The notes under the pieces were generated by a model that worked only from the letters and a program-made list of their open reading frames with translations, searched no databases and was not told where the DNA came from. Both the position numbers and the translations under genes were made by a program. Of a stretch of 58,916 bases of DNA, positions 1 to 58,916 are shown in pieces. Each line of letters begins with the position of its first letter. Position 1 is the first letter of the stretch. This DNA is from Bacteroidales bacterium (lineage in GTDB: Bacteria; Bacteroidota; Bacteroidia; Bacteroidales; PXBB01): contig PXBB01000007.1 in the NCBI GenBank assembly GCA_003565735.1, forward strand, positions 1-58,916. Direction: 5' to 3'.

Positions 1-907
1 GTCGTACAATATAAGGAAATTTATAATAACAGATTTGAAAATAGATATTTTTTTTTGTTCCGAAACTTTTGTAGAATCTGGCTAAGTTCTTTTCATTAGA
101 GCCTTCAAAATCCAAAATACGCTTTTGTCCGGCCACTTGTGAAATATATTCATCTATCAAAAAAGGCATGGCGGCATTTTTTTTGCCTCTTTCGGTGAGT
201 GCCGAAAACAAAAAGACCGTTCTTTTTTCATCTGACATAAAAAAAGCGCCGCCGCATGGCTCTTTATCGTCAGAGGTGTAAACTTCCAGAATTTTACCGC
301 ACCCCTTTTCTATAGCACTACGTGCAATTTCGGATAGTTTTTTGTAAGCATCATTGTTGAGCGTTTTAATATGCTTGCCTTTATGTTTTCTGAAAATGTT
401 GATAAGCTTTTCAATACTGTTATTCTCGCAAATGGTCAAGCCGGCTTTTTCTGCTTTTTTAATATTTCTTTTCAAGTTGTTACTGTAGCGAGAGGTAATA
501 TCGGCATATTGCGCTTTTAAGTCAAGAAAATAAGTGTCATTGGGCTTGCTTAAAACATCAGATGGCAGCTCGTGGTTGGCTTCATTAAAATTGATTTCAA
601 TCAGGTTAAACATTTGGGACAAAATATTCAGAAAAGACTGTATGGTCAACGCATCGTCCGAATTGTATCCAAAGATGCCAAGTTGCTGGCTAAAAGGGGG
701 CTGACAAAGATAGTTAAAGCCCATTTTCTTTTTAACAGTAAGAGGCATTACAGTCGCATAGTCGGGGCTAATTAATGCTTCCCATTCAGGCGAAACAATG
801 TCGAGATACCATGAGAGCGCATAAGGGTTGCCATTGGATGCTTTTTTTATGGCCGCATCCCATCTGACTTTATCAATATCTTTATGTTTGAGGTGTACAA
901 TTTTCAT
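1..907 (-). CDS. FemAB/GNAT-like acyltransferase family protein, C-terminus cut by window edge
   Basis: Minus-strand frame open from ATG at 907 (MKIVHLKHKDIDKVRWDAAIKKASNGNPYALSWYLDIVSPEWEALI...) to the edge (...NLARFYKSFGTKKNIYFQICYYKFPYIVR). Start overlaps the stop of the upstream gene (ATGA). Confidence 0.7.
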   Translation of the reverse strand, partial: MKIVHLKHKDIDKVRWDAAIKKASNGNPYALSWYLDIVSPEWEALISPDYATVMPLTVKKKMGFNYLCQPPFSQQLGIFGYNSDDALTIQSFLNILSQMFNLIEINFNEANHELPSDVLSKPNDTYFLDLKAQYADITSRYSNNLKRNIKKAEKAGLTICENNSIEKLINIFRKHKGKHIKTLNNDAYKKLSEIARSAIEKGCGKILEVYTSDDKEPCGGAFFMSDEKRTVFLFSALTERGKKNAAMPFLIDEYISQVAGQKRILDFEGSNEKNLARFYKSFGTKKNIYFQICYYKFPYIVR

Positions 908-2214
908 AAAGTTGCCCTTTTAATCATATCCTCATAAACTTTGCGCCAGCCTTTCCAGCGGCCATGTTCTCCCAGCGATTCGTTGTGAAAAAGGCTGATA
1001 AAAGTGCCGTTCACTTTGCGTGATGCAGCTAATTGTTGAGATATTAAGTTGCAAGCTTCCTCGGTATCTGCATTAAGGTAGTCTTTAAGGGTGCCGTCCA
1101 TGATGCCAATAGGGTGAATGAGCAAAGGGTTTGGTTTATTGGCGTCCAAGTCGAAAAATGTATAAGGCGATGCCGTGCCGGCTCTGAAACCTGGATAAGA
1201 AGCAAAACCCATGGTGTAGTCTTCTTTTATGCCACTCTCAATCAGGTACCTGTAGGTAAATGGGAAAGCAGTTTTGAGGTAGTGGTGGCGGCTTTTGGTA
1301 ACGTCTTTTCTGATAATATGGGATAGACGGTCTATTTCCCTCGCCAGTAAAGTAGCGTCAGTAGAGGCTGCATAAGAGGGGTGAATACCTATCTCAGCAT
1401 AATCAGACAAATGCCGTATGAGCTGTTGATACCGACTGTCTTTGTAAGGAGTGTTTTTATCATAGGGCCCATAATCACCTACCAAAACAAAAAAAATTGT
1501 TTCAAGCTTGTAGCGTTCATGTAGTTCCAAAATATAATCAAAGGAATCGTAAGGGTCATCGGCTTTCCCATAGTTAACGCTTAATCTGTTGCGGATATCT
1601 TCCCATTGCCCACTCTTAAGAGCCCTCAGATAACCTAATACGCTTCTGAAAAGACCTTTGTATTTATATGCGTAAGCGATATCAATATCAATAGTGGGTA
1701 TAAAGCGGAAACTTTTATCGGTGTTTAATTTGATATTAAACTGTTTTTCTATAATAGTTTTGAAATGTAAACACCATAAATCCACTACAGGCATATTTAA
1801 GAACCCATGTTTGTAAGCCAGGCTTTCTTCGGCTTTAAATCGGCCATGAGCATCTTTAATAAAAGGCAAGTATTCCTCGTATCTGCTCAGCATATAAAAT
1901 ACAGCTGCAAAAATATCGAAACTGATTTTGGCATTGCTTTGAACGGGGAATAGAACAGGCATTGATTCATGATGTGCCACCTCTGGCGTAAATACATCAA
2001 TGTCAGCGTCATCCAATAAGCTGCTGTGCATGGGAATATGTACTTCACGACTTGCTATTGGAGCGTTTGCATAACTGATTTTATACTTTTCCGATGCCAT
2101 ATATGCCGACCTGTCGTTTGTAAGGTCGTAATCAACAGCCATAATATGCCGGAAAAGATAATGCAGCACATATTCAAGGCGTGGCGTTCGAAAAGGTGCG
2201 TATATGATAAACAC
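904..2214 (-). CDS. polysaccharide deacetylase-like (DUF7033-type) protein
   Basis: 436-aa ORF; motifs FIPTIDIDIAYAYK, EIGIHPSYAAS, SRHHYLKTAFPFTYRYL and FHNESLGEHGRWKGWRKVYEDM are typical of Bacteroidota polysaccharide deacetylase-like proteins. Confidence 0.75.
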   Translation of the reverse strand: MFIIYAPFRTPRLEYVLHYLFRHIMAVDYDLTNDRSAYMASEKYKISYANAPIASREVHIPMHSSLLDDADIDVFTPEVAHHESMPVLFPVQSNAKISFDIFAAVFYMLSRYEEYLPFIKDAHGRFKAEESLAYKHGFLNMPVVDLWCLHFKTIIEKQFNIKLNTDKSFRFIPTIDIDIAYAYKYKGLFRSVLGYLRALKSGQWEDIRNRLSVNYGKADDPYDSFDYILELHERYKLETIFFVLVGDYGPYDKNTPYKDSRYQQLIRHLSDYAEIGIHPSYAASTDATLLAREIDRLSHIIRKDVTKSRHHYLKTAFPFTYRYLIESGIKEDYTMGFASYPGFRAGTASPYTFFDLDANKPNPLLIHPIGIMDGTLKDYLNADTEEACNLISQQLAASRKVNGTFISLFHNESLGEHGRWKGWRKVYEDMIKRATL

Positions 2215-2404
2215 GGTTTTAATAGTTTTTGTAAAAGTAACAAAAAATGTTTTATCCTGTATTATTCATATTTTTAATTTAGGTCATACCGACTTCTTTG
2301 CCCCGCCCTAAAGGCTGGCAGTAGCAGAAAATCAGCACGCTGCTTAGGGTGGGGCCATGATGATTTTCAGCAAACAGAAGTTTTGGCAGCCGCTTAAGCA
2401 GGGT

Positions 2405-2971
2405 TTAAAGTGCAAGCCAGTTTTTTAGAATCTGCTTACCGTATGTTGTCATAATAGATTCCGGGTGGTACTGCAAACCCTGAACAGGAAGGGTTTTGTG
2501 TTTTAAAGACATGATATGACCATGTTCGTCGATGGCTGTAATATCCAGGGTTTCTGGAAGGCTGTTTTTATCAACTATCCATGAGTGGTATCGGCCACAG
2601 GTAAAATGACGGGGGAGACCATTGTAAATGGGTTCATGTTTATTGCAAACAATGGTTTTACGGCTTACACCATGCAAAACTTTATCGAGGTTCATTAATT
2701 GACCTCCAAAGGCCACAGCAATAGCCTGATGTCCTAAACAAACGCCTAAAATCTTTTTTGTTGCAGCATAAACCTCAATAAGCTTTAGTGTTATGCCTGC
2801 TTCCTGAGGCAAGCCGGGTCCCGGAGATAATACTATAGCATCAAAAGCTGATACGTCTTCAATAGTAACGGCATCATTCCTGCGTACGCTTACTTTACAG
2901 GAAAGGGCTTCAAAATAATGGTATAAGTTGTATGTAAATGAATCGTAGTTGTCAACTATAAGTAATTTCAT
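2405..2971 (-). CDS. pabA: aminodeoxychorismate/anthranilate synthase component II (glutamine amidotransferase)
   Basis: MKLLIVDNYDSFTYNLYHYFE, LSPGPGLPQEAG, GVCLGHQAIA, LQYHPESIMT. Start chosen at the internal Met at 2971 rather than the ORF-track start. Confidence 0.88.
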   Translation of the reverse strand: MKLLIVDNYDSFTYNLYHYFEALSCKVSVRRNDAVTIEDVSAFDAIVLSPGPGLPQEAGITLKLIEVYAATKKILGVCLGHQAIAVAFGGQLMNLDKVLHGVSRKTIVCNKHEPIYNGLPRHFTCGRYHSWIVDKNSLPETLDITAIDEHGHIMSLKHKTLPVQGLQYHPESIMTTYGKQILKNWLAL

Positions 2972-3049
2972 GCTAAAATTATCAGCTTTTTTTGTAATAT
3001 TGCTTTTCAAATTTATGATGCAATATTAATCAAAAAAATTATCAATACT

Positions 3050-3427
3050 ATGAAGAAAATCATTAAGACACAAAAATCGCCAATGCCTATTGGGCCTTAC
3101 AATCAAGCAGTTTATGTAAACGACACATTGTATATTTCCGGGCAAATACCGGTGGACCCCGCAACCAATGAACTGGTTAAAGAATCTGTAGAAGCAGAAG
3201 CACGGCAGGTTTTGGAAAACTTAAAAGGCGTACTGGAAGAAGCCGGGATGGATTTTTCGCATATTGTAAAAACATCGATTTTTATAACAGATATGCAAAA
3301 TTTTGCTGCTGTTAACAAAGTATATGCTGAATATTTTACCAGCGATTTTCCTGCAAGAGAAACCATAGCGGTGGCCGGCCTCCCATTAGGTGTCAATGTT
3401 GAAATTTCAGCCATAGCTGTTAAGTAA
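3050..3427 (+). CDS. ridA: RidA family reactive intermediate/imine deaminase
   Basis: 125 aa; SPMPIGPYNQAVYVNDTLYISGQIPVDP and ARETIAVAGLPLGVNVEISAIAVK. Confidence 0.92.
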   Translation: MKKIIKTQKSPMPIGPYNQAVYVNDTLYISGQIPVDPATNELVKESVEAEARQVLENLKGVLEEAGMDFSHIVKTSIFITDMQNFAAVNKVYAEYFTSDFPARETIAVAGLPLGVNVEISAIAVK

Positions 3428-3485
3428 AAAATTTCGCAGCGCTTAAACCCGGCACTGGCTTATTGGCACGAAGCTCATAAGCACA

Positions 3486-4307
3486 TTATACAATAATGGA
3501 TAAATTTCCAAGGCTTGAGCTGTCGGGCATTTTGCTCATTAGAGTTTTAACGGCTTTAATGGCATTTTCGTTAAAGTTCAGGCTGTATGCATTAACGTAG
3601 GTTTTAATATGTTTTTCGACAATCAGCTGCTGCGTATTATCGGCATGCAATAACACAAAATCATTTGCGCTCTTAGGGTTTTTCATGGCATAACGAATGC
3701 TTTTGCCCAGCAAGCGGTTTATCTTCATTTTCAATTCCGGCGCCATACTTCTTCTAACAGCTATACAACCTAGTGGAACAGGGAGCTGCGTTTTGGCATA
3801 CCATAGTTGCCCTAAGTTGGCGATGGCTTCTAATCGCTTTTCTGAGTAGCTGAACACCTGCTCGTGTATAAGCACACCTATGTCGGCCAAACCCTTGTTA
3901 AGAACTTCTTCAACTTCTGTAAAATGAACCGGATAAAGTTTTTTAAACGGGAAAAACATTTGATATAAGGAAGCAGCGGTCGTATAAAGCCCCGGAACAG
4001 CTACTATGGCGTCAGACGCTTTTTTTTCAAGTCCTTTCTGAGCGACAACAACAGGCCCAAAATTATCGCAAAAAGCTGCCCCGTAAGTAAGGCTGACGTA
4101 AGAACTTAAAACGTTCAAAAATGCGTTAAAACTCATTTTACTCACATCATAGGTGGTATGAAAAGCTTCTTTGTTAAGCTCTTCTACATCAGCTATATGG
4201 TAATCAAACTTTAAGCCTTCAGTATCAATTTTTTGATGTACCAGGGCGTCAAAAATAAAAGTATCGTTTGGGCAGGGCGAGAAAGCCAGTGTTATAAGCT
4301 TATTCAT
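3486..4307 (-). CDS. mqnD: 1,4-dihydroxy-6-naphthoate synthase (futalosine pathway)
   Basis: MNKLITLAFSPCPNDTFIFDALVHQKID...; start reassigned to the internal Met at 4307. Follows mqnB. Confidence 0.88.
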   Translation of the reverse strand: MNKLITLAFSPCPNDTFIFDALVHQKIDTEGLKFDYHIADVEELNKEAFHTTYDVSKMSFNAFLNVLSSYVSLTYGAAFCDNFGPVVVAQKGLEKKASDAIVAVPGLYTTAASLYQMFFPFKKLYPVHFTEVEEVLNKGLADIGVLIHEQVFSYSEKRLEAIANLGQLWYAKTQLPVPLGCIAVRRSMAPELKMKINRLLGKSIRYAMKNPKSANDFVLLHADNTQQLIVEKHIKTYVNAYSLNFNENAIKAVKTLMSKMPDSSSLGNLSIIV

Positions 4308-4320
4308 AAATGCTAAATTT

Positions 4321-4995
4321 TCAAAGTTCTTCAACAATTTTATCCAGTGTTTCCGATAGATTGTTGCATGCTTTTTTTATGGCCCAGTTTTTTTTGTTAC
4401 GTACCTCCACGTAATTTGATAAGGCTCGTATTTGTGACGATTTTTGCTTAAACTGATTACAGACATATAAAAAGGCCGCTCCTTCCATGCTTTCAACATC
4501 AGGTTTATAAAGATCTGTTAACAGTTTTATGCGCTTTGAACTGCCACTGACTGTGCTTACGGTTATGCCTTTGCATTTTGGTAAGTTGTTTATAAGCATG
4601 GTCTTTAAAGGGTCATTATTTTCTACGGTCATGGTGTAGGTCGCGTTGTCCAGCTCTTTATGATATGTTAATGGAACAATAGCACCATCAGGGTTTTCAG
4701 TGCCAAGTTCTGCAAAAATATCCTGCCTGACTTCTACCACCTTACTCAAGTTAAAATCTTTATTAAAAGTGCCTGCAATACCGGCATTGATAACACAATC
4801 ATAAGTGTTTGCAGCTAAGTGTCTGCTTAAATGACACGACATGGCAGTCATACCGATGCCTGTTATGAGATAGTGAAGTTTTTTTTGTTTATAAATTATT
4901 GGTTTAACATCCTCTGATGGATGTGCAGACTGCGTTTTTTCTAAAAAAGGCACAATTTCCATTAAAGTGGCTGCTACAATCAAAATATTTTTCAT
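4321..4995 (-). CDS. mqnB: futalosine hydrolase
   Basis: 224 aa, nucleoside phosphorylase-like: VINAGIAGTFNKDFNLSKVVEV, DVESMEGAAFLYVC, IRALSNYVEVRNKKNW. Adjacent to mqnD. Confidence 0.87.
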   Translation of the reverse strand: MKNILIVAATLMEIVPFLEKTQSAHPSEDVKPIIYKQKKLHYLITGIGMTAMSCHLSRHLAANTYDCVINAGIAGTFNKDFNLSKVVEVRQDIFAELGTENPDGAIVPLTYHKELDNATYTMTVENNDPLKTMLINNLPKCKGITVSTVSGSSKRIKLLTDLYKPDVESMEGAAFLYVCNQFKQKSSQIRALSNYVEVRNKKNWAIKKACNNLSETLDKIVEEL

Positions 4996-5067
4996 ATGAT
5001 TTAGTGGTATTATAGTCAGTTTGATATTTTTTGTATGGTAAACCCTTTAGTTGAAATCTTGCCGACA

Positions 5068-7200
5068 TCAGAACTGGAATCTTATTCCTGGTCCAAAAAT
5101 GGCAAAAGCATCATTGTTTTTGAGTAAGTATCCGGCACCAAGATAAATGGGTACGCTGAACTTGGCATTCTTATTAACGGGCTCAATAGCTCCCATAACC
5201 ACTAAACCGATATCGCGCGTGATGTTAGCCGATTCGTTAAAATTAAAAGCATTTAAGGCGATAAATCCTGCTCCTATACGGTAAGGGCGTAAACGACCCA
5301 GCTGCTTGCTGTCGTAAAAGCTAAACTCGGCTAAAACGGAAGTGCTGATACCTGAAAGATTGCCTATGCCTGCCTCTTTAAACTCCTTGACCAGCAAACC
5401 TGCAGGAAAAGAAACCTGAATATCAAATTTGCTTTTACGTTCCAAAATAATAGTGATTTTACGGTTGTGTCCAACGCTGCTGTATCTGTTCTCGTTGTGC
5501 TTAAAAGTAATGATAATCTGAGAAAAAGCATCCAGATGGTATGTTTTTCGAATCAGATAATCGTTGAGGTTAAGGATAGGAGCATTACAATCGGAAGCAT
5601 CATAAAATGCATAACGCAACGAATTTGAACCCGGACATACCACCACATTATTTATGGTCTGAATGTCAAGCAAACGGTTATTGTTGTCAAGCAAGCGAAC
5701 TTCAATGTTTATGTATTGCTTGCCCTTAAAATCATCACCGATATCAATACTGTCAGGGTGAAAAATAATGTTGATATCTTTTACCGTTTCGCTGTAGAGT
5801 ACCGGCTGATTGAAATGGGGCTGCGTGATACTGATATTTTCGGTGCCGTAATTTATGCTGATAAAATTAAAAGGGGCCGGCTTTTGATGCTCTCTGACTA
5901 ACAACTCATGCTGCGTGATAGAATTGTTCATAAACAAAACAATTTTGCGGCGCGGCAAGTCGGCAGGAATTTTTAAATTGTAAAAAACGACCTGATCGCT
6001 TAGGCGGATACTGTCGCGGCGCGAAATACAACCATCGAAATCAATATGTGTGTGATACAAACCGCTGCCTTCAATTTTTACCTCAATATTTTCCCCGGGA
6101 AAAACCGACAGGTTGCTTGTCCAGTCGCGCCCTTCTCTTAAAATTTCAATATTTGTTATTTCAGGGCGGTAAACAATATTAAAGTTTGTCATGTATAAAG
6201 TCCTGGCTCCGTCTTTGATATAAAGATAACCATTCGAAACCCTGTGTAGAAAATAAGTGCGTATGTCGCAAATAATCCTGTTGCCTACAACCGATTTGGG
6301 TGTTATTTCAGCAATAAGCTGGCCCCCACGCTCCTGTTGATTCTCAATCCGGTAAGTCCTGTTCATGCGGATATCAGGATGGTAGTCGATTTGTATTTCT
6401 TCGCTTCTCATGCTTACAGGGTCATGAAAAATGGTTTCCTTATCCGTATTAATAAACTGTAAACGGCTCGGCTTGATATGAAATGGTAAATGTAATGGAG
6501 GCAGTGTATGTGAGAGGGTTAACGTATCGCTTAAAACAGGTCTTTTGGTTTTTAATGGAATTTCCAATGTTTTGCTGCCCGTACGCTTAGGCCTTATATC
6601 TATACTCAAAAAATCACTTGAGCGACTTAATGAGTATTCAAAGCCATCCGTTTCCTGCCATTCATTTGGTGTAGCAACATTAAAAAGATGGCGACCGCCG
6701 AGGTTTATGGTTTTTTCCTCCCCTGCAAAAAGTTCTATAGGCTCAGATAACTTTCTCACCTCAGGCTTAAAATATGGGAATAGTTTCAGCTCATAATTTA
6801 CAGCTTTTCCTTCACTTTTGTTTACCTCAAAAATTAAAACCGGCAATTGCGTCTCAAAAAGATTGTGGTATTCAATTTTTGCCCTGTAGTGTGAATCGTT
6901 GACATATGCAACAGAATCTATTATTTCAAAATCTCTGGATGGGAGCAAATTAAGATTTTTAATGTTGGCATTGTGCACAGGGAACAGTCTTACTTCTACT
7001 ACTTGTGAAGAACTTATACCCTTGAAAAATAAATGGTAAGCATCTTGATATTTAATATAGTGGCTGTCAGTATTGTAGCTGAGTGTGTCCGTGCGGAGCG
7101 AGATGCTTTTGAAAAACCTGTCGCCAAAATATGACGACTGACAAAATCCACTATTTATAAAGGTGTATATTAATGCAATAATTAGAAAAAACCTTTTCAT
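5068..7200 (-). CDS. uncharacterised exported protein with probable C-terminal outer-membrane beta-barrel
   Basis: 710 aa with signal peptide (MKRFFLIIALIYTFINSGFCQ). C-terminal segment (LVKEFKEAGIG...LRPYRIGAGFIALNAF...FSVPIYLGAGYLLKNNDAFAIFGPGIRFQF) looks like an OM barrel ending in aromatic Phe. Confidence 0.7.
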   Translation of the reverse strand: MKRFFLIIALIYTFINSGFCQSSYFGDRFFKSISLRTDTLSYNTDSHYIKYQDAYHLFFKGISSSQVVEVRLFPVHNANIKNLNLLPSRDFEIIDSVAYVNDSHYRAKIEYHNLFETQLPVLIFEVNKSEGKAVNYELKLFPYFKPEVRKLSEPIELFAGEEKTINLGGRHLFNVATPNEWQETDGFEYSLSRSSDFLSIDIRPKRTGSKTLEIPLKTKRPVLSDTLTLSHTLPPLHLPFHIKPSRLQFINTDKETIFHDPVSMRSEEIQIDYHPDIRMNRTYRIENQQERGGQLIAEITPKSVVGNRIICDIRTYFLHRVSNGYLYIKDGARTLYMTNFNIVYRPEITNIEILREGRDWTSNLSVFPGENIEVKIEGSGLYHTHIDFDGCISRRDSIRLSDQVVFYNLKIPADLPRRKIVLFMNNSITQHELLVREHQKPAPFNFISINYGTENISITQPHFNQPVLYSETVKDINIIFHPDSIDIGDDFKGKQYINIEVRLLDNNNRLLDIQTINNVVVCPGSNSLRYAFYDASDCNAPILNLNDYLIRKTYHLDAFSQIIITFKHNENRYSSVGHNRKITIILERKSKFDIQVSFPAGLLVKEFKEAGIGNLSGISTSVLAEFSFYDSKQLGRLRPYRIGAGFIALNAFNFNESANITRDIGLVVMGAIEPVNKNAKFSVPIYLGAGYLLKNNDAFAIFGPGIRFQF

Positions 7201-7325
7201 GTATCATTGTTTTTTGAAAGACAATTAATAGAGACAAAAATAATAAAAATTACAGACCTTCTTTAAGGCTGAATTTTTATTTGCGCTGGTGTTGTATTTG
7301 CTTTCCTACTATGCAAACACGGTTC

Positions 7326-8309
7326 TCATTGTGCCAAATTGTTTTTACGAAGGACGAATTCAACAGTAGCTCCTTTTTTGAGCCAAGCGGCTATAGTTTC
7401 AAATACGATAGCAAAGGGCATCGTTAAAGCAAAAAATATGATTTGAGCAAAAATGCTAAGAGGGCTGCAATGACGGGCATAAGCATAATGGCCCTTAAAG
7501 TATTCAAATAGGACTTCTCTTTTTTTTATAAAAGTATTAAGCAGGCTTTGTGTTATTCCGAAAGGGTTTTGTTCTAATGAGTGATAGCTTTCTTTCACAA
7601 TGGTGTACCCTTTAGAGCGCATAAGGGTTTTAAAATCTTTTGGGGTAAAAAAGAAAACATGGCGTGGCGGGTCAAGATGCAGCCACATGCCTTTAAAAAG
7701 ACGACTTTGATAGCTGTCAATATTAGGGAAAGACATGACCAGATAGCCGCCTTCTTTTAATAAATAGTCAATATCTTCGAGAGTATGCGATGGGTTTGAC
7801 AAATGCTCAAAAACATGAAAAAGTGTGATCATGTCAAAACTGAGATTATGATATGCCTGTCGGCTGAAAGGGCCAATGTTCAACTTGATGTTTTTATGCT
7901 GTGCGGCTCTCTGGGCTGATTTTCCTTGTAATTCACTGCCATATAAACACAATTCTTTATGCTTACTTAAAGATTTAAGAAAACCGCCGTTACCACAACC
8001 AATGTCAAGAACTTTACCCTTTTTGTGCAATAGGCGGCTGTATCGTTTTGCTTTTAAGTTTCTGAAAAAATTAATGAACCTTTCGATGGGCTTTATAAAC
8101 TTTTTCCCTCCGGTACCGTAGTAAGTTTCGTCATAGGCTTTTTCAAGAATTTTCGGTGAAGGGAAAGGGGCTAAATAATAGGCAAAGCATGTCTCACATT
8201 GATTAATATTATAAACATTATCCCATAAATCTTTTGTCTCATACCTAACATTATAATGTATGCTCTTGCAAAAAACACAATGTATGTGGCTGTCTGATAG
8301 TTGTGTCAT
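7326..8309 (-). CDS. class I SAM-dependent methyltransferase with N-terminal Cys pairs
   Basis: 327 aa; VLDIGCGNGGFLKSLSKH (motif I), MITLFHVFEHLSNP, N-terminal CVFC...CETC. Confidence 0.85.
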   Translation of the reverse strand: MTQLSDSHIHCVFCKSIHYNVRYETKDLWDNVYNINQCETCFAYYLAPFPSPKILEKAYDETYYGTGGKKFIKPIERFINFFRNLKAKRYSRLLHKKGKVLDIGCGNGGFLKSLSKHKELCLYGSELQGKSAQRAAQHKNIKLNIGPFSRQAYHNLSFDMITLFHVFEHLSNPSHTLEDIDYLLKEGGYLVMSFPNIDSYQSRLFKGMWLHLDPPRHVFFFTPKDFKTLMRSKGYTIVKESYHSLEQNPFGITQSLLNTFIKKREVLFEYFKGHYAYARHCSPLSIFAQIIFFALTMPFAIVFETIAAWLKKGATVEFVLRKNNLAQ

Positions 8310-9055
8310 TTCTGTGTTTCAAAAATTTTGAATTTTGCAAGCTTCCACTTTTGTAATCTGTATTGTAAAGATGTCTTAATAACCCCAAAACCATAAATAC
8401 TACTGTTTTTAAAATTAATTGAAGATGCTTCTGTAAAGTATTTGGTGGGGCAGGTAATTTCAGCAATTTCATAGCCTGCATAAAATATCTGAGCCAACAT
8501 TTGGTTGTCGAACACAAAATTATCGGAGTTGGTATGGTAGTTTATTTTTTTCAGCACTTCGGCGCTGAAGGCTCTGTAACCTGTATGATATTCAGACAGC
8601 TTTTGGCTGATAACAACATTTTGAAAAAAAGTAAGCATGCGGTTAAACGCATATTTGTATAGCGGCATGCCTCCTTTAATAGCACCTTTGCCTAATATCC
8701 TCGAACCTAAAACTACGGGGAAAAGATCATTGGCAATTACATACAGCATGGATGGCAACAACTTAGGTGTGTATTGATAGTCGGGATGAAGCATAACAAC
8801 AATATCAGCCTTAAGCTCCAGCGCTTTATTATAACAGGTCTTTTGGTTGCCACCATAACCCTTGTTTATTTTGTGCCTGATAACATGCTTTATACCCAAG
8901 CCCTGAGCAACTTCAGCAGTCCTGTCGCTGCTGCAATCATCAACAACAATAACCTCATCAACCAGGTTAAATGGTATTTCATTGTAAGTGCTTTCTAGCG
9001 TTTTCTCGGCATTATAAGCCGGCATAACAACTACAACCTTTTTGCCATTTATCAT
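8306..9055 (-). CDS. family 2 glycosyltransferase (dolichol-phosphate mannosyltransferase-like)
   Basis: 249 aa; VVVMPAYNAEKTLESTYNEIP, VIVVDDCSSDRTAEVA, MLHPDYQYTPKLL. Overlaps the downstream methyltransferase by 4 bp. Confidence 0.88.
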   Translation of the reverse strand: MINGKKVVVVMPAYNAEKTLESTYNEIPFNLVDEVIVVDDCSSDRTAEVAQGLGIKHVIRHKINKGYGGNQKTCYNKALELKADIVVMLHPDYQYTPKLLPSMLYVIANDLFPVVLGSRILGKGAIKGGMPLYKYAFNRMLTFFQNVVISQKLSEYHTGYRAFSAEVLKKINYHTNSDNFVFDNQMLAQIFYAGYEIAEITCPTKYFTEASSINFKNSSIYGFGVIKTSLQYRLQKWKLAKFKIFETQK

Positions 9056-9259
9056 TTGTGCATTATTTGTCGATAAGGTACTTTATCATCGAAGTTATTT
9101 AGGCTTTATTATTTGTGCTTTTGCCCGATGGCATTTTACATTTTGCAAAAAGCCCTTTTTTCGAAGCTTTATTGTTTTGACTTCTCAGGCATACGGAATA
9201 AAAAATGGTTGTTGTAAAACCCAAAAAATGATGTAAGGCAATGGGTGTCAGCGCTATGA

Positions 9260-9766
9260 TTAGCAGCCGCAGCCACCTTTATGCTTGCCTTGAGCATGGT
9301 CAATTTCATTTTGTGTGGCATCACGTACTTCAACCAGTTTACCGGAAAAATGCAAGTTAACGCCGGCTAATGGATGATTAAAATCCATTTTAACAGTTTC
9401 ATCGCCAATGTCTTCTACTTTACCATAAAATACATTGCCGTTGTTATCCTGCATAGGAAGAACATTGCCTTTTATGAGCATTTTTTCATCAATTTTTCCT
9501 TCTACCTTAAAAATATCAATGGGCAGATTTGCTATAGCATCTTTAGAAAAAGTACCATAGGCATTTTCAGCATCTAATGAAAAGTCAAAAGGGTCATCCG
9601 CTTTTAATCCTTTAATATTTTCTTCAAATCCGGGAAGCATTTGGCCTATCCCAAAAATAAACTGTAAAGGTTTCTCATCTTTTACTTCTTCAATTAATTT
9701 GCCATCTTGATTATCTTGTCTTAATGTGTAAACCAAAGAAACAAATTTGTCTTTTGTAACTGTCAT
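9260..9766 (-). CDS. FKBP-type peptidyl-prolyl cis-trans isomerase, SlyD-like
   Basis: 168 aa; VSLVYTLRQDNQDGKLIEEV, FIFGIGQMLPGFEENIKGLK, DFNHPLAGVNLHFSGKLVEVRDAT; His/Cys tail HAQGKHKGGCGC. Confidence 0.9.
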   Translation of the reverse strand: MTVTKDKFVSLVYTLRQDNQDGKLIEEVKDEKPLQFIFGIGQMLPGFEENIKGLKADDPFDFSLDAENAYGTFSKDAIANLPIDIFKVEGKIDEKMLIKGNVLPMQDNNGNVFYGKVEDIGDETVKMDFNHPLAGVNLHFSGKLVEVRDATQNEIDHAQGKHKGGCGC

Positions 9767-9940
9767 GAATAAAAATTTTTTAGGTTAAAAAACAAATGTA
9801 CTCTTTTTTATCCTAATGGCTACCTTTTATTTGTAATTTATAAAAGCGAAAGACGCCTAAGCTCCTATTTAATGCTTACTTGAACAATTATTAAAAACTG
9901 TTAAAGACTTCTTATAAAAATGTTTTATTTCTAATTTTAT

Positions 9941-9948
9941 TAGTTTTG
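9941..9948 (+). promoter_or_regulatory. putative Bacteroidota -7 box (TAnnTTTG)
   Basis: TAGTTTTG about 50 bp upstream of the M28 peptidase start; motif only. Confidence 0.35.
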
Positions 9949-10000
9949 CAGTTATTCAAAAACCTATTATAAACAAAAATTATTGAAAAGCCAAACAAAT

Positions 10001-11296
10001 ATGTCCATCAAAATACAACCGCCTATAAGCATCTATATAATTCTGTGCTTTATCTTACATGGAAGCCTTTTAGCTCAGGATATCAACAATGCACGGCGCC
10101 ATATCGAAGCCCTTTCTTCGCCCGAAATGCATGGCAGGGGTTACGTGTTTAAAGGCGACAGTATTGCTGCCGCTTATATAAAAAAAGAAATGCTATCCAT
10201 TGGCTTGAGTGCGTTTGACCAAGGTTTTTATCAGTTTTTCAACATAAGTGTTAATACGCTTCCTGGGGCTTTGTCACTTTCTATTAACAACAACAATCTG
10301 ATGCCCGGTTTTGATTTTTTAGTGGAAACACCATCACTAGGTCACACCGGAACATTCAGGGCCAGAACCATTAGCCATAATACCTCAGATCGTAGAATAA
10401 GAAGACTTGAACGCAGAGGTCTTGAAAATAAAGTACTCGTAATTGATAATACATCAGAACGAAAGAAACGTAATAAACTCTTTAACAAGTTGAAATTTTA
10501 CAACAATTTTGGTGCTGAGGCTGTGATTTTTTTGACTGATGAAGAAAAACCATTAATGTGGCGTACTTATACGGGGCACTTACGCCTGGACTTTCCAACC
10601 CTGGTGCTGCACAAAGAAAGTTTTAAAAGGCGTGTCAGGCGTGTTACCATGGATATTGAAAATGTCTTTTATCCTGCCTATCAAACACAAAATGTCATAG
10701 GCTATGTAGAGGGCTATGCTGTTCCGGATTCTTTTATTGTTTTTACGGCTCATTACGATCACTTAGGGCGCATGGGTGCGGAAACATATTTTCCGGGAGC
10801 CCATGACAATGCCAGTGGTGTGGCTTTAATGTTAGATCTGGCAAAATATTACAGCCGGAACCCACCACCATATTCGGTGGCCTTTATAGCAACAGCTGCT
10901 GAAGAAGCTGGACTGCTTGGTTCACGTTATTATACGAATAACCCTCTCTTTCCGCTCTCCGACATCATGTTCTTAATAAATCTTGACATGGTAAGCACAG
11001 GAGAGGATGGCATGATGGTGGTTAACGGTGAAATCTTTGTGGAAGATTTTTTACGCCTGAAAAAAATCAACAACACACACGGCTTTATGAGGGAAATACG
11101 CAGCAGAGGTGAAGCAGCAAATAGTGACCACTATTTTTTTTATATCAATAATGTGAAGAGTTTCTTTTTTTATACACTGGGAGGGCAAACGCATTACCAT
11201 AACATATACGATAAACCGGAAACCCTTTCCTTGTATGCTTACGATAACTTGTTTCAACTTATTGTCTCATTTGTTCATGACACCTTTAAAAAATAA
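10001..11296 (+). CDS. M28-family metallopeptidase
   Basis: Signal peptide MSIKIQPPISIYIILCFILHGSLLAQ; FTAHYDHLGR, AHDNASGVALMLDLA, ATAAEEAGLLGSRYY, NLDMV zinc-peptidase motifs. Start reassigned from 9983 (TTG) to ATG at 10001. Confidence 0.88.
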   Translation: MSIKIQPPISIYIILCFILHGSLLAQDINNARRHIEALSSPEMHGRGYVFKGDSIAAAYIKKEMLSIGLSAFDQGFYQFFNISVNTLPGALSLSINNNNLMPGFDFLVETPSLGHTGTFRARTISHNTSDRRIRRLERRGLENKVLVIDNTSERKKRNKLFNKLKFYNNFGAEAVIFLTDEEKPLMWRTYTGHLRLDFPTLVLHKESFKRRVRRVTMDIENVFYPAYQTQNVIGYVEGYAVPDSFIVFTAHYDHLGRMGAETYFPGAHDNASGVALMLDLAKYYSRNPPPYSVAFIATAAEEAGLLGSRYYTNNPLFPLSDIMFLINLDMVSTGEDGMMVVNGEIFVEDFLRLKKINNTHGFMREIRSRGEAANSDHYFFYINNVKSFFFYTLGGQTHYHNIYDKPETLSLYAYDNLFQLIVSFVHDTFKK

Positions 11297-11299
11297 AAA

Positions 11300-11983
11300 A
11301 TGACCAAACTGTATATTGTTCCAACCCCCATTGGCAATCTTGAGGATATTACCTATAGAGCTGTCAGAGTTTTAAAAGAGGTGGCATTAATAATGGCAGA
11401 AGACACGCGAACAAGCCGTAATTTGCTCAATCATTATGGTATTAAAAACAAACTGAAATCATACCATAAGTTCAACGAACACAAGGTTGTTACAATTATG
11501 TCCGATCTTTTTGAAATCTATAACAGCATAGCACTCATAAGTGATGCAGGGACACCCGGCATATCAGATCCCGGCTATTTACTTGTACGCACCTGCATAC
11601 AACTGGGCGTTGAAGTAGAATGCTTACCCGGACCCACGGCTTTTGTCCCTGCTTTAGTCGTATCCGGTTTGCCTTCCGACAGGTTTTTATTTGAAGGCTT
11701 CATACCCGTTAAAAAAGGAAGACAGCGTAAACTTACTGAGTTGTCGTCATATACGCAAACCATAGTTTTGTATGAATCGCCTTACAGGGTTTTAAAAACG
11801 CTCGAAGATTTATCGGCAAATTTTGGTCAAGACAGGATTATATCAATATCACGTGAGATTTCAAAAAAATTTGAAGAAACTTTCAGAGGCCGTATTGACG
11901 AAGCCATTGCCTACTTCAGTGCAAAAAAAATTAAGGGAGAATTTGTTTTTGTTATTGAGGGTGCCCCCAAAAAATCTTCTTAG
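11300..11983 (+). CDS. rsmI: 16S rRNA (cytidine(1402)-2'-O)-methyltransferase
   Basis: MTKLYIVPTPIGNLEDITYRAVRVLKEV, AEDTRTSRNLLNHYGI, ISDAGTPGISDPGY, LPGPTAFVPALVVSGLPSDRFLFEGF. Confidence 0.95.
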   Translation: MTKLYIVPTPIGNLEDITYRAVRVLKEVALIMAEDTRTSRNLLNHYGIKNKLKSYHKFNEHKVVTIMSDLFEIYNSIALISDAGTPGISDPGYLLVRTCIQLGVEVECLPGPTAFVPALVVSGLPSDRFLFEGFIPVKKGRQRKLTELSSYTQTIVLYESPYRVLKTLEDLSANFGQDRIISISREISKKFEETFRGRIDEAIAYFSAKKIKGEFVFVIEGAPKKSS

Positions 11984-12059
11984 GCAAGCCTTTAGCCATG
12001 CCCCCTTTGAATGTAAATTATCTATGCCATACGAAAAGTTTTTTACAGCAACAAACAGT

Positions 12060-12494
12060 TCAGGATAAAATCTCCAAAATAAACTTGTTGAGAATTTTGT
12101 TATGGTCAAATGCCATTTTAGGCAAGTTGTCGGTTTCAAACCATTTAATATTTCGGGCATCATCTCCTGCGCAAGCTTTATGAGGATGCCTTTCAATATA
12201 GCCGTAGTAAACCACAGAAATGGTATGCCCACGGGGGTCTCTGCCCGTGTCGCCAAAAGTATGAAACTGTTTTAAATCAATACCGGTCAAATGTGTTTCT
12301 TCTTTTAGTTCCCGGTGTGCGGCTTCAATCAAATTTTCATTTTTATCGATAAAACCACCGGGGAGTGCCCAACAGTTTTTAAAAGGTTGAAATTTTCTTT
12401 CAATCAACAGAACTTTTGTAACAGCAGTTGTTTTATTCACAACAATAATATCAACGGTTACTGATGGTCGTGGGTATGTATAAGTATAGGACAT
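12060..12494 (-). CDS. NUDIX hydrolase
   Basis: Nudix box GGFIDKNENLIEAAHRELKEETHL. Confidence 0.92.
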   Translation of the reverse strand: MSYTYTYPRPSVTVDIIVVNKTTAVTKVLLIERKFQPFKNCWALPGGFIDKNENLIEAAHRELKEETHLTGIDLKQFHTFGDTGRDPRGHTISVVYYGYIERHPHKACAGDDARNIKWFETDNLPKMAFDHNKILNKFILEILS

Positions 12495-12507
12495 AGGAAA
12501 ATAAATG

Positions 12508-12541
12508 AAAAAAGGTCAGCTGCTGGTGCAGCCGACCTTTG
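12508..12541 (-). terminator. putative rho-independent terminator for the gene ending at 12562
   Basis: On the minus strand: AAAGGTCGGCTGCACCAGCAGCTGACCTTTTTTC (one bulge/mismatch) followed by T-rich sequence. Confidence 0.65.
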
Positions 12542-12561
12542 ATACGTTTTAAGATAATAAA

Positions 12562-13110
12562 CTACTTAGGCTCAAAAGTATAGGTAAATTCAACTTTTGC
12601 CATGTCGCCATCATCATTTTCTTCGTATGATTCTTTTAAGACGAGTTCTTTATTAGCCAATCTGTCAATGTAGAGTATGCCACCTCCAAACATTGTAGCA
12701 CCATCAACAAACAGGTAGTTCTGACTTTTATCTGAGTCTAACCACTGCCATGTGCCGGTGCCTTTGTAAACATTAGTAGCTCCATCAGCAGTCAGTGTCT
12801 CATTGATGTTTACTTTGCCGTGCTCCAAAAATTCAATATCAAAAGTACCCATCATAGATCCGGATTGTCCACTTCCTGAGATAGTGTAAATCGAACCATC
12901 ATAAGAATAAATAAAGGTTAAAGTTTGTCCGTCAAAAACATACTGCTCTGTACCTTCAACTTTTACCAACTGCCAGTGTTGCATAAGACGGCTCTCTCTG
13001 GAACGGAAAGATATACCGGGGTCATTTTCGCCTTTGCGGCAAGAGTTTAACATAGGCATAACAAGTAATGCAGCCATGATAAACAAAAAGATTTTTTTTG
13101 TCGTTTTCAT
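12562..13110 (-). CDS. lipocalin-like/uncharacterised lipoprotein
   Basis: 182 aa; lipobox-like VMPMLNSC, then MQHWQLVKVEG...FTYSYDG-type short beta-strand pattern. Confidence 0.65.
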   Translation of the reverse strand: MKTTKKIFLFIMAALLVMPMLNSCRKGENDPGISFRSRESRLMQHWQLVKVEGTEQYVFDGQTLTFIYSYDGSIYTISGSGQSGSMMGTFDIEFLEHGKVNINETLTADGATNVYKGTGTWQWLDSDKSQNYLFVDGATMFGGGILYIDRLANKELVLKESYEENDDGDMAKVEFTYTFEPK

Positions 13111-13412
13111 CGTAATTAAAAATTAGTTAATAATGAGTTATTTATTCAAATGCCAAAATTATACAATAATTCTGATAAAAAACAAAAAAAAATATTTTTT
13201 TTTAATTAATACTGCGCTTATGGTTTTTATGTGGATAACCTGAACCTGATTCTGCACAATGAAAGCAGCATCAGATAGGCTATTTCAAAGCTTTTAGCAA
13301 GTCAAAGAATAAACCGAAATAAATACAATTATACCAGTATGAGTTAAAAGGCACACATCTCTTCATAATTGCTAATAGCCAAAGCGTTTTCAGCAGGCTT
13401 TATGAAAAGGTG

Positions 13413-14294
13413 TTATGGTGTTGCACTATAAGCTGCAATATCTCTGTTAATTTTCTTAACAAGATTTTGAAGAACAGTCCCCGGCCCAACTTCTATAAAA
13501 GTATCAGCACCATCTTTAATCATATTTTGCATAATCTGTGTCCATAAAACAGGAGATGTTAACTGGCTTATTAGATTTTTTTTGATTTCATCAGCTGAGC
13601 TGACAGCTTTAGCATTAACATTTTGATATACAGGACATAATGGCTTGTTAAAAGTTGTGTTATTAATGGCTTCAGCGAGTTCTAAACGAGCAGGCTCCAT
13701 AAGGGGTGAATGAAAAGCGCCACCAACCTTAAGAGGTAAAGCCCTTTTAGCTCCGGCTGCTTTTATTTTTTCACATGCTATCTCAACGCCTTTTATACTT
13801 CCTGAAATGACCAGCTGTCCCGGACTGTTGTAATTAGCAGGGACAACCACCTCTTGTATTTCTTGACATATACTTACAACTTTTTCATCCTCTATACCGA
13901 TAATTGCAGCCATAGTAGATGGCTCTGATTCGCATGCTTTTTGCATAGCTCCGGCTCTTTTAGATACAAGGACAAGACCATCTTCAAATGTTAAAGCTTT
14001 GTTGGCCACCAAAGCAGAAAATTCACCCAGCGAATGACCCGCTACCATATCAGGCTTAAAGTCATCGCCTATTACTGTTGCCAGGATTACGGAGTGTAAA
14101 AAAATGGCAGGCTGTGTTACCTTTGTTTGGCGTAAATCTTCTTCGGTGCCACCAAACATAAGGTCAGTAATACGAAAACCTAATATGTCATTAGCTTTTT
14201 CAAACATATTTTTGGCTTCAGCACTATTGTCATACAAATCTTTACCCATGCCAATAAACTGAGCACCTTGCCCAGGAAAAACAAATGCTTTCAT
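13413..14294 (-). CDS. fabD: malonyl CoA-acyl carrier protein transacylase
   Basis: MKAFVFPGQGAQFIGMGKDLYD, GHSLGEFSALVA, GGAFHSPLMEPA, FIEVGPGTVLQNLVKKI. Confidence 0.95.
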   Translation of the reverse strand: MKAFVFPGQGAQFIGMGKDLYDNSAEAKNMFEKANDILGFRITDLMFGGTEEDLRQTKVTQPAIFLHSVILATVIGDDFKPDMVAGHSLGEFSALVANKALTFEDGLVLVSKRAGAMQKACESEPSTMAAIIGIEDEKVVSICQEIQEVVVPANYNSPGQLVISGSIKGVEIACEKIKAAGAKRALPLKVGGAFHSPLMEPARLELAEAINNTTFNKPLCPVYQNVNAKAVSSADEIKKNLISQLTSPVLWTQIMQNMIKDGADTFIEVGPGTVLQNLVKKINRDIAAYSATP

Positions 14295-14427
14295 ATTTTT
14301 ATATTTTTTATTTGAATGGGCAAAGTTATAAAAACTTTTTTATCATTTTTTGGTTAGTAAAATAATAAAACCTGCTTCATTATTAACAATTTGCTGTCAT
14401 TTTATAATTACTTCCTGTGTTTGGGCT

Positions 14428-15411
14428 TTAACCTGAAAAAGGCATTAAAAAGTGATTTATCAAAGCTAAAATAACTATGGCCAGTACCAGAAGTTCGCCT
14501 ACCCATTTTTTCTTCACATTTAGTAAAAATGTTGAAAAAAAGACAGCTGTTGGGATGAATAATGCCGGCATGTGCACAAATAAATCAGAAACCCACATCA
14601 GGCTAATGATTGTAAAAGAATAAAACCCCATTAAAATGCTAGCATACTTACGCAACATAACATTTCTTTCTTTATCAAGCAGTTTGTATTTAACAGCGCT
14701 TATTAATAAGACAATTTGCAGCATTATGGCCGCCCAAACTGAGAATTTTCCCCAGTTTAAGTCAAATTGCTGTAGGGCTGGTAAGTGTACAAGTTCTAAA
14801 AAGGGTGTTAAGTTATCTGTCCAAAAAAAATAAAACACAATAAATATGTATGGCAGTATAAAGCCAGCTATGGATATAAGCCATAGCCGAATGCTATAGG
14901 TTTTGTAAAGCAAAAGACTTATCCAAACAAAAAGAATGTAATAGGCGGCATAAACATAAAACAAAGAGGCTACAGACAGCAAAATACCTATATCAAAGAT
15001 ATGTTTGCGGATATTCTCCAAGGAATATATGTTCAGGAGTTTGTCAACTGCAAGTAAAATAAAAAAATGGGCTATAAGTAACTTATGCATCATTGTATAA
15101 GAAGGCCACAGACTCATAAGCGTGATATACATAAAAGCAGGTAAGTAAGTGACTTTTTCAGACAGTGCATGTTTTGTCACCAAATTATTTAAAAGAACAG
15201 CTTGAAGGAAAAGCAATCCGTATGCTGTAATTGTTGATAAATAAGGATATTCTAATAAGGTGGGATGTATCCATTTGTAAAGCCATCCTGCGGTAACTGA
15301 TACGTCCGGCAGGGCAGGATATATGAAAGCCTTCAGCCACAGTAGTACGCCATAAACGAATAACAAGATTAATAAAAAGTGATAATTTTTACGAAAAATT
15401 TTAACAAACAT
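14428..15411 (-). CDS. polytopic membrane protein (DUF6427-like)
   Basis: 327 aa, about 9-10 hydrophobic segments; family assignment is tentative. Confidence 0.55.
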   Translation of the reverse strand: MFVKIFRKNYHFLLILLFVYGVLLWLKAFIYPALPDVSVTAGWLYKWIHPTLLEYPYLSTITAYGLLFLQAVLLNNLVTKHALSEKVTYLPAFMYITLMSLWPSYTMMHKLLIAHFFILLAVDKLLNIYSLENIRKHIFDIGILLSVASLFYVYAAYYILFVWISLLLYKTYSIRLWLISIAGFILPYIFIVFYFFWTDNLTPFLELVHLPALQQFDLNWGKFSVWAAIMLQIVLLISAVKYKLLDKERNVMLRKYASILMGFYSFTIISLMWVSDLFVHMPALFIPTAVFFSTFLLNVKKKWVGELLVLAIVILALINHFLMPFSG

Positions 15412-15422
15412 CTTAGAATCAA

Positions 15423-16718
15423 TTATTTCCGAGTAATATATGGCAGCAAATCTTTACCAATATCCTTACGGTAATAACATTTATCAAAATGAATTTTTCC
15501 AAGCTGTTTGTAGCTGCTTTGCAGTGCTTGTTCTAAAGTGTCCCCGAAAGCCGTTACAGCTATTACCCTGCCGCCATTGGTAACCAAGCGGTCTTCTTTA
15601 TTCTTTAGGGTCCCGGCATGAAAAATCCTACAATCATTATCTGTTATTTCCGGTAATATAATCTCTTCCCCTTTATTGTATGACCCGGGATATCCCCCGG
15701 ATACCATCATTACAGTTGTAGCATAAGCATCGCTAATGCGCATATTATAATTCTCAATATTTTGGTTTTCGATGCATTGGAACATGTCAATAATGTCCGA
15801 CTGCATCAGCGGCAAAATAACTTCTGTCTCGGGGTCGCCTAAGCGCACGTTATATTCTATAACATATGGTAAACCATCAACAATCATAAGCCCAAAAAAT
15901 AAAAAGCCCCTGTAATCTATTTCTTCTGTTTTTAAAGCTTTGATAGTAGGTGCTACAACTGAGTGCTCAATGTTATTTAGCAGTGCTTTATCAACAAAAG
16001 GAACGGGCGATACAGCACCCATACCACCGGTGTTGGGTCCGGTGTCTTTTTCGCCTATTTTTTTATAATCCTTGGCATGGGGCAACATTTTAAAATTCTT
16101 CCCGTCAGTAACTACAAAAACGGACATTTCAATGCCATCAAGAAAGTTTTCAATGACAACCCGCTGACTGGCTTTTCCGAATCTCTGGCCTAAGAGCATA
16201 TGCTCGAGCTCTTTTACCGCAGTCTCATAAGTAGGGCAAATAATAACGCCTTTGCCTGCAGCCAATCCATCAGCTTTTAAAACGTAAGGGGCTGTCATGT
16301 CTTTTAAAAAAGAAAGGGCATCATCATAGGTGTCTGATGTAAAAGATTTGTACATAGCTGTGGGAATACCATGCTTCAGCATAAAGTTTTTTGCAAAATC
16401 TTTGCTCCCTTCCAGTTGAGCTGCTTTTTGGTTAGGTCCTATTACAATTGCTTCTGTCGTGTTGTCATGGGTGAAATAATCTGCAATACCATTTACCAAC
16501 GGCTCCTCAGGACCAACAACAATATACTTTATGTGATGTGTTTTCGCAAAGGCTTTTACGTTTTCAAAGTCGTTAGGATTTAAATCTACATTTGTTCCGT
16601 AATCTGACGTGCCTGCATTGCCCGGCGCCGTATAAAGCTTTGTAAGTTGAGGACTTTGTGAAATTTTCCATGCTAAGGTGTGCTCACGCCCGCCGGAGCC
16701 TAATAAAAGAATGTTCAT
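15423..16718 (-). CDS. purD: phosphoribosylamine-glycine ligase
   Basis: MNILLLGSGGREHTLAWKISQS, VVGPEEPLVNGIADYF, GTGGMGAVSP-type (GPNTGGMGAVSPVPF), EYNVRLGDPETEVILPL. Confidence 0.96.
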   Translation of the reverse strand: MNILLLGSGGREHTLAWKISQSPQLTKLYTAPGNAGTSDYGTNVDLNPNDFENVKAFAKTHHIKYIVVGPEEPLVNGIADYFTHDNTTEAIVIGPNQKAAQLEGSKDFAKNFMLKHGIPTAMYKSFTSDTYDDALSFLKDMTAPYVLKADGLAAGKGVIICPTYETAVKELEHMLLGQRFGKASQRVVIENFLDGIEMSVFVVTDGKNFKMLPHAKDYKKIGEKDTGPNTGGMGAVSPVPFVDKALLNNIEHSVVAPTIKALKTEEIDYRGFLFFGLMIVDGLPYVIEYNVRLGDPETEVILPLMQSDIIDMFQCIENQNIENYNMRISDAYATTVMMVSGGYPGSYNKGEEIILPEITDNDCRIFHAGTLKNKEDRLVTNGGRVIAVTAFGDTLEQALQSSYKQLGKIHFDKCYYRKDIGKDLLPYITRK

Positions 16719-16869
16719 CTGTTTGTTTTTTCGGAGTATCAGCGTGCATTTTATTGCAAAAAACTTCTTAACTCCCGGTTTCTATAGCAAATACTTTTTC
16801 GAATAATGATATTGCAAATATAAAAGTATTACCTGAGAAAAATAAACAAAATAAATTTTCAAGTGTATG

Positions 16870-16921
16870 AGCCTGTATTATTCATGCTTTTATTTTTCCT
16901 GTTTAGTGAATAATGCCAGTT
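16870..16921. repeat. short (about 52 bp) deletion-like derivative of the dispersed inverted-repeat element
   Basis: Left end AGCCTGTATTATTCATGCTTTTATTTT matches the element end; right end TGAATAATGCCAGTT is a degenerate inverse. Confidence 0.55.
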
Positions 16922-16982
16922 AATTGTAATAAATAATACAATTTAAAAAAAAACGTTTAACTTGAAATATCTAAAATATTTA

Positions 16983-16990
16983 TAGATTTG
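16983..16990 (+). promoter_or_regulatory. putative Bacteroidota -7 box upstream of arcC
   Basis: TAGATTTG (TAnnTTTG) with a TTG at 16962-16964, 18 bp upstream. Confidence 0.4.
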
Positions 16991-17049
16991 CCAAAAATTG
17001 CAAAAAACATCATTTATTTAAGAAAAAAAAAACATTTAAATATTAAAAC

Positions 17050-17991
17050 ATGAAGAAATTAGCAGTAGTAGCTTTTGGAGGCAATGCCTTACTAAAAGCA
17101 GGGCAAAAAGGAACGATTGATGAGCAGGAACACAATGTTTATGAAACCTGTGAAAATTTATTGGAACTCATTAAAAAGGATTACAACATTGTAATAACTC
17201 ATGGCAATGGGCCTCAGGTAGGTAACATATTGCTTCAAAATATTGCGGGCGCAAAGATGTTTGGTGTTCCTGAAATGCCCTTAGATATTTGTGGCGCTTA
17301 TTCACAAGGTCTTATAGGTTATATGATTGAACAACAGTTGCGTAACCTTCTTGAAAAAAATAATATGGAAAGAGATGTTATTACCATAATCACAGAAGTA
17401 TTGGTTGATAAAGACGACCCTGCTTTTCAGAAACCAACCAAACCTATTGGCCCATTTTACTCTAAAGAAGAAGCCGATAAGATGGCCGAAGAGACTGGAG
17501 CTGTCTTTGCCGAAGATTCAGCTAAGCGCGGATGGCGTAAAGTGGTGGCATCGCCTCAGCCTAAAACTATTGGCAACAAAAATTCTATAGAACGCCTGGC
17601 ACGCGAAGGACAAATTGTTATTTCTGTTGGTGGTGGCGGTATCCCCGTTTTTTATGTCGAACCCAACAAACTTCAGGGTATTGATGCCGTTATCGACAAG
17701 GATTTGGCGTCCGCACTCTTGGCTACTCAAATTGGTGCCGATGAGTTTTTTATTCTTACGGACGTGCCCAAAGTATATGTTGACTTTAAAAAGCCCGGTG
17801 AAAAGGCTCTTGATGAGCTTACCGTTGATGCTGCTAAAAAATATTCTGATGAAGGGCAGTTTGGGGCAGGAAGTATGGGCCCTAAGGTAAATGCAGCCAT
17901 CAATTTCGTTCAAGCAACAGGTAATACCGCTATTATTACCGAAGCTTCGCAGCTTAAAAATAATAATGCAGGTACCAGAATTATTCAATAA
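17050..17991 (+). CDS. arcC: carbamate kinase
   Basis: [70 protein letters not shown]. Confidence 0.95.
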
Positions 17992-18019
17992 TATTAATTT
18001 ATTTAAAAGGAGGTTTATT

Positions 18020-19021
18020 ATGGCTTTCAATTTGAAAAACAGACATTTTTTAAAACTGTTGGATTTCACACCACAGGAAATTCGCTTTCTCCTTGAGCTA
18101 TCAAGGGATTTAAAAAAAGCCAAGTATGCAGGAACTGAAGTGCAAAAATTAAAAGGAAAAAACATTGCGCTCATTTTTGAAAAAGATTCTACACGAACGC
18201 GCTGCGCTTTTGAAGTTGCTGCTTACGATCAAGGCGCTCATGTAACTTATCTTGGCCCAACAGGATCGCAAATTGGCAAAAAAGAGTCTATGAAAGATAC
18301 TGCTCGTGTTTTAGGCCGCATGTATGATGGTATAGAGTACAGAGGTTTTGGACAGGAAATTGTCGAGGAGTTGGCTAAATATGCAGGCGTGCCTGTTTGG
18401 AACGGACTTACTAATGAATATCACCCCACGCAAATGCTGGCGGATGTCATGACTATGATAGAGCATTGTGATAAACCTCTCAACAAAATGGTTTTATGCT
18501 ATATGGGCGATGCTAAAAATAATGTTGGCAATTCGTTAATGGTCATTTCTGCAAAATTGGGCATTGATTTCAGAGCTATTGCGCCTCAATCTTGTCAGCC
18601 TGAGGCTGAACTTGTAGCAAAGTGCCAGGAAATTGCTCAAGAAACAGGCGCAAAAATAACCCTTACCGAAGATGTTGCTTCCGGTGTTAAAGGAGCTGAT
18701 TTTATCTACTCTGATGTGTGGGTGTCAATGGGCGAACCTGATGAGGTGTGGGAAGAACGCATCAAACTTTTAAAGCCCTATCAAGTTAACAAAAAAGCAA
18801 TGGAGCTGACCGGTAATCCTAATGTTAAATACTTACACTGCTTGCCAGCTTTTCATAACAGAGAAACCGTAATTGGTGAAGAAATTTTTCAAAAATATGG
18901 GCTCGATGGTATGGAGGTAACAGAAGAAGTCTTTGAATCTGAAGCTTCTGTTGTCTTCGACCAGGCAGAAAATCGAATGCATAGTATTAAAGCTGTTATG
19001 GTTGCCACATTGGGTAGCTAA
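18020..19021 (+). CDS. argF: ornithine carbamoyltransferase
   Basis: [57 protein letters not shown]. Start reassigned to ATG at 18020, preceded by AAAAGGAGGT. Confidence 0.93.
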
Positions 19022-19067
19022 ACAAAGTATTTTCTGCTTAGAACTTGTACGTATTATCCCATTTTTT

Positions 19068-19112
19068 TAACCCGAATTATGTGTTAGATTTTCTAATGTG
19101 TAATTCGGGTTA
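19068..19112 (+). terminator. putative terminator hairpin downstream of argF
   Basis: TAACCCGAATTA-tgtg-TTAGA-tttt-TCTAA-tgtg-TAATTCGGGTTA: two stem blocks separated by a symmetric internal loop, A/T-rich flanks. Confidence 0.6.
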
Positions 19113-19200
19113 AAAATATAATAAGGGTTTAAATAGCTCTTGTGCGAGGCTTGGTTATTACAATTTATACGTTTTATTTACTTTATGTGAATAATGGAGC

Positions 19201-19497
19201 TTAGCCGCAATTATTGATACATTCCATGATTTGATTAATGATTTGATGCTTGACATAATAGTAATTCATTTTTCCCTTTTTTACCGAAGAAAGAACCCCA
19301 TTTGTTTTTAACAAAATGAGATGATGCGACGCCTGTGCCTGCTTGATATTAAGACCATCTTGTATTTCTTTAACATTCATTGAACCATTTTTCTGAAGCA
19401 CTTCAATAATAGCTATTCGTATAGGATGTGCTATTACTTTGAGTTTTTTGGCAACTTCCTCCAATTTGTTTCTTTCAATTTTGTGGCTTATTTCCAT
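19201..19497 (-). CDS. ArsR/SmtB-family winged-helix transcriptional regulator
   Basis: 98 aa; LKVIAHPIRIAIIEVLQKNGSMNVKEIQDGLNIKQAQASHHLILLKTNGVLSSVKKGKMNYYYV. Confidence 0.88.
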   Translation of the reverse strand: MEISHKIERNKLEEVAKKLKVIAHPIRIAIIEVLQKNGSMNVKEIQDGLNIKQAQASHHLILLKTNGVLSSVKKGKMNYYYVKHQIINQIMECINNCG

Positions 19498-19748
19498 GTT
19501 TTTCGGTATTATTTAAGCGATTTCATTCGCTTAATAAAAGTTATTGCAACATGTCTAAAAAAAAGCAATTATACGAATAAAATTTGATATATCGTAATAA
19601 AAATACCAATACGGCATATTTTTTTTGTTAAAAAAAATGAATTTTTAATGTTTTTTGTAGAAAAAGTAAAAAATCTACTATGGCTGAGCCAAAAAATGCA
19701 TTGTACAGAGCCCCTTTGTTTTTGAGAAAAAGTCTTAATAATTATTTA

Positions 19749-19756
19749 TAAATTTG
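19749..19756 (+). promoter_or_regulatory. putative Bacteroidota -7 box upstream of asnS
   Basis: TAAATTTG (TAnnTTTG) about 55 bp upstream of the start codon. Confidence 0.35.
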
Positions 19757-19810
19757 CATTTTCAAATTTATTAGTATTGTAAAGAGTCAAGGTATATTTA
19801 AAAGTTAAAA

Positions 19811-21259
19811 ATGAAACGAACAGAAATAGCAGATGTTTTAAAAAAACAAACCCAAACACACCTCAACCAAAGCGTAAAAGTTCAAGGTTGGGTTCGTACC
19901 AGACGTAGTAGTAAAAATGTGGCTTTTGTAGCCCTTAATGATGGCTCAACCATAAACCACCTACAAGTTGTTGTTGATTTGGGAAAATTTGATGAAGCCC
20001 TGCTTAAAGATGTCACTACCGGTGCATGTATAACAGTTGTGGGCGTTTTGGTAGAATCATCGGGTCAGGGGCAAGCAGTTGAAGTACATGCTGAAGAAAT
20101 TATTATTACAGGTACAAGCCCGGCAGATTATCCCCTTCAAAAAAAAGGACATTCCCTTGAGTTCCTCAGGGAAAATGCGCATCTGAGAATACGCACCAAT
20201 ACATTCGGTGCCGTTTTTCGTATAAGACATGCACTGGCATTTGCTATTCACAGGTTCTTCAACGATAAAGGCTTTTTTTGGCTGCATACTCCCATTATAA
20301 CTGCCAGCGATTGCGAAGGAGCGGGTTCAATGTTCAATGTTACATCTTTCGACTTGAATGACGTGCCTAAAGACGCGCAAGGAGAAACAGATTATAGCCT
20401 TGATTTCTTTGGAAAGCCCACGCACCTTACCGTTTCCGGTCAGCTGGAAGGTGAATTAGGCGCATTGGCACTTGGCAAAATATATACTTTTGGACCTACT
20501 TTTAGAGCCGAAAACTCGAACACTACAAGACATTTGTCAGAGTTTTGGATGATTGAGCCCGAAATGGCCTTTTATGATATTATAGATAATATGAACTTGG
20601 CGGAAGAAATGCTGAAATATGTTATAAGCTATATTCTCGACAACTGTAAGGATGACCTTGTTTTCCTTCAAGAAAGGAGGGCTAAAGAACAAATGAATAA
20701 GCCCAAAAATGAGAAAGATGTCATGGGGCTAATTGAAAGACTTGAATTTGTCCTGCAAAATCCTTTTGAGCGCATTACCTACACCGAGGCTTACGAAATT
20801 CTAAAAAATGCCAAACCCAATAAGAAAAAACAATTTGTCTTTCCTGTCGAAGAATGGGGATTTGACCTGCAAAGCGAACATGAAAGGTTTCTGGTGGAAA
20901 AACATTTTAAAAAACCAATTATCATAACAGACTATCCTAAAAGCATCAAAGCTTTTTATATGAAGCAAAACGAAGATGGAAAAACCGTAAGAGCCATGGA
21001 TGTTTTATTTCCTCAAATAGGCGAAATTATTGGAGGCTCTCAACGAGAAGAAAACCATGATAAACTTTTGCAAAGAATTAAAGAGATGAACATCGACGAA
21101 AAATCATTATGGTGGTACCTGGACACCAGAAAATTTGGGACAGCACCTCATAGTGGATACGGCCTTGGATTTGAAAGGTTAATGCTCTTTGTTACAGCCA
21201 TGACAAATATCAGAGATGTTATACCTTTTCCAAGAGCACCTTTGAGTGCAGAATTTTAA
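19811..21259 (+). CDS. asnS: asparaginyl-tRNA synthetase
   Basis: Class II synthetase motifs: [12 protein letters not shown]-like ([18 protein letters not shown]), [55 protein letters not shown]. Confidence 0.96.
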
Positions 21260-21312
21260 TAATTTGGGTTTTCATTTATTTTTTTGTATTTTGCACTAAA
21301 TTTTTTGGAGTT

Positions 21313-22803
21313 ATGTTAAAGCAAACACAACAACTTAAATTATTACAAAAGTTGTCGCCACAACAAATTCAGCTGATGAAGTTGTTGCAGCTGCCTACAT
21401 TGGCTTTAGAGCAAAGAATCAAACAGGAAATTGAAGAGAATCCCGCACTCGAAGAAGGGCGCGATGAAGAAACTACAGAATCTGATTATGAAGAATTTGA
21501 AAGTGAAAACGAAAATGAAGCAGAAACCAATGATGATATTGATAATGAAGTAACACTTGAAGATGTTGAGGAGTATTTTGACAATGATGATGATGTCCCG
21601 GATTATAAATTGCATATCAATAATATTGGACCAGACGACGAAAGAAAAGAAGTACCCCACTCCTCAGGTGTTAGCTTTCAGGACTATTTGGTAGAACAGT
21701 TGGGACTAAAAATCAGTGAAGATGATAATTATATTATAGGTGTTCACATCATAGGCTCTTTAGATGATTCAGGTTACCTTACAAGAAGTCTTGATGCTTT
21801 AGCAAACGATCTGGCTTTTACACAAAATATTACAGCCAGCCCCGAACAAATTGAAAAAGTATTGCATGAAATACATCAATTCGACCCCCCCGGCGTAGGC
21901 GCACGTAATCTCAGGGAGTGCCTCTTGCTACAGCTTGAAAGACTTTATGAAAATAATGAAAATAATGTCAATATCAGCCATGCCATAAAAATTATCAGCG
22001 AAAGCTTCAACGACTTCACAAAAAAGCATTTTAATAAAATTATTAAGAAGCACAACTTTAGTGAATCAGAGATTAAAGAAGCCTACGATATTATATTGAA
22101 ACTTAACCCGAAGCCCGGAAATACACATGCAGGACAAGATAAAAATCTGCACTACATTACACCTGATTTTACTGTAAAAAATGAAGATGGCGAATTAATC
22201 ATAACTCTAAACTCAAGAAATGCACCCGAGTTGAGAATAAACAAGAATTACAGTGAAATGTTAAAGGCTTATGCACAGAATAAAAAGAACAGTACAGAAT
22301 CTCAAAAAGATGCTGTAGTCTTTGTAAAACAAAAAATTGATACTGCTAAATGGTTTATTGATGCTATTCAGCAAAGACAGAATACCCTGATTTATACAAT
22401 GGAAGCCATTATGAACTATCAGAAAGATTTTTTCCTTACAGGCGACTTCTCGCTTATGAAACCCATGATTCTAAAAGATATTGCAGATAAGGTTAAGCTC
22501 GATATTTCTACCATTTCACGCGTTGCTAACAGCAAATTTGTTGAAACACCCTATGGTATTTTCTCCCTTAAATCTTTCTTCTCAGAATCGCTACAAACTA
22601 AAAACGGACAAGAAGTTTCAACTATAGAAGTAAAAAATATTTTAAAAGATTGTATCAAAAAAGAAAATAAAAGAAAGCCTTTGACAGATGATCAGCTGTG
22701 CCACATTTTAAAGGAAAAAGGTTACAACATAGCAAGGCGAACAGTAGCAAAATACAGAGAACAGCTTGAAATACCCGTTGCACGTTTACGCAAAGAACTA
22801 TAA
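21313..22803 (+). CDS. rpoN: RNA polymerase sigma-54 factor
   Basis: MLKQTQQLKLLQKLSPQQIQLMKLLQLP; acidic region; RpoN box ARRTVAKYREQLEIPVARLRKEL. Confidence 0.96.
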   Translation: MLKQTQQLKLLQKLSPQQIQLMKLLQLPTLALEQRIKQEIEENPALEEGRDEETTESDYEEFESENENEAETNDDIDNEVTLEDVEEYFDNDDDVPDYKLHINNIGPDDERKEVPHSSGVSFQDYLVEQLGLKISEDDNYIIGVHIIGSLDDSGYLTRSLDALANDLAFTQNITASPEQIEKVLHEIHQFDPPGVGARNLRECLLLQLERLYENNENNVNISHAIKIISESFNDFTKKHFNKIIKKHNFSESEIKEAYDIILKLNPKPGNTHAGQDKNLHYITPDFTVKNEDGELIITLNSRNAPELRINKNYSEMLKAYAQNKKNSTESQKDAVVFVKQKIDTAKWFIDAIQQRQNTLIYTMEAIMNYQKDFFLTGDFSLMKPMILKDIADKVKLDISTISRVANSKFVETPYGIFSLKSFFSESLQTKNGQEVSTIEVKNILKDCIKKENKRKPLTDDQLCHILKEKGYNIARRTVAKYREQLEIPVARLRKEL

Positions 22804-22817
22804 AACAAAAAAATGCC

Positions 22818-23438
22818 ATGAAGGAAAAATTTATTGCCCATCTCATTTCTTACATATTCCACCCGCTTTTAATCCCAACATATAGTTTTATACTTTTGTT
22901 TCAAATGAAAAGCTATATCTCTCATGTCATACCCTTAAATGCTAAAATTACCATTATTGCAATTGTTTTTCTGAACTCATTTATACTGCCCGTGTTAATG
23001 ATTCTTTTTATGAAGTATCGCAAACTGATAACACATCTATCATTAGAGAACAAGCGTGAAAGAACACTACCTTATATCGTAACAGCTATATTTTATTTTT
23101 CCACATATTATTTGCTGAAAAAATTTCACCTGCCTTCAGTGATTTACATTTTTATGTTAGGGTCTGCTGCCTTGGTTATTGTTGCCATGATTGTTAATTT
23201 TTGGTGGAAAATATCTGCACACATGATAGGCATTGGTGGTCTTGTGGGTGCTTTTATAGGGCTTTCGTTCTTTCTTTCTATGAATATGGGAATGCTTATA
23301 GCTCTGATGATTTTAGTGGCCGGCCTTATCGGCTTTTCACGATTGAAGCTGCAAGCACATAGCCAGGCTCAAATATACACAGGCTTCCTGTTGGGATGTG
23401 GTGGCATGGGCTGGCTTTTTTATGCCGTCATTATGTAA
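22818..23438 (+). CDS. PAP2-like integral membrane protein
   Basis: 206 aa, multiple TM segments, KRERTLPYIVTAIFY and WWKISAHMIGIGGLVGA patterns. Confidence 0.6.
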   Translation: MKEKFIAHLISYIFHPLLIPTYSFILLFQMKSYISHVIPLNAKITIIAIVFLNSFILPVLMILFMKYRKLITHLSLENKRERTLPYIVTAIFYFSTYYLLKKFHLPSVIYIFMLGSAALVIVAMIVNFWWKISAHMIGIGGLVGAFIGLSFFLSMNMGMLIALMILVAGLIGFSRLKLQAHSQAQIYTGFLLGCGGMGWLFYAVIM

Positions 23439-23466
23439 ACATTAAAAATAGCATTTCAAAAAAAAT

Positions 23467-24096
23467 ATGCAAGTTAAAAATATCATCTTCGACCTCGGTG
23501 GCGTCATACTCAATATTGACTATAAGGGGCCGGCCAAAAAACTCCAAAAATTTAAGATCAACAACTTCGAGAATAAATATTCTAAAGTAAAACAAGAACG
23601 TATATTTGATGAGCTTGAAAAAGGGCTGATTTCGCCAGAACAATTCAGAGACGGATTAAGGGATTATTTTCAAATGAATTTGAGCGATGCTCAAGTTGAT
23701 GAAGTTTGGAATGCCGTTATTCTTGACTTTCCCCCGCAAAACATTGAGTTGCTCCTTGAACTTAAAGAAAAATACAATACATATCTATTAAGCAATACCA
23801 ATATAATTCATTATGAATATTATTCTCAAATGTTGGCACAGAACTTTAACGGCTTATCATGGCATGATTTGTTTAATAAATGTTTTTTCTCATTTGAAAT
23901 GAATGCCAGAAAACCGGAGGCCCTTATTTTTCAGAAAGTAATTGATGGAACAGGTATCAATCCACATGATACACTTTTTGTCGATGATTTGAAAGAAAAT
24001 ATTCAAACAGCCCAAAAATGCCACATAAAAACATTTTGGCTAAACAGTGGGATGCTGCTTTACGATGCGTTTCCCCGATTTATGAGCAATATCTGA
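23467..24096 (+). CDS. HAD-superfamily hydrolase (IA)
   Basis: IIFDLGGVILNIDY, YLLSNTNIIHYEYY, ARKPEALIFQKV, DTLFVDDLKENIQTAQ. Confidence 0.9.
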   Translation: MQVKNIIFDLGGVILNIDYKGPAKKLQKFKINNFENKYSKVKQERIFDELEKGLISPEQFRDGLRDYFQMNLSDAQVDEVWNAVILDFPPQNIELLLELKEKYNTYLLSNTNIIHYEYYSQMLAQNFNGLSWHDLFNKCFFSFEMNARKPEALIFQKVIDGTGINPHDTLFVDDLKENIQTAQKCHIKTFWLNSGMLLYDAFPRFMSNI

Positions 24097-24383
24097 CACA
24101 GTGCCTGTCAATAAAATAACTCCTCAAGTACATGTCCCAACGTTAAAAAAACAGTTTGGATTTAAGATAAATTTGCTTTTTTGCCATTTGTTCTTTACTT
24201 TTGCTTTTGTTTGTTGAAAATCAATATGCTCATAGCCGATAGTTTGGGCTATGAAGTTTTTGAAACTACAGAATGCTTGATGCACCAATAAAACTCTATG
24301 GTATTCAGATGTATGTAAAAAGCTAAAAGCCTTATTTATAGTTTCTCAAAATGATTGTTTAAACAACTCTATAAAAATAATAA

Positions 24384-25484
24384 ATGATTTGGCTTTTTAG
24401 AATTTTTTTGTACCCTTTTGCTACGCTTTATGGCATAATAATGCTTTTACGAAACAAAATGTTTGATTGGGGTATTTTGCCATCTCAAACATTTACTATT
24501 CCGCTTATAGGAGTTGGGAACTTATCAGTAGGAGGCACAGGGAAAACTCCTCATGTTGAATATCTGGTGCGATTGCTGGAAAAGCAAAACTTTAAGGTAG
24601 CTGTATTGAGCAGGGGTTATGGCCGCAGAACCAAAGGCTTTATATTGGCACAAAACCACATGAGTACTCATGAGCTTGGGGATGAGGTATTGCAGTACAA
24701 AAATAAATTTAAAAACCTGGTGGTTGCTGCTTGTGAAAATAGAGTTAAAGGCGTAAAAAAACTCCTGAAAATGTTCCCCGAATTGGATGTTATTTTATTA
24801 GATGACGTATATCAACACAGGTATATTAAACCCGGAATAAATATTTTACTTACACCCTATTCAAATCTTTTTATTCACAACTTTATATTTCCCACCGGGC
24901 GACTTAGAGAATTTCGGTCAGGAGCCAAAAGAGCGGATATTATTTGTGTCTCTAAATCTCCTAAAGTGCTTTCGCCTATCGTTGTAAAAGATTATTACCA
25001 AAGAATTAAGCCTCAAAAGCATCAGCGTTTTATTTTCTCATTCTTGGCTTATGAAAAATGTGTTCCGCTATACAATAAAAATTTAACGCTGCCAACAAAA
25101 ATATATGCCATCTTAATGGTTACAGGGATAGCTAATCCATCTCTGCTTGAAGAACATTTGACAAATTATTGCAGCGAACTTTTTAAAATAAAATTCCGCG
25201 ATCATCACAATTTTAAAAAAAGAGATATTGAAAAGATTATTGAAAAGTTCAACAACATATATTCTGTAAACAAAATTATAGTTACGACTGAAAAAGATGC
25301 TAAAAGGCTTGACAAACCTGCTATTAAAGAAATGCTTCAAGAGGTTCCGGTCTTTTACATACCCATAAAAGTTCAGATACATGAACCATACAAACAGGAT
25401 TTTGATAACCAAATCATACGTTATGTTGAGAGAAATAGTTATGACAAGCGATTACATCAAGCAAAAGATAAGTGCGAAGCCTGA
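24384..25484 (+). CDS. lpxK: tetraacyldisaccharide 4'-kinase
   Basis: VGNLSVGGTGKTPHVEYLVRLL, VLSRGYGRRTKGF, ILLDDVYQHRYIKPGINILLT, PTGRLREFRSGAKRADI. Confidence 0.95.
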   Translation: MIWLFRIFLYPFATLYGIIMLLRNKMFDWGILPSQTFTIPLIGVGNLSVGGTGKTPHVEYLVRLLEKQNFKVAVLSRGYGRRTKGFILAQNHMSTHELGDEVLQYKNKFKNLVVAACENRVKGVKKLLKMFPELDVILLDDVYQHRYIKPGINILLTPYSNLFIHNFIFPTGRLREFRSGAKRADIICVSKSPKVLSPIVVKDYYQRIKPQKHQRFIFSFLAYEKCVPLYNKNLTLPTKIYAILMVTGIANPSLLEEHLTNYCSELFKIKFRDHHNFKKRDIEKIIEKFNNIYSVNKIIVTTEKDAKRLDKPAIKEMLQEVPVFYIPIKVQIHEPYKQDFDNQIIRYVERNSYDKRLHQAKDKCEA

Positions 25485-26235
25485 AGTAGGCATTATTTTG
25501 GGCTCGGGTTTGGGTGGTCTGGTTGATGATATTGATGTAAAGTTGAAATTGGATTATGTAAACATTCCAAATTTTCCTGTTTCAACGGTCGAAGGGCACA
25601 GCGGTTGCCTTATTTTCGGTACCATCGGAAAGAAAAATATTGTAGCCTTGCAGGGCCGTTTTCACTTTTATGAAGGTTACTCAATGCAAGAACTGGCTTT
25701 TCCGGTAAGGGTATTGAAACAGCTGGGCATTGAAACACTCATTTTATCCAATGCCAGTGGAGGCGTCAACCCGGATTTTGAAATAGGTGATATTATGATT
25801 ATTAATGACCATATTAATTTATTGCCTGCTAACCCATTGATAGGTGAAAATATTAATGAACTCGGACCACGATTTCTTGATATGCACAATGCCTATGATA
25901 AAAATCTTATAGAAGAAGCACTTAAAATTGCTGCCGCTAATGATATCAATTGCAAAACAGGTGTTTATGCTGCCGTTTCGGGTCCATGCTATGAAACACC
26001 GGCGGAGTATAGGTACATCCGAAACATTGGCGCTGATGCTGTGGGGATGTCAACAGTGCCGGAAGTTATTACAGCAAGACATATGGGAATACCTTGCTTT
26101 GCCCTTTCAATAATTACAGACTTGGGCGTCGAAGGAAAAATTGTAGAGATTTCACACCAGGAAGTTGTTGAAGTAGCCCATAAAACAGCACCCCAAATGA
26201 CACGCATTATTAAAGAACTTGTAGGACGTATTTAA
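25441..26235 (+). CDS. purine-nucleoside phosphorylase
   Basis: VGIILGSGLGGLVDDI, GRFHFYEGYSMQELAFPVRVLKQLG, GPCYETPAEYRYIRNIGADAVGMSTVPEVI. Start reassigned to ATG at 25441; overlaps lpxK by 44 bp. Confidence 0.92.
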   Translation: MTSDYIKQKISAKPEVGIILGSGLGGLVDDIDVKLKLDYVNIPNFPVSTVEGHSGCLIFGTIGKKNIVALQGRFHFYEGYSMQELAFPVRVLKQLGIETLILSNASGGVNPDFEIGDIMIINDHINLLPANPLIGENINELGPRFLDMHNAYDKNLIEEALKIAAANDINCKTGVYAAVSGPCYETPAEYRYIRNIGADAVGMSTVPEVITARHMGIPCFALSIITDLGVEGKIVEISHQEVVEVAHKTAPQMTRIIKELVGRI

Positions 26236-26260
26236 TGTTTCTTTTGAAAGATTTCTCACT

Positions 26261-26480
26261 AGCCTGTATTATTCACAAAAAGTAAACAAAAACATGTATA
26301 ATATAGGTTATCAAGTTAAAAGCGAACATATTTTAGAAAATATTTTTTTTGTTTACTTTTAGCGAGTGCTTTTACTTCAGGCCATCTGCTACGTTGCGAA
26401 AACCTTGAAATAGTTTACTATGTCGGCGGCTTTCAGCGCCTTGCATCTGACCTTAATTAAAAGCATGAATAATACAGGCT
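26261..26480 (+). repeat. dispersed about 220-bp inverted-repeat element, copy A
   Basis: Perfect 15-bp TIRs AGCCTGTATTATTCA / TGAATAATACAGGCT; internal foldbacks at 26278-26292/26346-26360 and 26367-26389/26443-26465; full-length match to the reverse complement of 43161-43379. Confidence 0.88.
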
Positions 26481-26672
26481 GGGTGCGAAATTCCTTTTTT
26501 GGGGGGGAGATATTGGAGGGCTTTCGAGAGTTAGGCGATTTGTTTAAAAGCTCAATAAAGCAATAATGATAGCGTTCTCCTTTGGCCTGCCGATAGGCTG
26601 GGAAATAATTTAGATAGCCGCTGCATCAAACCTATTTTTATTATTTAAATCATTGCAATCCAATTTTTTTTT

Positions 26673-26680
26673 TACCTTTG
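26673..26680 (+). promoter_or_regulatory. putative Bacteroidota -7 box upstream of the LytTR regulator
   Basis: TACCTTTG (TAnnTTTG) with TTG at 26653-26655. Confidence 0.4.
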
Positions 26681-26741
26681 TACTAACAATATTGTGCACA
26701 AAGGCTTGATGCTCTTTACCTACTTTTTTTAATAGTAATTC

Positions 26742-27494
26742 ATGTTAGAAGCTATAATAGTTGATGATGAGAAAAGTTCGCGTGAAACACTTGAACTAAT
26801 GCTCAAAAAATATTGCCCTGAAGTTAAAGTCAAAGCTACTTCAGCAGGCTACAGGGAAGCTTTAAGTCATATCAGAAGTCTTAAACCCCATGTCGTATTC
26901 CTTGATATTCAAATGCCTGATGGTAGCGGCTTTAAACTTCTTGAAGACTTAGACACCATAGACTTTTTTGTTATCTTTACAACAGCCCACGAAGAATTTG
27001 CCATTAAAGCCATTAAAGTTAATGCTGTTGACTATTTATTAAAACCCATCACGCCCGATGATTTGATTAATGCTGTGGATAAAGTAAGACAAAAAATATC
27101 GGCAGGACAAAATGGACTGGACGATATTCATTTTGTACTTAATGAACTTAAACAGCAAAATGTTTCTAAAAAAATTATACTTTCAACGGCCTCAGGAATG
27201 CATGTTGTAAGCACAGAGGATATTGTGCGCTGTGAGTCGGACGATTACTATACCAAATTCTTTTTCAACGATAAAACCAACATGCTCATATCCAAAACAT
27301 TAAAAGAACACGAAGAACTTTTGGCCGACTGCAATTTTTTTAGACCTCACAAATCCCATCTCATTAACCTCAACTATATCAAAACCTATATAAAATCAGA
27401 CGGAGGAACTATCATTATGACTAATGGAGATGAAATTCCGGTGTCGAGAAGAAAAAAGGAAAAATTACTTGAAATATTAAACCAACTTAAATGA
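26742..27494 (+). CDS. LytR/AlgR (LytTR)-family response regulator
   Basis: Receiver domain IIVDDEKSSRETLELML, VFLDIQMPDGSGFKLLE, KAIKVNAVDYLLKPI; LytTR domain FFRPHKSHLINLNYIKTYIKSDGGTIIMTNGDEIPVSRRKK. Confidence 0.94.
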   Translation: MLEAIIVDDEKSSRETLELMLKKYCPEVKVKATSAGYREALSHIRSLKPHVVFLDIQMPDGSGFKLLEDLDTIDFFVIFTTAHEEFAIKAIKVNAVDYLLKPITPDDLINAVDKVRQKISAGQNGLDDIHFVLNELKQQNVSKKIILSTASGMHVVSTEDIVRCESDDYYTKFFFNDKTNMLISKTLKEHEELLADCNFFRPHKSHLINLNYIKTYIKSDGGTIIMTNGDEIPVSRRKKEKLLEILNQLK

Positions 27495-27587
27495 TGTTGC
27501 CCCTTTTACTTATTGAAACATACCGTTTGCTGATTTTGATTTTTATCTATTAAGCAACTATTGTATATTTACATAAAAATTTCTATT

Positions 27588-28067
27588 ATGGACGAAAGAA
27601 TTATTTACATTATTATTGCCATTGTTTGGATAGTGTCGGGTCTGTTAAAAGCCAAAAACAAAAAAAACGCACCTCCCAAACAAACAGACCAGACAGAAAC
27701 ACCCGAAACAGCGCAACCCGAAGAAGATTTTGCAACTGTTTTGGAAGAAATGATCTTGGGCAAAAAAACAGAAAAACCTAAACCTGCGAGAACTTATGAG
27801 GAAGCAACAGAAAATGTCGCGGATGCCGACACTTCTAATTCTGCATTTGAAGAATTTGAAGGAAACATCAAACACAACTTTTCCGGCAATATTGAAAAGC
27901 TGGAAGATAAACAAAATGATTACAATACAAGCAGTCAAAAAACTATTCAATTAATAGCGGACAACGAAGAAGAAAACAATGAAATTACTACAGTGCTTAT
28001 TGATGGAGAACCTTTTGACCCGAAAAGGGCTGTCTTGTATGCCGAGATATTAAAACCTAAGTTTTAA
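27588..28067 (+). CDS. uncharacterised single-TM protein with acidic cytoplasmic region
   Basis: MDERIIYIIIAIVWIVSGLLKAKNKKNAPPKQTDQ...; C-terminal EPFDPKRAVLYAEILKPKF. Start reassigned to ATG at 27588. Confidence 0.7.
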   Translation: MDERIIYIIIAIVWIVSGLLKAKNKKNAPPKQTDQTETPETAQPEEDFATVLEEMILGKKTEKPKPARTYEEATENVADADTSNSAFEEFEGNIKHNFSGNIEKLEDKQNDYNTSSQKTIQLIADNEEENNEITTVLIDGEPFDPKRAVLYAEILKPKF

Positions 28068-28212
28068 ATTATTCTAAAAACCAACTAAATAACTTAAGGA
28101 TATGTCTAATTTTTTTAAAAAAAAAGTTTCACAAAAAAAAATATGCATATCTTTACGCCTCTTAAAAATTCATAAAAAAAGTTAATGAAAATTTAACATA
28201 AACTAAATAATC

Positions 28213-31200
28213 ATGATTAAAAAATTACTCGCATTGTTTGTATGCACCTTGTTTTTGGGGACAATGATTTATGCCCAGTCTTCAGGTTCTTTGCGCGGAA
28301 AAATCACCGATAGTCAAACCAATGAGCCGATTCCGTTTGCAAATGTCGTGGTTGAGACAGGTGGCCGACAAGTGGCCGGAATAAGTACTGACATGGATGG
28401 TAACTACCGAATATCACCTCTGTCGCCCGGTCGTTATGATGTCAGAGCTTCATCAGTAGGATACCAGCAAGTTATGATCACAGGGGTCATTATTAGCCCC
28501 GACCAGATTACATTCCAAAATATTGAGCTTACATCTACTGATGTGGTGCTTGATGTTGTTGAAATCAGAGAATATGCGGTGCCACTTATTGATAAAGGGC
28601 GTACAACATCCGGTGGAACAGTTACCTCAGAAGAAATTCAAAGAATGCCGGGACGTACTGCTCAATCTGTAGCTATTACTGTTGGAGGTGTCTTCTCGGC
28701 TGATGGAGAAATGGGTAGTGTGAGAGGAGCCAGAACCGAAGGTACAGTGACTTATGTAGATGGTATAAGGGTAAGAGGTTCGTCCAGTGTACCTCAGCAA
28801 TCCATAGATCAGGTACAAGTACTAACCGGAGGACTTCCCGCTCAGTACGGCGATGCCACAGGTGGTGTGGTAAACATTACTACCAGAGGACCGGCACCCG
28901 AATTTGGAGGCGGTATCGAATATGTTACCTCTCAACTGACAGACCCGTTTAACTATCATCTGCTTGGTTTCAACTTGCAAGGGCCGCTAGTTCGTGGAAG
29001 CGATGTAAATAGACATGGCTCTCTGATTGGGTTTTTCCTCTCAGGAGAATTGACCACTGCCAAAGATGGCAGACCCTCTGCTATAGGAGTTTATAAAATC
29101 AATGATGAAAAATTAGAATACCTCGAACAGAATCCTGTACGCCCAACAGGATTGGGTTATGGAACATATCTTAATTCCGAATTTGTCAGAATGTCTGACC
29201 TGGAGCATATTGAAGCCCGTCAAAATGTACGTAACAACAGCATTAACCTTGCCGGTAAAATTGATGTCCGTACAGCACCCAATACCATGCTCTCTTTTGG
29301 TGGCTCGCTCGACCATAGCTTCGGTCGTTCTTGGGTGTATTCTTATTCACTTTATAATTTTAAAAATAACCCTCAGGTCATTAATACAACTTGGCGCGTT
29401 TATGGTCGATTTTCCCAAAGATTCCCCGCAGCCGAGGATTCAAAAGCTTTAATAAGAAATATCTCTTATACCATTCAGGCTGATTACTCTAAATTTCATC
29501 AAACTGTTCAAAATGAAAATCATGGCGATAACTTATTTAACTATGGTTATGTCGGTAAGTTTGATACTTATAAAATAAGGTCCTATGAGTATGGTTCTGA
29601 TACCCTTTTAGACCTACATAATATTTGGGTACATAATGGCTTTGCCGATACTTTGTTTGCTTACGAAAGAAGTGAAATAAATCCTGAATTGGCCAATTAT
29701 ACTTCACAATATTATAGCCTTTACGATGAAACTTTTCCCCACTATTATAATGCTACTCTTGCACAAAATGGCGGTGCTCTTTTAAATGGACAGAACCCTC
29801 CATCAGTCTATGGTGGATTATGGGCCAACACAGGAACTCAGTACAACAACTATTCTGTTTTTAATGGTTCGCAAATTGGTATCAATGCCAATGCTACTGC
29901 TGAAATTGGCAACCATAATATCAGGTTCGGATTTCAGTACGAGCAACGTATAGACCGCTCATATTCATACAGCCCCGTTGGTCTGTGGACACTTATGAGA
30001 GGCTTGACTAACAGACATATTGAGCAGCTTGACTTGAACAATCCAATACCTGTTTATGATGCTTATGGTGTGTTTCAGGACACCGTTTACTATAACCGCT
30101 TGTATGATGGTTCTACTCATGCCTTTTTCGATAAGAGTTTCAGACAGTCTTTAGGCCTTGAAGTTGAAGGTACAGACTGGATTGATATCGATAGCTATCA
30201 TCCGGATATGTTTAGTATTGACATGTTTAATGCTGACGAACTTTTCAACCAGGGCTTTAACCTTGTTACTTACTATGGTTACGACCATACCGGAAAAATT
30301 CTCAGAGACAGACCCAGTTTTGATGACTTTTTTACAGAAAGAGATGAACACGGAAATTTTAAAAGACATATTGCGCCGTTCGAACCTATTTATATGGCCG
30401 GTTACATTCAAGACCAATTTGCTTTTGAAGACCTGATTTTTAATGTAGGTGTTCGTGTGGACCGTTTTGATGCCAATCAACCTGTTCTAAAAGATCCTTT
30501 CCTTTTCTATGAAGCTAAAACAGTGGGTGAAGTGACCGATTTAGGGCCACACCCCGGCAATATGAAAGACCATTTTTACGTATATGTGAACGACTTGAAT
30601 AATCCAACAGGAATCAATGGCTACAGAGACGGCTATGTATGGTACAATGCAGAAGGTGCTGAAATTGCCGACCCATCAATCATCGCAACATCATCAGGTA
30701 TAGCGCCATACCTTGTCAACCCAGACCAGGAGCAAATCAATTCCAGTGCTTTTACAGATTACGAACCTCAAATATCTGTAATGCCTCGTATTGCTTTCTC
30801 ATTTCCAATTTCCGATGAGGCTCAGTTTTTTGCGCATTACGATGTCCTTACCAAAAGACCAACAACTGGTCTCAGAATGGACCCCATAAATTATTACTTC
30901 ATTAGAAGTATGGGGCAAAGTACTGTTTCAAACCCATCGCTTAAACCCGAAAAAACAATTGACTACGAACTAGGCTTTCAACAAAGACTTACACAATCAT
31001 CCGCACTTAAACTCTCAGCTTTCTATCGCGAAATGAGAGACCTTGTGCAGGCGTACAGATACGGCGAAGCTTATCCCAATACTTACTATTCATTCAATAA
31101 TATTGATTTTGGGACTGTCAAAGGTGCTACTATTTCATACGATCTTAGAAGAACAAGAAATATTTGGATCAAAGCCAGCTACACGCTTCAGTTTGCTGAT

Positions 31201-31863
31201 GGAACGGGTTCTACAGCAACATCAGGCTTAAGCCTTGTCCGTTCCGGACAGCCTAACCTCAGAACGACAAACCCACTTTCATATGACAGACGTCATGCTA
31301 TAACCACAGTTTTTGACTTCCGATTCAGTTCCGGACAAAACTATACCGGTCCTACTATTACAAGAACTGTTGACGGTACAGAAAGAACCATTCCTTTATT
31401 AGAAAATACCGGTGTTAACGTACAGCTTACCGGTGGTTCGGGTACACCTTACAGCCGTCAAAGTAATATCGCGCCCGTAGCACTCGGTGGAGGAACAAGT
31501 TTATTGCAAGGCTCTATTAACAGTTCAAGATTGCCGTGGTCTTTCCGTATCGATGCGCGCGTTGATAGAGATATGATGCTTGAATTTGGCAATGATGGCG
31601 AAGGTAATAAAACAAGAAAAGCTTTTGTAAACGTTTATGTACAAATTCTTAACGTTCTTAATACACAAAACGTACTCGGTGTGTACAGAGCTACAGGTGT
31701 TCCAGATGATGATGGATACCTCTCTGCAGCTGAATTCCAATCTGGTATTGAATCACAAGTTGATCCCCAGTCTTTTAGAGATTTATATACAGTAGCCATC
31801 AACAGACCTCAAAACTACAGTTTACCCAGACTTATTAGAATTGGTGTACAATTAAGTTTTTAA
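28213..31863 (+). CDS. TonB-dependent outer-membrane receptor with N-terminal carboxypeptidase-regulatory-like domain
   Basis: Signal peptide; GSLRGKITDSQTNEPIPFANVVVETGG; plug domain VTYVDGIRVRGSSSVPQQSIDQVQVLTGGLPAQYGDATGGVVNI; C-terminus RLIRIGVQLSF. Confidence 0.93.
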   Translation: MIKKLLALFVCTLFLGTMIYAQSSGSLRGKITDSQTNEPIPFANVVVETGGRQVAGISTDMDGNYRISPLSPGRYDVRASSVGYQQVMITGVIISPDQITFQNIELTSTDVVLDVVEIREYAVPLIDKGRTTSGGTVTSEEIQRMPGRTAQSVAITVGGVFSADGEMGSVRGARTEGTVTYVDGIRVRGSSSVPQQSIDQVQVLTGGLPAQYGDATGGVVNITTRGPAPEFGGGIEYVTSQLTDPFNYHLLGFNLQGPLVRGSDVNRHGSLIGFFLSGELTTAKDGRPSAIGVYKINDEKLEYLEQNPVRPTGLGYGTYLNSEFVRMSDLEHIEARQNVRNNSINLAGKIDVRTAPNTMLSFGGSLDHSFGRSWVYSYSLYNFKNNPQVINTTWRVYGRFSQRFPAAEDSKALIRNISYTIQADYSKFHQTVQNENHGDNLFNYGYVGKFDTYKIRSYEYGSDTLLDLHNIWVHNGFADTLFAYERSEINPELANYTSQYYSLYDETFPHYYNATLAQNGGALLNGQNPPSVYGGLWANTGTQYNNYSVFNGSQIGINANATAEIGNHNIRFGFQYEQRIDRSYSYSPVGLWTLMRGLTNRHIEQLDLNNPIPVYDAYGVFQDTVYYNRLYDGSTHAFFDKSFRQSLGLEVEGTDWIDIDSYHPDMFSIDMFNADELFNQGFNLVTYYGYDHTGKILRDRPSFDDFFTERDEHGNFKRHIAPFEPIYMAGYIQDQFAFEDLIFNVGVRVDRFDANQPVLKDPFLFYEAKTVGEVTDLGPHPGNMKDHFYVYVNDLNNPTGINGYRDGYVWYNAEGAEIADPSIIATSSGIAPYLVNPDQEQINSSAFTDYEPQISVMPRIAFSFPISDEAQFFAHYDVLTKRPTTGLRMDPINYYFIRSMGQSTVSNPSLKPEKTIDYELGFQQRLTQSSALKLSAFYREMRDLVQAYRYGEAYPNTYYSFNNIDFGTVKGATISYDLRRTRNIWIKASYTLQFADGTGSTATSGLSLVRSGQPNLRTTNPLSYDRRHAITTVFDFRFSSGQNYTGPTITRTVDGTERTIPLLENTGVNVQLTGGSGTPYSRQSNIAPVALGGGTSLLQGSINSSRLPWSFRIDARVDRDMMLEFGNDGEGNKTRKAFVNVYVQILNVLNTQNVLGVYRATGVPDDDGYLSAAEFQSGIESQVDPQSFRDLYTVAINRPQNYSLPRLIRIGVQLSF

Positions 31864-31910
31864 TGTACACATATATATTATATAGATAACAAACATAAAA
31901 ACAAAATAAA

Positions 31911-34900
31911 ATGAAAAGTTCAATTCGACAGCTATTATTATTAGTAATGAGCGGCGTGTTTCCACTTTTTCTCTATGCAGAACAAGTGCCGGAAAAATAT
32001 GTTAAAAGAACACCCGCAAATGTCACAAAATCTGCCGGTTGTGTCCCTGCTACAGGGCATATGGACCTCGACATAAATAATGTCAGAGCACGTATTAATA
32101 CAGGTGGTGATATGTGGTGGAACCTTCAGGGAGAACCCCGTTACGAAGTTCCCAAAGGATCCGGTAAAATGTCTATGTTTTCGGCATCATTATGGATTGG
32201 TGGTGTTGATGTTAACGGACAGTTGAAACTTGCTGCTTTGCGTTACCGACAGGTTGGTAACGATTTTTGGCCAGGGCCTCTAACAACTGATGGTTCTGCT
32301 TCTATTACACCTGACGTGTGTCTTGAGTATGACAGGCACTTCCCTATAACCAGACAGGAAGTAAACATGCACATCGCATGGTATAACGACCCATCAGCTT
32401 TCCCGGACTATGAAATTCCTCGTTCAATACTTGAATGGCCTGCACATGGTGATGTCTCCAGAGGGCAAAGCTTCTATTTAGCTCCGTTTTATTCTCCTAA
32501 TGGTAATGCTGTTTATACACCGGAAGATGGTGATTATCCTTACTATGATATTGATAATGAATTATGTCATTCGAGAATACCTACTGCCGAAGGCATTGGC
32601 ATATTGGCAGACCAGGTGATAAAAGGAGACCAGACCCTGTGGTGGGTGTTTAATGATAAAGGAAATATTCACACTGAAACACAAGGCGATGCCATTGGTA
32701 TGGAAATCAGAGCTCAGGCTTTTGCTTTTGCTACCAATGATGAAATTAATAATATGACTTTTTACAGTTATGAAATTATCAACAGGTCAACATTCAGACT
32801 AACAGAAACGTATTTTAGTCAGTGGGTTGACCCTGACCTTGGCGACCCTTACGATGATTATGTCGGATGCGACGTATTAAGAGGTTTAGGATATTGCTAT
32901 AACGGCCGCGAGATTGATGGAGATGGAGCACCACATCATTATGGTGTACAACCACCCGCTGTAGGTGTTAAGTTTTTCCAGGGGCCTTACATTGATCCTG
33001 ATGGTCTTGATAACCCCAGAGTTGATGAAAACGGCAATCTTATCTGTGATGTGGGCATAAACGGACTCAATTTTGGAGATGGCATCATTGATAATGAGCG
33101 TTTTGGAATGCGTAGATTTGTATATCATAACAATACGGGAGGCGGTCTCAACCAAAACCAAACAGACCCTCAAATAGCCATTGAATATTACAATTACTTA
33201 AGGGGTATATGGAAAGATAATACCAGAATGTTATATGGTGGTAATGCCCACCATGCATCAGGAGCTTACGGTCCAGAAGCAGACTTTATGTTCCCGGGCG
33301 ATACAGACCCATGTAATTGGGGTACTGGTGGAGTACCGCCCAATGGCCCTGTGTATTGGACTGAAGAAACAGCAGGGAATCAACCTTATGATAGACGTTT
33401 TATGCAATCGGCAGGCCCTTTTACACTTGAGCCTGGAGCCGTAAACTACATTACTGTCGGTATCGTTTGGGCGAGAGCCAGTACAGGAGGTCCTTTTGCA
33501 TCTGTTGAATTGTTGAGAACAGTGAGTGATAAAGCTCAAAGACTTTTTGATAACTGCTTCCGTGTTCTTGATGGCCCTGATGCACCGGTTTTAACAGCAA
33601 GAGAATTGGACAGAGAGGTGATTCTTTATTTGACCAATCCTCCTATTTCTAATAACTACAGAGAACAATATGCAGAGTGGGACCCAAGTATTATAGCTCC
33701 GGAGCATATTGAGTTAGATGAACCTTGGGACTCTGTTTACAGATTTGAAGGGTATAAAATTTACCAATTAAGGGATGCCAATGTGTCAGTTTCTGAAATT
33801 CACGATGCTGATAAAGCCCGTATTGTAGCCCAATGTGATATTGAAAATTATTATGAGGATGGTTCACCCATTGGACAGCTGGTCAATTGGTATTTTTCAG
33901 ATAAGCATGGTGGAAATATTCCCGTAGAGGAAGTTGATGGTGCTAACGAGGGTATCAGACATAGTTTTAGAATCACCACAGATCAATTTGCTACCGGTGA
34001 TAGAAGGCTTGTTAATCACAAACAGTATTATTATATGGCTATTGCCTATGCTCATAACAGGTATATGGAGTATTCGCAAGACCCAGGTGCTCTTGATGGG
34101 CTTTATGGTCAGCAGGAACCTTTCTTAGCTGGTCGTAAGTCTGCTTTTGGAGGCCCGATCGAGCCTATTACTGTTATCCCGCACATTACAACACCCGGAG
34201 GCAGAGTGATGAACGCAGCCTATGGCGATGGACCAAAAATTACACGTATTGAAGGCCAGGGTAATGGTGGCAACTGGCTCGAACTCACTGAAGAAACCAT
34301 TGATGAAATCATGTCAGGACCTCCATGGCGGTCTGAAAACCCAACCTATAAACACGGGCGTGGACCAATTGACGTTAAAGTTATTGATCCATTTAAGGTG
34401 CCCCAAGGAACATTTACTTTAAGATTTAATGTCGAAGACAATAATATTGATGAAGCCTGGTGGACATTAATTAACAATGAAACCGGAAAAGAGTTCCTTT
34501 CGGATACTTCCATCGTAATACCTAATGAGCAATTATTCCTTGATCTGGGTATTTCAATAACCATCAAGCAGGTTGATTTACCGGGATATGACAGGGAATC
34601 AAATAATGGTTTAATCACTTCATACATTACTTATGCCGATAGTTCGAAAAGATGGTTAGGAGGTGTGCCTAACATAGATGGCAGGGGCGCTTTTAACTGG
34701 ATAAGATCAGGAACGCTGGTTGACTCTGATGAACCTATTAACAATGATTATGATTATACCGGAGTTGGCCAGGGTGAAGGCTTGGATGATGGTGAAGTTT
34801 ATGAAAGATTAATAAACGGCACATGGGCACCCTACAGATTAGCCTCCAGGTTCTACTACGGACCTATGCATGGCCCTTCAAGGTCTTTGAACCCTATTGG

Positions 34901-35954
34901 AAATATTGCAAGTGTCGATATTGTACTTACACCTGATAAGAGCAAGTGGACACGATCACCTGTTATCGAAATGGGAAGCGTACCTCAATTCACAGAAGGT
35001 AATGCAAATAGATTTGAATTGCGTAGAGGCGCATCTGTTGGCAAAGATGGAAAACCTGATGGCGACGGTTATGGCATGGGCTGGTTCCCGGGCTATGCAA
35101 TTAACCTCGAAACCGGAGAAAGACTTAATATCATGTTTGGTGAAGACTCCAGACTAAAAGGAGAAAATGGACGTGATATGATTTTTAATCCTACAGCCAG
35201 TTATCTTACGAATGTGGGTAACATGATGTATGCTTTTTCACAATATGAAGAAGCTAACAGGGAAGTTTTATTTGGCGGGAAACACTATGTATATATCATG
35301 GGAAGCTATGATCATCCATCAGGAGATTTTTGCCCACCATACGATGAAGGTGCATGGATAAGAAGTAAATTATCGACACCCCCCGGACAAACACCTTCTA
35401 TGCAGGACATGTTTTCAGTATATAGAAATGCTATGTATGCCGGTATGCCATTATCTATACCTGGTGAAGAATGGTTGAGCAATGAAGTTAGAATAGCTAT
35501 CAGAGTGGCCAAACCTTATGCCAGAAATTATTCAACAATTGGTGCTACCAACCCTGTTAATGATAATTACCCTATGTATTCATTCTCATTTACTGATTTG
35601 GCACCAGAATTTGAGAATAGAGAAGTAGCTAAAGATGCCCTTGATATAATCAATGTAGTACCAAATCCGTATTATGGTTATAGTGGGTATGAAACAAATC
35701 AGCTTGACAATCGTGTTAAAATAACGAATCTGCCTCAAAGGTGTACCGTATCTATTTATACTGTCGATGGTACATTAATAAGAAGATATACAAAGGATGA
35801 AGAACTGACATCTATTGACTGGGATTTAAAAAACCATGCAGGCATACCGATAGCCGGTGGCGTATATCTAATTCATGTAGATGCTCCCGGAATTGGAGAA
35901 AAGGTCATTAAGTGGTTCGGCGTTCTCCGTCCACAAGATTTACAGTCATTCTAA
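31911..35954 (+). CDS. very large secreted protein with T9SS-like C-terminal domain
   Basis: 1347 aa; signal peptide; LDINNVRARINTGGDMWWNLQGEPRYEVPKGSGKMSMFSASLWIGGVD; C-terminus PNPYYGYSGYETNQLDNRVKITNLPQRCTVSIYTVDGTLIRRY...GGVYLIHVDAPGIGEKVIKWFGVLRP. Confidence 0.78.
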   Translation: MKSSIRQLLLLVMSGVFPLFLYAEQVPEKYVKRTPANVTKSAGCVPATGHMDLDINNVRARINTGGDMWWNLQGEPRYEVPKGSGKMSMFSASLWIGGVDVNGQLKLAALRYRQVGNDFWPGPLTTDGSASITPDVCLEYDRHFPITRQEVNMHIAWYNDPSAFPDYEIPRSILEWPAHGDVSRGQSFYLAPFYSPNGNAVYTPEDGDYPYYDIDNELCHSRIPTAEGIGILADQVIKGDQTLWWVFNDKGNIHTETQGDAIGMEIRAQAFAFATNDEINNMTFYSYEIINRSTFRLTETYFSQWVDPDLGDPYDDYVGCDVLRGLGYCYNGREIDGDGAPHHYGVQPPAVGVKFFQGPYIDPDGLDNPRVDENGNLICDVGINGLNFGDGIIDNERFGMRRFVYHNNTGGGLNQNQTDPQIAIEYYNYLRGIWKDNTRMLYGGNAHHASGAYGPEADFMFPGDTDPCNWGTGGVPPNGPVYWTEETAGNQPYDRRFMQSAGPFTLEPGAVNYITVGIVWARASTGGPFASVELLRTVSDKAQRLFDNCFRVLDGPDAPVLTARELDREVILYLTNPPISNNYREQYAEWDPSIIAPEHIELDEPWDSVYRFEGYKIYQLRDANVSVSEIHDADKARIVAQCDIENYYEDGSPIGQLVNWYFSDKHGGNIPVEEVDGANEGIRHSFRITTDQFATGDRRLVNHKQYYYMAIAYAHNRYMEYSQDPGALDGLYGQQEPFLAGRKSAFGGPIEPITVIPHITTPGGRVMNAAYGDGPKITRIEGQGNGGNWLELTEETIDEIMSGPPWRSENPTYKHGRGPIDVKVIDPFKVPQGTFTLRFNVEDNNIDEAWWTLINNETGKEFLSDTSIVIPNEQLFLDLGISITIKQVDLPGYDRESNNGLITSYITYADSSKRWLGGVPNIDGRGAFNWIRSGTLVDSDEPINNDYDYTGVGQGEGLDDGEVYERLINGTWAPYRLASRFYYGPMHGPSRSLNPIGNIASVDIVLTPDKSKWTRSPVIEMGSVPQFTEGNANRFELRRGASVGKDGKPDGDGYGMGWFPGYAINLETGERLNIMFGEDSRLKGENGRDMIFNPTASYLTNVGNMMYAFSQYEEANREVLFGGKHYVYIMGSYDHPSGDFCPPYDEGAWIRSKLSTPPGQTPSMQDMFSVYRNAMYAGMPLSIPGEEWLSNEVRIAIRVAKPYARNYSTIGATNPVNDNYPMYSFSFTDLAPEFENREVAKDALDIINVVPNPYYGYSGYETNQLDNRVKITNLPQRCTVSIYTVDGTLIRRYTKDEELTSIDWDLKNHAGIPIAGGVYLIHVDAPGIGEKVIKWFGVLRPQDLQSF

Positions 35955-35994
35955 TAAAACTTAACGGATATTAAAATATAAAAAAATATATAGC

Positions 35995-37050
35995 ATGAAA
36001 AAATTTATAAAAATAGCCACAGTTTTAATCTCAGTTGTTCTTCTCCATCCGGTCATGGCCGGAAATCCGGATAGATCTGGTCAATCCGGGGCTTCGGAGT
36101 TGCTTATCAATCCATTTGCCAGAAGTTCTGGTTGGGCAGGTGCTAACGTAGCTAACGCCAGAGGCCTTGAATCGCAATTCCTAAATGTTGCCGGACTGGC
36201 ATTTACCGAAAGAACAGAAGTTGTTTTAGTAAGAACCGATTGGTTGAGGGGTGCAGATGTGCATATCAACACCTTTGGCTTGGTTCAAAAAGTAGGTGAT
36301 GCCGGAGCTCTCGGGCTTGGCGTAATGTCCATGTCTTTTGGCGATATCCCAATCACTACCGTAGATCATCCCGATGCCAGTGGAGAAATTGGACGATTCT
36401 CGCCCAGTTATCTCAATGTGTCATTGTCTTATGCCAAAGCATTCTCACATGCCATTTATGGTGGAATCAATTTGCGTGTTATTTCACAATCTATTCCTGA
36501 TGCAGCTGCACAAGGTATAGCTATTGACGCAGGTATTCAATACGTCACAGGTATAAGAGATCAAATAAAATTTGGTATTTCTTTAAAAAATGTTGGCCCA
36601 AGGATGAGATACAGTGGCGACGGTATGTCTTTTCAAGGAAGACCCAGAGGAGCACCTGAAGAAATGACAGTGCAACAAAGATCAGCAGAATTTGAGCTGC
36701 CCTCGCTGTTAAATATTGGAGGCGCCTATGACTTTATTCTCGTCGAAGACAGACACACGCTAACAGTAGCAGCTAATTTTACTTCTAACTCTTTTACAAA
36801 AGACCGTTTCTTACTAGGTGTAGAGTATGGCTTAAAAGACTACTTACTGCTCAGAGCCGGTTATGCCTACGAAGATGGTTTATTTGATGATGCCGAACGA
36901 ACTACAGCACTTACAGGTCCGGCAGGAGGTCTATCTGTTCAAATACCACTTAGCCCAGAAACGTCTTCTATCATGTCTTTAGATTATTCATACAGAACTT
37001 CAAATCCATTTATGGGAGTTCATTCTATAGGTGTGAGAGTGGACTTGTAA
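35995..37050 (+). CDS. PorV/PorQ-like outer-membrane beta-barrel protein
   Basis: 351 aa; signal peptide; GASELLINPFARSSGWAGANVANARGLESQFLNVAGLAFTERTEV; ends YRTSNPFMGVHSIGVRVDL. Confidence 0.83.
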   Translation: MKKFIKIATVLISVVLLHPVMAGNPDRSGQSGASELLINPFARSSGWAGANVANARGLESQFLNVAGLAFTERTEVVLVRTDWLRGADVHINTFGLVQKVGDAGALGLGVMSMSFGDIPITTVDHPDASGEIGRFSPSYLNVSLSYAKAFSHAIYGGINLRVISQSIPDAAAQGIAIDAGIQYVTGIRDQIKFGISLKNVGPRMRYSGDGMSFQGRPRGAPEEMTVQQRSAEFELPSLLNIGGAYDFILVEDRHTLTVAANFTSNSFTKDRFLLGVEYGLKDYLLLRAGYAYEDGLFDDAERTTALTGPAGGLSVQIPLSPETSSIMSLDYSYRTSNPFMGVHSIGVRVDL

Positions 37051-37076
37051 GAAGTTTTTTTTTAATAGTATTTTTT

Positions 37077-37106
37077 AAGAATCCCGTTAACGCGGGATTC
37101 TTTTGT
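37077..37106 (+). terminator. rho-independent terminator after the PorV/PorQ-like gene
   Basis: AAGAATCCCG-ttaacg-CGGGATTCTTTT, perfect 10-bp stem. Confidence 0.85.
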
Positions 37107-37142
37107 GTTTTATTAGCATTGTTAAATTATAAAAGTAAAGAT

Positions 37143-37613
37143 ATGCGTACTCAATATTATACAGAAGAGGCACTCGAGAAACTAAAAAAGGAACTGAACC
37201 ACCTTATAAAAGTGGAAAGGCCTGCCATATCTCAACAAATTGCAGAAGCTCGTGATAAAGGTGATTTGTCTGAAAATGCTGAATATGATGCTGCTAAGAC
37301 AGCTCAAGGGATGCTCGAATTAAAAATTTCTCAACTTGAAGAAACAATAAGAAATGCACGTATTTTTGATGAATCAAAAATTGATACTTCTAAAATAACA
37401 CTGCTTTCAACCGTTGAACTTAAAAACTTGAAAAATAAGGCAAAAATAAAATATACTCTTGTCTCTGAAAATGAAACAGATGTCAAAAAAGGTAAAATTT
37501 CCATTGCTTCTCCCGTAGCAAAAGGCCTTATTGGTAAAGCCAAAGGAGATATTGTTGAAATAAATGTGCCTGCCGGCACGCTTACATTTGAAATTATTAA
37601 TGTCACACGATAA
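37143..37613 (+). CDS. greA: transcription elongation factor GreA
   Basis: RTQYYTEEALEKLKKELNHLIKVERPAISQQIAEARDKGDLSENAEYDAAKTAQG; start reassigned to ATG at 37143. Confidence 0.95.
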   Translation: MRTQYYTEEALEKLKKELNHLIKVERPAISQQIAEARDKGDLSENAEYDAAKTAQGMLELKISQLEETIRNARIFDESKIDTSKITLLSTVELKNLKNKAKIKYTLVSENETDVKKGKISIASPVAKGLIGKAKGDIVEINVPAGTLTFEIINVTR

Positions 37614-37620
37614 AAGTATT

Positions 37621-38022
37621 ATGGCACATACAATATTTACTAAAATTGTTCAGGGGGAAATTCCTTGTTATAAGATAGCAGAAAATGATGACTTTCTCGC
37701 TTTTTTGGATATAAACCCTTTAGCCGAAGGCCATACACTCGTTATACCCAAACTTGAAATTGACTACATTTTCGATATCGAAGATGCCCTTTATAAGGAC
37801 CTCTTTTTATTTGCTAAAAAAATTGCGCCTGCTATTAAGGCTGTTATCCCTTGCAAACGTATTGGTGTAGCGGTAATAGGTCTCGAAGTGCCACATGCTC
37901 ATATACATCTTGTGCCTATTAATGGAATATACGATATTGATTTTAAAAAACCCAAAATTGCCCTTACAGACCATCAGTTCGAAAATATTGCCAAAGATAT
38001 TCGGGAACATATTGAAATCTAA
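37621..38022 (+). CDS. HIT-family protein
   Basis: TIFTKIVQGEIPCYKIAENDDFLAFLDINPLAEGHTLVIPK; HAHIHLVP; start reassigned to ATG at 37621. Confidence 0.93.
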   Translation: MAHTIFTKIVQGEIPCYKIAENDDFLAFLDINPLAEGHTLVIPKLEIDYIFDIEDALYKDLFLFAKKIAPAIKAVIPCKRIGVAVIGLEVPHAHIHLVPINGIYDIDFKKPKIALTDHQFENIAKDIREHIEI

Positions 38023-38125
38023 TATCTGATACGCTTTTTTCATCACATATACCGGTTTTGATATGGCACGGCAACAAAAAAAATGTTTTCTTTTGATTGT
38101 ATTAGGAAAAGACAATAAATATTGT

Positions 38126-38133
38126 TAATTTTG
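38126..38133 (+). promoter_or_regulatory. putative Bacteroidota -7 box upstream of rpsA
   Basis: TAATTTTG (TAnnTTTG); motif only, no convincing -33 at standard spacing. Confidence 0.3.
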
Positions 38134-38220
38134 CACCCCCAAAAATGAGTAATTAAATCAAGTATTAACCAGGTTCAAATATTCTTGAAATTCAGATATT
38201 TGACCACAGAAAAAAAATTA

Positions 38221-40746
38221 ATGAGTAACGAATTAGACAAAAACAAAGATGTTGAAAGCACAGAAAATAATCATGCACTAAACAGTGATAAAAATGCTGA
38301 GAGTACATCAGAGTTAGAATCCAAAAAAGAAGAAAAGGAAGAAAAAGAAAACCTATCCCCAGACAATACCAAAACTGAAAAATCCGAAGAGGAAGAGGTT
38401 GTTGAAAAGCAAGAAACTCCCGTGACAGAAAATATTGACAGAGAAGATGATAAAGCCGGAAGTGGTGAAGTTGAAAAAAGCGAAGAGCCCAAAGAAACTG
38501 TAAGTTCAGAAAATGTTTCCGAAAAAGAATCAGAACCCATAAATGATGTTGAAGATAAGGTGGAGCCAGAAAAAGTAACAAATGAAACTTCAGCACAAAA
38601 ACAAGAAAAAGAGCCAGAAGCCTCTAAAAAGGTTGACTATAACGATGTAGAACCCCTTGAAACATTTGACTGGGATTCTATTGGAAAAAAAGAGGACATA
38701 TATGCTCCGCAGGAACGCGAAAAAATGGAGGAAATGTTAGAAAACACCCTCAACTCCATTGGCGAGCAACAGGTGGTAGATGGTATAGTGGTATCAAAAA
38801 ACAGCAGAGAAATTGTTGTTAACATTGGTTCCAAGTCTGATGGTGTTATCCCAGCCTCTGAATTGAGATACAACCCCGATATTAAGCCCGGAGATACCGT
38901 TGAAGTATATATTGAAAGTCAGGAAGATATTACAGGTCAGCTGTTATTGTCTCATAAAAAAGCACGCGTATTACGGTCATGGGAAAGAGTGAACAAAGCT
39001 TTAGAAGAAGACGAAATAATCAATGGTTATATAAAATGCCGTACAAAAGGCGGACTTATTGTTGATGTCTTTGGTATTGAGGCATTTTTACCTGGCTCTC
39101 AGATTGATGTGAAACCTATCAGAGATTATGATGTCTTTGTAGGGCAGACCATGGAATTTAAAGTCGTTAAAATAAATCACGAATTTAAAAATGTTGTCGT
39201 CTCACATAAAGCACTTATAGAAGCTGAGCTTGAACAGCAGAAGGCTGAAATTATTTCTAAGCTTGAAAAAGGTCAGATTCTTGAAGGTACCGTTAAAAAT
39301 ATAACATCTTACGGTGTGTTTATTGATTTAGGTGGCGTTGACGGCCTGATACATATTACAGACCTGTCGTGGGGACGTATTAACCACCCCGAAGAAATTG
39401 TAAAACTTGACGAGAAAATCAATGTCGTTATTCTTGATTTTGACGAAAATAAAAAACGTATAGCTTTAGGACTCAAACAGCTCACTCCTCATCCATGGGA
39501 TTCTCTGGATGCCAACCTCAAAGTAGGCGACAAGGTAAAAGGCAAAGTTGTCGTTATTGCTGATTATGGTGCATTCATCGAAATAGCACCCGGTGTCGAA
39601 GGTCTTATTCATGTGTCTGAAATGTCCTGGTCTCAGCATTTACGCACAGCACAAGATTTCCTCAAAGTTGGTGATGAGGTCGAAGCAGTAATATTGACGC
39701 TTGATAAAGAAGAAAGGAAAATGTCTCTGGGTATCAAGCAGCTTATACCTGACCCATGGGAAAAAATTGCCGAAAAATATCCTGTTGAATCACGTCATAC
39801 CGCAAAAGTCAGAAACTTTACCAACTTTGGCATATTCGTTGAACTCGAAGAAGGTGTGGATGGTCTGATACATATTTCTGACCTTTCCTGGTCTAAAAAA
39901 ATCAAGCATCCTGCTGAATTTACCAAGATTGATGAAGAAATTGAAGTTGTAGTCCTTGATATTGACGCGGAAAACAGAAGGCTTAGTTTAGGACACAAAC
40001 AGCTGGAAGAAAATCCATGGGAAGTCTTTGAATCAGTTTTTACTGTCGATTCTGTACATAAAGGAACGATTGTTAGCAGTGGAGAAAAAGGCATGATTGT
40101 TTCTTTACCATACGGTGTTGAAGGTTTTGCTCCGATGCGTCACACTTATAAAGAAGACAATACACAGGCAAAAGTTGATGAGACCCTAGATTTTAAAGTT
40201 ATTGAATTCTCCAAAGAGAATAAAAAAATTATCGTTTCTCATACTAAGGTACATCAGGATTTGGAAAAAGCTTCTAAAGCCAAGGAAGAACAAGAAAGCT
40301 TGGTTAAGGAAAAACAAGACAAAAAAGCTGTTAAGAAAATAAAAGAAAGTCTTGAAAAAACCACTCTTGGTGATATCAGTATATTGTCAGACCTCAAAAA
40401 TGAATTAGTTGAATCGGAAAAAACTATTGCCAAAGAGAAATTAGAAAAAAGAGCCAAAAAAGCAGAAGAAGAGGCCAAAGCCAAAGCCGATGAAATTAAA
40501 AAAAATCAGGAAGAGAAAGCTTCAGAAGAAGCACTAGAAAAAGATTCTAAAGCAGAAGAAAAAGCTTCAGAATCTACTGAAAACAAAAAAGATGATGTTG
40601 GCGAAAAACCTAAACCAAAAAAGAAAACATCAAAAAAATCTGATGAAGCTGCTAAAGACAAGGCTGGTGATGATACATTAGATAAGGAAAAAGAAGAAGC
40701 TGAAAAGCCGGAAGAAAACAAAGATACAGAAGAAGACAAAGCCTAA
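38221..40746 (+). CDS. rpsA: 30S ribosomal protein S1 with long charged N- and C-terminal extensions
   Basis: Six S1-type repeats (e.g. GTVKNITSYGVFIDLGGVDGLIHITDLSW, GKVVVIADYGAFIEIAPGVEGLIHVSEMSW, AKVRNFTNFGIFVELEEGVDGLIHISDLSW) flanked by K/E-rich tracts. Start placed at ATG 38221. Confidence 0.94.
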   Translation: MSNELDKNKDVESTENNHALNSDKNAESTSELESKKEEKEEKENLSPDNTKTEKSEEEEVVEKQETPVTENIDREDDKAGSGEVEKSEEPKETVSSENVSEKESEPINDVEDKVEPEKVTNETSAQKQEKEPEASKKVDYNDVEPLETFDWDSIGKKEDIYAPQEREKMEEMLENTLNSIGEQQVVDGIVVSKNSREIVVNIGSKSDGVIPASELRYNPDIKPGDTVEVYIESQEDITGQLLLSHKKARVLRSWERVNKALEEDEIINGYIKCRTKGGLIVDVFGIEAFLPGSQIDVKPIRDYDVFVGQTMEFKVVKINHEFKNVVVSHKALIEAELEQQKAEIISKLEKGQILEGTVKNITSYGVFIDLGGVDGLIHITDLSWGRINHPEEIVKLDEKINVVILDFDENKKRIALGLKQLTPHPWDSLDANLKVGDKVKGKVVVIADYGAFIEIAPGVEGLIHVSEMSWSQHLRTAQDFLKVGDEVEAVILTLDKEERKMSLGIKQLIPDPWEKIAEKYPVESRHTAKVRNFTNFGIFVELEEGVDGLIHISDLSWSKKIKHPAEFTKIDEEIEVVVLDIDAENRRLSLGHKQLEENPWEVFESVFTVDSVHKGTIVSSGEKGMIVSLPYGVEGFAPMRHTYKEDNTQAKVDETLDFKVIEFSKENKKIIVSHTKVHQDLEKASKAKEEQESLVKEKQDKKAVKKIKESLEKTTLGDISILSDLKNELVESEKTIAKEKLEKRAKKAEEEAKAKADEIKKNQEEKASEEALEKDSKAEEKASESTENKKDDVGEKPKPKKKTSKKSDEAAKDKAGDDTLDKEKEEAEKPEENKDTEEDKA

Positions 40747-40768
40747 AATTCTTTTTCTATGACGCATA

Positions 40769-40799
40769 AAACCCTGCCATTTCTTGGCAGGGTTTTTTT
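40769..40799 (+). terminator. rho-independent terminator of rpsA
   Basis: AAACCCTGCCA-tttct-TGGCAGGGTTTTTTT, perfect 11-bp stem plus T-run. Confidence 0.93.
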
Positions 40800-40840
40800 A
40801 TTAAGTTTTTCTCAGCTCCATATATCAGAACTCAACCCAT

Positions 40841-40856
40841 AGCATGAATAATACAG
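40841..40856. repeat. solo end of the dispersed inverted-repeat element
   Basis: AGCATGAATAATACAG is identical to the inner-end plus TIR sequence at 26462-26477. Confidence 0.5.
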
Positions 40857-40960
40857 TAAATATTAGTATCTGTAATTTTTTAAAAAGAATAAACCAAGTG
40901 TTATAAAAAAAATAATTATTTTTGTGCATATAAATTCCAGTAATTAAAAAACAAAAAAAG

Positions 40961-41698
40961 ATGAGAAAATTATACATTACATTGTTCTTATTCGCTTTTA
41001 TAAGTGCAGCTTTTACACAGCCCTGCACGCCGGGTCCACAAACAAATCCCGGTATATATCCTGACAGTGCAACAGGTTTGCCACATGCTTATGCCAACAC
41101 TTACTACGAAACTGTGATTACTGTTGTTATTCCTGTTGATACAATTATTGAAACAGCAATGGGAAGTATATATGTAGATGTTGACTCCATAGGGATTGTG
41201 AGTTTTCAAGGTTTACCACCAGGATTCAGTTATACGCCCGACAGGCCGACAGGGTTTTGGCCGGGAGGCACCAAAGGCTGTGTGCTTATTAGTGGCACGC
41301 ACCCTGATGTGGGCGAATTTCCTTTAGTTATTGAGCTGGAAGGATATGGAGGCCCATTCAGCATGCCGTTTATTTTGGGTTACTATAAAATTGTTATAGA
41401 CTCTACGCATTTAAGTGTCGAACCTCTTGAAAAGCTAAGCTTTGAGTTGTTTCAGAATGCACCAAACCCATTTTTTAGCACCACTAAAATTTCTTTCTAT
41501 TCAGACATCAATGAAACCTATATTTTTAACGTCTTCAACATGATTGGAAAGGTGGTATATACCAAAAAAATTGATGCTATTAAAGGTTTGAACACATACT
41601 CTTTTGATGCGCAGGATTTACCCGATGGATTTTATTTTTATCAAATGAGTGATGGTATCAGAAGCCAAACCAAAAGGATGATAGTTTCTCAAAGGTAG
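40961..41698 (+). CDS. secreted protein with type A T9SS sorting domain
   Basis: Signal peptide; C-terminal FELFQNAPNPFFSTTKISFYSDINETYIFNVFNMIGKVVYTKKIDAIKGLNTYSFDAQDLPDGFYFYQMSDGIRSQTKRMIVSQR. Confidence 0.9.
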   Translation: MRKLYITLFLFAFISAAFTQPCTPGPQTNPGIYPDSATGLPHAYANTYYETVITVVIPVDTIIETAMGSIYVDVDSIGIVSFQGLPPGFSYTPDRPTGFWPGGTKGCVLISGTHPDVGEFPLVIELEGYGGPFSMPFILGYYKIVIDSTHLSVEPLEKLSFELFQNAPNPFFSTTKISFYSDINETYIFNVFNMIGKVVYTKKIDAIKGLNTYSFDAQDLPDGFYFYQMSDGIRSQTKRMIVSQR

Positions 41699-41716
41699 GT
41701 TGTTTTTTAAGAATTT

Positions 41717-41745
41717 AAGCCACCTTTCTGAAAGGTGGCTTTTTT
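41717..41745 (+). terminator. rho-independent terminator
   Basis: AAGCCACCTTT-ctg-AAAGGTGGCTTTTTT, perfect 11-bp stem and T-run. Confidence 0.93.
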
Positions 41746-41788
41746 CATTATTCATAATCGGTCATTATTTAAAATTGTACTAATTGCT

Positions 41789-43156
41789 ATGAGAGCACTA
41801 AAAAACATATCGCCTGTTGATGGCAGATATTACAAAGCGACACATGAGCTTACACAATATTTTTCGGAGTATGCATTGATTCGCTATAGAATCATGGCTG
41901 AGATTGAGTATTTTTTAACGCTTGCAGATTGGCAAATACCTCAGCTTGTTGACCTAGATAAGCAAAAGTATGATGCGATTAGAAATATTTACCAATTATT
42001 TTCGGAAGAAGATGCGCTGGAAGTTAAAAAAAATGAACAACAGACAAATCATGATATTAAAGCTGTAGAATATTTTGTCAAAAGTCGTTTTCGGGCTATA
42101 GGCCTAGACAATTATGTAGAGTTTGTGCATTTTGGACTTACTTCGCAGGATATCAATAATACAGCATTTCCCCTGATGATTAAAGAAGCACAAGAGCATG
42201 TGATGCTGCCTGTGCTATTGGAAGTAGTACAAACTGTGAATCAGCTTGCCCATAAATGGCGTAATGTACCTATGTTAGCCTACACACATGGGCAACCTGC
42301 ATCGCCTACCACCTTAGGAAAGGAAATTTTGGTTTTTTACGAAAGGTTGCGCATACAACTAGATCAGCTTATGGCAGTTCCTTTTGCAGCTAAGTTTGGT
42401 GGTGCTACTGGTAATTTTAACGCCCACTATGTGTCTTATCCTGATGTTGACTGGCCGGCTTTTGGAGACCACTTTGTAAATAATGTCCTGGGGTTGTCGC
42501 GCACAAAAATAACCACACAAATTGAACCTTACGATCAGATGGCAGCATTTTGCGATGCTTATAAACGCATCAACAATATTCTGATAGATATGTGTCGCGA
42601 TATATGGACTTATATTTCCATGAATTATTTCAAGCTGAAAATTCAAAAAGATGAAGTGGGCTCTTCAGCTATGCCTCATAAAGTAAATCCCATAGACTTT
42701 GAAAATGCTGAAGGCAATTTAGGTATAGCCAATGCTATTTTTGAACATCTTTCTGCCAAGCTACCTATTTCCCGTTTACAAAGAGATTTGACAGATTCTA
42801 CTGTGCTGCGAAATATTGGTATGCCGTTAGCGCATACGCTGATTGCTTTAAAGGCAATAAAAAGAGGCCTTAACAAACTAACTGTTAATCAAACTTCAAT
42901 CAATGCAGATTTGAACAATAACAGGGCTGTGGTAGCCGAAGCTATTCAAACTATTCTCCGGCGTGAAGGATACCCTCAACCTTACGAAAAGCTTAAAGAC
43001 CTAACGAGAACAGGACAGGCATTATCGGATAAGGATATCGAAATGTTTATCGACAGTTTAGATATTAAGGATGATGTGAAGAATTTTATGAAAAAAATTA
43101 AACCTGAAAACTACATAGGTATGGTTGATGTCTTTTTTCGGGAGTTAGAGTCATAA
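41789..43156 (+). CDS. purB: adenylosuccinate lyase
   Basis: MRALKNISPVDGRYYKATHELTQYFSEYALIRYR; signature VGSSAMPHKVNPIDFENAEGN. Start reassigned to ATG at 41789. Confidence 0.96.
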   Translation: MRALKNISPVDGRYYKATHELTQYFSEYALIRYRIMAEIEYFLTLADWQIPQLVDLDKQKYDAIRNIYQLFSEEDALEVKKNEQQTNHDIKAVEYFVKSRFRAIGLDNYVEFVHFGLTSQDINNTAFPLMIKEAQEHVMLPVLLEVVQTVNQLAHKWRNVPMLAYTHGQPASPTTLGKEILVFYERLRIQLDQLMAVPFAAKFGGATGNFNAHYVSYPDVDWPAFGDHFVNNVLGLSRTKITTQIEPYDQMAAFCDAYKRINNILIDMCRDIWTYISMNYFKLKIQKDEVGSSAMPHKVNPIDFENAEGNLGIANAIFEHLSAKLPISRLQRDLTDSTVLRNIGMPLAHTLIALKAIKRGLNKLTVNQTSINADLNNNRAVVAEAIQTILRREGYPQPYEKLKDLTRTGQALSDKDIEMFIDSLDIKDDVKNFMKKIKPENYIGMVDVFFRELES

Positions 43157-43160
43157 GTTT

Positions 43161-43379
43161 AGCCTGAATTATTCATGCTTTTAATTTAGGTCAGATGCAA
43201 GGCGTCGAAAGCCGCCGACATAGTAAACTATTTCAAGGCTTTTGCAACGAAGCAGATGGCCTGAAGTAAAAGCACTCGAAAAAGTAAACAAAAAAAATGT
43301 TTTCAATGGTTTGATCATTTTTAGCTTGATAATCAAATTTATACACCTTTTTTGTTTACTTTTATGAATAATGCAGGTT
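43161..43379 (-). repeat. dispersed about 220-bp inverted-repeat element, copy B (opposite orientation to copy A)
   Basis: TIRs AGCCTGAATTATTCA / TGAATAATGCAGGTT; reverse complement aligns along its full length to 26261-26480, with long identical blocks such as AAATAGTTTACTATGTCGGCGGCTTTC. Confidence 0.88.
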
Positions 43380-43400
43380 AGATTTACCTAATCAGCATTT

Positions 43401-44171
43401 TTACTCCAGTTCTTTGGCTTCGTTCCAGAAGACATCCATTTCTTTTAAAGACATGGATTTTAAAGAATTACCGTTTTCTTTGGCTTTTGATTCCAGATAA
43501 AGAAAGCGCTTGATAAATTTTTTGTTGGTTTTTTCGAGAGCATCTTCGGGATTAACACCAATAAACCGTGCATAATTGATTAAGGCAAAGAGTAAGTCGC
43601 CAAATTCATTTTCAACTTTTTCGGCAGCAGCCATATTGTCAATTTCAGCACGAAGCTCTTTCATTTCTTCTTCTACTTTTTCCCATACTTGTTCTGGTTT
43701 TTCCCAATCGAAGCCCATGCCTTTGGCTTTATCTTGAATTCTGTATGCTTTAATCATTGCCGGAAGTGATAAGGGTACCCCGGAAAGAACGGAGCGTTTA
43801 CCTTCATTCATTTTAATTTTTTCCCAGTTTTCCTTAACCTCTTCAGCATCTTTTACTTTTTTGTTGCCAAAAATATGAGGATGCCGCCTTATCAATTTTT
43901 CGTTTATGCTGTTGATAATATCTTCTATGTTAAAGTGTTGTTCTTCGCTGCCTATTTTAGCATAAAAAACGATGTGCAAAAGCAGATCTCCCAACTCTTT
44001 TTTGATATCCTGATAATTTTTTTCAATAATGGCTTCAGACAACTCATATGTTTCTTCAATAGTCAAGTGTCTTATGCTTTCAAGTGTTTGTTTTTTATCC
44101 CAGGGACATTTCTCGCGCAGTTCATCCATTATGTTAAGGAGCTTCAAGAAAGCTTCTAATCTTTTATCCAT
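43401..44171 (-). CDS. mazG: nucleoside triphosphate pyrophosphohydrolase MazG
   Basis: LREKCPWDKKQTLESIRHLTIEETYELSEAI, KKELGDLLLHIVFYAKI, RRHPHIFG; start reassigned to ATG at 44171. Confidence 0.94.
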   Translation of the reverse strand: MDKRLEAFLKLLNIMDELREKCPWDKKQTLESIRHLTIEETYELSEAIIEKNYQDIKKELGDLLLHIVFYAKIGSEEQHFNIEDIINSINEKLIRRHPHIFGNKKVKDAEEVKENWEKIKMNEGKRSVLSGVPLSLPAMIKAYRIQDKAKGMGFDWEKPEQVWEKVEEEMKELRAEIDNMAAAEKVENEFGDLLFALINYARFIGVNPEDALEKTNKKFIKRFLYLESKAKENGNSLKSMSLKEMDVFWNEAKELE

Positions 44172-44226
44172 TGTGTTTTTTTTATGCAAAATTAATAAAA
44201 ATGAGGCAGCTGCAAAATCAGATATG

Positions 44227-44973
44227 TTACTGTAATCGCCAAAGCTTTTTATATTTTAAAAAATTAGCATAAGCCGAGTTTTTACTTATTAAAAATCCAT
44301 AGTAACCATCAAGAAATCCCAACTTTAAAAAATAAGCTTTAAAAAAGCGGGCAGCAGGATGCATTAAAAGTTTAAAAAAATTTGATTTAATACCTTTTTC
44401 GTGCAATGCTTTGGCACCTATGCTGCTGAATTTTTCTATTTGTGCATAGTGAGATTCTATGGTGTCGTAGGAATAATGAAGAAGATCGCCTTTGAGGTGC
44501 GCCTTCGAAGTGCCTTTATCAAGGATAAAAACATCATGGGGGTTGGTGCCTCCCCAACGGCCTTTACGGCTATCCCATAGCCTGAGTTTCCTGTCGGGAT
44601 ACCAGCCGCAATACTTTATCCATTTTCCACAGTAATTATTCAATCGGTTCATAGTGTAACCATCATGTTTTTGTTGCTTTTTAACGCTAATTATAGATCC
44701 CTGCAATTCGGGTGAAAGAGCTTCATCAGCATCCAGCGAAAGAACCAAAGGGTAGCGCGCTTGTGTAATAGCATAGTTTTTTTGCTCAATATGCCCTTGA
44801 AATTCATGTGTTATGAAACGTGCGCCTTTTTCAAGGCAAATGCTTTGCGTTCTATCAGTAGAATACGAATCAACAACCACGATCTCATTGGCTACACCAT
44901 TCAGAGAATCAAGGCAGCGCCCAATATTTTTTTCTTCATTAAATGTAATAATAACTGCTGATAACTTTTGCAT
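44227..44973 (-). CDS. family 2 glycosyltransferase (WaaE/KdtX-like)
   Basis: LSAVIITFNEEKNIGRCLDSLNGVANEIVVVDSYSTDRTQSIC; LVLSLDADEALSPELQ; KGRWGGTNPHDVF. Confidence 0.9.
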   Translation of the reverse strand: MQKLSAVIITFNEEKNIGRCLDSLNGVANEIVVVDSYSTDRTQSICLEKGARFITHEFQGHIEQKNYAITQARYPLVLSLDADEALSPELQGSIISVKKQQKHDGYTMNRLNNYCGKWIKYCGWYPDRKLRLWDSRKGRWGGTNPHDVFILDKGTSKAHLKGDLLHYSYDTIESHYAQIEKFSSIGAKALHEKGIKSNFFKLLMHPAARFFKAYFLKLGFLDGYYGFLISKNSAYANFLKYKKLWRLQ

Positions 44974-45141
44974 AAGCAGACGGCATTATAAAAAACTATG
45001 TAAAATTAATGATATTTTAAAAATTTAAGAATCAAGACACAGGATGCATATTATTTAAAAAGTTAATAAACCCTTCAATACAGAACTTCTAAGCTGTATT
45101 AAAAGTAGTGATATAAATATTAAGAATGCCCCAAGCGTCTC

Positions 45142-47292
45142 TTATTTTCTCATTTCAATGAGGATGTTCAGTATTTTTACCGAAGCCTGAGGTATTTGTG
45201 TTCCTGGTCCAAAAATGGCTGCTGCTCCTGCGTCGTAAAGATACTTGTAATCTTGCGTGGGGATAACACCGCCAACGATAACCATAATATCTTCTCTGCC
45301 GAGGGCTTTAAGTTCTTCAATTACCTGTGGAACTAATGTTTTATGGCCGGCAGCTAAACTGGAAACGCCCAAAATGTGAACATCATTTTCAACGGCTTGC
45401 TTAGCAGCTTCTTTAGGCGTTTGGAAAAGAGGCCCAACATCAACATCAAAACCCATATCTGCATAGGCTGTTGCCACTACTTTAGCACCTCTGTCGTGAC
45501 CGTCCTGCCCCATTTTGGCAATCATAATACGCGGCCTTCTGCCTTCAATTTCAGCAAAGGTATCTGATAAGTTTTTAGCTTTTTTGAAATTATCATCATT
45601 TTGTGCTTCCATAGAATATACTCCAGATATAGAACGAATTACTGCTTTGTAGCGACCAAAAACTTTTTCACAGGCCATGGAAATTTCACCCAGGCTGGCT
45701 CTTTTTCGTGCAGCCTCAACTGATAGCGCCAGTAAATTTCCTTTATTTGTTTTGCAGGCTTCTGTTATAGCGTTAAGGGCTTCCTGAACAGCATCTTCAT
45801 TTCTTTCGTTACGTAGTTTTTTTAGTCTTTCAATTTGTGAAAGGCGAACAGCAGTGTTGTCAACGTCAAGGATATCTATAGGGTCTTCTTTTTCAAGCTT
45901 GTATTTATTGATTCCAACAATTATGTCCTGACCAGAGTCGATGCGTGCCTGTTTACGTGCGGATGCTTCTTCGATACGCATTTTTGGCAATCCTGTTTCA
46001 ATAGCTTTAGCCATGCCTCCCAAAGATTCGATTTCTTGTATCAAGGCCCATGCTTTATGTGCTATTTCATGTGTGAGGGTTTCCACATAATAAGACCCTG
46101 CCCAGGGGTCAACCGCTTTGCTTATTTGGGTTTCTTCCTGAATGTAAATCTGTGTGTTTCGGGCTATGCGCGCCGAAAAATCTGTTGGCAGTGCAATGGC
46201 TTCATCCAGAGCATTGGTATGCAGCGACTGTGTGTGTCCTAATGCTGCACCCATAGCTTCGATACAAGTACGAGCTACATTGTTGAACGGGTCTTGCTCG
46301 GTAAGGCTCCACCCTGATGTTTGGCTGTGCGTTCTCAAAGCCATTGACTTTGGATTTTTGGGGTTGAATTGCTTGACGATTTTAGCCCAAAGCAAACGGG
46401 CTGCCCGCATTTTGGCTATTTCCATAAAGTGATTCATCCCTATAGCCCAAAAAAATGATAGGCGCGGCGCAAAGGCATCAATGTCCATCCCTGCATTGAC
46501 ACCTGCACGTAAGTATTCTAATCCATCGGCAAGTGTATAGGCCAATTCTAAATCGCAGGTGGCACCGGCTTCCTGCATATGATAACCACTGATACTTATG
46601 GAGTTGAACTTAGGCATATAACTGGAGGTGAACTCAAAAATATCGGCTATTATTTTCATTGATGGCAGGGGTGGGTAAATATACGTGTTACGCACCATGA
46701 ACTCCTTAAGTATATCATTTTGGATAGTCCCTGTTAGCTGTTCCATTTTAACACCTTGTTCTTCGGCAGCAACAATGTAAAATGCCAGTATAGGCAAGAC
46801 AGCACCGTTCATAGTCATGGATACCGACATTTTATCCAGAGGAATATCATCAAACAGTATTTTCATATCAAGGATAGAGTCAATGGCGACACCTGCTTTA
46901 CCAACATCGCCCACCACTCTTTCGTGGTCGGAATCGTAGCCACGGTGCGTAGCCAGGTCAAAAGCTACGGATAAGCCTTTTTGCCCGGCAGCCAGGTTGC
47001 GACGGTAGAAAGCATTTGACTCCTCAGCAGTGGAAAAACCGGCATATTGGCGTATAGTCCATGGTTTCATAACATACATAGTCGCATAAGGACCGCGTAG
47101 AAACGGTGGTAAACCGGCGGCATAGTTCAGATGCTCCATTTTGTCTAAATCCGGTTTGCCATATACTGGCTTTAGAGTAATCTGCTCAGGGGTTGTCCAG
47201 TTTTTACTTATTTTTTGAGAGGCTTCCCATGCTTTATAAGTTTTATCGATTGCTGTTTTCTTAAAATCTATTTTCTTAAAATCCGGTTTCAT
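45142..47292 (-). CDS. scpA: methylmalonyl-CoA mutase, large (catalytic) subunit
   Basis: 716 aa; [67 protein letters not shown]12-binding [34 protein letters not shown]. Confidence 0.96.
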
Positions 47293-47305
47293 GATTTTCT
47301 TTTTT

Positions 47306-49177
47306 TTAATTTATACCTAATGCCTTATTAAACATTTGCAGGGTGTCAAGAACATTGCTGCGTATATGAATAAATTCACTTACGCCAGCCACTTGCAAAG
47401 GTTCTTTAGCTTCAACAGGATTTCCTGCTACCACAACATGTATTTTTGGATTGTCGGCTTTAATTTTTTCTGACAGGCTTACGCCAATTGTTGCATACTC
47501 TTCATCGGAGCTACAAATAACAACAATATCAGGGCGTTTCTTTTGAACAGCTTCAAGGGCTTGTTCTATGTTTTTAAAACCAATATTGTCGATAATTTCA
47601 TAGCCTGCACAGCCAAAAAAGTTAGAGGCAAAAGTTGCCCGGGCTTTACGCATAGCGAGGTTGCCTATAGGCAAAAGAAATACTTTAGGCCTGTTGTTGC
47701 CATTATGCACATAGTCTTCTGTTAACAATCTTAAAGCTTCAAATTCCTGTCCTAAACGTATTTCTTTCTTAGCTGTCAGCTGCCCTGCTACCGTTTTAGG
47801 TTGAATTTTGTCAAGCATAAACTCATCGGAATTGGGGTATTGGTTGGTTCCAACTAGTACGCGTCTTCGCTTGGCAATTTGTTCTTGTTTAAAAGCGGCT
47901 GCCGAACTTAGCATATCAGATAAAGCACCGGTTTCGGTCATACCTACAAATCCTCCTTTTTCATCAATTTCTAAAAACATTTTCCATGCAGCGTCTGCAA
48001 GGCTTTCTGTTAAGTTTTCAATGTAGTAAGAGCCGGCCGACACATCAACCACTTTATTAAAGTAAGCTTCTTCTTTTAAAATAATTTGCAGGTTTCGCGC
48101 AATACGTTCAGAGAAGTTGTCAGGATTTTTATACGTGATATCAAAAGGCAGTACAGTCATGGAGTCGCAGCCGCCAATAGCAGCAGACATAGCTTCTGTA
48201 GTAGCTCTTAGCATGTTCACATAAGGGTCAAAAACGGTTTTATTCCAAAAAGAACTGACACTGTGTATGCGCATGTATTTTGATATTTCCTGTTGGGGTT
48301 TGTAGGCATTAACAATTGAAGCCCATAGTAAGCGTGCTGCACGTATTTTAGCTATTTCCATGAAATAATTGGACCCTATAGCCATAGTAAATTCAATGCG
48401 TTGCGCTGCCTCATCAATATTGATGCCTCGGGAGACCAGTTGCGTCAGATATGTTGCGCCCATCGATAGTGCTAACGCAATTTCGTGGGTTATTAAACCC
48501 CCGGCATTGTGTATGCGGTGGCCGTTGATATTTACCAACCTGATTTTCGGTGTTGTGTCCTTGGTTTTATTAAATAGCTGCATGATTTCCACAAAATTAC
48601 TTTCCAGTGAAGCATAAAAGCTGCCATTTGCCAGATAATAACCAAGGCTGTCAAAATTAAATGAACCCTTCAAATCGCTGATATTAAAACCAAGTTCTTC
48701 CGCTGCTTCGCCGAGTATTTTACTCAGCTGAATGTAGGATGATGCGCCCGTATAATGAATATTAATTTTATCGAGTGGTATATCTTTGAGCATTACACAC
48801 ATGTCCTGAAAATTTTGACACGAAGTAACATTAAAAGATAAACATTCAGCGCCCCTTTTAAGTGCATCCAGTGCTTTCTTATTTGCTTCATCCGGAGCAT
48901 CTTCTACGATATCCTGACGTATCAACCAGTCGTTATTATTAGTTTTAAGACCTCTGACATATGGCGAGGTTCCTGGCAGGTGTTGTATAACTGAAAGCTT
49001 GTCGGTATGCTCGGCTCTGTAGTAAGGTTTTACCTCAATGCCCTCCGGGGTACGCCACAGCAGTTTTTTTGCATAATCAGCGCCTTTTAAATCGCGCATT
49101 ATGACAGATTCCCATGCTTCGGTGCTGACAGCTGGAAAATCGTTTAAAAGGCTCAGTTTTTCATTTTCTTTTTTCAT
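47306..49177 (-). CDS. mutA: methylmalonyl-CoA mutase, small subunit
   Basis: 623 aa; [49 protein letters not shown]-like region, degenerate B12-binding-like C-terminus; directly upstream of scpA. Confidence 0.93.
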
Positions 49178-49636
49178 AGAACGATTGTTTTTATATTCCT
49201 AACATATTGAAATCAAACAGCAAAATTATAATTTTTAAATGAATAAGAAAACAAAAACACCTTATCCTTAAAACTGTAAGTGGTTTGTGTAACAAAAGGC
49301 TGAAGTGAATATGAGAAAAGGAACCGAAAAAAACACCACAATTCATGGGGGCTTCGCAATATCGAACATTTTCACTAGCAGCACTTAATTCAGGCATGCA
49401 GTCAACTACTTACTTATTTAAGACTTGTATTTTCGGTATTTAATAGTTTTATTTTGTACAATTTATGAGAAACAAACCATGGCATTTGTAAGTTCATTAA
49501 AAAAAATAACTAATTTTGTGAATAGTGCAGGAAAAGGGTGTTTTGAAAATGCTTATGCCTTTGCAAATAATCAGGGCTGTTTTTGAATTTCGTTAAGTAA
49601 ATAGGTGGTATTCAAAAAATAAATTAATAATTAAAC

Positions 49637-51802
49637 ATGTCATCAAAAAAGTCTTATAAATCAAAAAAGCGAAAAGCAGGCAATGTGCCAAAAAAAACAG
49701 GCATAGAGCAATTTATCAATAAGAACGAAGGGCACTTTTTCAAAAAATATGTAGAAAATAATAAGTGGTCTTACGTTATTATTTTTTTGCTCACTTTTTT
49801 ACTTTATGGCAACACACTCACTCTTGAATATGCTCTTGATGACCGGCTGATGATTACAGAAAACGAATTTACCCTCAAAGGTATTGCCGGGATTAAAGAT
49901 ATTTTAACCCATGATTCTTTTGTAGGTTTTTTTGGTGAACGGAAGAATCTGTTGAGCGGTGGTCGTTACAGGCCATTATCGCAAGTGATGTTTGCTGTAG
50001 AATATGAGCTTTTTGGCCTTAATCCGTTCATTGGACACCTTATTAACGTGTTGCTGTACGCACTATCGTGCATGATACTTTTAAAGGTTTTAAAGATTCT
50101 TTTTAAAAAAGCCTCCGGTTTGTACAGATACATTCCATATTTGGCCACTTTGCTATTTTTAGCACATCCGCTGCACACCGAAGTGGTAGCTAATGTTAAA
50201 GGGCGTGACGACATAATGAGCTTTTTAGGCTCTATTATAGTTTTACTGTTGGTTTTGAATTATGTAAAAACTAAAAAAATCAGCTATTTATGGGCTATTG
50301 GATGCGTTTTCTTTTTAACTTTAATGTCTAAAGAGAACGCCATTACATTTTTAGCTATAGTCCCGTTGACACTTTTCTTTTTTATCAAGCCACGCTTCAA
50401 ATATTATGTGACATCTATGATACCCTTGGTATTAAGCTCAGCACTTTTTATTATAATACGTGCGGCGGTTTTAGGCTTTGAGCTTAATATTGGGGAGGAA
50501 ACAGAACTGCTTAACAACCCCTATGTACATGCTACGGCAGGCGAAAAATATGCAACGATATTTTACACTATGGGTATATACCTGCGTTTGTTGATTTTTC
50601 CACATCCGCTTACACATGACTACTATCCTTTTCATATAGAAATTATTAACTGGAGTTCGCCAAAGGCTTTCATCCCATTGATAATATATGTTTGCTTAGG
50701 CATTTATGCCATCTGGGGTTTGTTAAAAAGAAAAATGCCTGCTTATGGTATAGCCTTTTACTTAATCACCTTTTCGATAGCCTCTAATTTGGTTTTTAAT
50801 ATTGGCACTTTTATGAATGAACGCTTTATGTATGTCCCTTTACTGGGCTTTTGTATTGTTTTGGCATACCTCATTGTGCTTGTGTCTTCGCGGTTGGCAA
50901 AAAATCCCCGTAAGGTCAAAAACTTAATATTTACATTCAGCCTGATAATATTTTTACTTTACGCTCCCAAAACTATAAGTCGCAACTTTGTTTGGAAGGA
51001 TGATTATACGCTTTTTACTACGGATGTCAAAATTTCAAAAAACAGTGCTAAGTGTAATGTGTCGGCTGGCGGTTTTATTCTTGAAGAGGCTATAGAAATC
51101 GATGATGAACGCCTTAAAAATGACAAACTTCAAGAAGCTCTTAAATATTTGAGCAGAGGTCTGGAGATACATCCCCACTATGTTGCCGCCTGGGTATTGT
51201 ACGGGAACGCTCATTTTCATAGTCAAAACTTTGAGGAAGCCAAAATGTGCTATGTTAATGCATTAGAAATCTCTCCTAACAATCAAGACGCCCTTAACAA
51301 CTTAAGACATCTTGCCGTTTATGTGCAATCGCATGAGAAGTATGATTTTTCTTTAAGTGTTTTCGAAACCATTCAGCAGTATAGTGAGTTAGATTCGGAC
51401 GATAAACTGCAAAAAGCTGTGGCAGTTGCTGAAGAATTTCCTCTGGAAGAAATGACCCTGAGGATTTTGTATGAAATCCTTGAAGAGGATTCGCTGCACT
51501 TTGGAGCCATAAGCAGATTAGGAGAAATATATGGAAGAGTGTACAACGATCTGGAAAAGTCCCTATATTACTTACACAAAGCCCACAGAATTAATCCGAA
51601 GGATGCGTCTAATCTGGAAAATATGGGCATAGCCTATGGCATGACCGGAGATTTTAAAAACTCGTTAATATATTTTGAGAAAGCTCTTAAGCATAACCCT
51701 GAAAGCGCTAAGCTTTTAAGCAATATTTCACAAACCTATGAACTGATGGGTGAAACAGAAAAAGCAGAGACCTATTTGAACAAAGCTCTTATGTTGCAGT
51801 AG
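49637..51802 (+). CDS. polytopic membrane protein with TMTC/DUF1736-like region and C-terminal TPR repeats
   Basis: 721 aa; AHPLHTEVVANVKGRDDIMSFLGS, LMSKENAITFLAIVPLTLFFF; TPRs AWVLYGNAHFHSQNFEEAKMCYVNALEISPNN and NLENMGIAYGMTGDFKNSLIYFEKALKHNPES. Confidence 0.85.
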   Translation: MSSKKSYKSKKRKAGNVPKKTGIEQFINKNEGHFFKKYVENNKWSYVIIFLLTFLLYGNTLTLEYALDDRLMITENEFTLKGIAGIKDILTHDSFVGFFGERKNLLSGGRYRPLSQVMFAVEYELFGLNPFIGHLINVLLYALSCMILLKVLKILFKKASGLYRYIPYLATLLFLAHPLHTEVVANVKGRDDIMSFLGSIIVLLLVLNYVKTKKISYLWAIGCVFFLTLMSKENAITFLAIVPLTLFFFIKPRFKYYVTSMIPLVLSSALFIIIRAAVLGFELNIGEETELLNNPYVHATAGEKYATIFYTMGIYLRLLIFPHPLTHDYYPFHIEIINWSSPKAFIPLIIYVCLGIYAIWGLLKRKMPAYGIAFYLITFSIASNLVFNIGTFMNERFMYVPLLGFCIVLAYLIVLVSSRLAKNPRKVKNLIFTFSLIIFLLYAPKTISRNFVWKDDYTLFTTDVKISKNSAKCNVSAGGFILEEAIEIDDERLKNDKLQEALKYLSRGLEIHPHYVAAWVLYGNAHFHSQNFEEAKMCYVNALEISPNNQDALNNLRHLAVYVQSHEKYDFSLSVFETIQQYSELDSDDKLQKAVAVAEEFPLEEMTLRILYEILEEDSLHFGAISRLGEIYGRVYNDLEKSLYYLHKAHRINPKDASNLENMGIAYGMTGDFKNSLIYFEKALKHNPESAKLLSNISQTYELMGETEKAETYLNKALMLQ

Positions 51803-52095
51803 CTATGCTTTTGGGTTTTTGGCAGAACTTCTAAAAGCTCTACCGACTGGTGATGCATTTTCTTATGATAAAAAAATTGGTTAATAATCATGAAAATTAA
51901 TTATTTTTGATATGTTTAATCGGCGAATAAGCTCCTCCTTGCAGAGCAAAGAGGCGCTTGAACAGGCCTTTGGCAAAATGGTGTGTTCGGAGCTAAAAGC
52001 TCAGTGCTTTTAATGAAATTTTTGTGCTTTTATTCCGCTATTTTTAAAAGAGGCAAAGCGTTTGACATAAACAAAGAAAACAAGAGTAATAATCT

Positions 52096-53226
52096 ATGGG
52101 AAAAGATATAAACAAATCAGTATTTGATGAAGCTTCAAAGAAAAAACTTGAAATTTTTGGGGAAAGTTTTGAAGAGTGGTTACCTGTGTTTATTTACGAT
52201 AGGTTTATTACCCAAGTTTCTGTTTTTGATTTCTTTGCAGGAAGTGGAACGGATATTGAAAATAATCCTGGGAGTCCACTTATTTTATTAGATAAAGCCA
52301 AAGGGGAAAAACGCAAATATTGTGCTAGTGTAAAAAAGACCATAAAATTCTTTTTTAATGAAGGTAAAATTCACAAAAGTAACGAGTTGCAAAAAAATTC
52401 AGATGCTTTTATAGAACAATGTAAAAAAAACAACAACTGTTTAAGTTGTATCTATAATTATCATATTTTAAATTATAGTTTTCAAGATTTATTTAATAAC
52501 CTTGATTTAAAAAGGGTTTTTGAGAATAAAAACATTGCCAAGTTTGTATTACTTGATCAGTATGGTTTTAGCCAAATCAATGAAGATATTTTTAAACAAC
52601 TAATATCATTCCCCAAAACTGATTTTATTTTCTTTATTTCATCATCATTTATCAATCGTTTTAAAGACCATCCATATACAAAACAAAATATTGATACATC
52701 AAAAATTGCTTTTGAAAACAAAAAGCCCAACGAGATACACAGAACAGTGGCAGATTTTTTCAGGAGTCTTATCCCAAGCGACAAAGAATATTATTTACAC
52801 CATTTTTCTATTAAAAAAGGAGCTAATTACTATGGATTAATTTTCGGTTCAAATCATACACTCGGTATGGAAAAGTTCTTGAAAGTATGTTGGCGCCACG
52901 ATATATTATCAGGAGAAGCTGATTACAATATTGATAATAATTGGGAAGCTAACTCTTTGTTTTCTCAATTAGGTGAAAATGTCAAAAAGGATACGGTAAC
53001 GAAAGAAATAAAAGAATTAATTATATCAGGCAAAATAAGAGATAATAAAACAGGGTTGAAATACGCTTTAATAAAAGGCTGCGAACCAAAACTATTTACC
53101 GAAGTTGTTCAAAATTTAATTAATAGAAAAATGATAGAAATAATTGGTAAGTTTAATAGGCAATCAACCAATATTCATAAGATAAAAGAGCTTTATCAAA
53201 TTAAATGTATAAACAATGGCAAATAA
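52096..53226 (+). CDS. tcmP: three-Cys-motif partner protein TcmP-like
   Basis: 376 aa; VSVFDFFAGSGTDIENNPGSPLILLDK; FVLLDQYGFSQINEDIFKQLISFPKTDFIFFISSSFINRF; overlaps the Gp37/Gp68-like gene by 11 bp. Confidence 0.85.
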   Translation: MGKDINKSVFDEASKKKLEIFGESFEEWLPVFIYDRFITQVSVFDFFAGSGTDIENNPGSPLILLDKAKGEKRKYCASVKKTIKFFFNEGKIHKSNELQKNSDAFIEQCKKNNNCLSCIYNYHILNYSFQDLFNNLDLKRVFENKNIAKFVLLDQYGFSQINEDIFKQLISFPKTDFIFFISSSFINRFKDHPYTKQNIDTSKIAFENKKPNEIHRTVADFFRSLIPSDKEYYLHHFSIKKGANYYGLIFGSNHTLGMEKFLKVCWRHDILSGEADYNIDNNWEANSLFSQLGENVKKDTVTKEIKELIISGKIRDNKTGLKYALIKGCEPKLFTEVVQNLINRKMIEIIGKFNRQSTNIHKIKELYQIKCINNGK

Positions 53227-53974
53227 ACATAAAATAGAATGGACAGAACAAACATGGAATCCTTCAGCTGGTTGCACTAAAATAAGTTCAGGCTGTAAAA
53301 ACTGTTACGCTGAAACAATGGCAATTCGTTTGCAAGCAATGGGAGTGGAAGGTTACGAAAACGGTTTCAAATTCAATACTGTTTCAAGCAGATTAAACGA
53401 CCCTTTAAAAAGAAAAAAGCCGGCAGTGTATTTTGTTAGTTCTATGAGCGATATTTTTCATAATGATATGCCGAAGGACTTTTTAAATAAAATATTCCAT
53501 GTTATTGAAGAAACACCACATCATACTTTCCAAATATTGACAAAGAGAGCGGATAGAATGTTTGAATATTTTTTACAAAGAGAAATACCCAAAAATATTT
53601 GGATAGGCGTTACAGTTGAGAACAAAGAAGAAGGTTTCCCAAGAATTGATAAACTCAGACAATTAAAAGCCAGTGTTTTATTTCTTTCCGCTGAGCCATT
53701 ATTAGAAGATTTAGGTAAAATGAATTTAGAAAATATAGATTGGGTTATTGTTGGGGGGGAAAGTGGAAACAAAGCAAGACCAATGAAAAAGGAATGGGTT
53801 GTAAACATAAAACAACAATGTGAAAAAAACAACATTGCTTTTTTCTTTAAACAATGGGGAACTTGGGGAGCCGATAAAGTGAAGCGTAATAAAAAATTGA
53901 ATGGAAAAGAAATTGATGGTAAAATTTGGCAACAATATCCCGAAGTTATAGAACAGCAATTTGCAGTAGTGTAA
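53216..53974 (+). CDS. phage Gp37/Gp68 family (DUF5131) protein with three-Cys motif
   Basis: KIEWTEQTWNPSAGCTKISSGCKNCYAETMAIRLQAMG; VYFVSSMSDIFHNDMP; FQILTKRADRM; NIWIGVTVENKE; DWVIVGGESGNKARPM; FFFKQWGTWG. Confidence 0.93.
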   Translation: MANKHKIEWTEQTWNPSAGCTKISSGCKNCYAETMAIRLQAMGVEGYENGFKFNTVSSRLNDPLKRKKPAVYFVSSMSDIFHNDMPKDFLNKIFHVIEETPHHTFQILTKRADRMFEYFLQREIPKNIWIGVTVENKEEGFPRIDKLRQLKASVLFLSAEPLLEDLGKMNLENIDWVIVGGESGNKARPMKKEWVVNIKQQCEKNNIAFFFKQWGTWGADKVKRNKKLNGKEIDGKIWQQYPEVIEQQFAVV

Positions 53975-54080
53975 TTAGAAATAATTTAAAATAGAAATGC
54001 TTGCGCCTAACATACAGATTCAGTAACACTTTGTGTTCTTGAGCTCCTTTAAAATAAATGTTAATAAAAGCCTAAAACAT

Positions 54081-54105
54081 AAGCCCGATTATTCGGGCTT
54101 TTTGG
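54081..54105 (+). terminator. putative rho-independent terminator downstream of the tcmP-DUF5131 pair
   Basis: AAGCCCG-attatt-CGGGCTTTTTGG. Confidence 0.7.
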
Positions 54106-54557
54106 TCTGACGAGTCCCAATATGCTTTGCTTAGGGGATAAGTTTTCATCAACAACTTTAGCGTTTATTTTGTTTTATAAGTAATAAAAACGTTTTTAGC
54201 ACTAATTTGCTTATTAATACCGGCTGTTTGCGTTGTAATAAATCTTCAGCGCATCTATACTCAGGGCAATAGTGTCGCCTGGCAGTTCCACTAAGCCTCA
54301 TTCTCAGGACTACCATTACCTTAAAACGCCTGCCAAAAAAGAGCTTACATTTCATTTCTTGAACACTACTGGAAAATGGCGCCACATCTAAACGAACTGC
54401 TGTATATGCACCCGAAAGGGTGGGAGCGAAGCTCGTGTACGTACAGTGGCACTTCGGTAAACTCAGTGGAACTGTGAGAGGAGGTTCTTGAGCAAAGTCG
54501 AAAGGTTCTCCCCATCAGCTTAGCTGGTAGGGTAGGCTACTCGATTGGCAACTGTAT

Positions 54558-55055
54558 TCATTCTATCTCAAAAGTATCAATCATTTGTCGAAATTCATTA
54601 ATAGTTTGCTCATACCCGTTAACTGTAGCCAAACAAATTATATAATACATTTTATCATTTTCTGCCAGCATATAAACAAGGTTCTTGTATGTAAGATTAT
54701 TTGCTGTGTTTTTAAATTCAATCCATTTAGCCTTCTTCCAATTTACAGAAGAGTCCCACATTTGAATAAACTCGTAATTCTCAAATGCTATTGGGAAGTC
54801 TTTTATTACAAAGCTTTCCCATAGCTCTTCTAATGTCATTCCATTCGCTGGATATTCACTAATTTGAATATTCTCCCGATAGTTTTCCGAAGCACTATAT
54901 AATGGTTTTGCAAAAATTAGAGAATTATCTTTTGAGTAGTTCTCCCAATTATCAGCAGGGATAAAAGAAAAAGATTTTGAAGAATTAAACACTCTTTCTT
55001 GGCCGGATACAGTGTTCAAAAAAAAAAATGAAATAAAAAATAGTAATAATCTTAT
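54558..55055 (-). CDS. uncharacterised exported protein; true start unclear (possible ATG to ATA change)
   Basis: ORF track starts at a TTG (55019), but the frame stays open upstream and encodes (I)RLLLFFISFFFLNTVSGQERVFNSSK, a signal-peptide-like segment with ATA at the expected start position 55055. Confidence 0.55.
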   Translation of the reverse strand: MRLLLFFISFFFLNTVSGQERVFNSSKSFSFIPADNWENYSKDNSLIFAKPLYSASENYRENIQISEYPANGMTLEELWESFVIKDFPIAFENYEFIQMWDSSVNWKKAKWIEFKNTANNLTYKNLVYMLAENDKMYYIICLATVNGYEQTINEFRQMIDTFEIE

Positions 55056-55312
55056 GGTGTTTGTATTGTTTATATAGTTGCCAACTCCCGACTAAGTTCC
55101 ACCAGCAAATGCCTACAAACGCTTATAACTGTTTGCAAATACCTAAAGCTAAAGCAAAACCATCAGCCGAATCAAAAATACAAATTTTTAATCACTACTG
55201 TCCGATATATTTATAGCGTTTAATATTTGTAATTAATAATAAAACAAACAGAAGTGAGCCCCTCCGATAGCCATCGGAGTGGGCGAAATATTATAAAAGC
55301 ATCATGTAATCT

Positions 55313-55377
55313 AACCTGAACTATTCATAAAAAAAACGCTTGTGCTGAAGCTCTCGAAGCAAGTGCATTTTATGAAT
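55313..55377. repeat. degenerate relic of the dispersed inverted-repeat element
   Basis: AACCTGAACTATTCATAAAA resembles the right-hand end of copy B (reverse complement); ATTCATAAAA (55323-55332) is inverted as TTTTATGAAT (55368-55377). Confidence 0.4.
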
Positions 55378-55588
55378 GTGTGCTGGACTGGTGTGGCGCA
55401 GTTCAGGAAATCCCGATACAGATAATCAGTAAAGAACTATATTAAGTTGAAATATATTGATTTTCTGTATCGGCCCGAAGGGGGAAAAATTCTTATGAAA
55501 CGAAGTTCGAAGAAGTCAATTTTTCAGGCTGCGTTTCTACATTTAACATTATTTTATATCGGACAACAGTGTAATAAAACCAAATAAA

Positions 55589-57406
55589 TTAAGAATTTTT
55601 CTTGGCACTATTTGCAGCACGTTTTCTGTCGTTTTCGTCAAGGATAATTTTTCTTAACCTGAGCGAACGGGGTGTAACTTCCACATATTCATCCGATGCA
55701 ATATATTCGAGGCATTCTTCTAAGGAAAATTTTATAGCCGGAATAATCATAACCTTGTCATCACTGCCCGATGCGCGGATATTGGTAAGTTTTTTTGTGT
55801 GAATCACATTGATACATAAATCTTCGGAGCGTATGTGTTCACCGATAATTTGACCTGCATATACAGGTTCGCCCGGATGGATAAAAAAACTGCCTCTTTC
55901 CTGTAACCTGTTTATAGAGTATGCTATTGCAGTGCCATTTCCCATGGCTATAAGAGAGCCATTCTTGCGTTCGGCGATATCGCTTTTCCAGGGTTCGTAC
56001 GATTTGAACCTGTGTGCCATAACGGCCTCTCCCTCAGTAGCGGTAAGCAATTTGTTCTGAAGTCCGATAAGTGCCCTTGATGTGATATTGAAAACCATAT
56101 AAGCCCTGTCTTTCCGGTTTTCCATTTTTGTCAATTCTCCTTTACGCGTAGTAACCACCTCTATCACTTTTCCTGAAAAGCTCTCAGGCACATTTACAGT
56201 AAGTTCTTCAACAGGTTCGTGTTTGATGCCGTTGATTTCTTTAATAACAACTTTGGGCTGCCCCACCTGCAACTCATAACCCTCACGCCTCATGTTTTCA
56301 ATGAGTATTGACAAGTGTAAGATGCCCCTTCCATACACATTATAGGAGTCGGGAGACGCTGTTTCTTCAACTTTGAGAGCCAGGTTTTTTTCTGTTTCAA
56401 GAAAAAGGCGTTCACGGATATGCCTGGAGGTTACAAACTTGCCTTCTTTACCAAAAAATGGTGAATTATTTATGGTAAAAAGCATGCTCATGGTTGGGTC
56501 GTCCACATCAATAGGCTTAAGGGCTTCAGGGGCTTCAAAATCGGCTATGGTGTCACCTATTTCAAAGTTTTCGGGTCCCAATACCGCACAAATATCACCG
56601 GCCTGCACAACATGTTTGATGCGCTCCTTGCCAAGCCCCTCGAAAACATACAGCTCCTTAATTTTCGATTTCACAACACTGCCGTCTCTTTTTACAAGCG
56701 AAACGTTCATACCCACTTGTAAACTACCCCCGTGAATACGGCCTACGGCAATCCTGCCTGTGTAAGATGAATAGTCGAGAGATGTAATCATCATTTGCAA
56801 AGACCCCTCAGAAAACTGGGGTGGTGGAATATGCTTGATGATAACATCCAATAAATGACTGACATCTGTTGTAGGCTTTTTCCAGTCGTCAGACATCCAT
56901 CCCTGTTTAGCTGAGCCATAGACGGTTGGAAAATCAAGTTGATCTTCTGTAGCACCCAAAGAAAACATCAGGTCGAAAACAGCCTCATGGGTTAAGTCAG
57001 GGTCACAGTTAGGCTTATCAACTTTGTTGATGACAACTACGGGTTTCTTGTTAAGATGAAGAGCCTTTTCAAGGACAAATCGTGTTTGTGGCATGGCTCC
57101 TTCAAAAGCATCTACTACTAGTAATACACCATCGGCCATATTGAGCACACGCTCAACTTCACCCCCAAAATCGACGTGCCCGGGTGTGTCAATAATGTTT
57201 ATTTTGTAATCTTTATATCTTACAGAAACATTTTTAGCGAGAATTGTAATCCCTCTTTCTCTTTCCAGGTCGTTACTGTCGAGTATCAAATCACCCATAT
57301 CCTGATTATCCCTGAAAAGCTTTACCTGATGTAACAACCTGTCAACCAGGGTTGTCTTGCCATGATCAACGTGCGCAATAATAGCTATATTTCTTATGTT
57401 CTCCAT
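55589..57406 (-). CDS. typA: translational GTPase TypA/BipA
   Basis: [91 protein letters not shown]. Confidence 0.97.
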
Positions 57407-57611
57407 TGAATAAAATTAAGAGCACAAAAATAGTCTAAAAACCAATTGCTTTGGTTTTTTTAAATGGCTAATTTCTAAGATAATTTCACTACCAACACAG
57501 GCAGGGATTTGCGGGCTGCGTTCCTGTCAAATCGTGATAAACCCAACGCGGAGCAGAGAGCGATAAACTACCACCAAGCCCCGCTATTGTTGGCTATACC
57601 ATGATAGACCA

Positions 57612-57647
57612 AAAAGCCCGATAATGTTTACGCCATATCGGGCTTTT
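57612..57647. terminator. putative bidirectional terminator
   Basis: AAAAGCCCGATA-atgtttacgcca-TATCGGGCTTTT, perfect 12-bp stem with A/T flanks on both sides. Confidence 0.7.
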
Positions 57648-57743
57648 GTTTTAGGGCTTTTATTCACAACACAATTTTTTTTCAGCGGTGTTCATGAACA
57701 CTTTGTGTTACGGCTATCGGTCTATATGTTAGCTTTAGTTATT

Positions 57744-58316
57744 TTAATACTGCAATATCCATTCATCTCCTGTTTTTCTATCAAAAAATTTTACAATACC
57801 ATAATTATTGGCGACAATTACTTTCCATATTTCATCATCGGGAAATCTTAAAGTATCTCTTTCTAAAACTACTACTTCATTGAATAAAAAACCATTTATT
57901 GACATTGTGTCAATATGATTTTCGAAATTTGTTATACTACAATATCCTGAATTATTATTGTATTTTTCAAGATTAATATTAGAACTCATCCAGTTTTCTA
58001 CATAAGTAAACGTTATTTCTATTCTAAATGCATTCTGACGATAATTATCATCGTATTCATCATTGGCCATAATAGTAGCCTTTGAGTCACAACATTTATT
58101 TTTACAACTACGTCTTGCCTCATATTCTTCAGACACACTTTTAGTTGTTACAGTGAGGTAAAGAGTATCTAATTGTTGGTTAACGAAAATAAGCTCATCA
58201 CCAACGTTATATGGTATCCATGTTATTAGTGTCTTATCAAAACCAGGACATTCGTATTTACACCCAATAAATACAAATAAAAATAAAATAAACAAGAATA
58301 TTTTTATTTTTTTCAT
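57744..58316 (-). CDS. uncharacterised lipoprotein
   Basis: MKKIKIFLFILFLFVFIGCKYECPGFDK lipobox; C-terminus DEIWKVIVANNYGIVKFFDRKTGDEWILQY. Start reassigned to the internal Met at 58316. Confidence 0.7.
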   Translation of the reverse strand: MKKIKIFLFILFLFVFIGCKYECPGFDKTLITWIPYNVGDELIFVNQQLDTLYLTVTTKSVSEEYEARRSCKNKCCDSKATIMANDEYDDNYRQNAFRIEITFTYVENWMSSNINLEKYNNNSGYCSITNFENHIDTMSINGFLFNEVVVLERDTLRFPDDEIWKVIVANNYGIVKFFDRKTGDEWILQY

Positions 58317-58430
58317 AGCTAAATTATTTATGTTTATACAAAATAAGCACTTCATTAAACTCTTTTGATTGAACTTTTATAATAAAAATGCCACTTTCAA
58401 AATTTGAAAAATCAATAACTTCGATTCACC

Positions 58431-58916
58431 TTAAAACATCCAGCCGACAGTAATGCCGCCCCATGGCCATACTGGCCAATTCTCTGGAGGATGAAGATCT
58501 CTTCCTGAAAATGGCGTAAAACCAATTCTGAAGAACATTCCTTCATCCTCTTTTTGATAACGATACCCTATTCTATAAAAAAACATATAAGACATTTCGA
58601 TCCCTCTTGAATTGGTTCGACAATAGGCAGAGTACAACCAAATCCTAATTCAAAATAGTTCTTTTTACCAATTAACAGATTAATTTGTTGTGAAAAGTAA
58701 AGTTCCCAAATATAATATGAAAATCCTGACATCGTTGAAAATCTGTAAATATTTTCACTCCAAAAAATCCTCTCATAGCCAAGGCTGTAAATTACTCCAT
58801 TTCCTAACAACTCAATATACACGCTGTTCTTTTTGAATGTTTTATTTTCAAAGTGGTTCTGCTCCTTTTTTTCAGTGTCAAAATAAATGGTGTGGTTTTC
58901 TGCCGGTTGGGCTATA
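58431..58916 (-). pseudogene. frameshifted outer-membrane-type protein gene, 5' end beyond the window
   Basis: Upstream frame reads IAQPAENHTIYFDTEKKEQ...SVYIELLGNGVIYSLGYERIFW...LLIGKKNYFELGFGCTLPIVEPIQEG then runs off-frame. The continuation GIEMSYMFFYRIGYRYQKEDEGMFFRIGFTPF...PWGGITVGWMF is in another frame. Confidence 0.65.

Follow-up and report, generated by a model that had tools for sequence, protein, structure and literature searches.

The TcmP-DUF5131 gene pair of a Bacteroidales genome: a mobile cassette and candidate anti-phage system with a putative SPL-like radical-SAM component

PDC-M30 is a non-validated candidate defence system that was predicted by 'guilt-by-embedding' and is included in PADLOC-DB v2 (PMC10855318). 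It is present in 32 of 100 Pseudomonas aeruginosa strains, 68.8% of which are phage-resistant (PMC10855318), and P. aeruginosa PA14 carries two PDC-M30 (PMC11878078). The protein families involved are TcmP (three-Cys-motif partner, TIGR04474) and DUF5131 (phage Gp37/Gp68 family, PF07505). In Sinorhizobium meliloti, the TcmP protein SMa2243 is listed beside the defence helicase Hna (SMa2245) among NolR-dependent genes (PMC12445080). In the open literature (subscription papers were outside the scope of the search), neither a functional study of TcmP or DUF5131 nor an experiment showing defence or enzyme activity of PDC-M30 was found. Two other described systems are relevant for comparison. PrrC and the rlo genes set the precedent of defence genes residing within type I restriction-modification (R-M) loci (PMC2610378), and spore photoproduct lyase (SPL) is a DNA-repair enzyme of the radical-SAM type.

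The pair studied here is located in contig PXBB01000007.1 of a Bacteroidales bacterium; the 58,916 nucleotides analysed are called the window. Its features are collected in Table 1. The two open reading frames lie where the original prediction had placed them, on the same strand and with the same overlap, and both family assignments hold: TcmP matches TIGR04474 above the curated cut-off of 53 (120.5 bits, E=1.1e-34) and DUF5131 matches PF07505 well above its cut-off of 28.9 (351.5 bits, E=3e-105, model positions 2-243 of 243). A TcmP-type protein thus adjoins a three-Cys-motif (PF07505) protein, which is the pairing of TIGR04474. The three cysteines sit in DUF5131, TcmP being the partner of the three-Cys protein. 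The PADLOC models PDC-M30A (5.6e-112, covering 1-365 of 368) and PDC-M30B (7e-115, nearly full length) are both matched; the pair is therefore already catalogued as a phage-defence candidate, and that of the window looks like a real, intact and ordinary member of it. The source genome, of 2.64 Mb in 168 contigs, has a single copy of each gene. No promoter is claimed, since the Bacteroidota-type -7 box TANNTTTG is no more frequent in the window than expected by chance, and the terminator pattern scan returned 4 sites in the region versus 1.6 expected.

Table 1. Features of the tcmP-duf5131 pair, in window coordinates
Feature	Position	Strand	Basis
tcmP, long class, 376 aa; PDC-M30A	52096..53226	+	TIGR04474, PADLOC, AlphaFold
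TcmP motif I DFFAGSGTD, residues 45-53, SAM-binding loop	52228..52254	+	Residue conservation in relatives
TcmP DQYG, residues 154-157, at the place of methyltransferase motif IV	52555..52566	+	Residue conservation
TcmP C-terminal domain, about residues 296-350, winged-helix-like	52981..53145	+	Model, very weak profile match
DUF5131 (phage Gp37/Gp68 family), 252 aa, SPL-like radical-SAM candidate; PDC-M30B	53216..53974	+	PF07505, PADLOC, AlphaFold
Reading-frame overlap tcmP/DUF5131, 11 bp	53216..53226	+	Sequence
CTKISSGCKNC of DUF5131 (Cys20, Cys27, Cys30), CX6CX2C motif	53273..53305	+	Invariance in relatives
Terminator-like hairpin (intrinsic) with T run, 107 bp past the DUF5131 stop	54081..54100	.	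Pattern scan

The coupling that had been read from this single overlap is a trait of the family. Among 78 co-directional tcmP-duf5131 pairs, 32 overlap and 43 are spaced by 0-30 nt (75/78 in all); other arrangements are the reverse order (11 pairs) and convergent genes (8 pairs). Of 396 genomes sampled across the phylum, 59 contain TIGR04474 and 88 contain PF07505, and a PF07505 match adjoins 53 of the 64 TIGR04474 matches tallied, split-gene fragments being each counted singly. A TcmP shares the locus of the DUF5131 relative in 67 of 80 cases in GTDB contigs and in 41 of 80 in viral contigs. When E. coli genomes were searched at the DNA level, the pair had no match. Core synteny and a lack of co-occurrence, the two outcomes named beforehand as fatal to the original prediction, were looked for, and what was seen is a patchy distribution with strong co-occurrence. 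A housekeeping role was ruled out by patchiness, single copy and absent synteny.

DUF5131 is also found without TcmP in phages and plasmids, so that the need for both proteins together is not constant. In two loci that lack TcmP (L049 and L057) DUF5131 stands beside genes that look like the XRE/ImmA type, with a PIN-like gene in the former; judged by sequence, these proteins are possible other partners of DUF5131. Conversely, two TcmP genes flank one DUF5131 gene in seven Proteobacterial loci (L071, L072, L073, L076, L077, L091 and L098); in most cases the longer of the two has about 420-440 aa and the shorter about 280-320 aa.

The AlphaFold model of TcmP, built with 105 sequences, is of high confidence (pLDDT 91.2, pTM 0.90). 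Searches of solved structures by sequence or profile returned nothing usable, whereas a Foldseek search of the PDB with the model retrieved class I SAM methyltransferases: TYW4 (5e-6), TrmM, Trm5a, METTL16 and others, with 33 folds at E<=0.001, nearly all of them methyltransferases. Model and fold search thus agree with the Rossmann/methyltransferase reading that had been proposed, and TcmP is confidently predicted to have a class I SAM methyltransferase fold with a helix-rich C-terminal domain. Since many methyltransferases score alike, the fold class is clear and a particular substrate is not indicated. Both motifs singled out by the original prediction were located. Motif I (DxFxGxG) is kept in the relatives: D45 and G49 in 104/105, F47 in 99/105 and G51 in 97/105. 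In the second motif, D154 is invariant (105/105) and residue 155 is restricted to P (66) or Q (39), followed mostly by Y/F and G. The motif (D/N/S)PP(Y/F/W) of amino-methyltransferases is absent, D[P/Q] occupying its place.

TcmP proteins fall into two length classes, of 276-315 aa and 361-415 aa, the window copy belonging to the long one. In the model, its C-terminal part consists of three helices followed by a strand, an arrangement that resembles a winged helix; the profile match of this region to BlaI-type penicillinase repressors is non-significant (E=0.25). This domain is probably absent from the short class. Over 69 pairs, mean identity is 24% for TcmP and 58% for DUF5131, and the identity matrices of the two proteins are weakly correlated (rho 0.18, versus a maximum of 0.105 in 500 permutations). 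A fast-diverging protein beside a conserved one can be read as a partner, perhaps the specificity part, accompanying a conserved catalyst; going by these sequence comparisons, TcmP would perhaps be the former and DUF5131 the latter.

The model of DUF5131 (100 sequences) is also of high confidence (pLDDT 94.1, pTM 0.91). Its best six solved-fold neighbours are all SPL, and the next two are the radical-SAM lipoyl synthase (LIAS); these top eight matches are weak (E 1.8e-3 to 2.1e-2), the TM-scores by query length for SPL being 0.43-0.50. Cys20, Cys27, Cys30 and their CX6CX2C spacing are invariant in all 100 relatives, whereas canonical radical-SAM enzymes have CX3CX2C. When the DUF5131 profile was compared by hhalign with an SPL-like radical-SAM protein (L227), a match of 86% was obtained (E=4.7e-6) with the cysteines aligned: 'NPSAGCTKISSGCKNCYAE' of DUF5131 is paired with 'NPYTGC---AFACIYCYAS' of L227, which is the same motif with three residues inserted. 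L227, a protein of the same class, is itself below the cut-off of PF20903. The same comparison gave about 1% for three classical SPLs, no more than 4% for radical-SAM loci of the own genome and less than 1% for shuffled sequences. Neither PF04055 nor PF20903 was matched by DUF5131, the latter being unlisted up to E=1. Membership of rSAM_mob_pairA (TIGR04471) was rejected, as the score of 102.5 bits is far under the cut-off of 355; the match itself has E=2.2e-29 over residues 17-213. Taken together, these results make it probable that DUF5131 belongs to the SPL-like branch of radical-SAM enzymes, as a divergent member with non-canonical cysteine spacing. A match of the window DUF5131 to Gene product 88 (PF17338) was also observed just below threshold (24.3 bits, cut-off 24.4, E=3.3e-5); on this similarity, the two phage families may be related.

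Co-occurrence with defence genes, for which a survey had been proposed, is found in the surroundings of the pair across genomes. A Pfam scan of 120 direct neighbours detected ResIII (9), DEAD (6), N6_N4_Mtase (5), Methylase_S (4), EcoEI_R_C (4) and Phage_integrase (3), and the PADLOC models found among these neighbours are those of type I, II and III R-M together with MADS. In 15 loci, assigned by local homology, the pair is nested in the order hsdR-tcmP-duf5131-hsdS-hsdM, all genes having the same orientation and often being only a few bases apart; type III and ISP R-M genes also flank it. In the phylum sample, an R-M homologue is present in 15 of 44 pair stretches and in none of 20 control stretches (P=0.003), the controls being a small set taken from the same contigs about 80-100 kb away. 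The nine R-M queries used for this count were drawn from pair loci and are biased toward the test set, whereas the Pfam scan is free of this bias.

On a quick tree of DUF5131, the type I link requires 5 changes when compared with other R-M groups, at least 3 of them forced by supported branches, and 9 changes when compared with all rows. The nesting in type I operons is thus seen on several branches, and type I association has probably arisen or disappeared more than once. The closest relative of the window pair (genome G317, locus L264; 62% identity for TcmP and 85% for DUF5131) has an HsdR homologue on one side and an HsdS homologue on the other, and a gene near by is recombinase-like by sequence. 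The nested arrangement is that of this locus and 14 others; the window pair is not within an R-M operon and, like most pairs, has no adjoining R-M gene. Type I hsdM and hsdS genes of the same genome are on another contig (G000:C87:1682-5110). DUF5131 genes without TcmP that stand beside putative type I R-M subunits, as judged from sequence, were seen in L055 (1474-2211) and L053 (939-1673), so DUF5131 appears able to join R-M loci alone. Near viral DUF5131 genes without TcmP, no significant enrichment of DNA methyltransferase genes was detected by a relaxed-motif count (P=0.17).

In the window, the pair is flanked on one side by a TPR protein with a PMT_2-type glycosyltransferase region (49637-51802, +), which belongs to a multicopy family in genomes of the order (at 26 places in G002), and on the other by an orphan reading frame followed by TypA. 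For the orphan (54558-55019, -; 153 aa), a search of 41 genomes of the order turned up no relative, and no Pfam family scores above the cut-off. GC content of the stretch is 0.29-0.31 versus about 0.34-0.45 around it, which would be compatible with, rather than proof of, acquisition. Neither a tRNA nor a clear att-like repeat was found around the pair. An empty-site comparison was set aside because orthologues of the upstream TPR protein have different neighbours in relatives. The patchiness, the low GC content and the unshared flanks accord with the accessory interval of the original prediction.

Evidence of mobility comes from other replicons. Records that contain DUF5131 comprise 402 of plasmids, of which 146 are typed as conjugative, and 159 of phages. 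The Pseudomonas plasmids pCAR1 and pPUV-17 carry a recurrent cassette composed of a DNA-binding protein, an integrase, DUF5131 and TcmP. In Gordonia phage Fairfaxidum, the interval from the integrase to the immunity repressor contains DUF5131 (gp42) facing a TcmP (gp43, E=2.8e-43). In temperate actinophages this interval often houses genes that are expressed in the lysogen. Profile searches recovered phage TcmP in Fairfaxidum and in Synechococcus phage Ssp-JY39, where tblastn had shown none; the tblastn negative was therefore a matter of sensitivity. The pair is, in short, a mobile two-gene cassette of patchy distribution that recurs in type I restriction operons.

These data favour the role in phage conflict that had been suggested at the outset, to which the PDC-M30 assignment, the placement in and beside R-M operons, the plasmid integrase cassettes and the integrase-repressor interval of a temperate phage all lend support, and a defence role of this candidate is likely. 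We lean, with belief and doubt about balanced, to a mobile anti-phage (anti-invader) accessory cassette, PDC-M30, in which TcmP would target and DUF5131 would carry out radical chemistry. The two proteins would be produced together through coupled translation and would form a complex. TcmP, with its SAM-binding methyltransferase fold and often a winged-helix-like domain, would recognise and position a nucleic-acid target, perhaps methylating it first. DUF5131, as an SPL-like radical-SAM protein holding an Fe-S cluster and binding and cleaving SAM, would then perform radical chemistry on that target, most likely a DNA base. DNA is modestly preferred over RNA as substrate, given that the closest fold belongs to an enzyme acting on DNA and that DNA restriction enzymes are encoded near by. 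The module would assist or back up restriction-modification, in cis when nested among hsd genes and in trans when alone, as in the window; invading DNA would be hindered or restriction backed up. A narrower form, tentative and rather doubtful in its full detail, is a restriction-linked immunity in which a methyltransferase-like targeting protein hands a DNA base to an SPL-like, CX6CX2C radical-SAM enzyme, the two being repeatedly attached to type I R-M operons and the resulting base modification or lesion stopping the invader. If true, radical-SAM catalysis on DNA as part of restriction would be chemically unusual for phage defence.

PrrC and the rlo genes likewise sit inside hsd operons (PMC2610378), and the pair could be a guard of that kind: silent while the linked type I R-M enzyme works and unleashed when a phage inhibits restriction, it would modify the cell's own RNA (tRNA or rRNA) or DNA and halt infection through dormancy or death. 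The top fold match of TcmP, the tRNA-modifying TYW4, would agree with such a guard, though many methyltransferases score alike, as would a profile match to the rRNA methylase RlmJ that is non-significant (E=0.27). However, the majority of pairs are solitary, no resemblance to a nuclease or known toxin is seen in either protein, and DUF5131 occurs alone in phages with no evident antitoxin; a guard function is considered unlikely. A repair or protection function, by which an SPL-like lyase would reverse or mask DNA damage for phages, plasmids and R-M loci, would account for the resemblance of DUF5131 to a DNA-repair enzyme and for its wide carriage by phages and plasmids. It leaves unexplained both the fast-diverging TcmP partner and the recurrent nesting between hsdR and hsdS, and UV-repair families are not among the frequent direct neighbours in the Pfam scan; it seems improbable.

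The integrase cassettes of the Pseudomonas plasmids, and the recombinase-like gene near the closest relative, would also fit a cargo function in mobile elements that has nothing to do with phages, e.g. the maintenance of plasmids or integrative elements. However, the frequent direct neighbours are R-M genes and not partition or conjugation genes, and this explanation is regarded as very unlikely.

With respect to PDC-M30, the window genes match both models near full length, adjacent and co-directional, and the gene content is identical. The TIGR04474/PF07505 pair of NCBIfam and Pfam shares both sequence families and the adjacency with the window pair, whose TcmP belongs to the long class with the C-terminal domain and has DQYG where the TIGR04474 majority has DP. 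The system itself is thus already catalogued; beyond its naming as a defence candidate, what is added here to the original prediction is the SPL-like radical-SAM reading of DUF5131 and the finding that the pair is repeatedly nested in type I R-M operons. TcmP and DUF5131 are widespread and their function was not found in the literature searched; the putative SPL-like fold and the hsd nesting offer a biochemistry that can be tested. PrrC and RloC share with the pair the gene position inside type I R-M operons, but no relation in sequence or fold was seen and no nuclease family was matched. SPL provides the best, though weak, solved-fold matches for DUF5131 and the SPL-like protein L227 an alignable GC...C..CYA segment; however, DUF5131 differs from SPL in having CX6CX2C instead of CX3CX2C, in not matching PF20903, and in being linked to TcmP and restriction-modification and not to sporulation.
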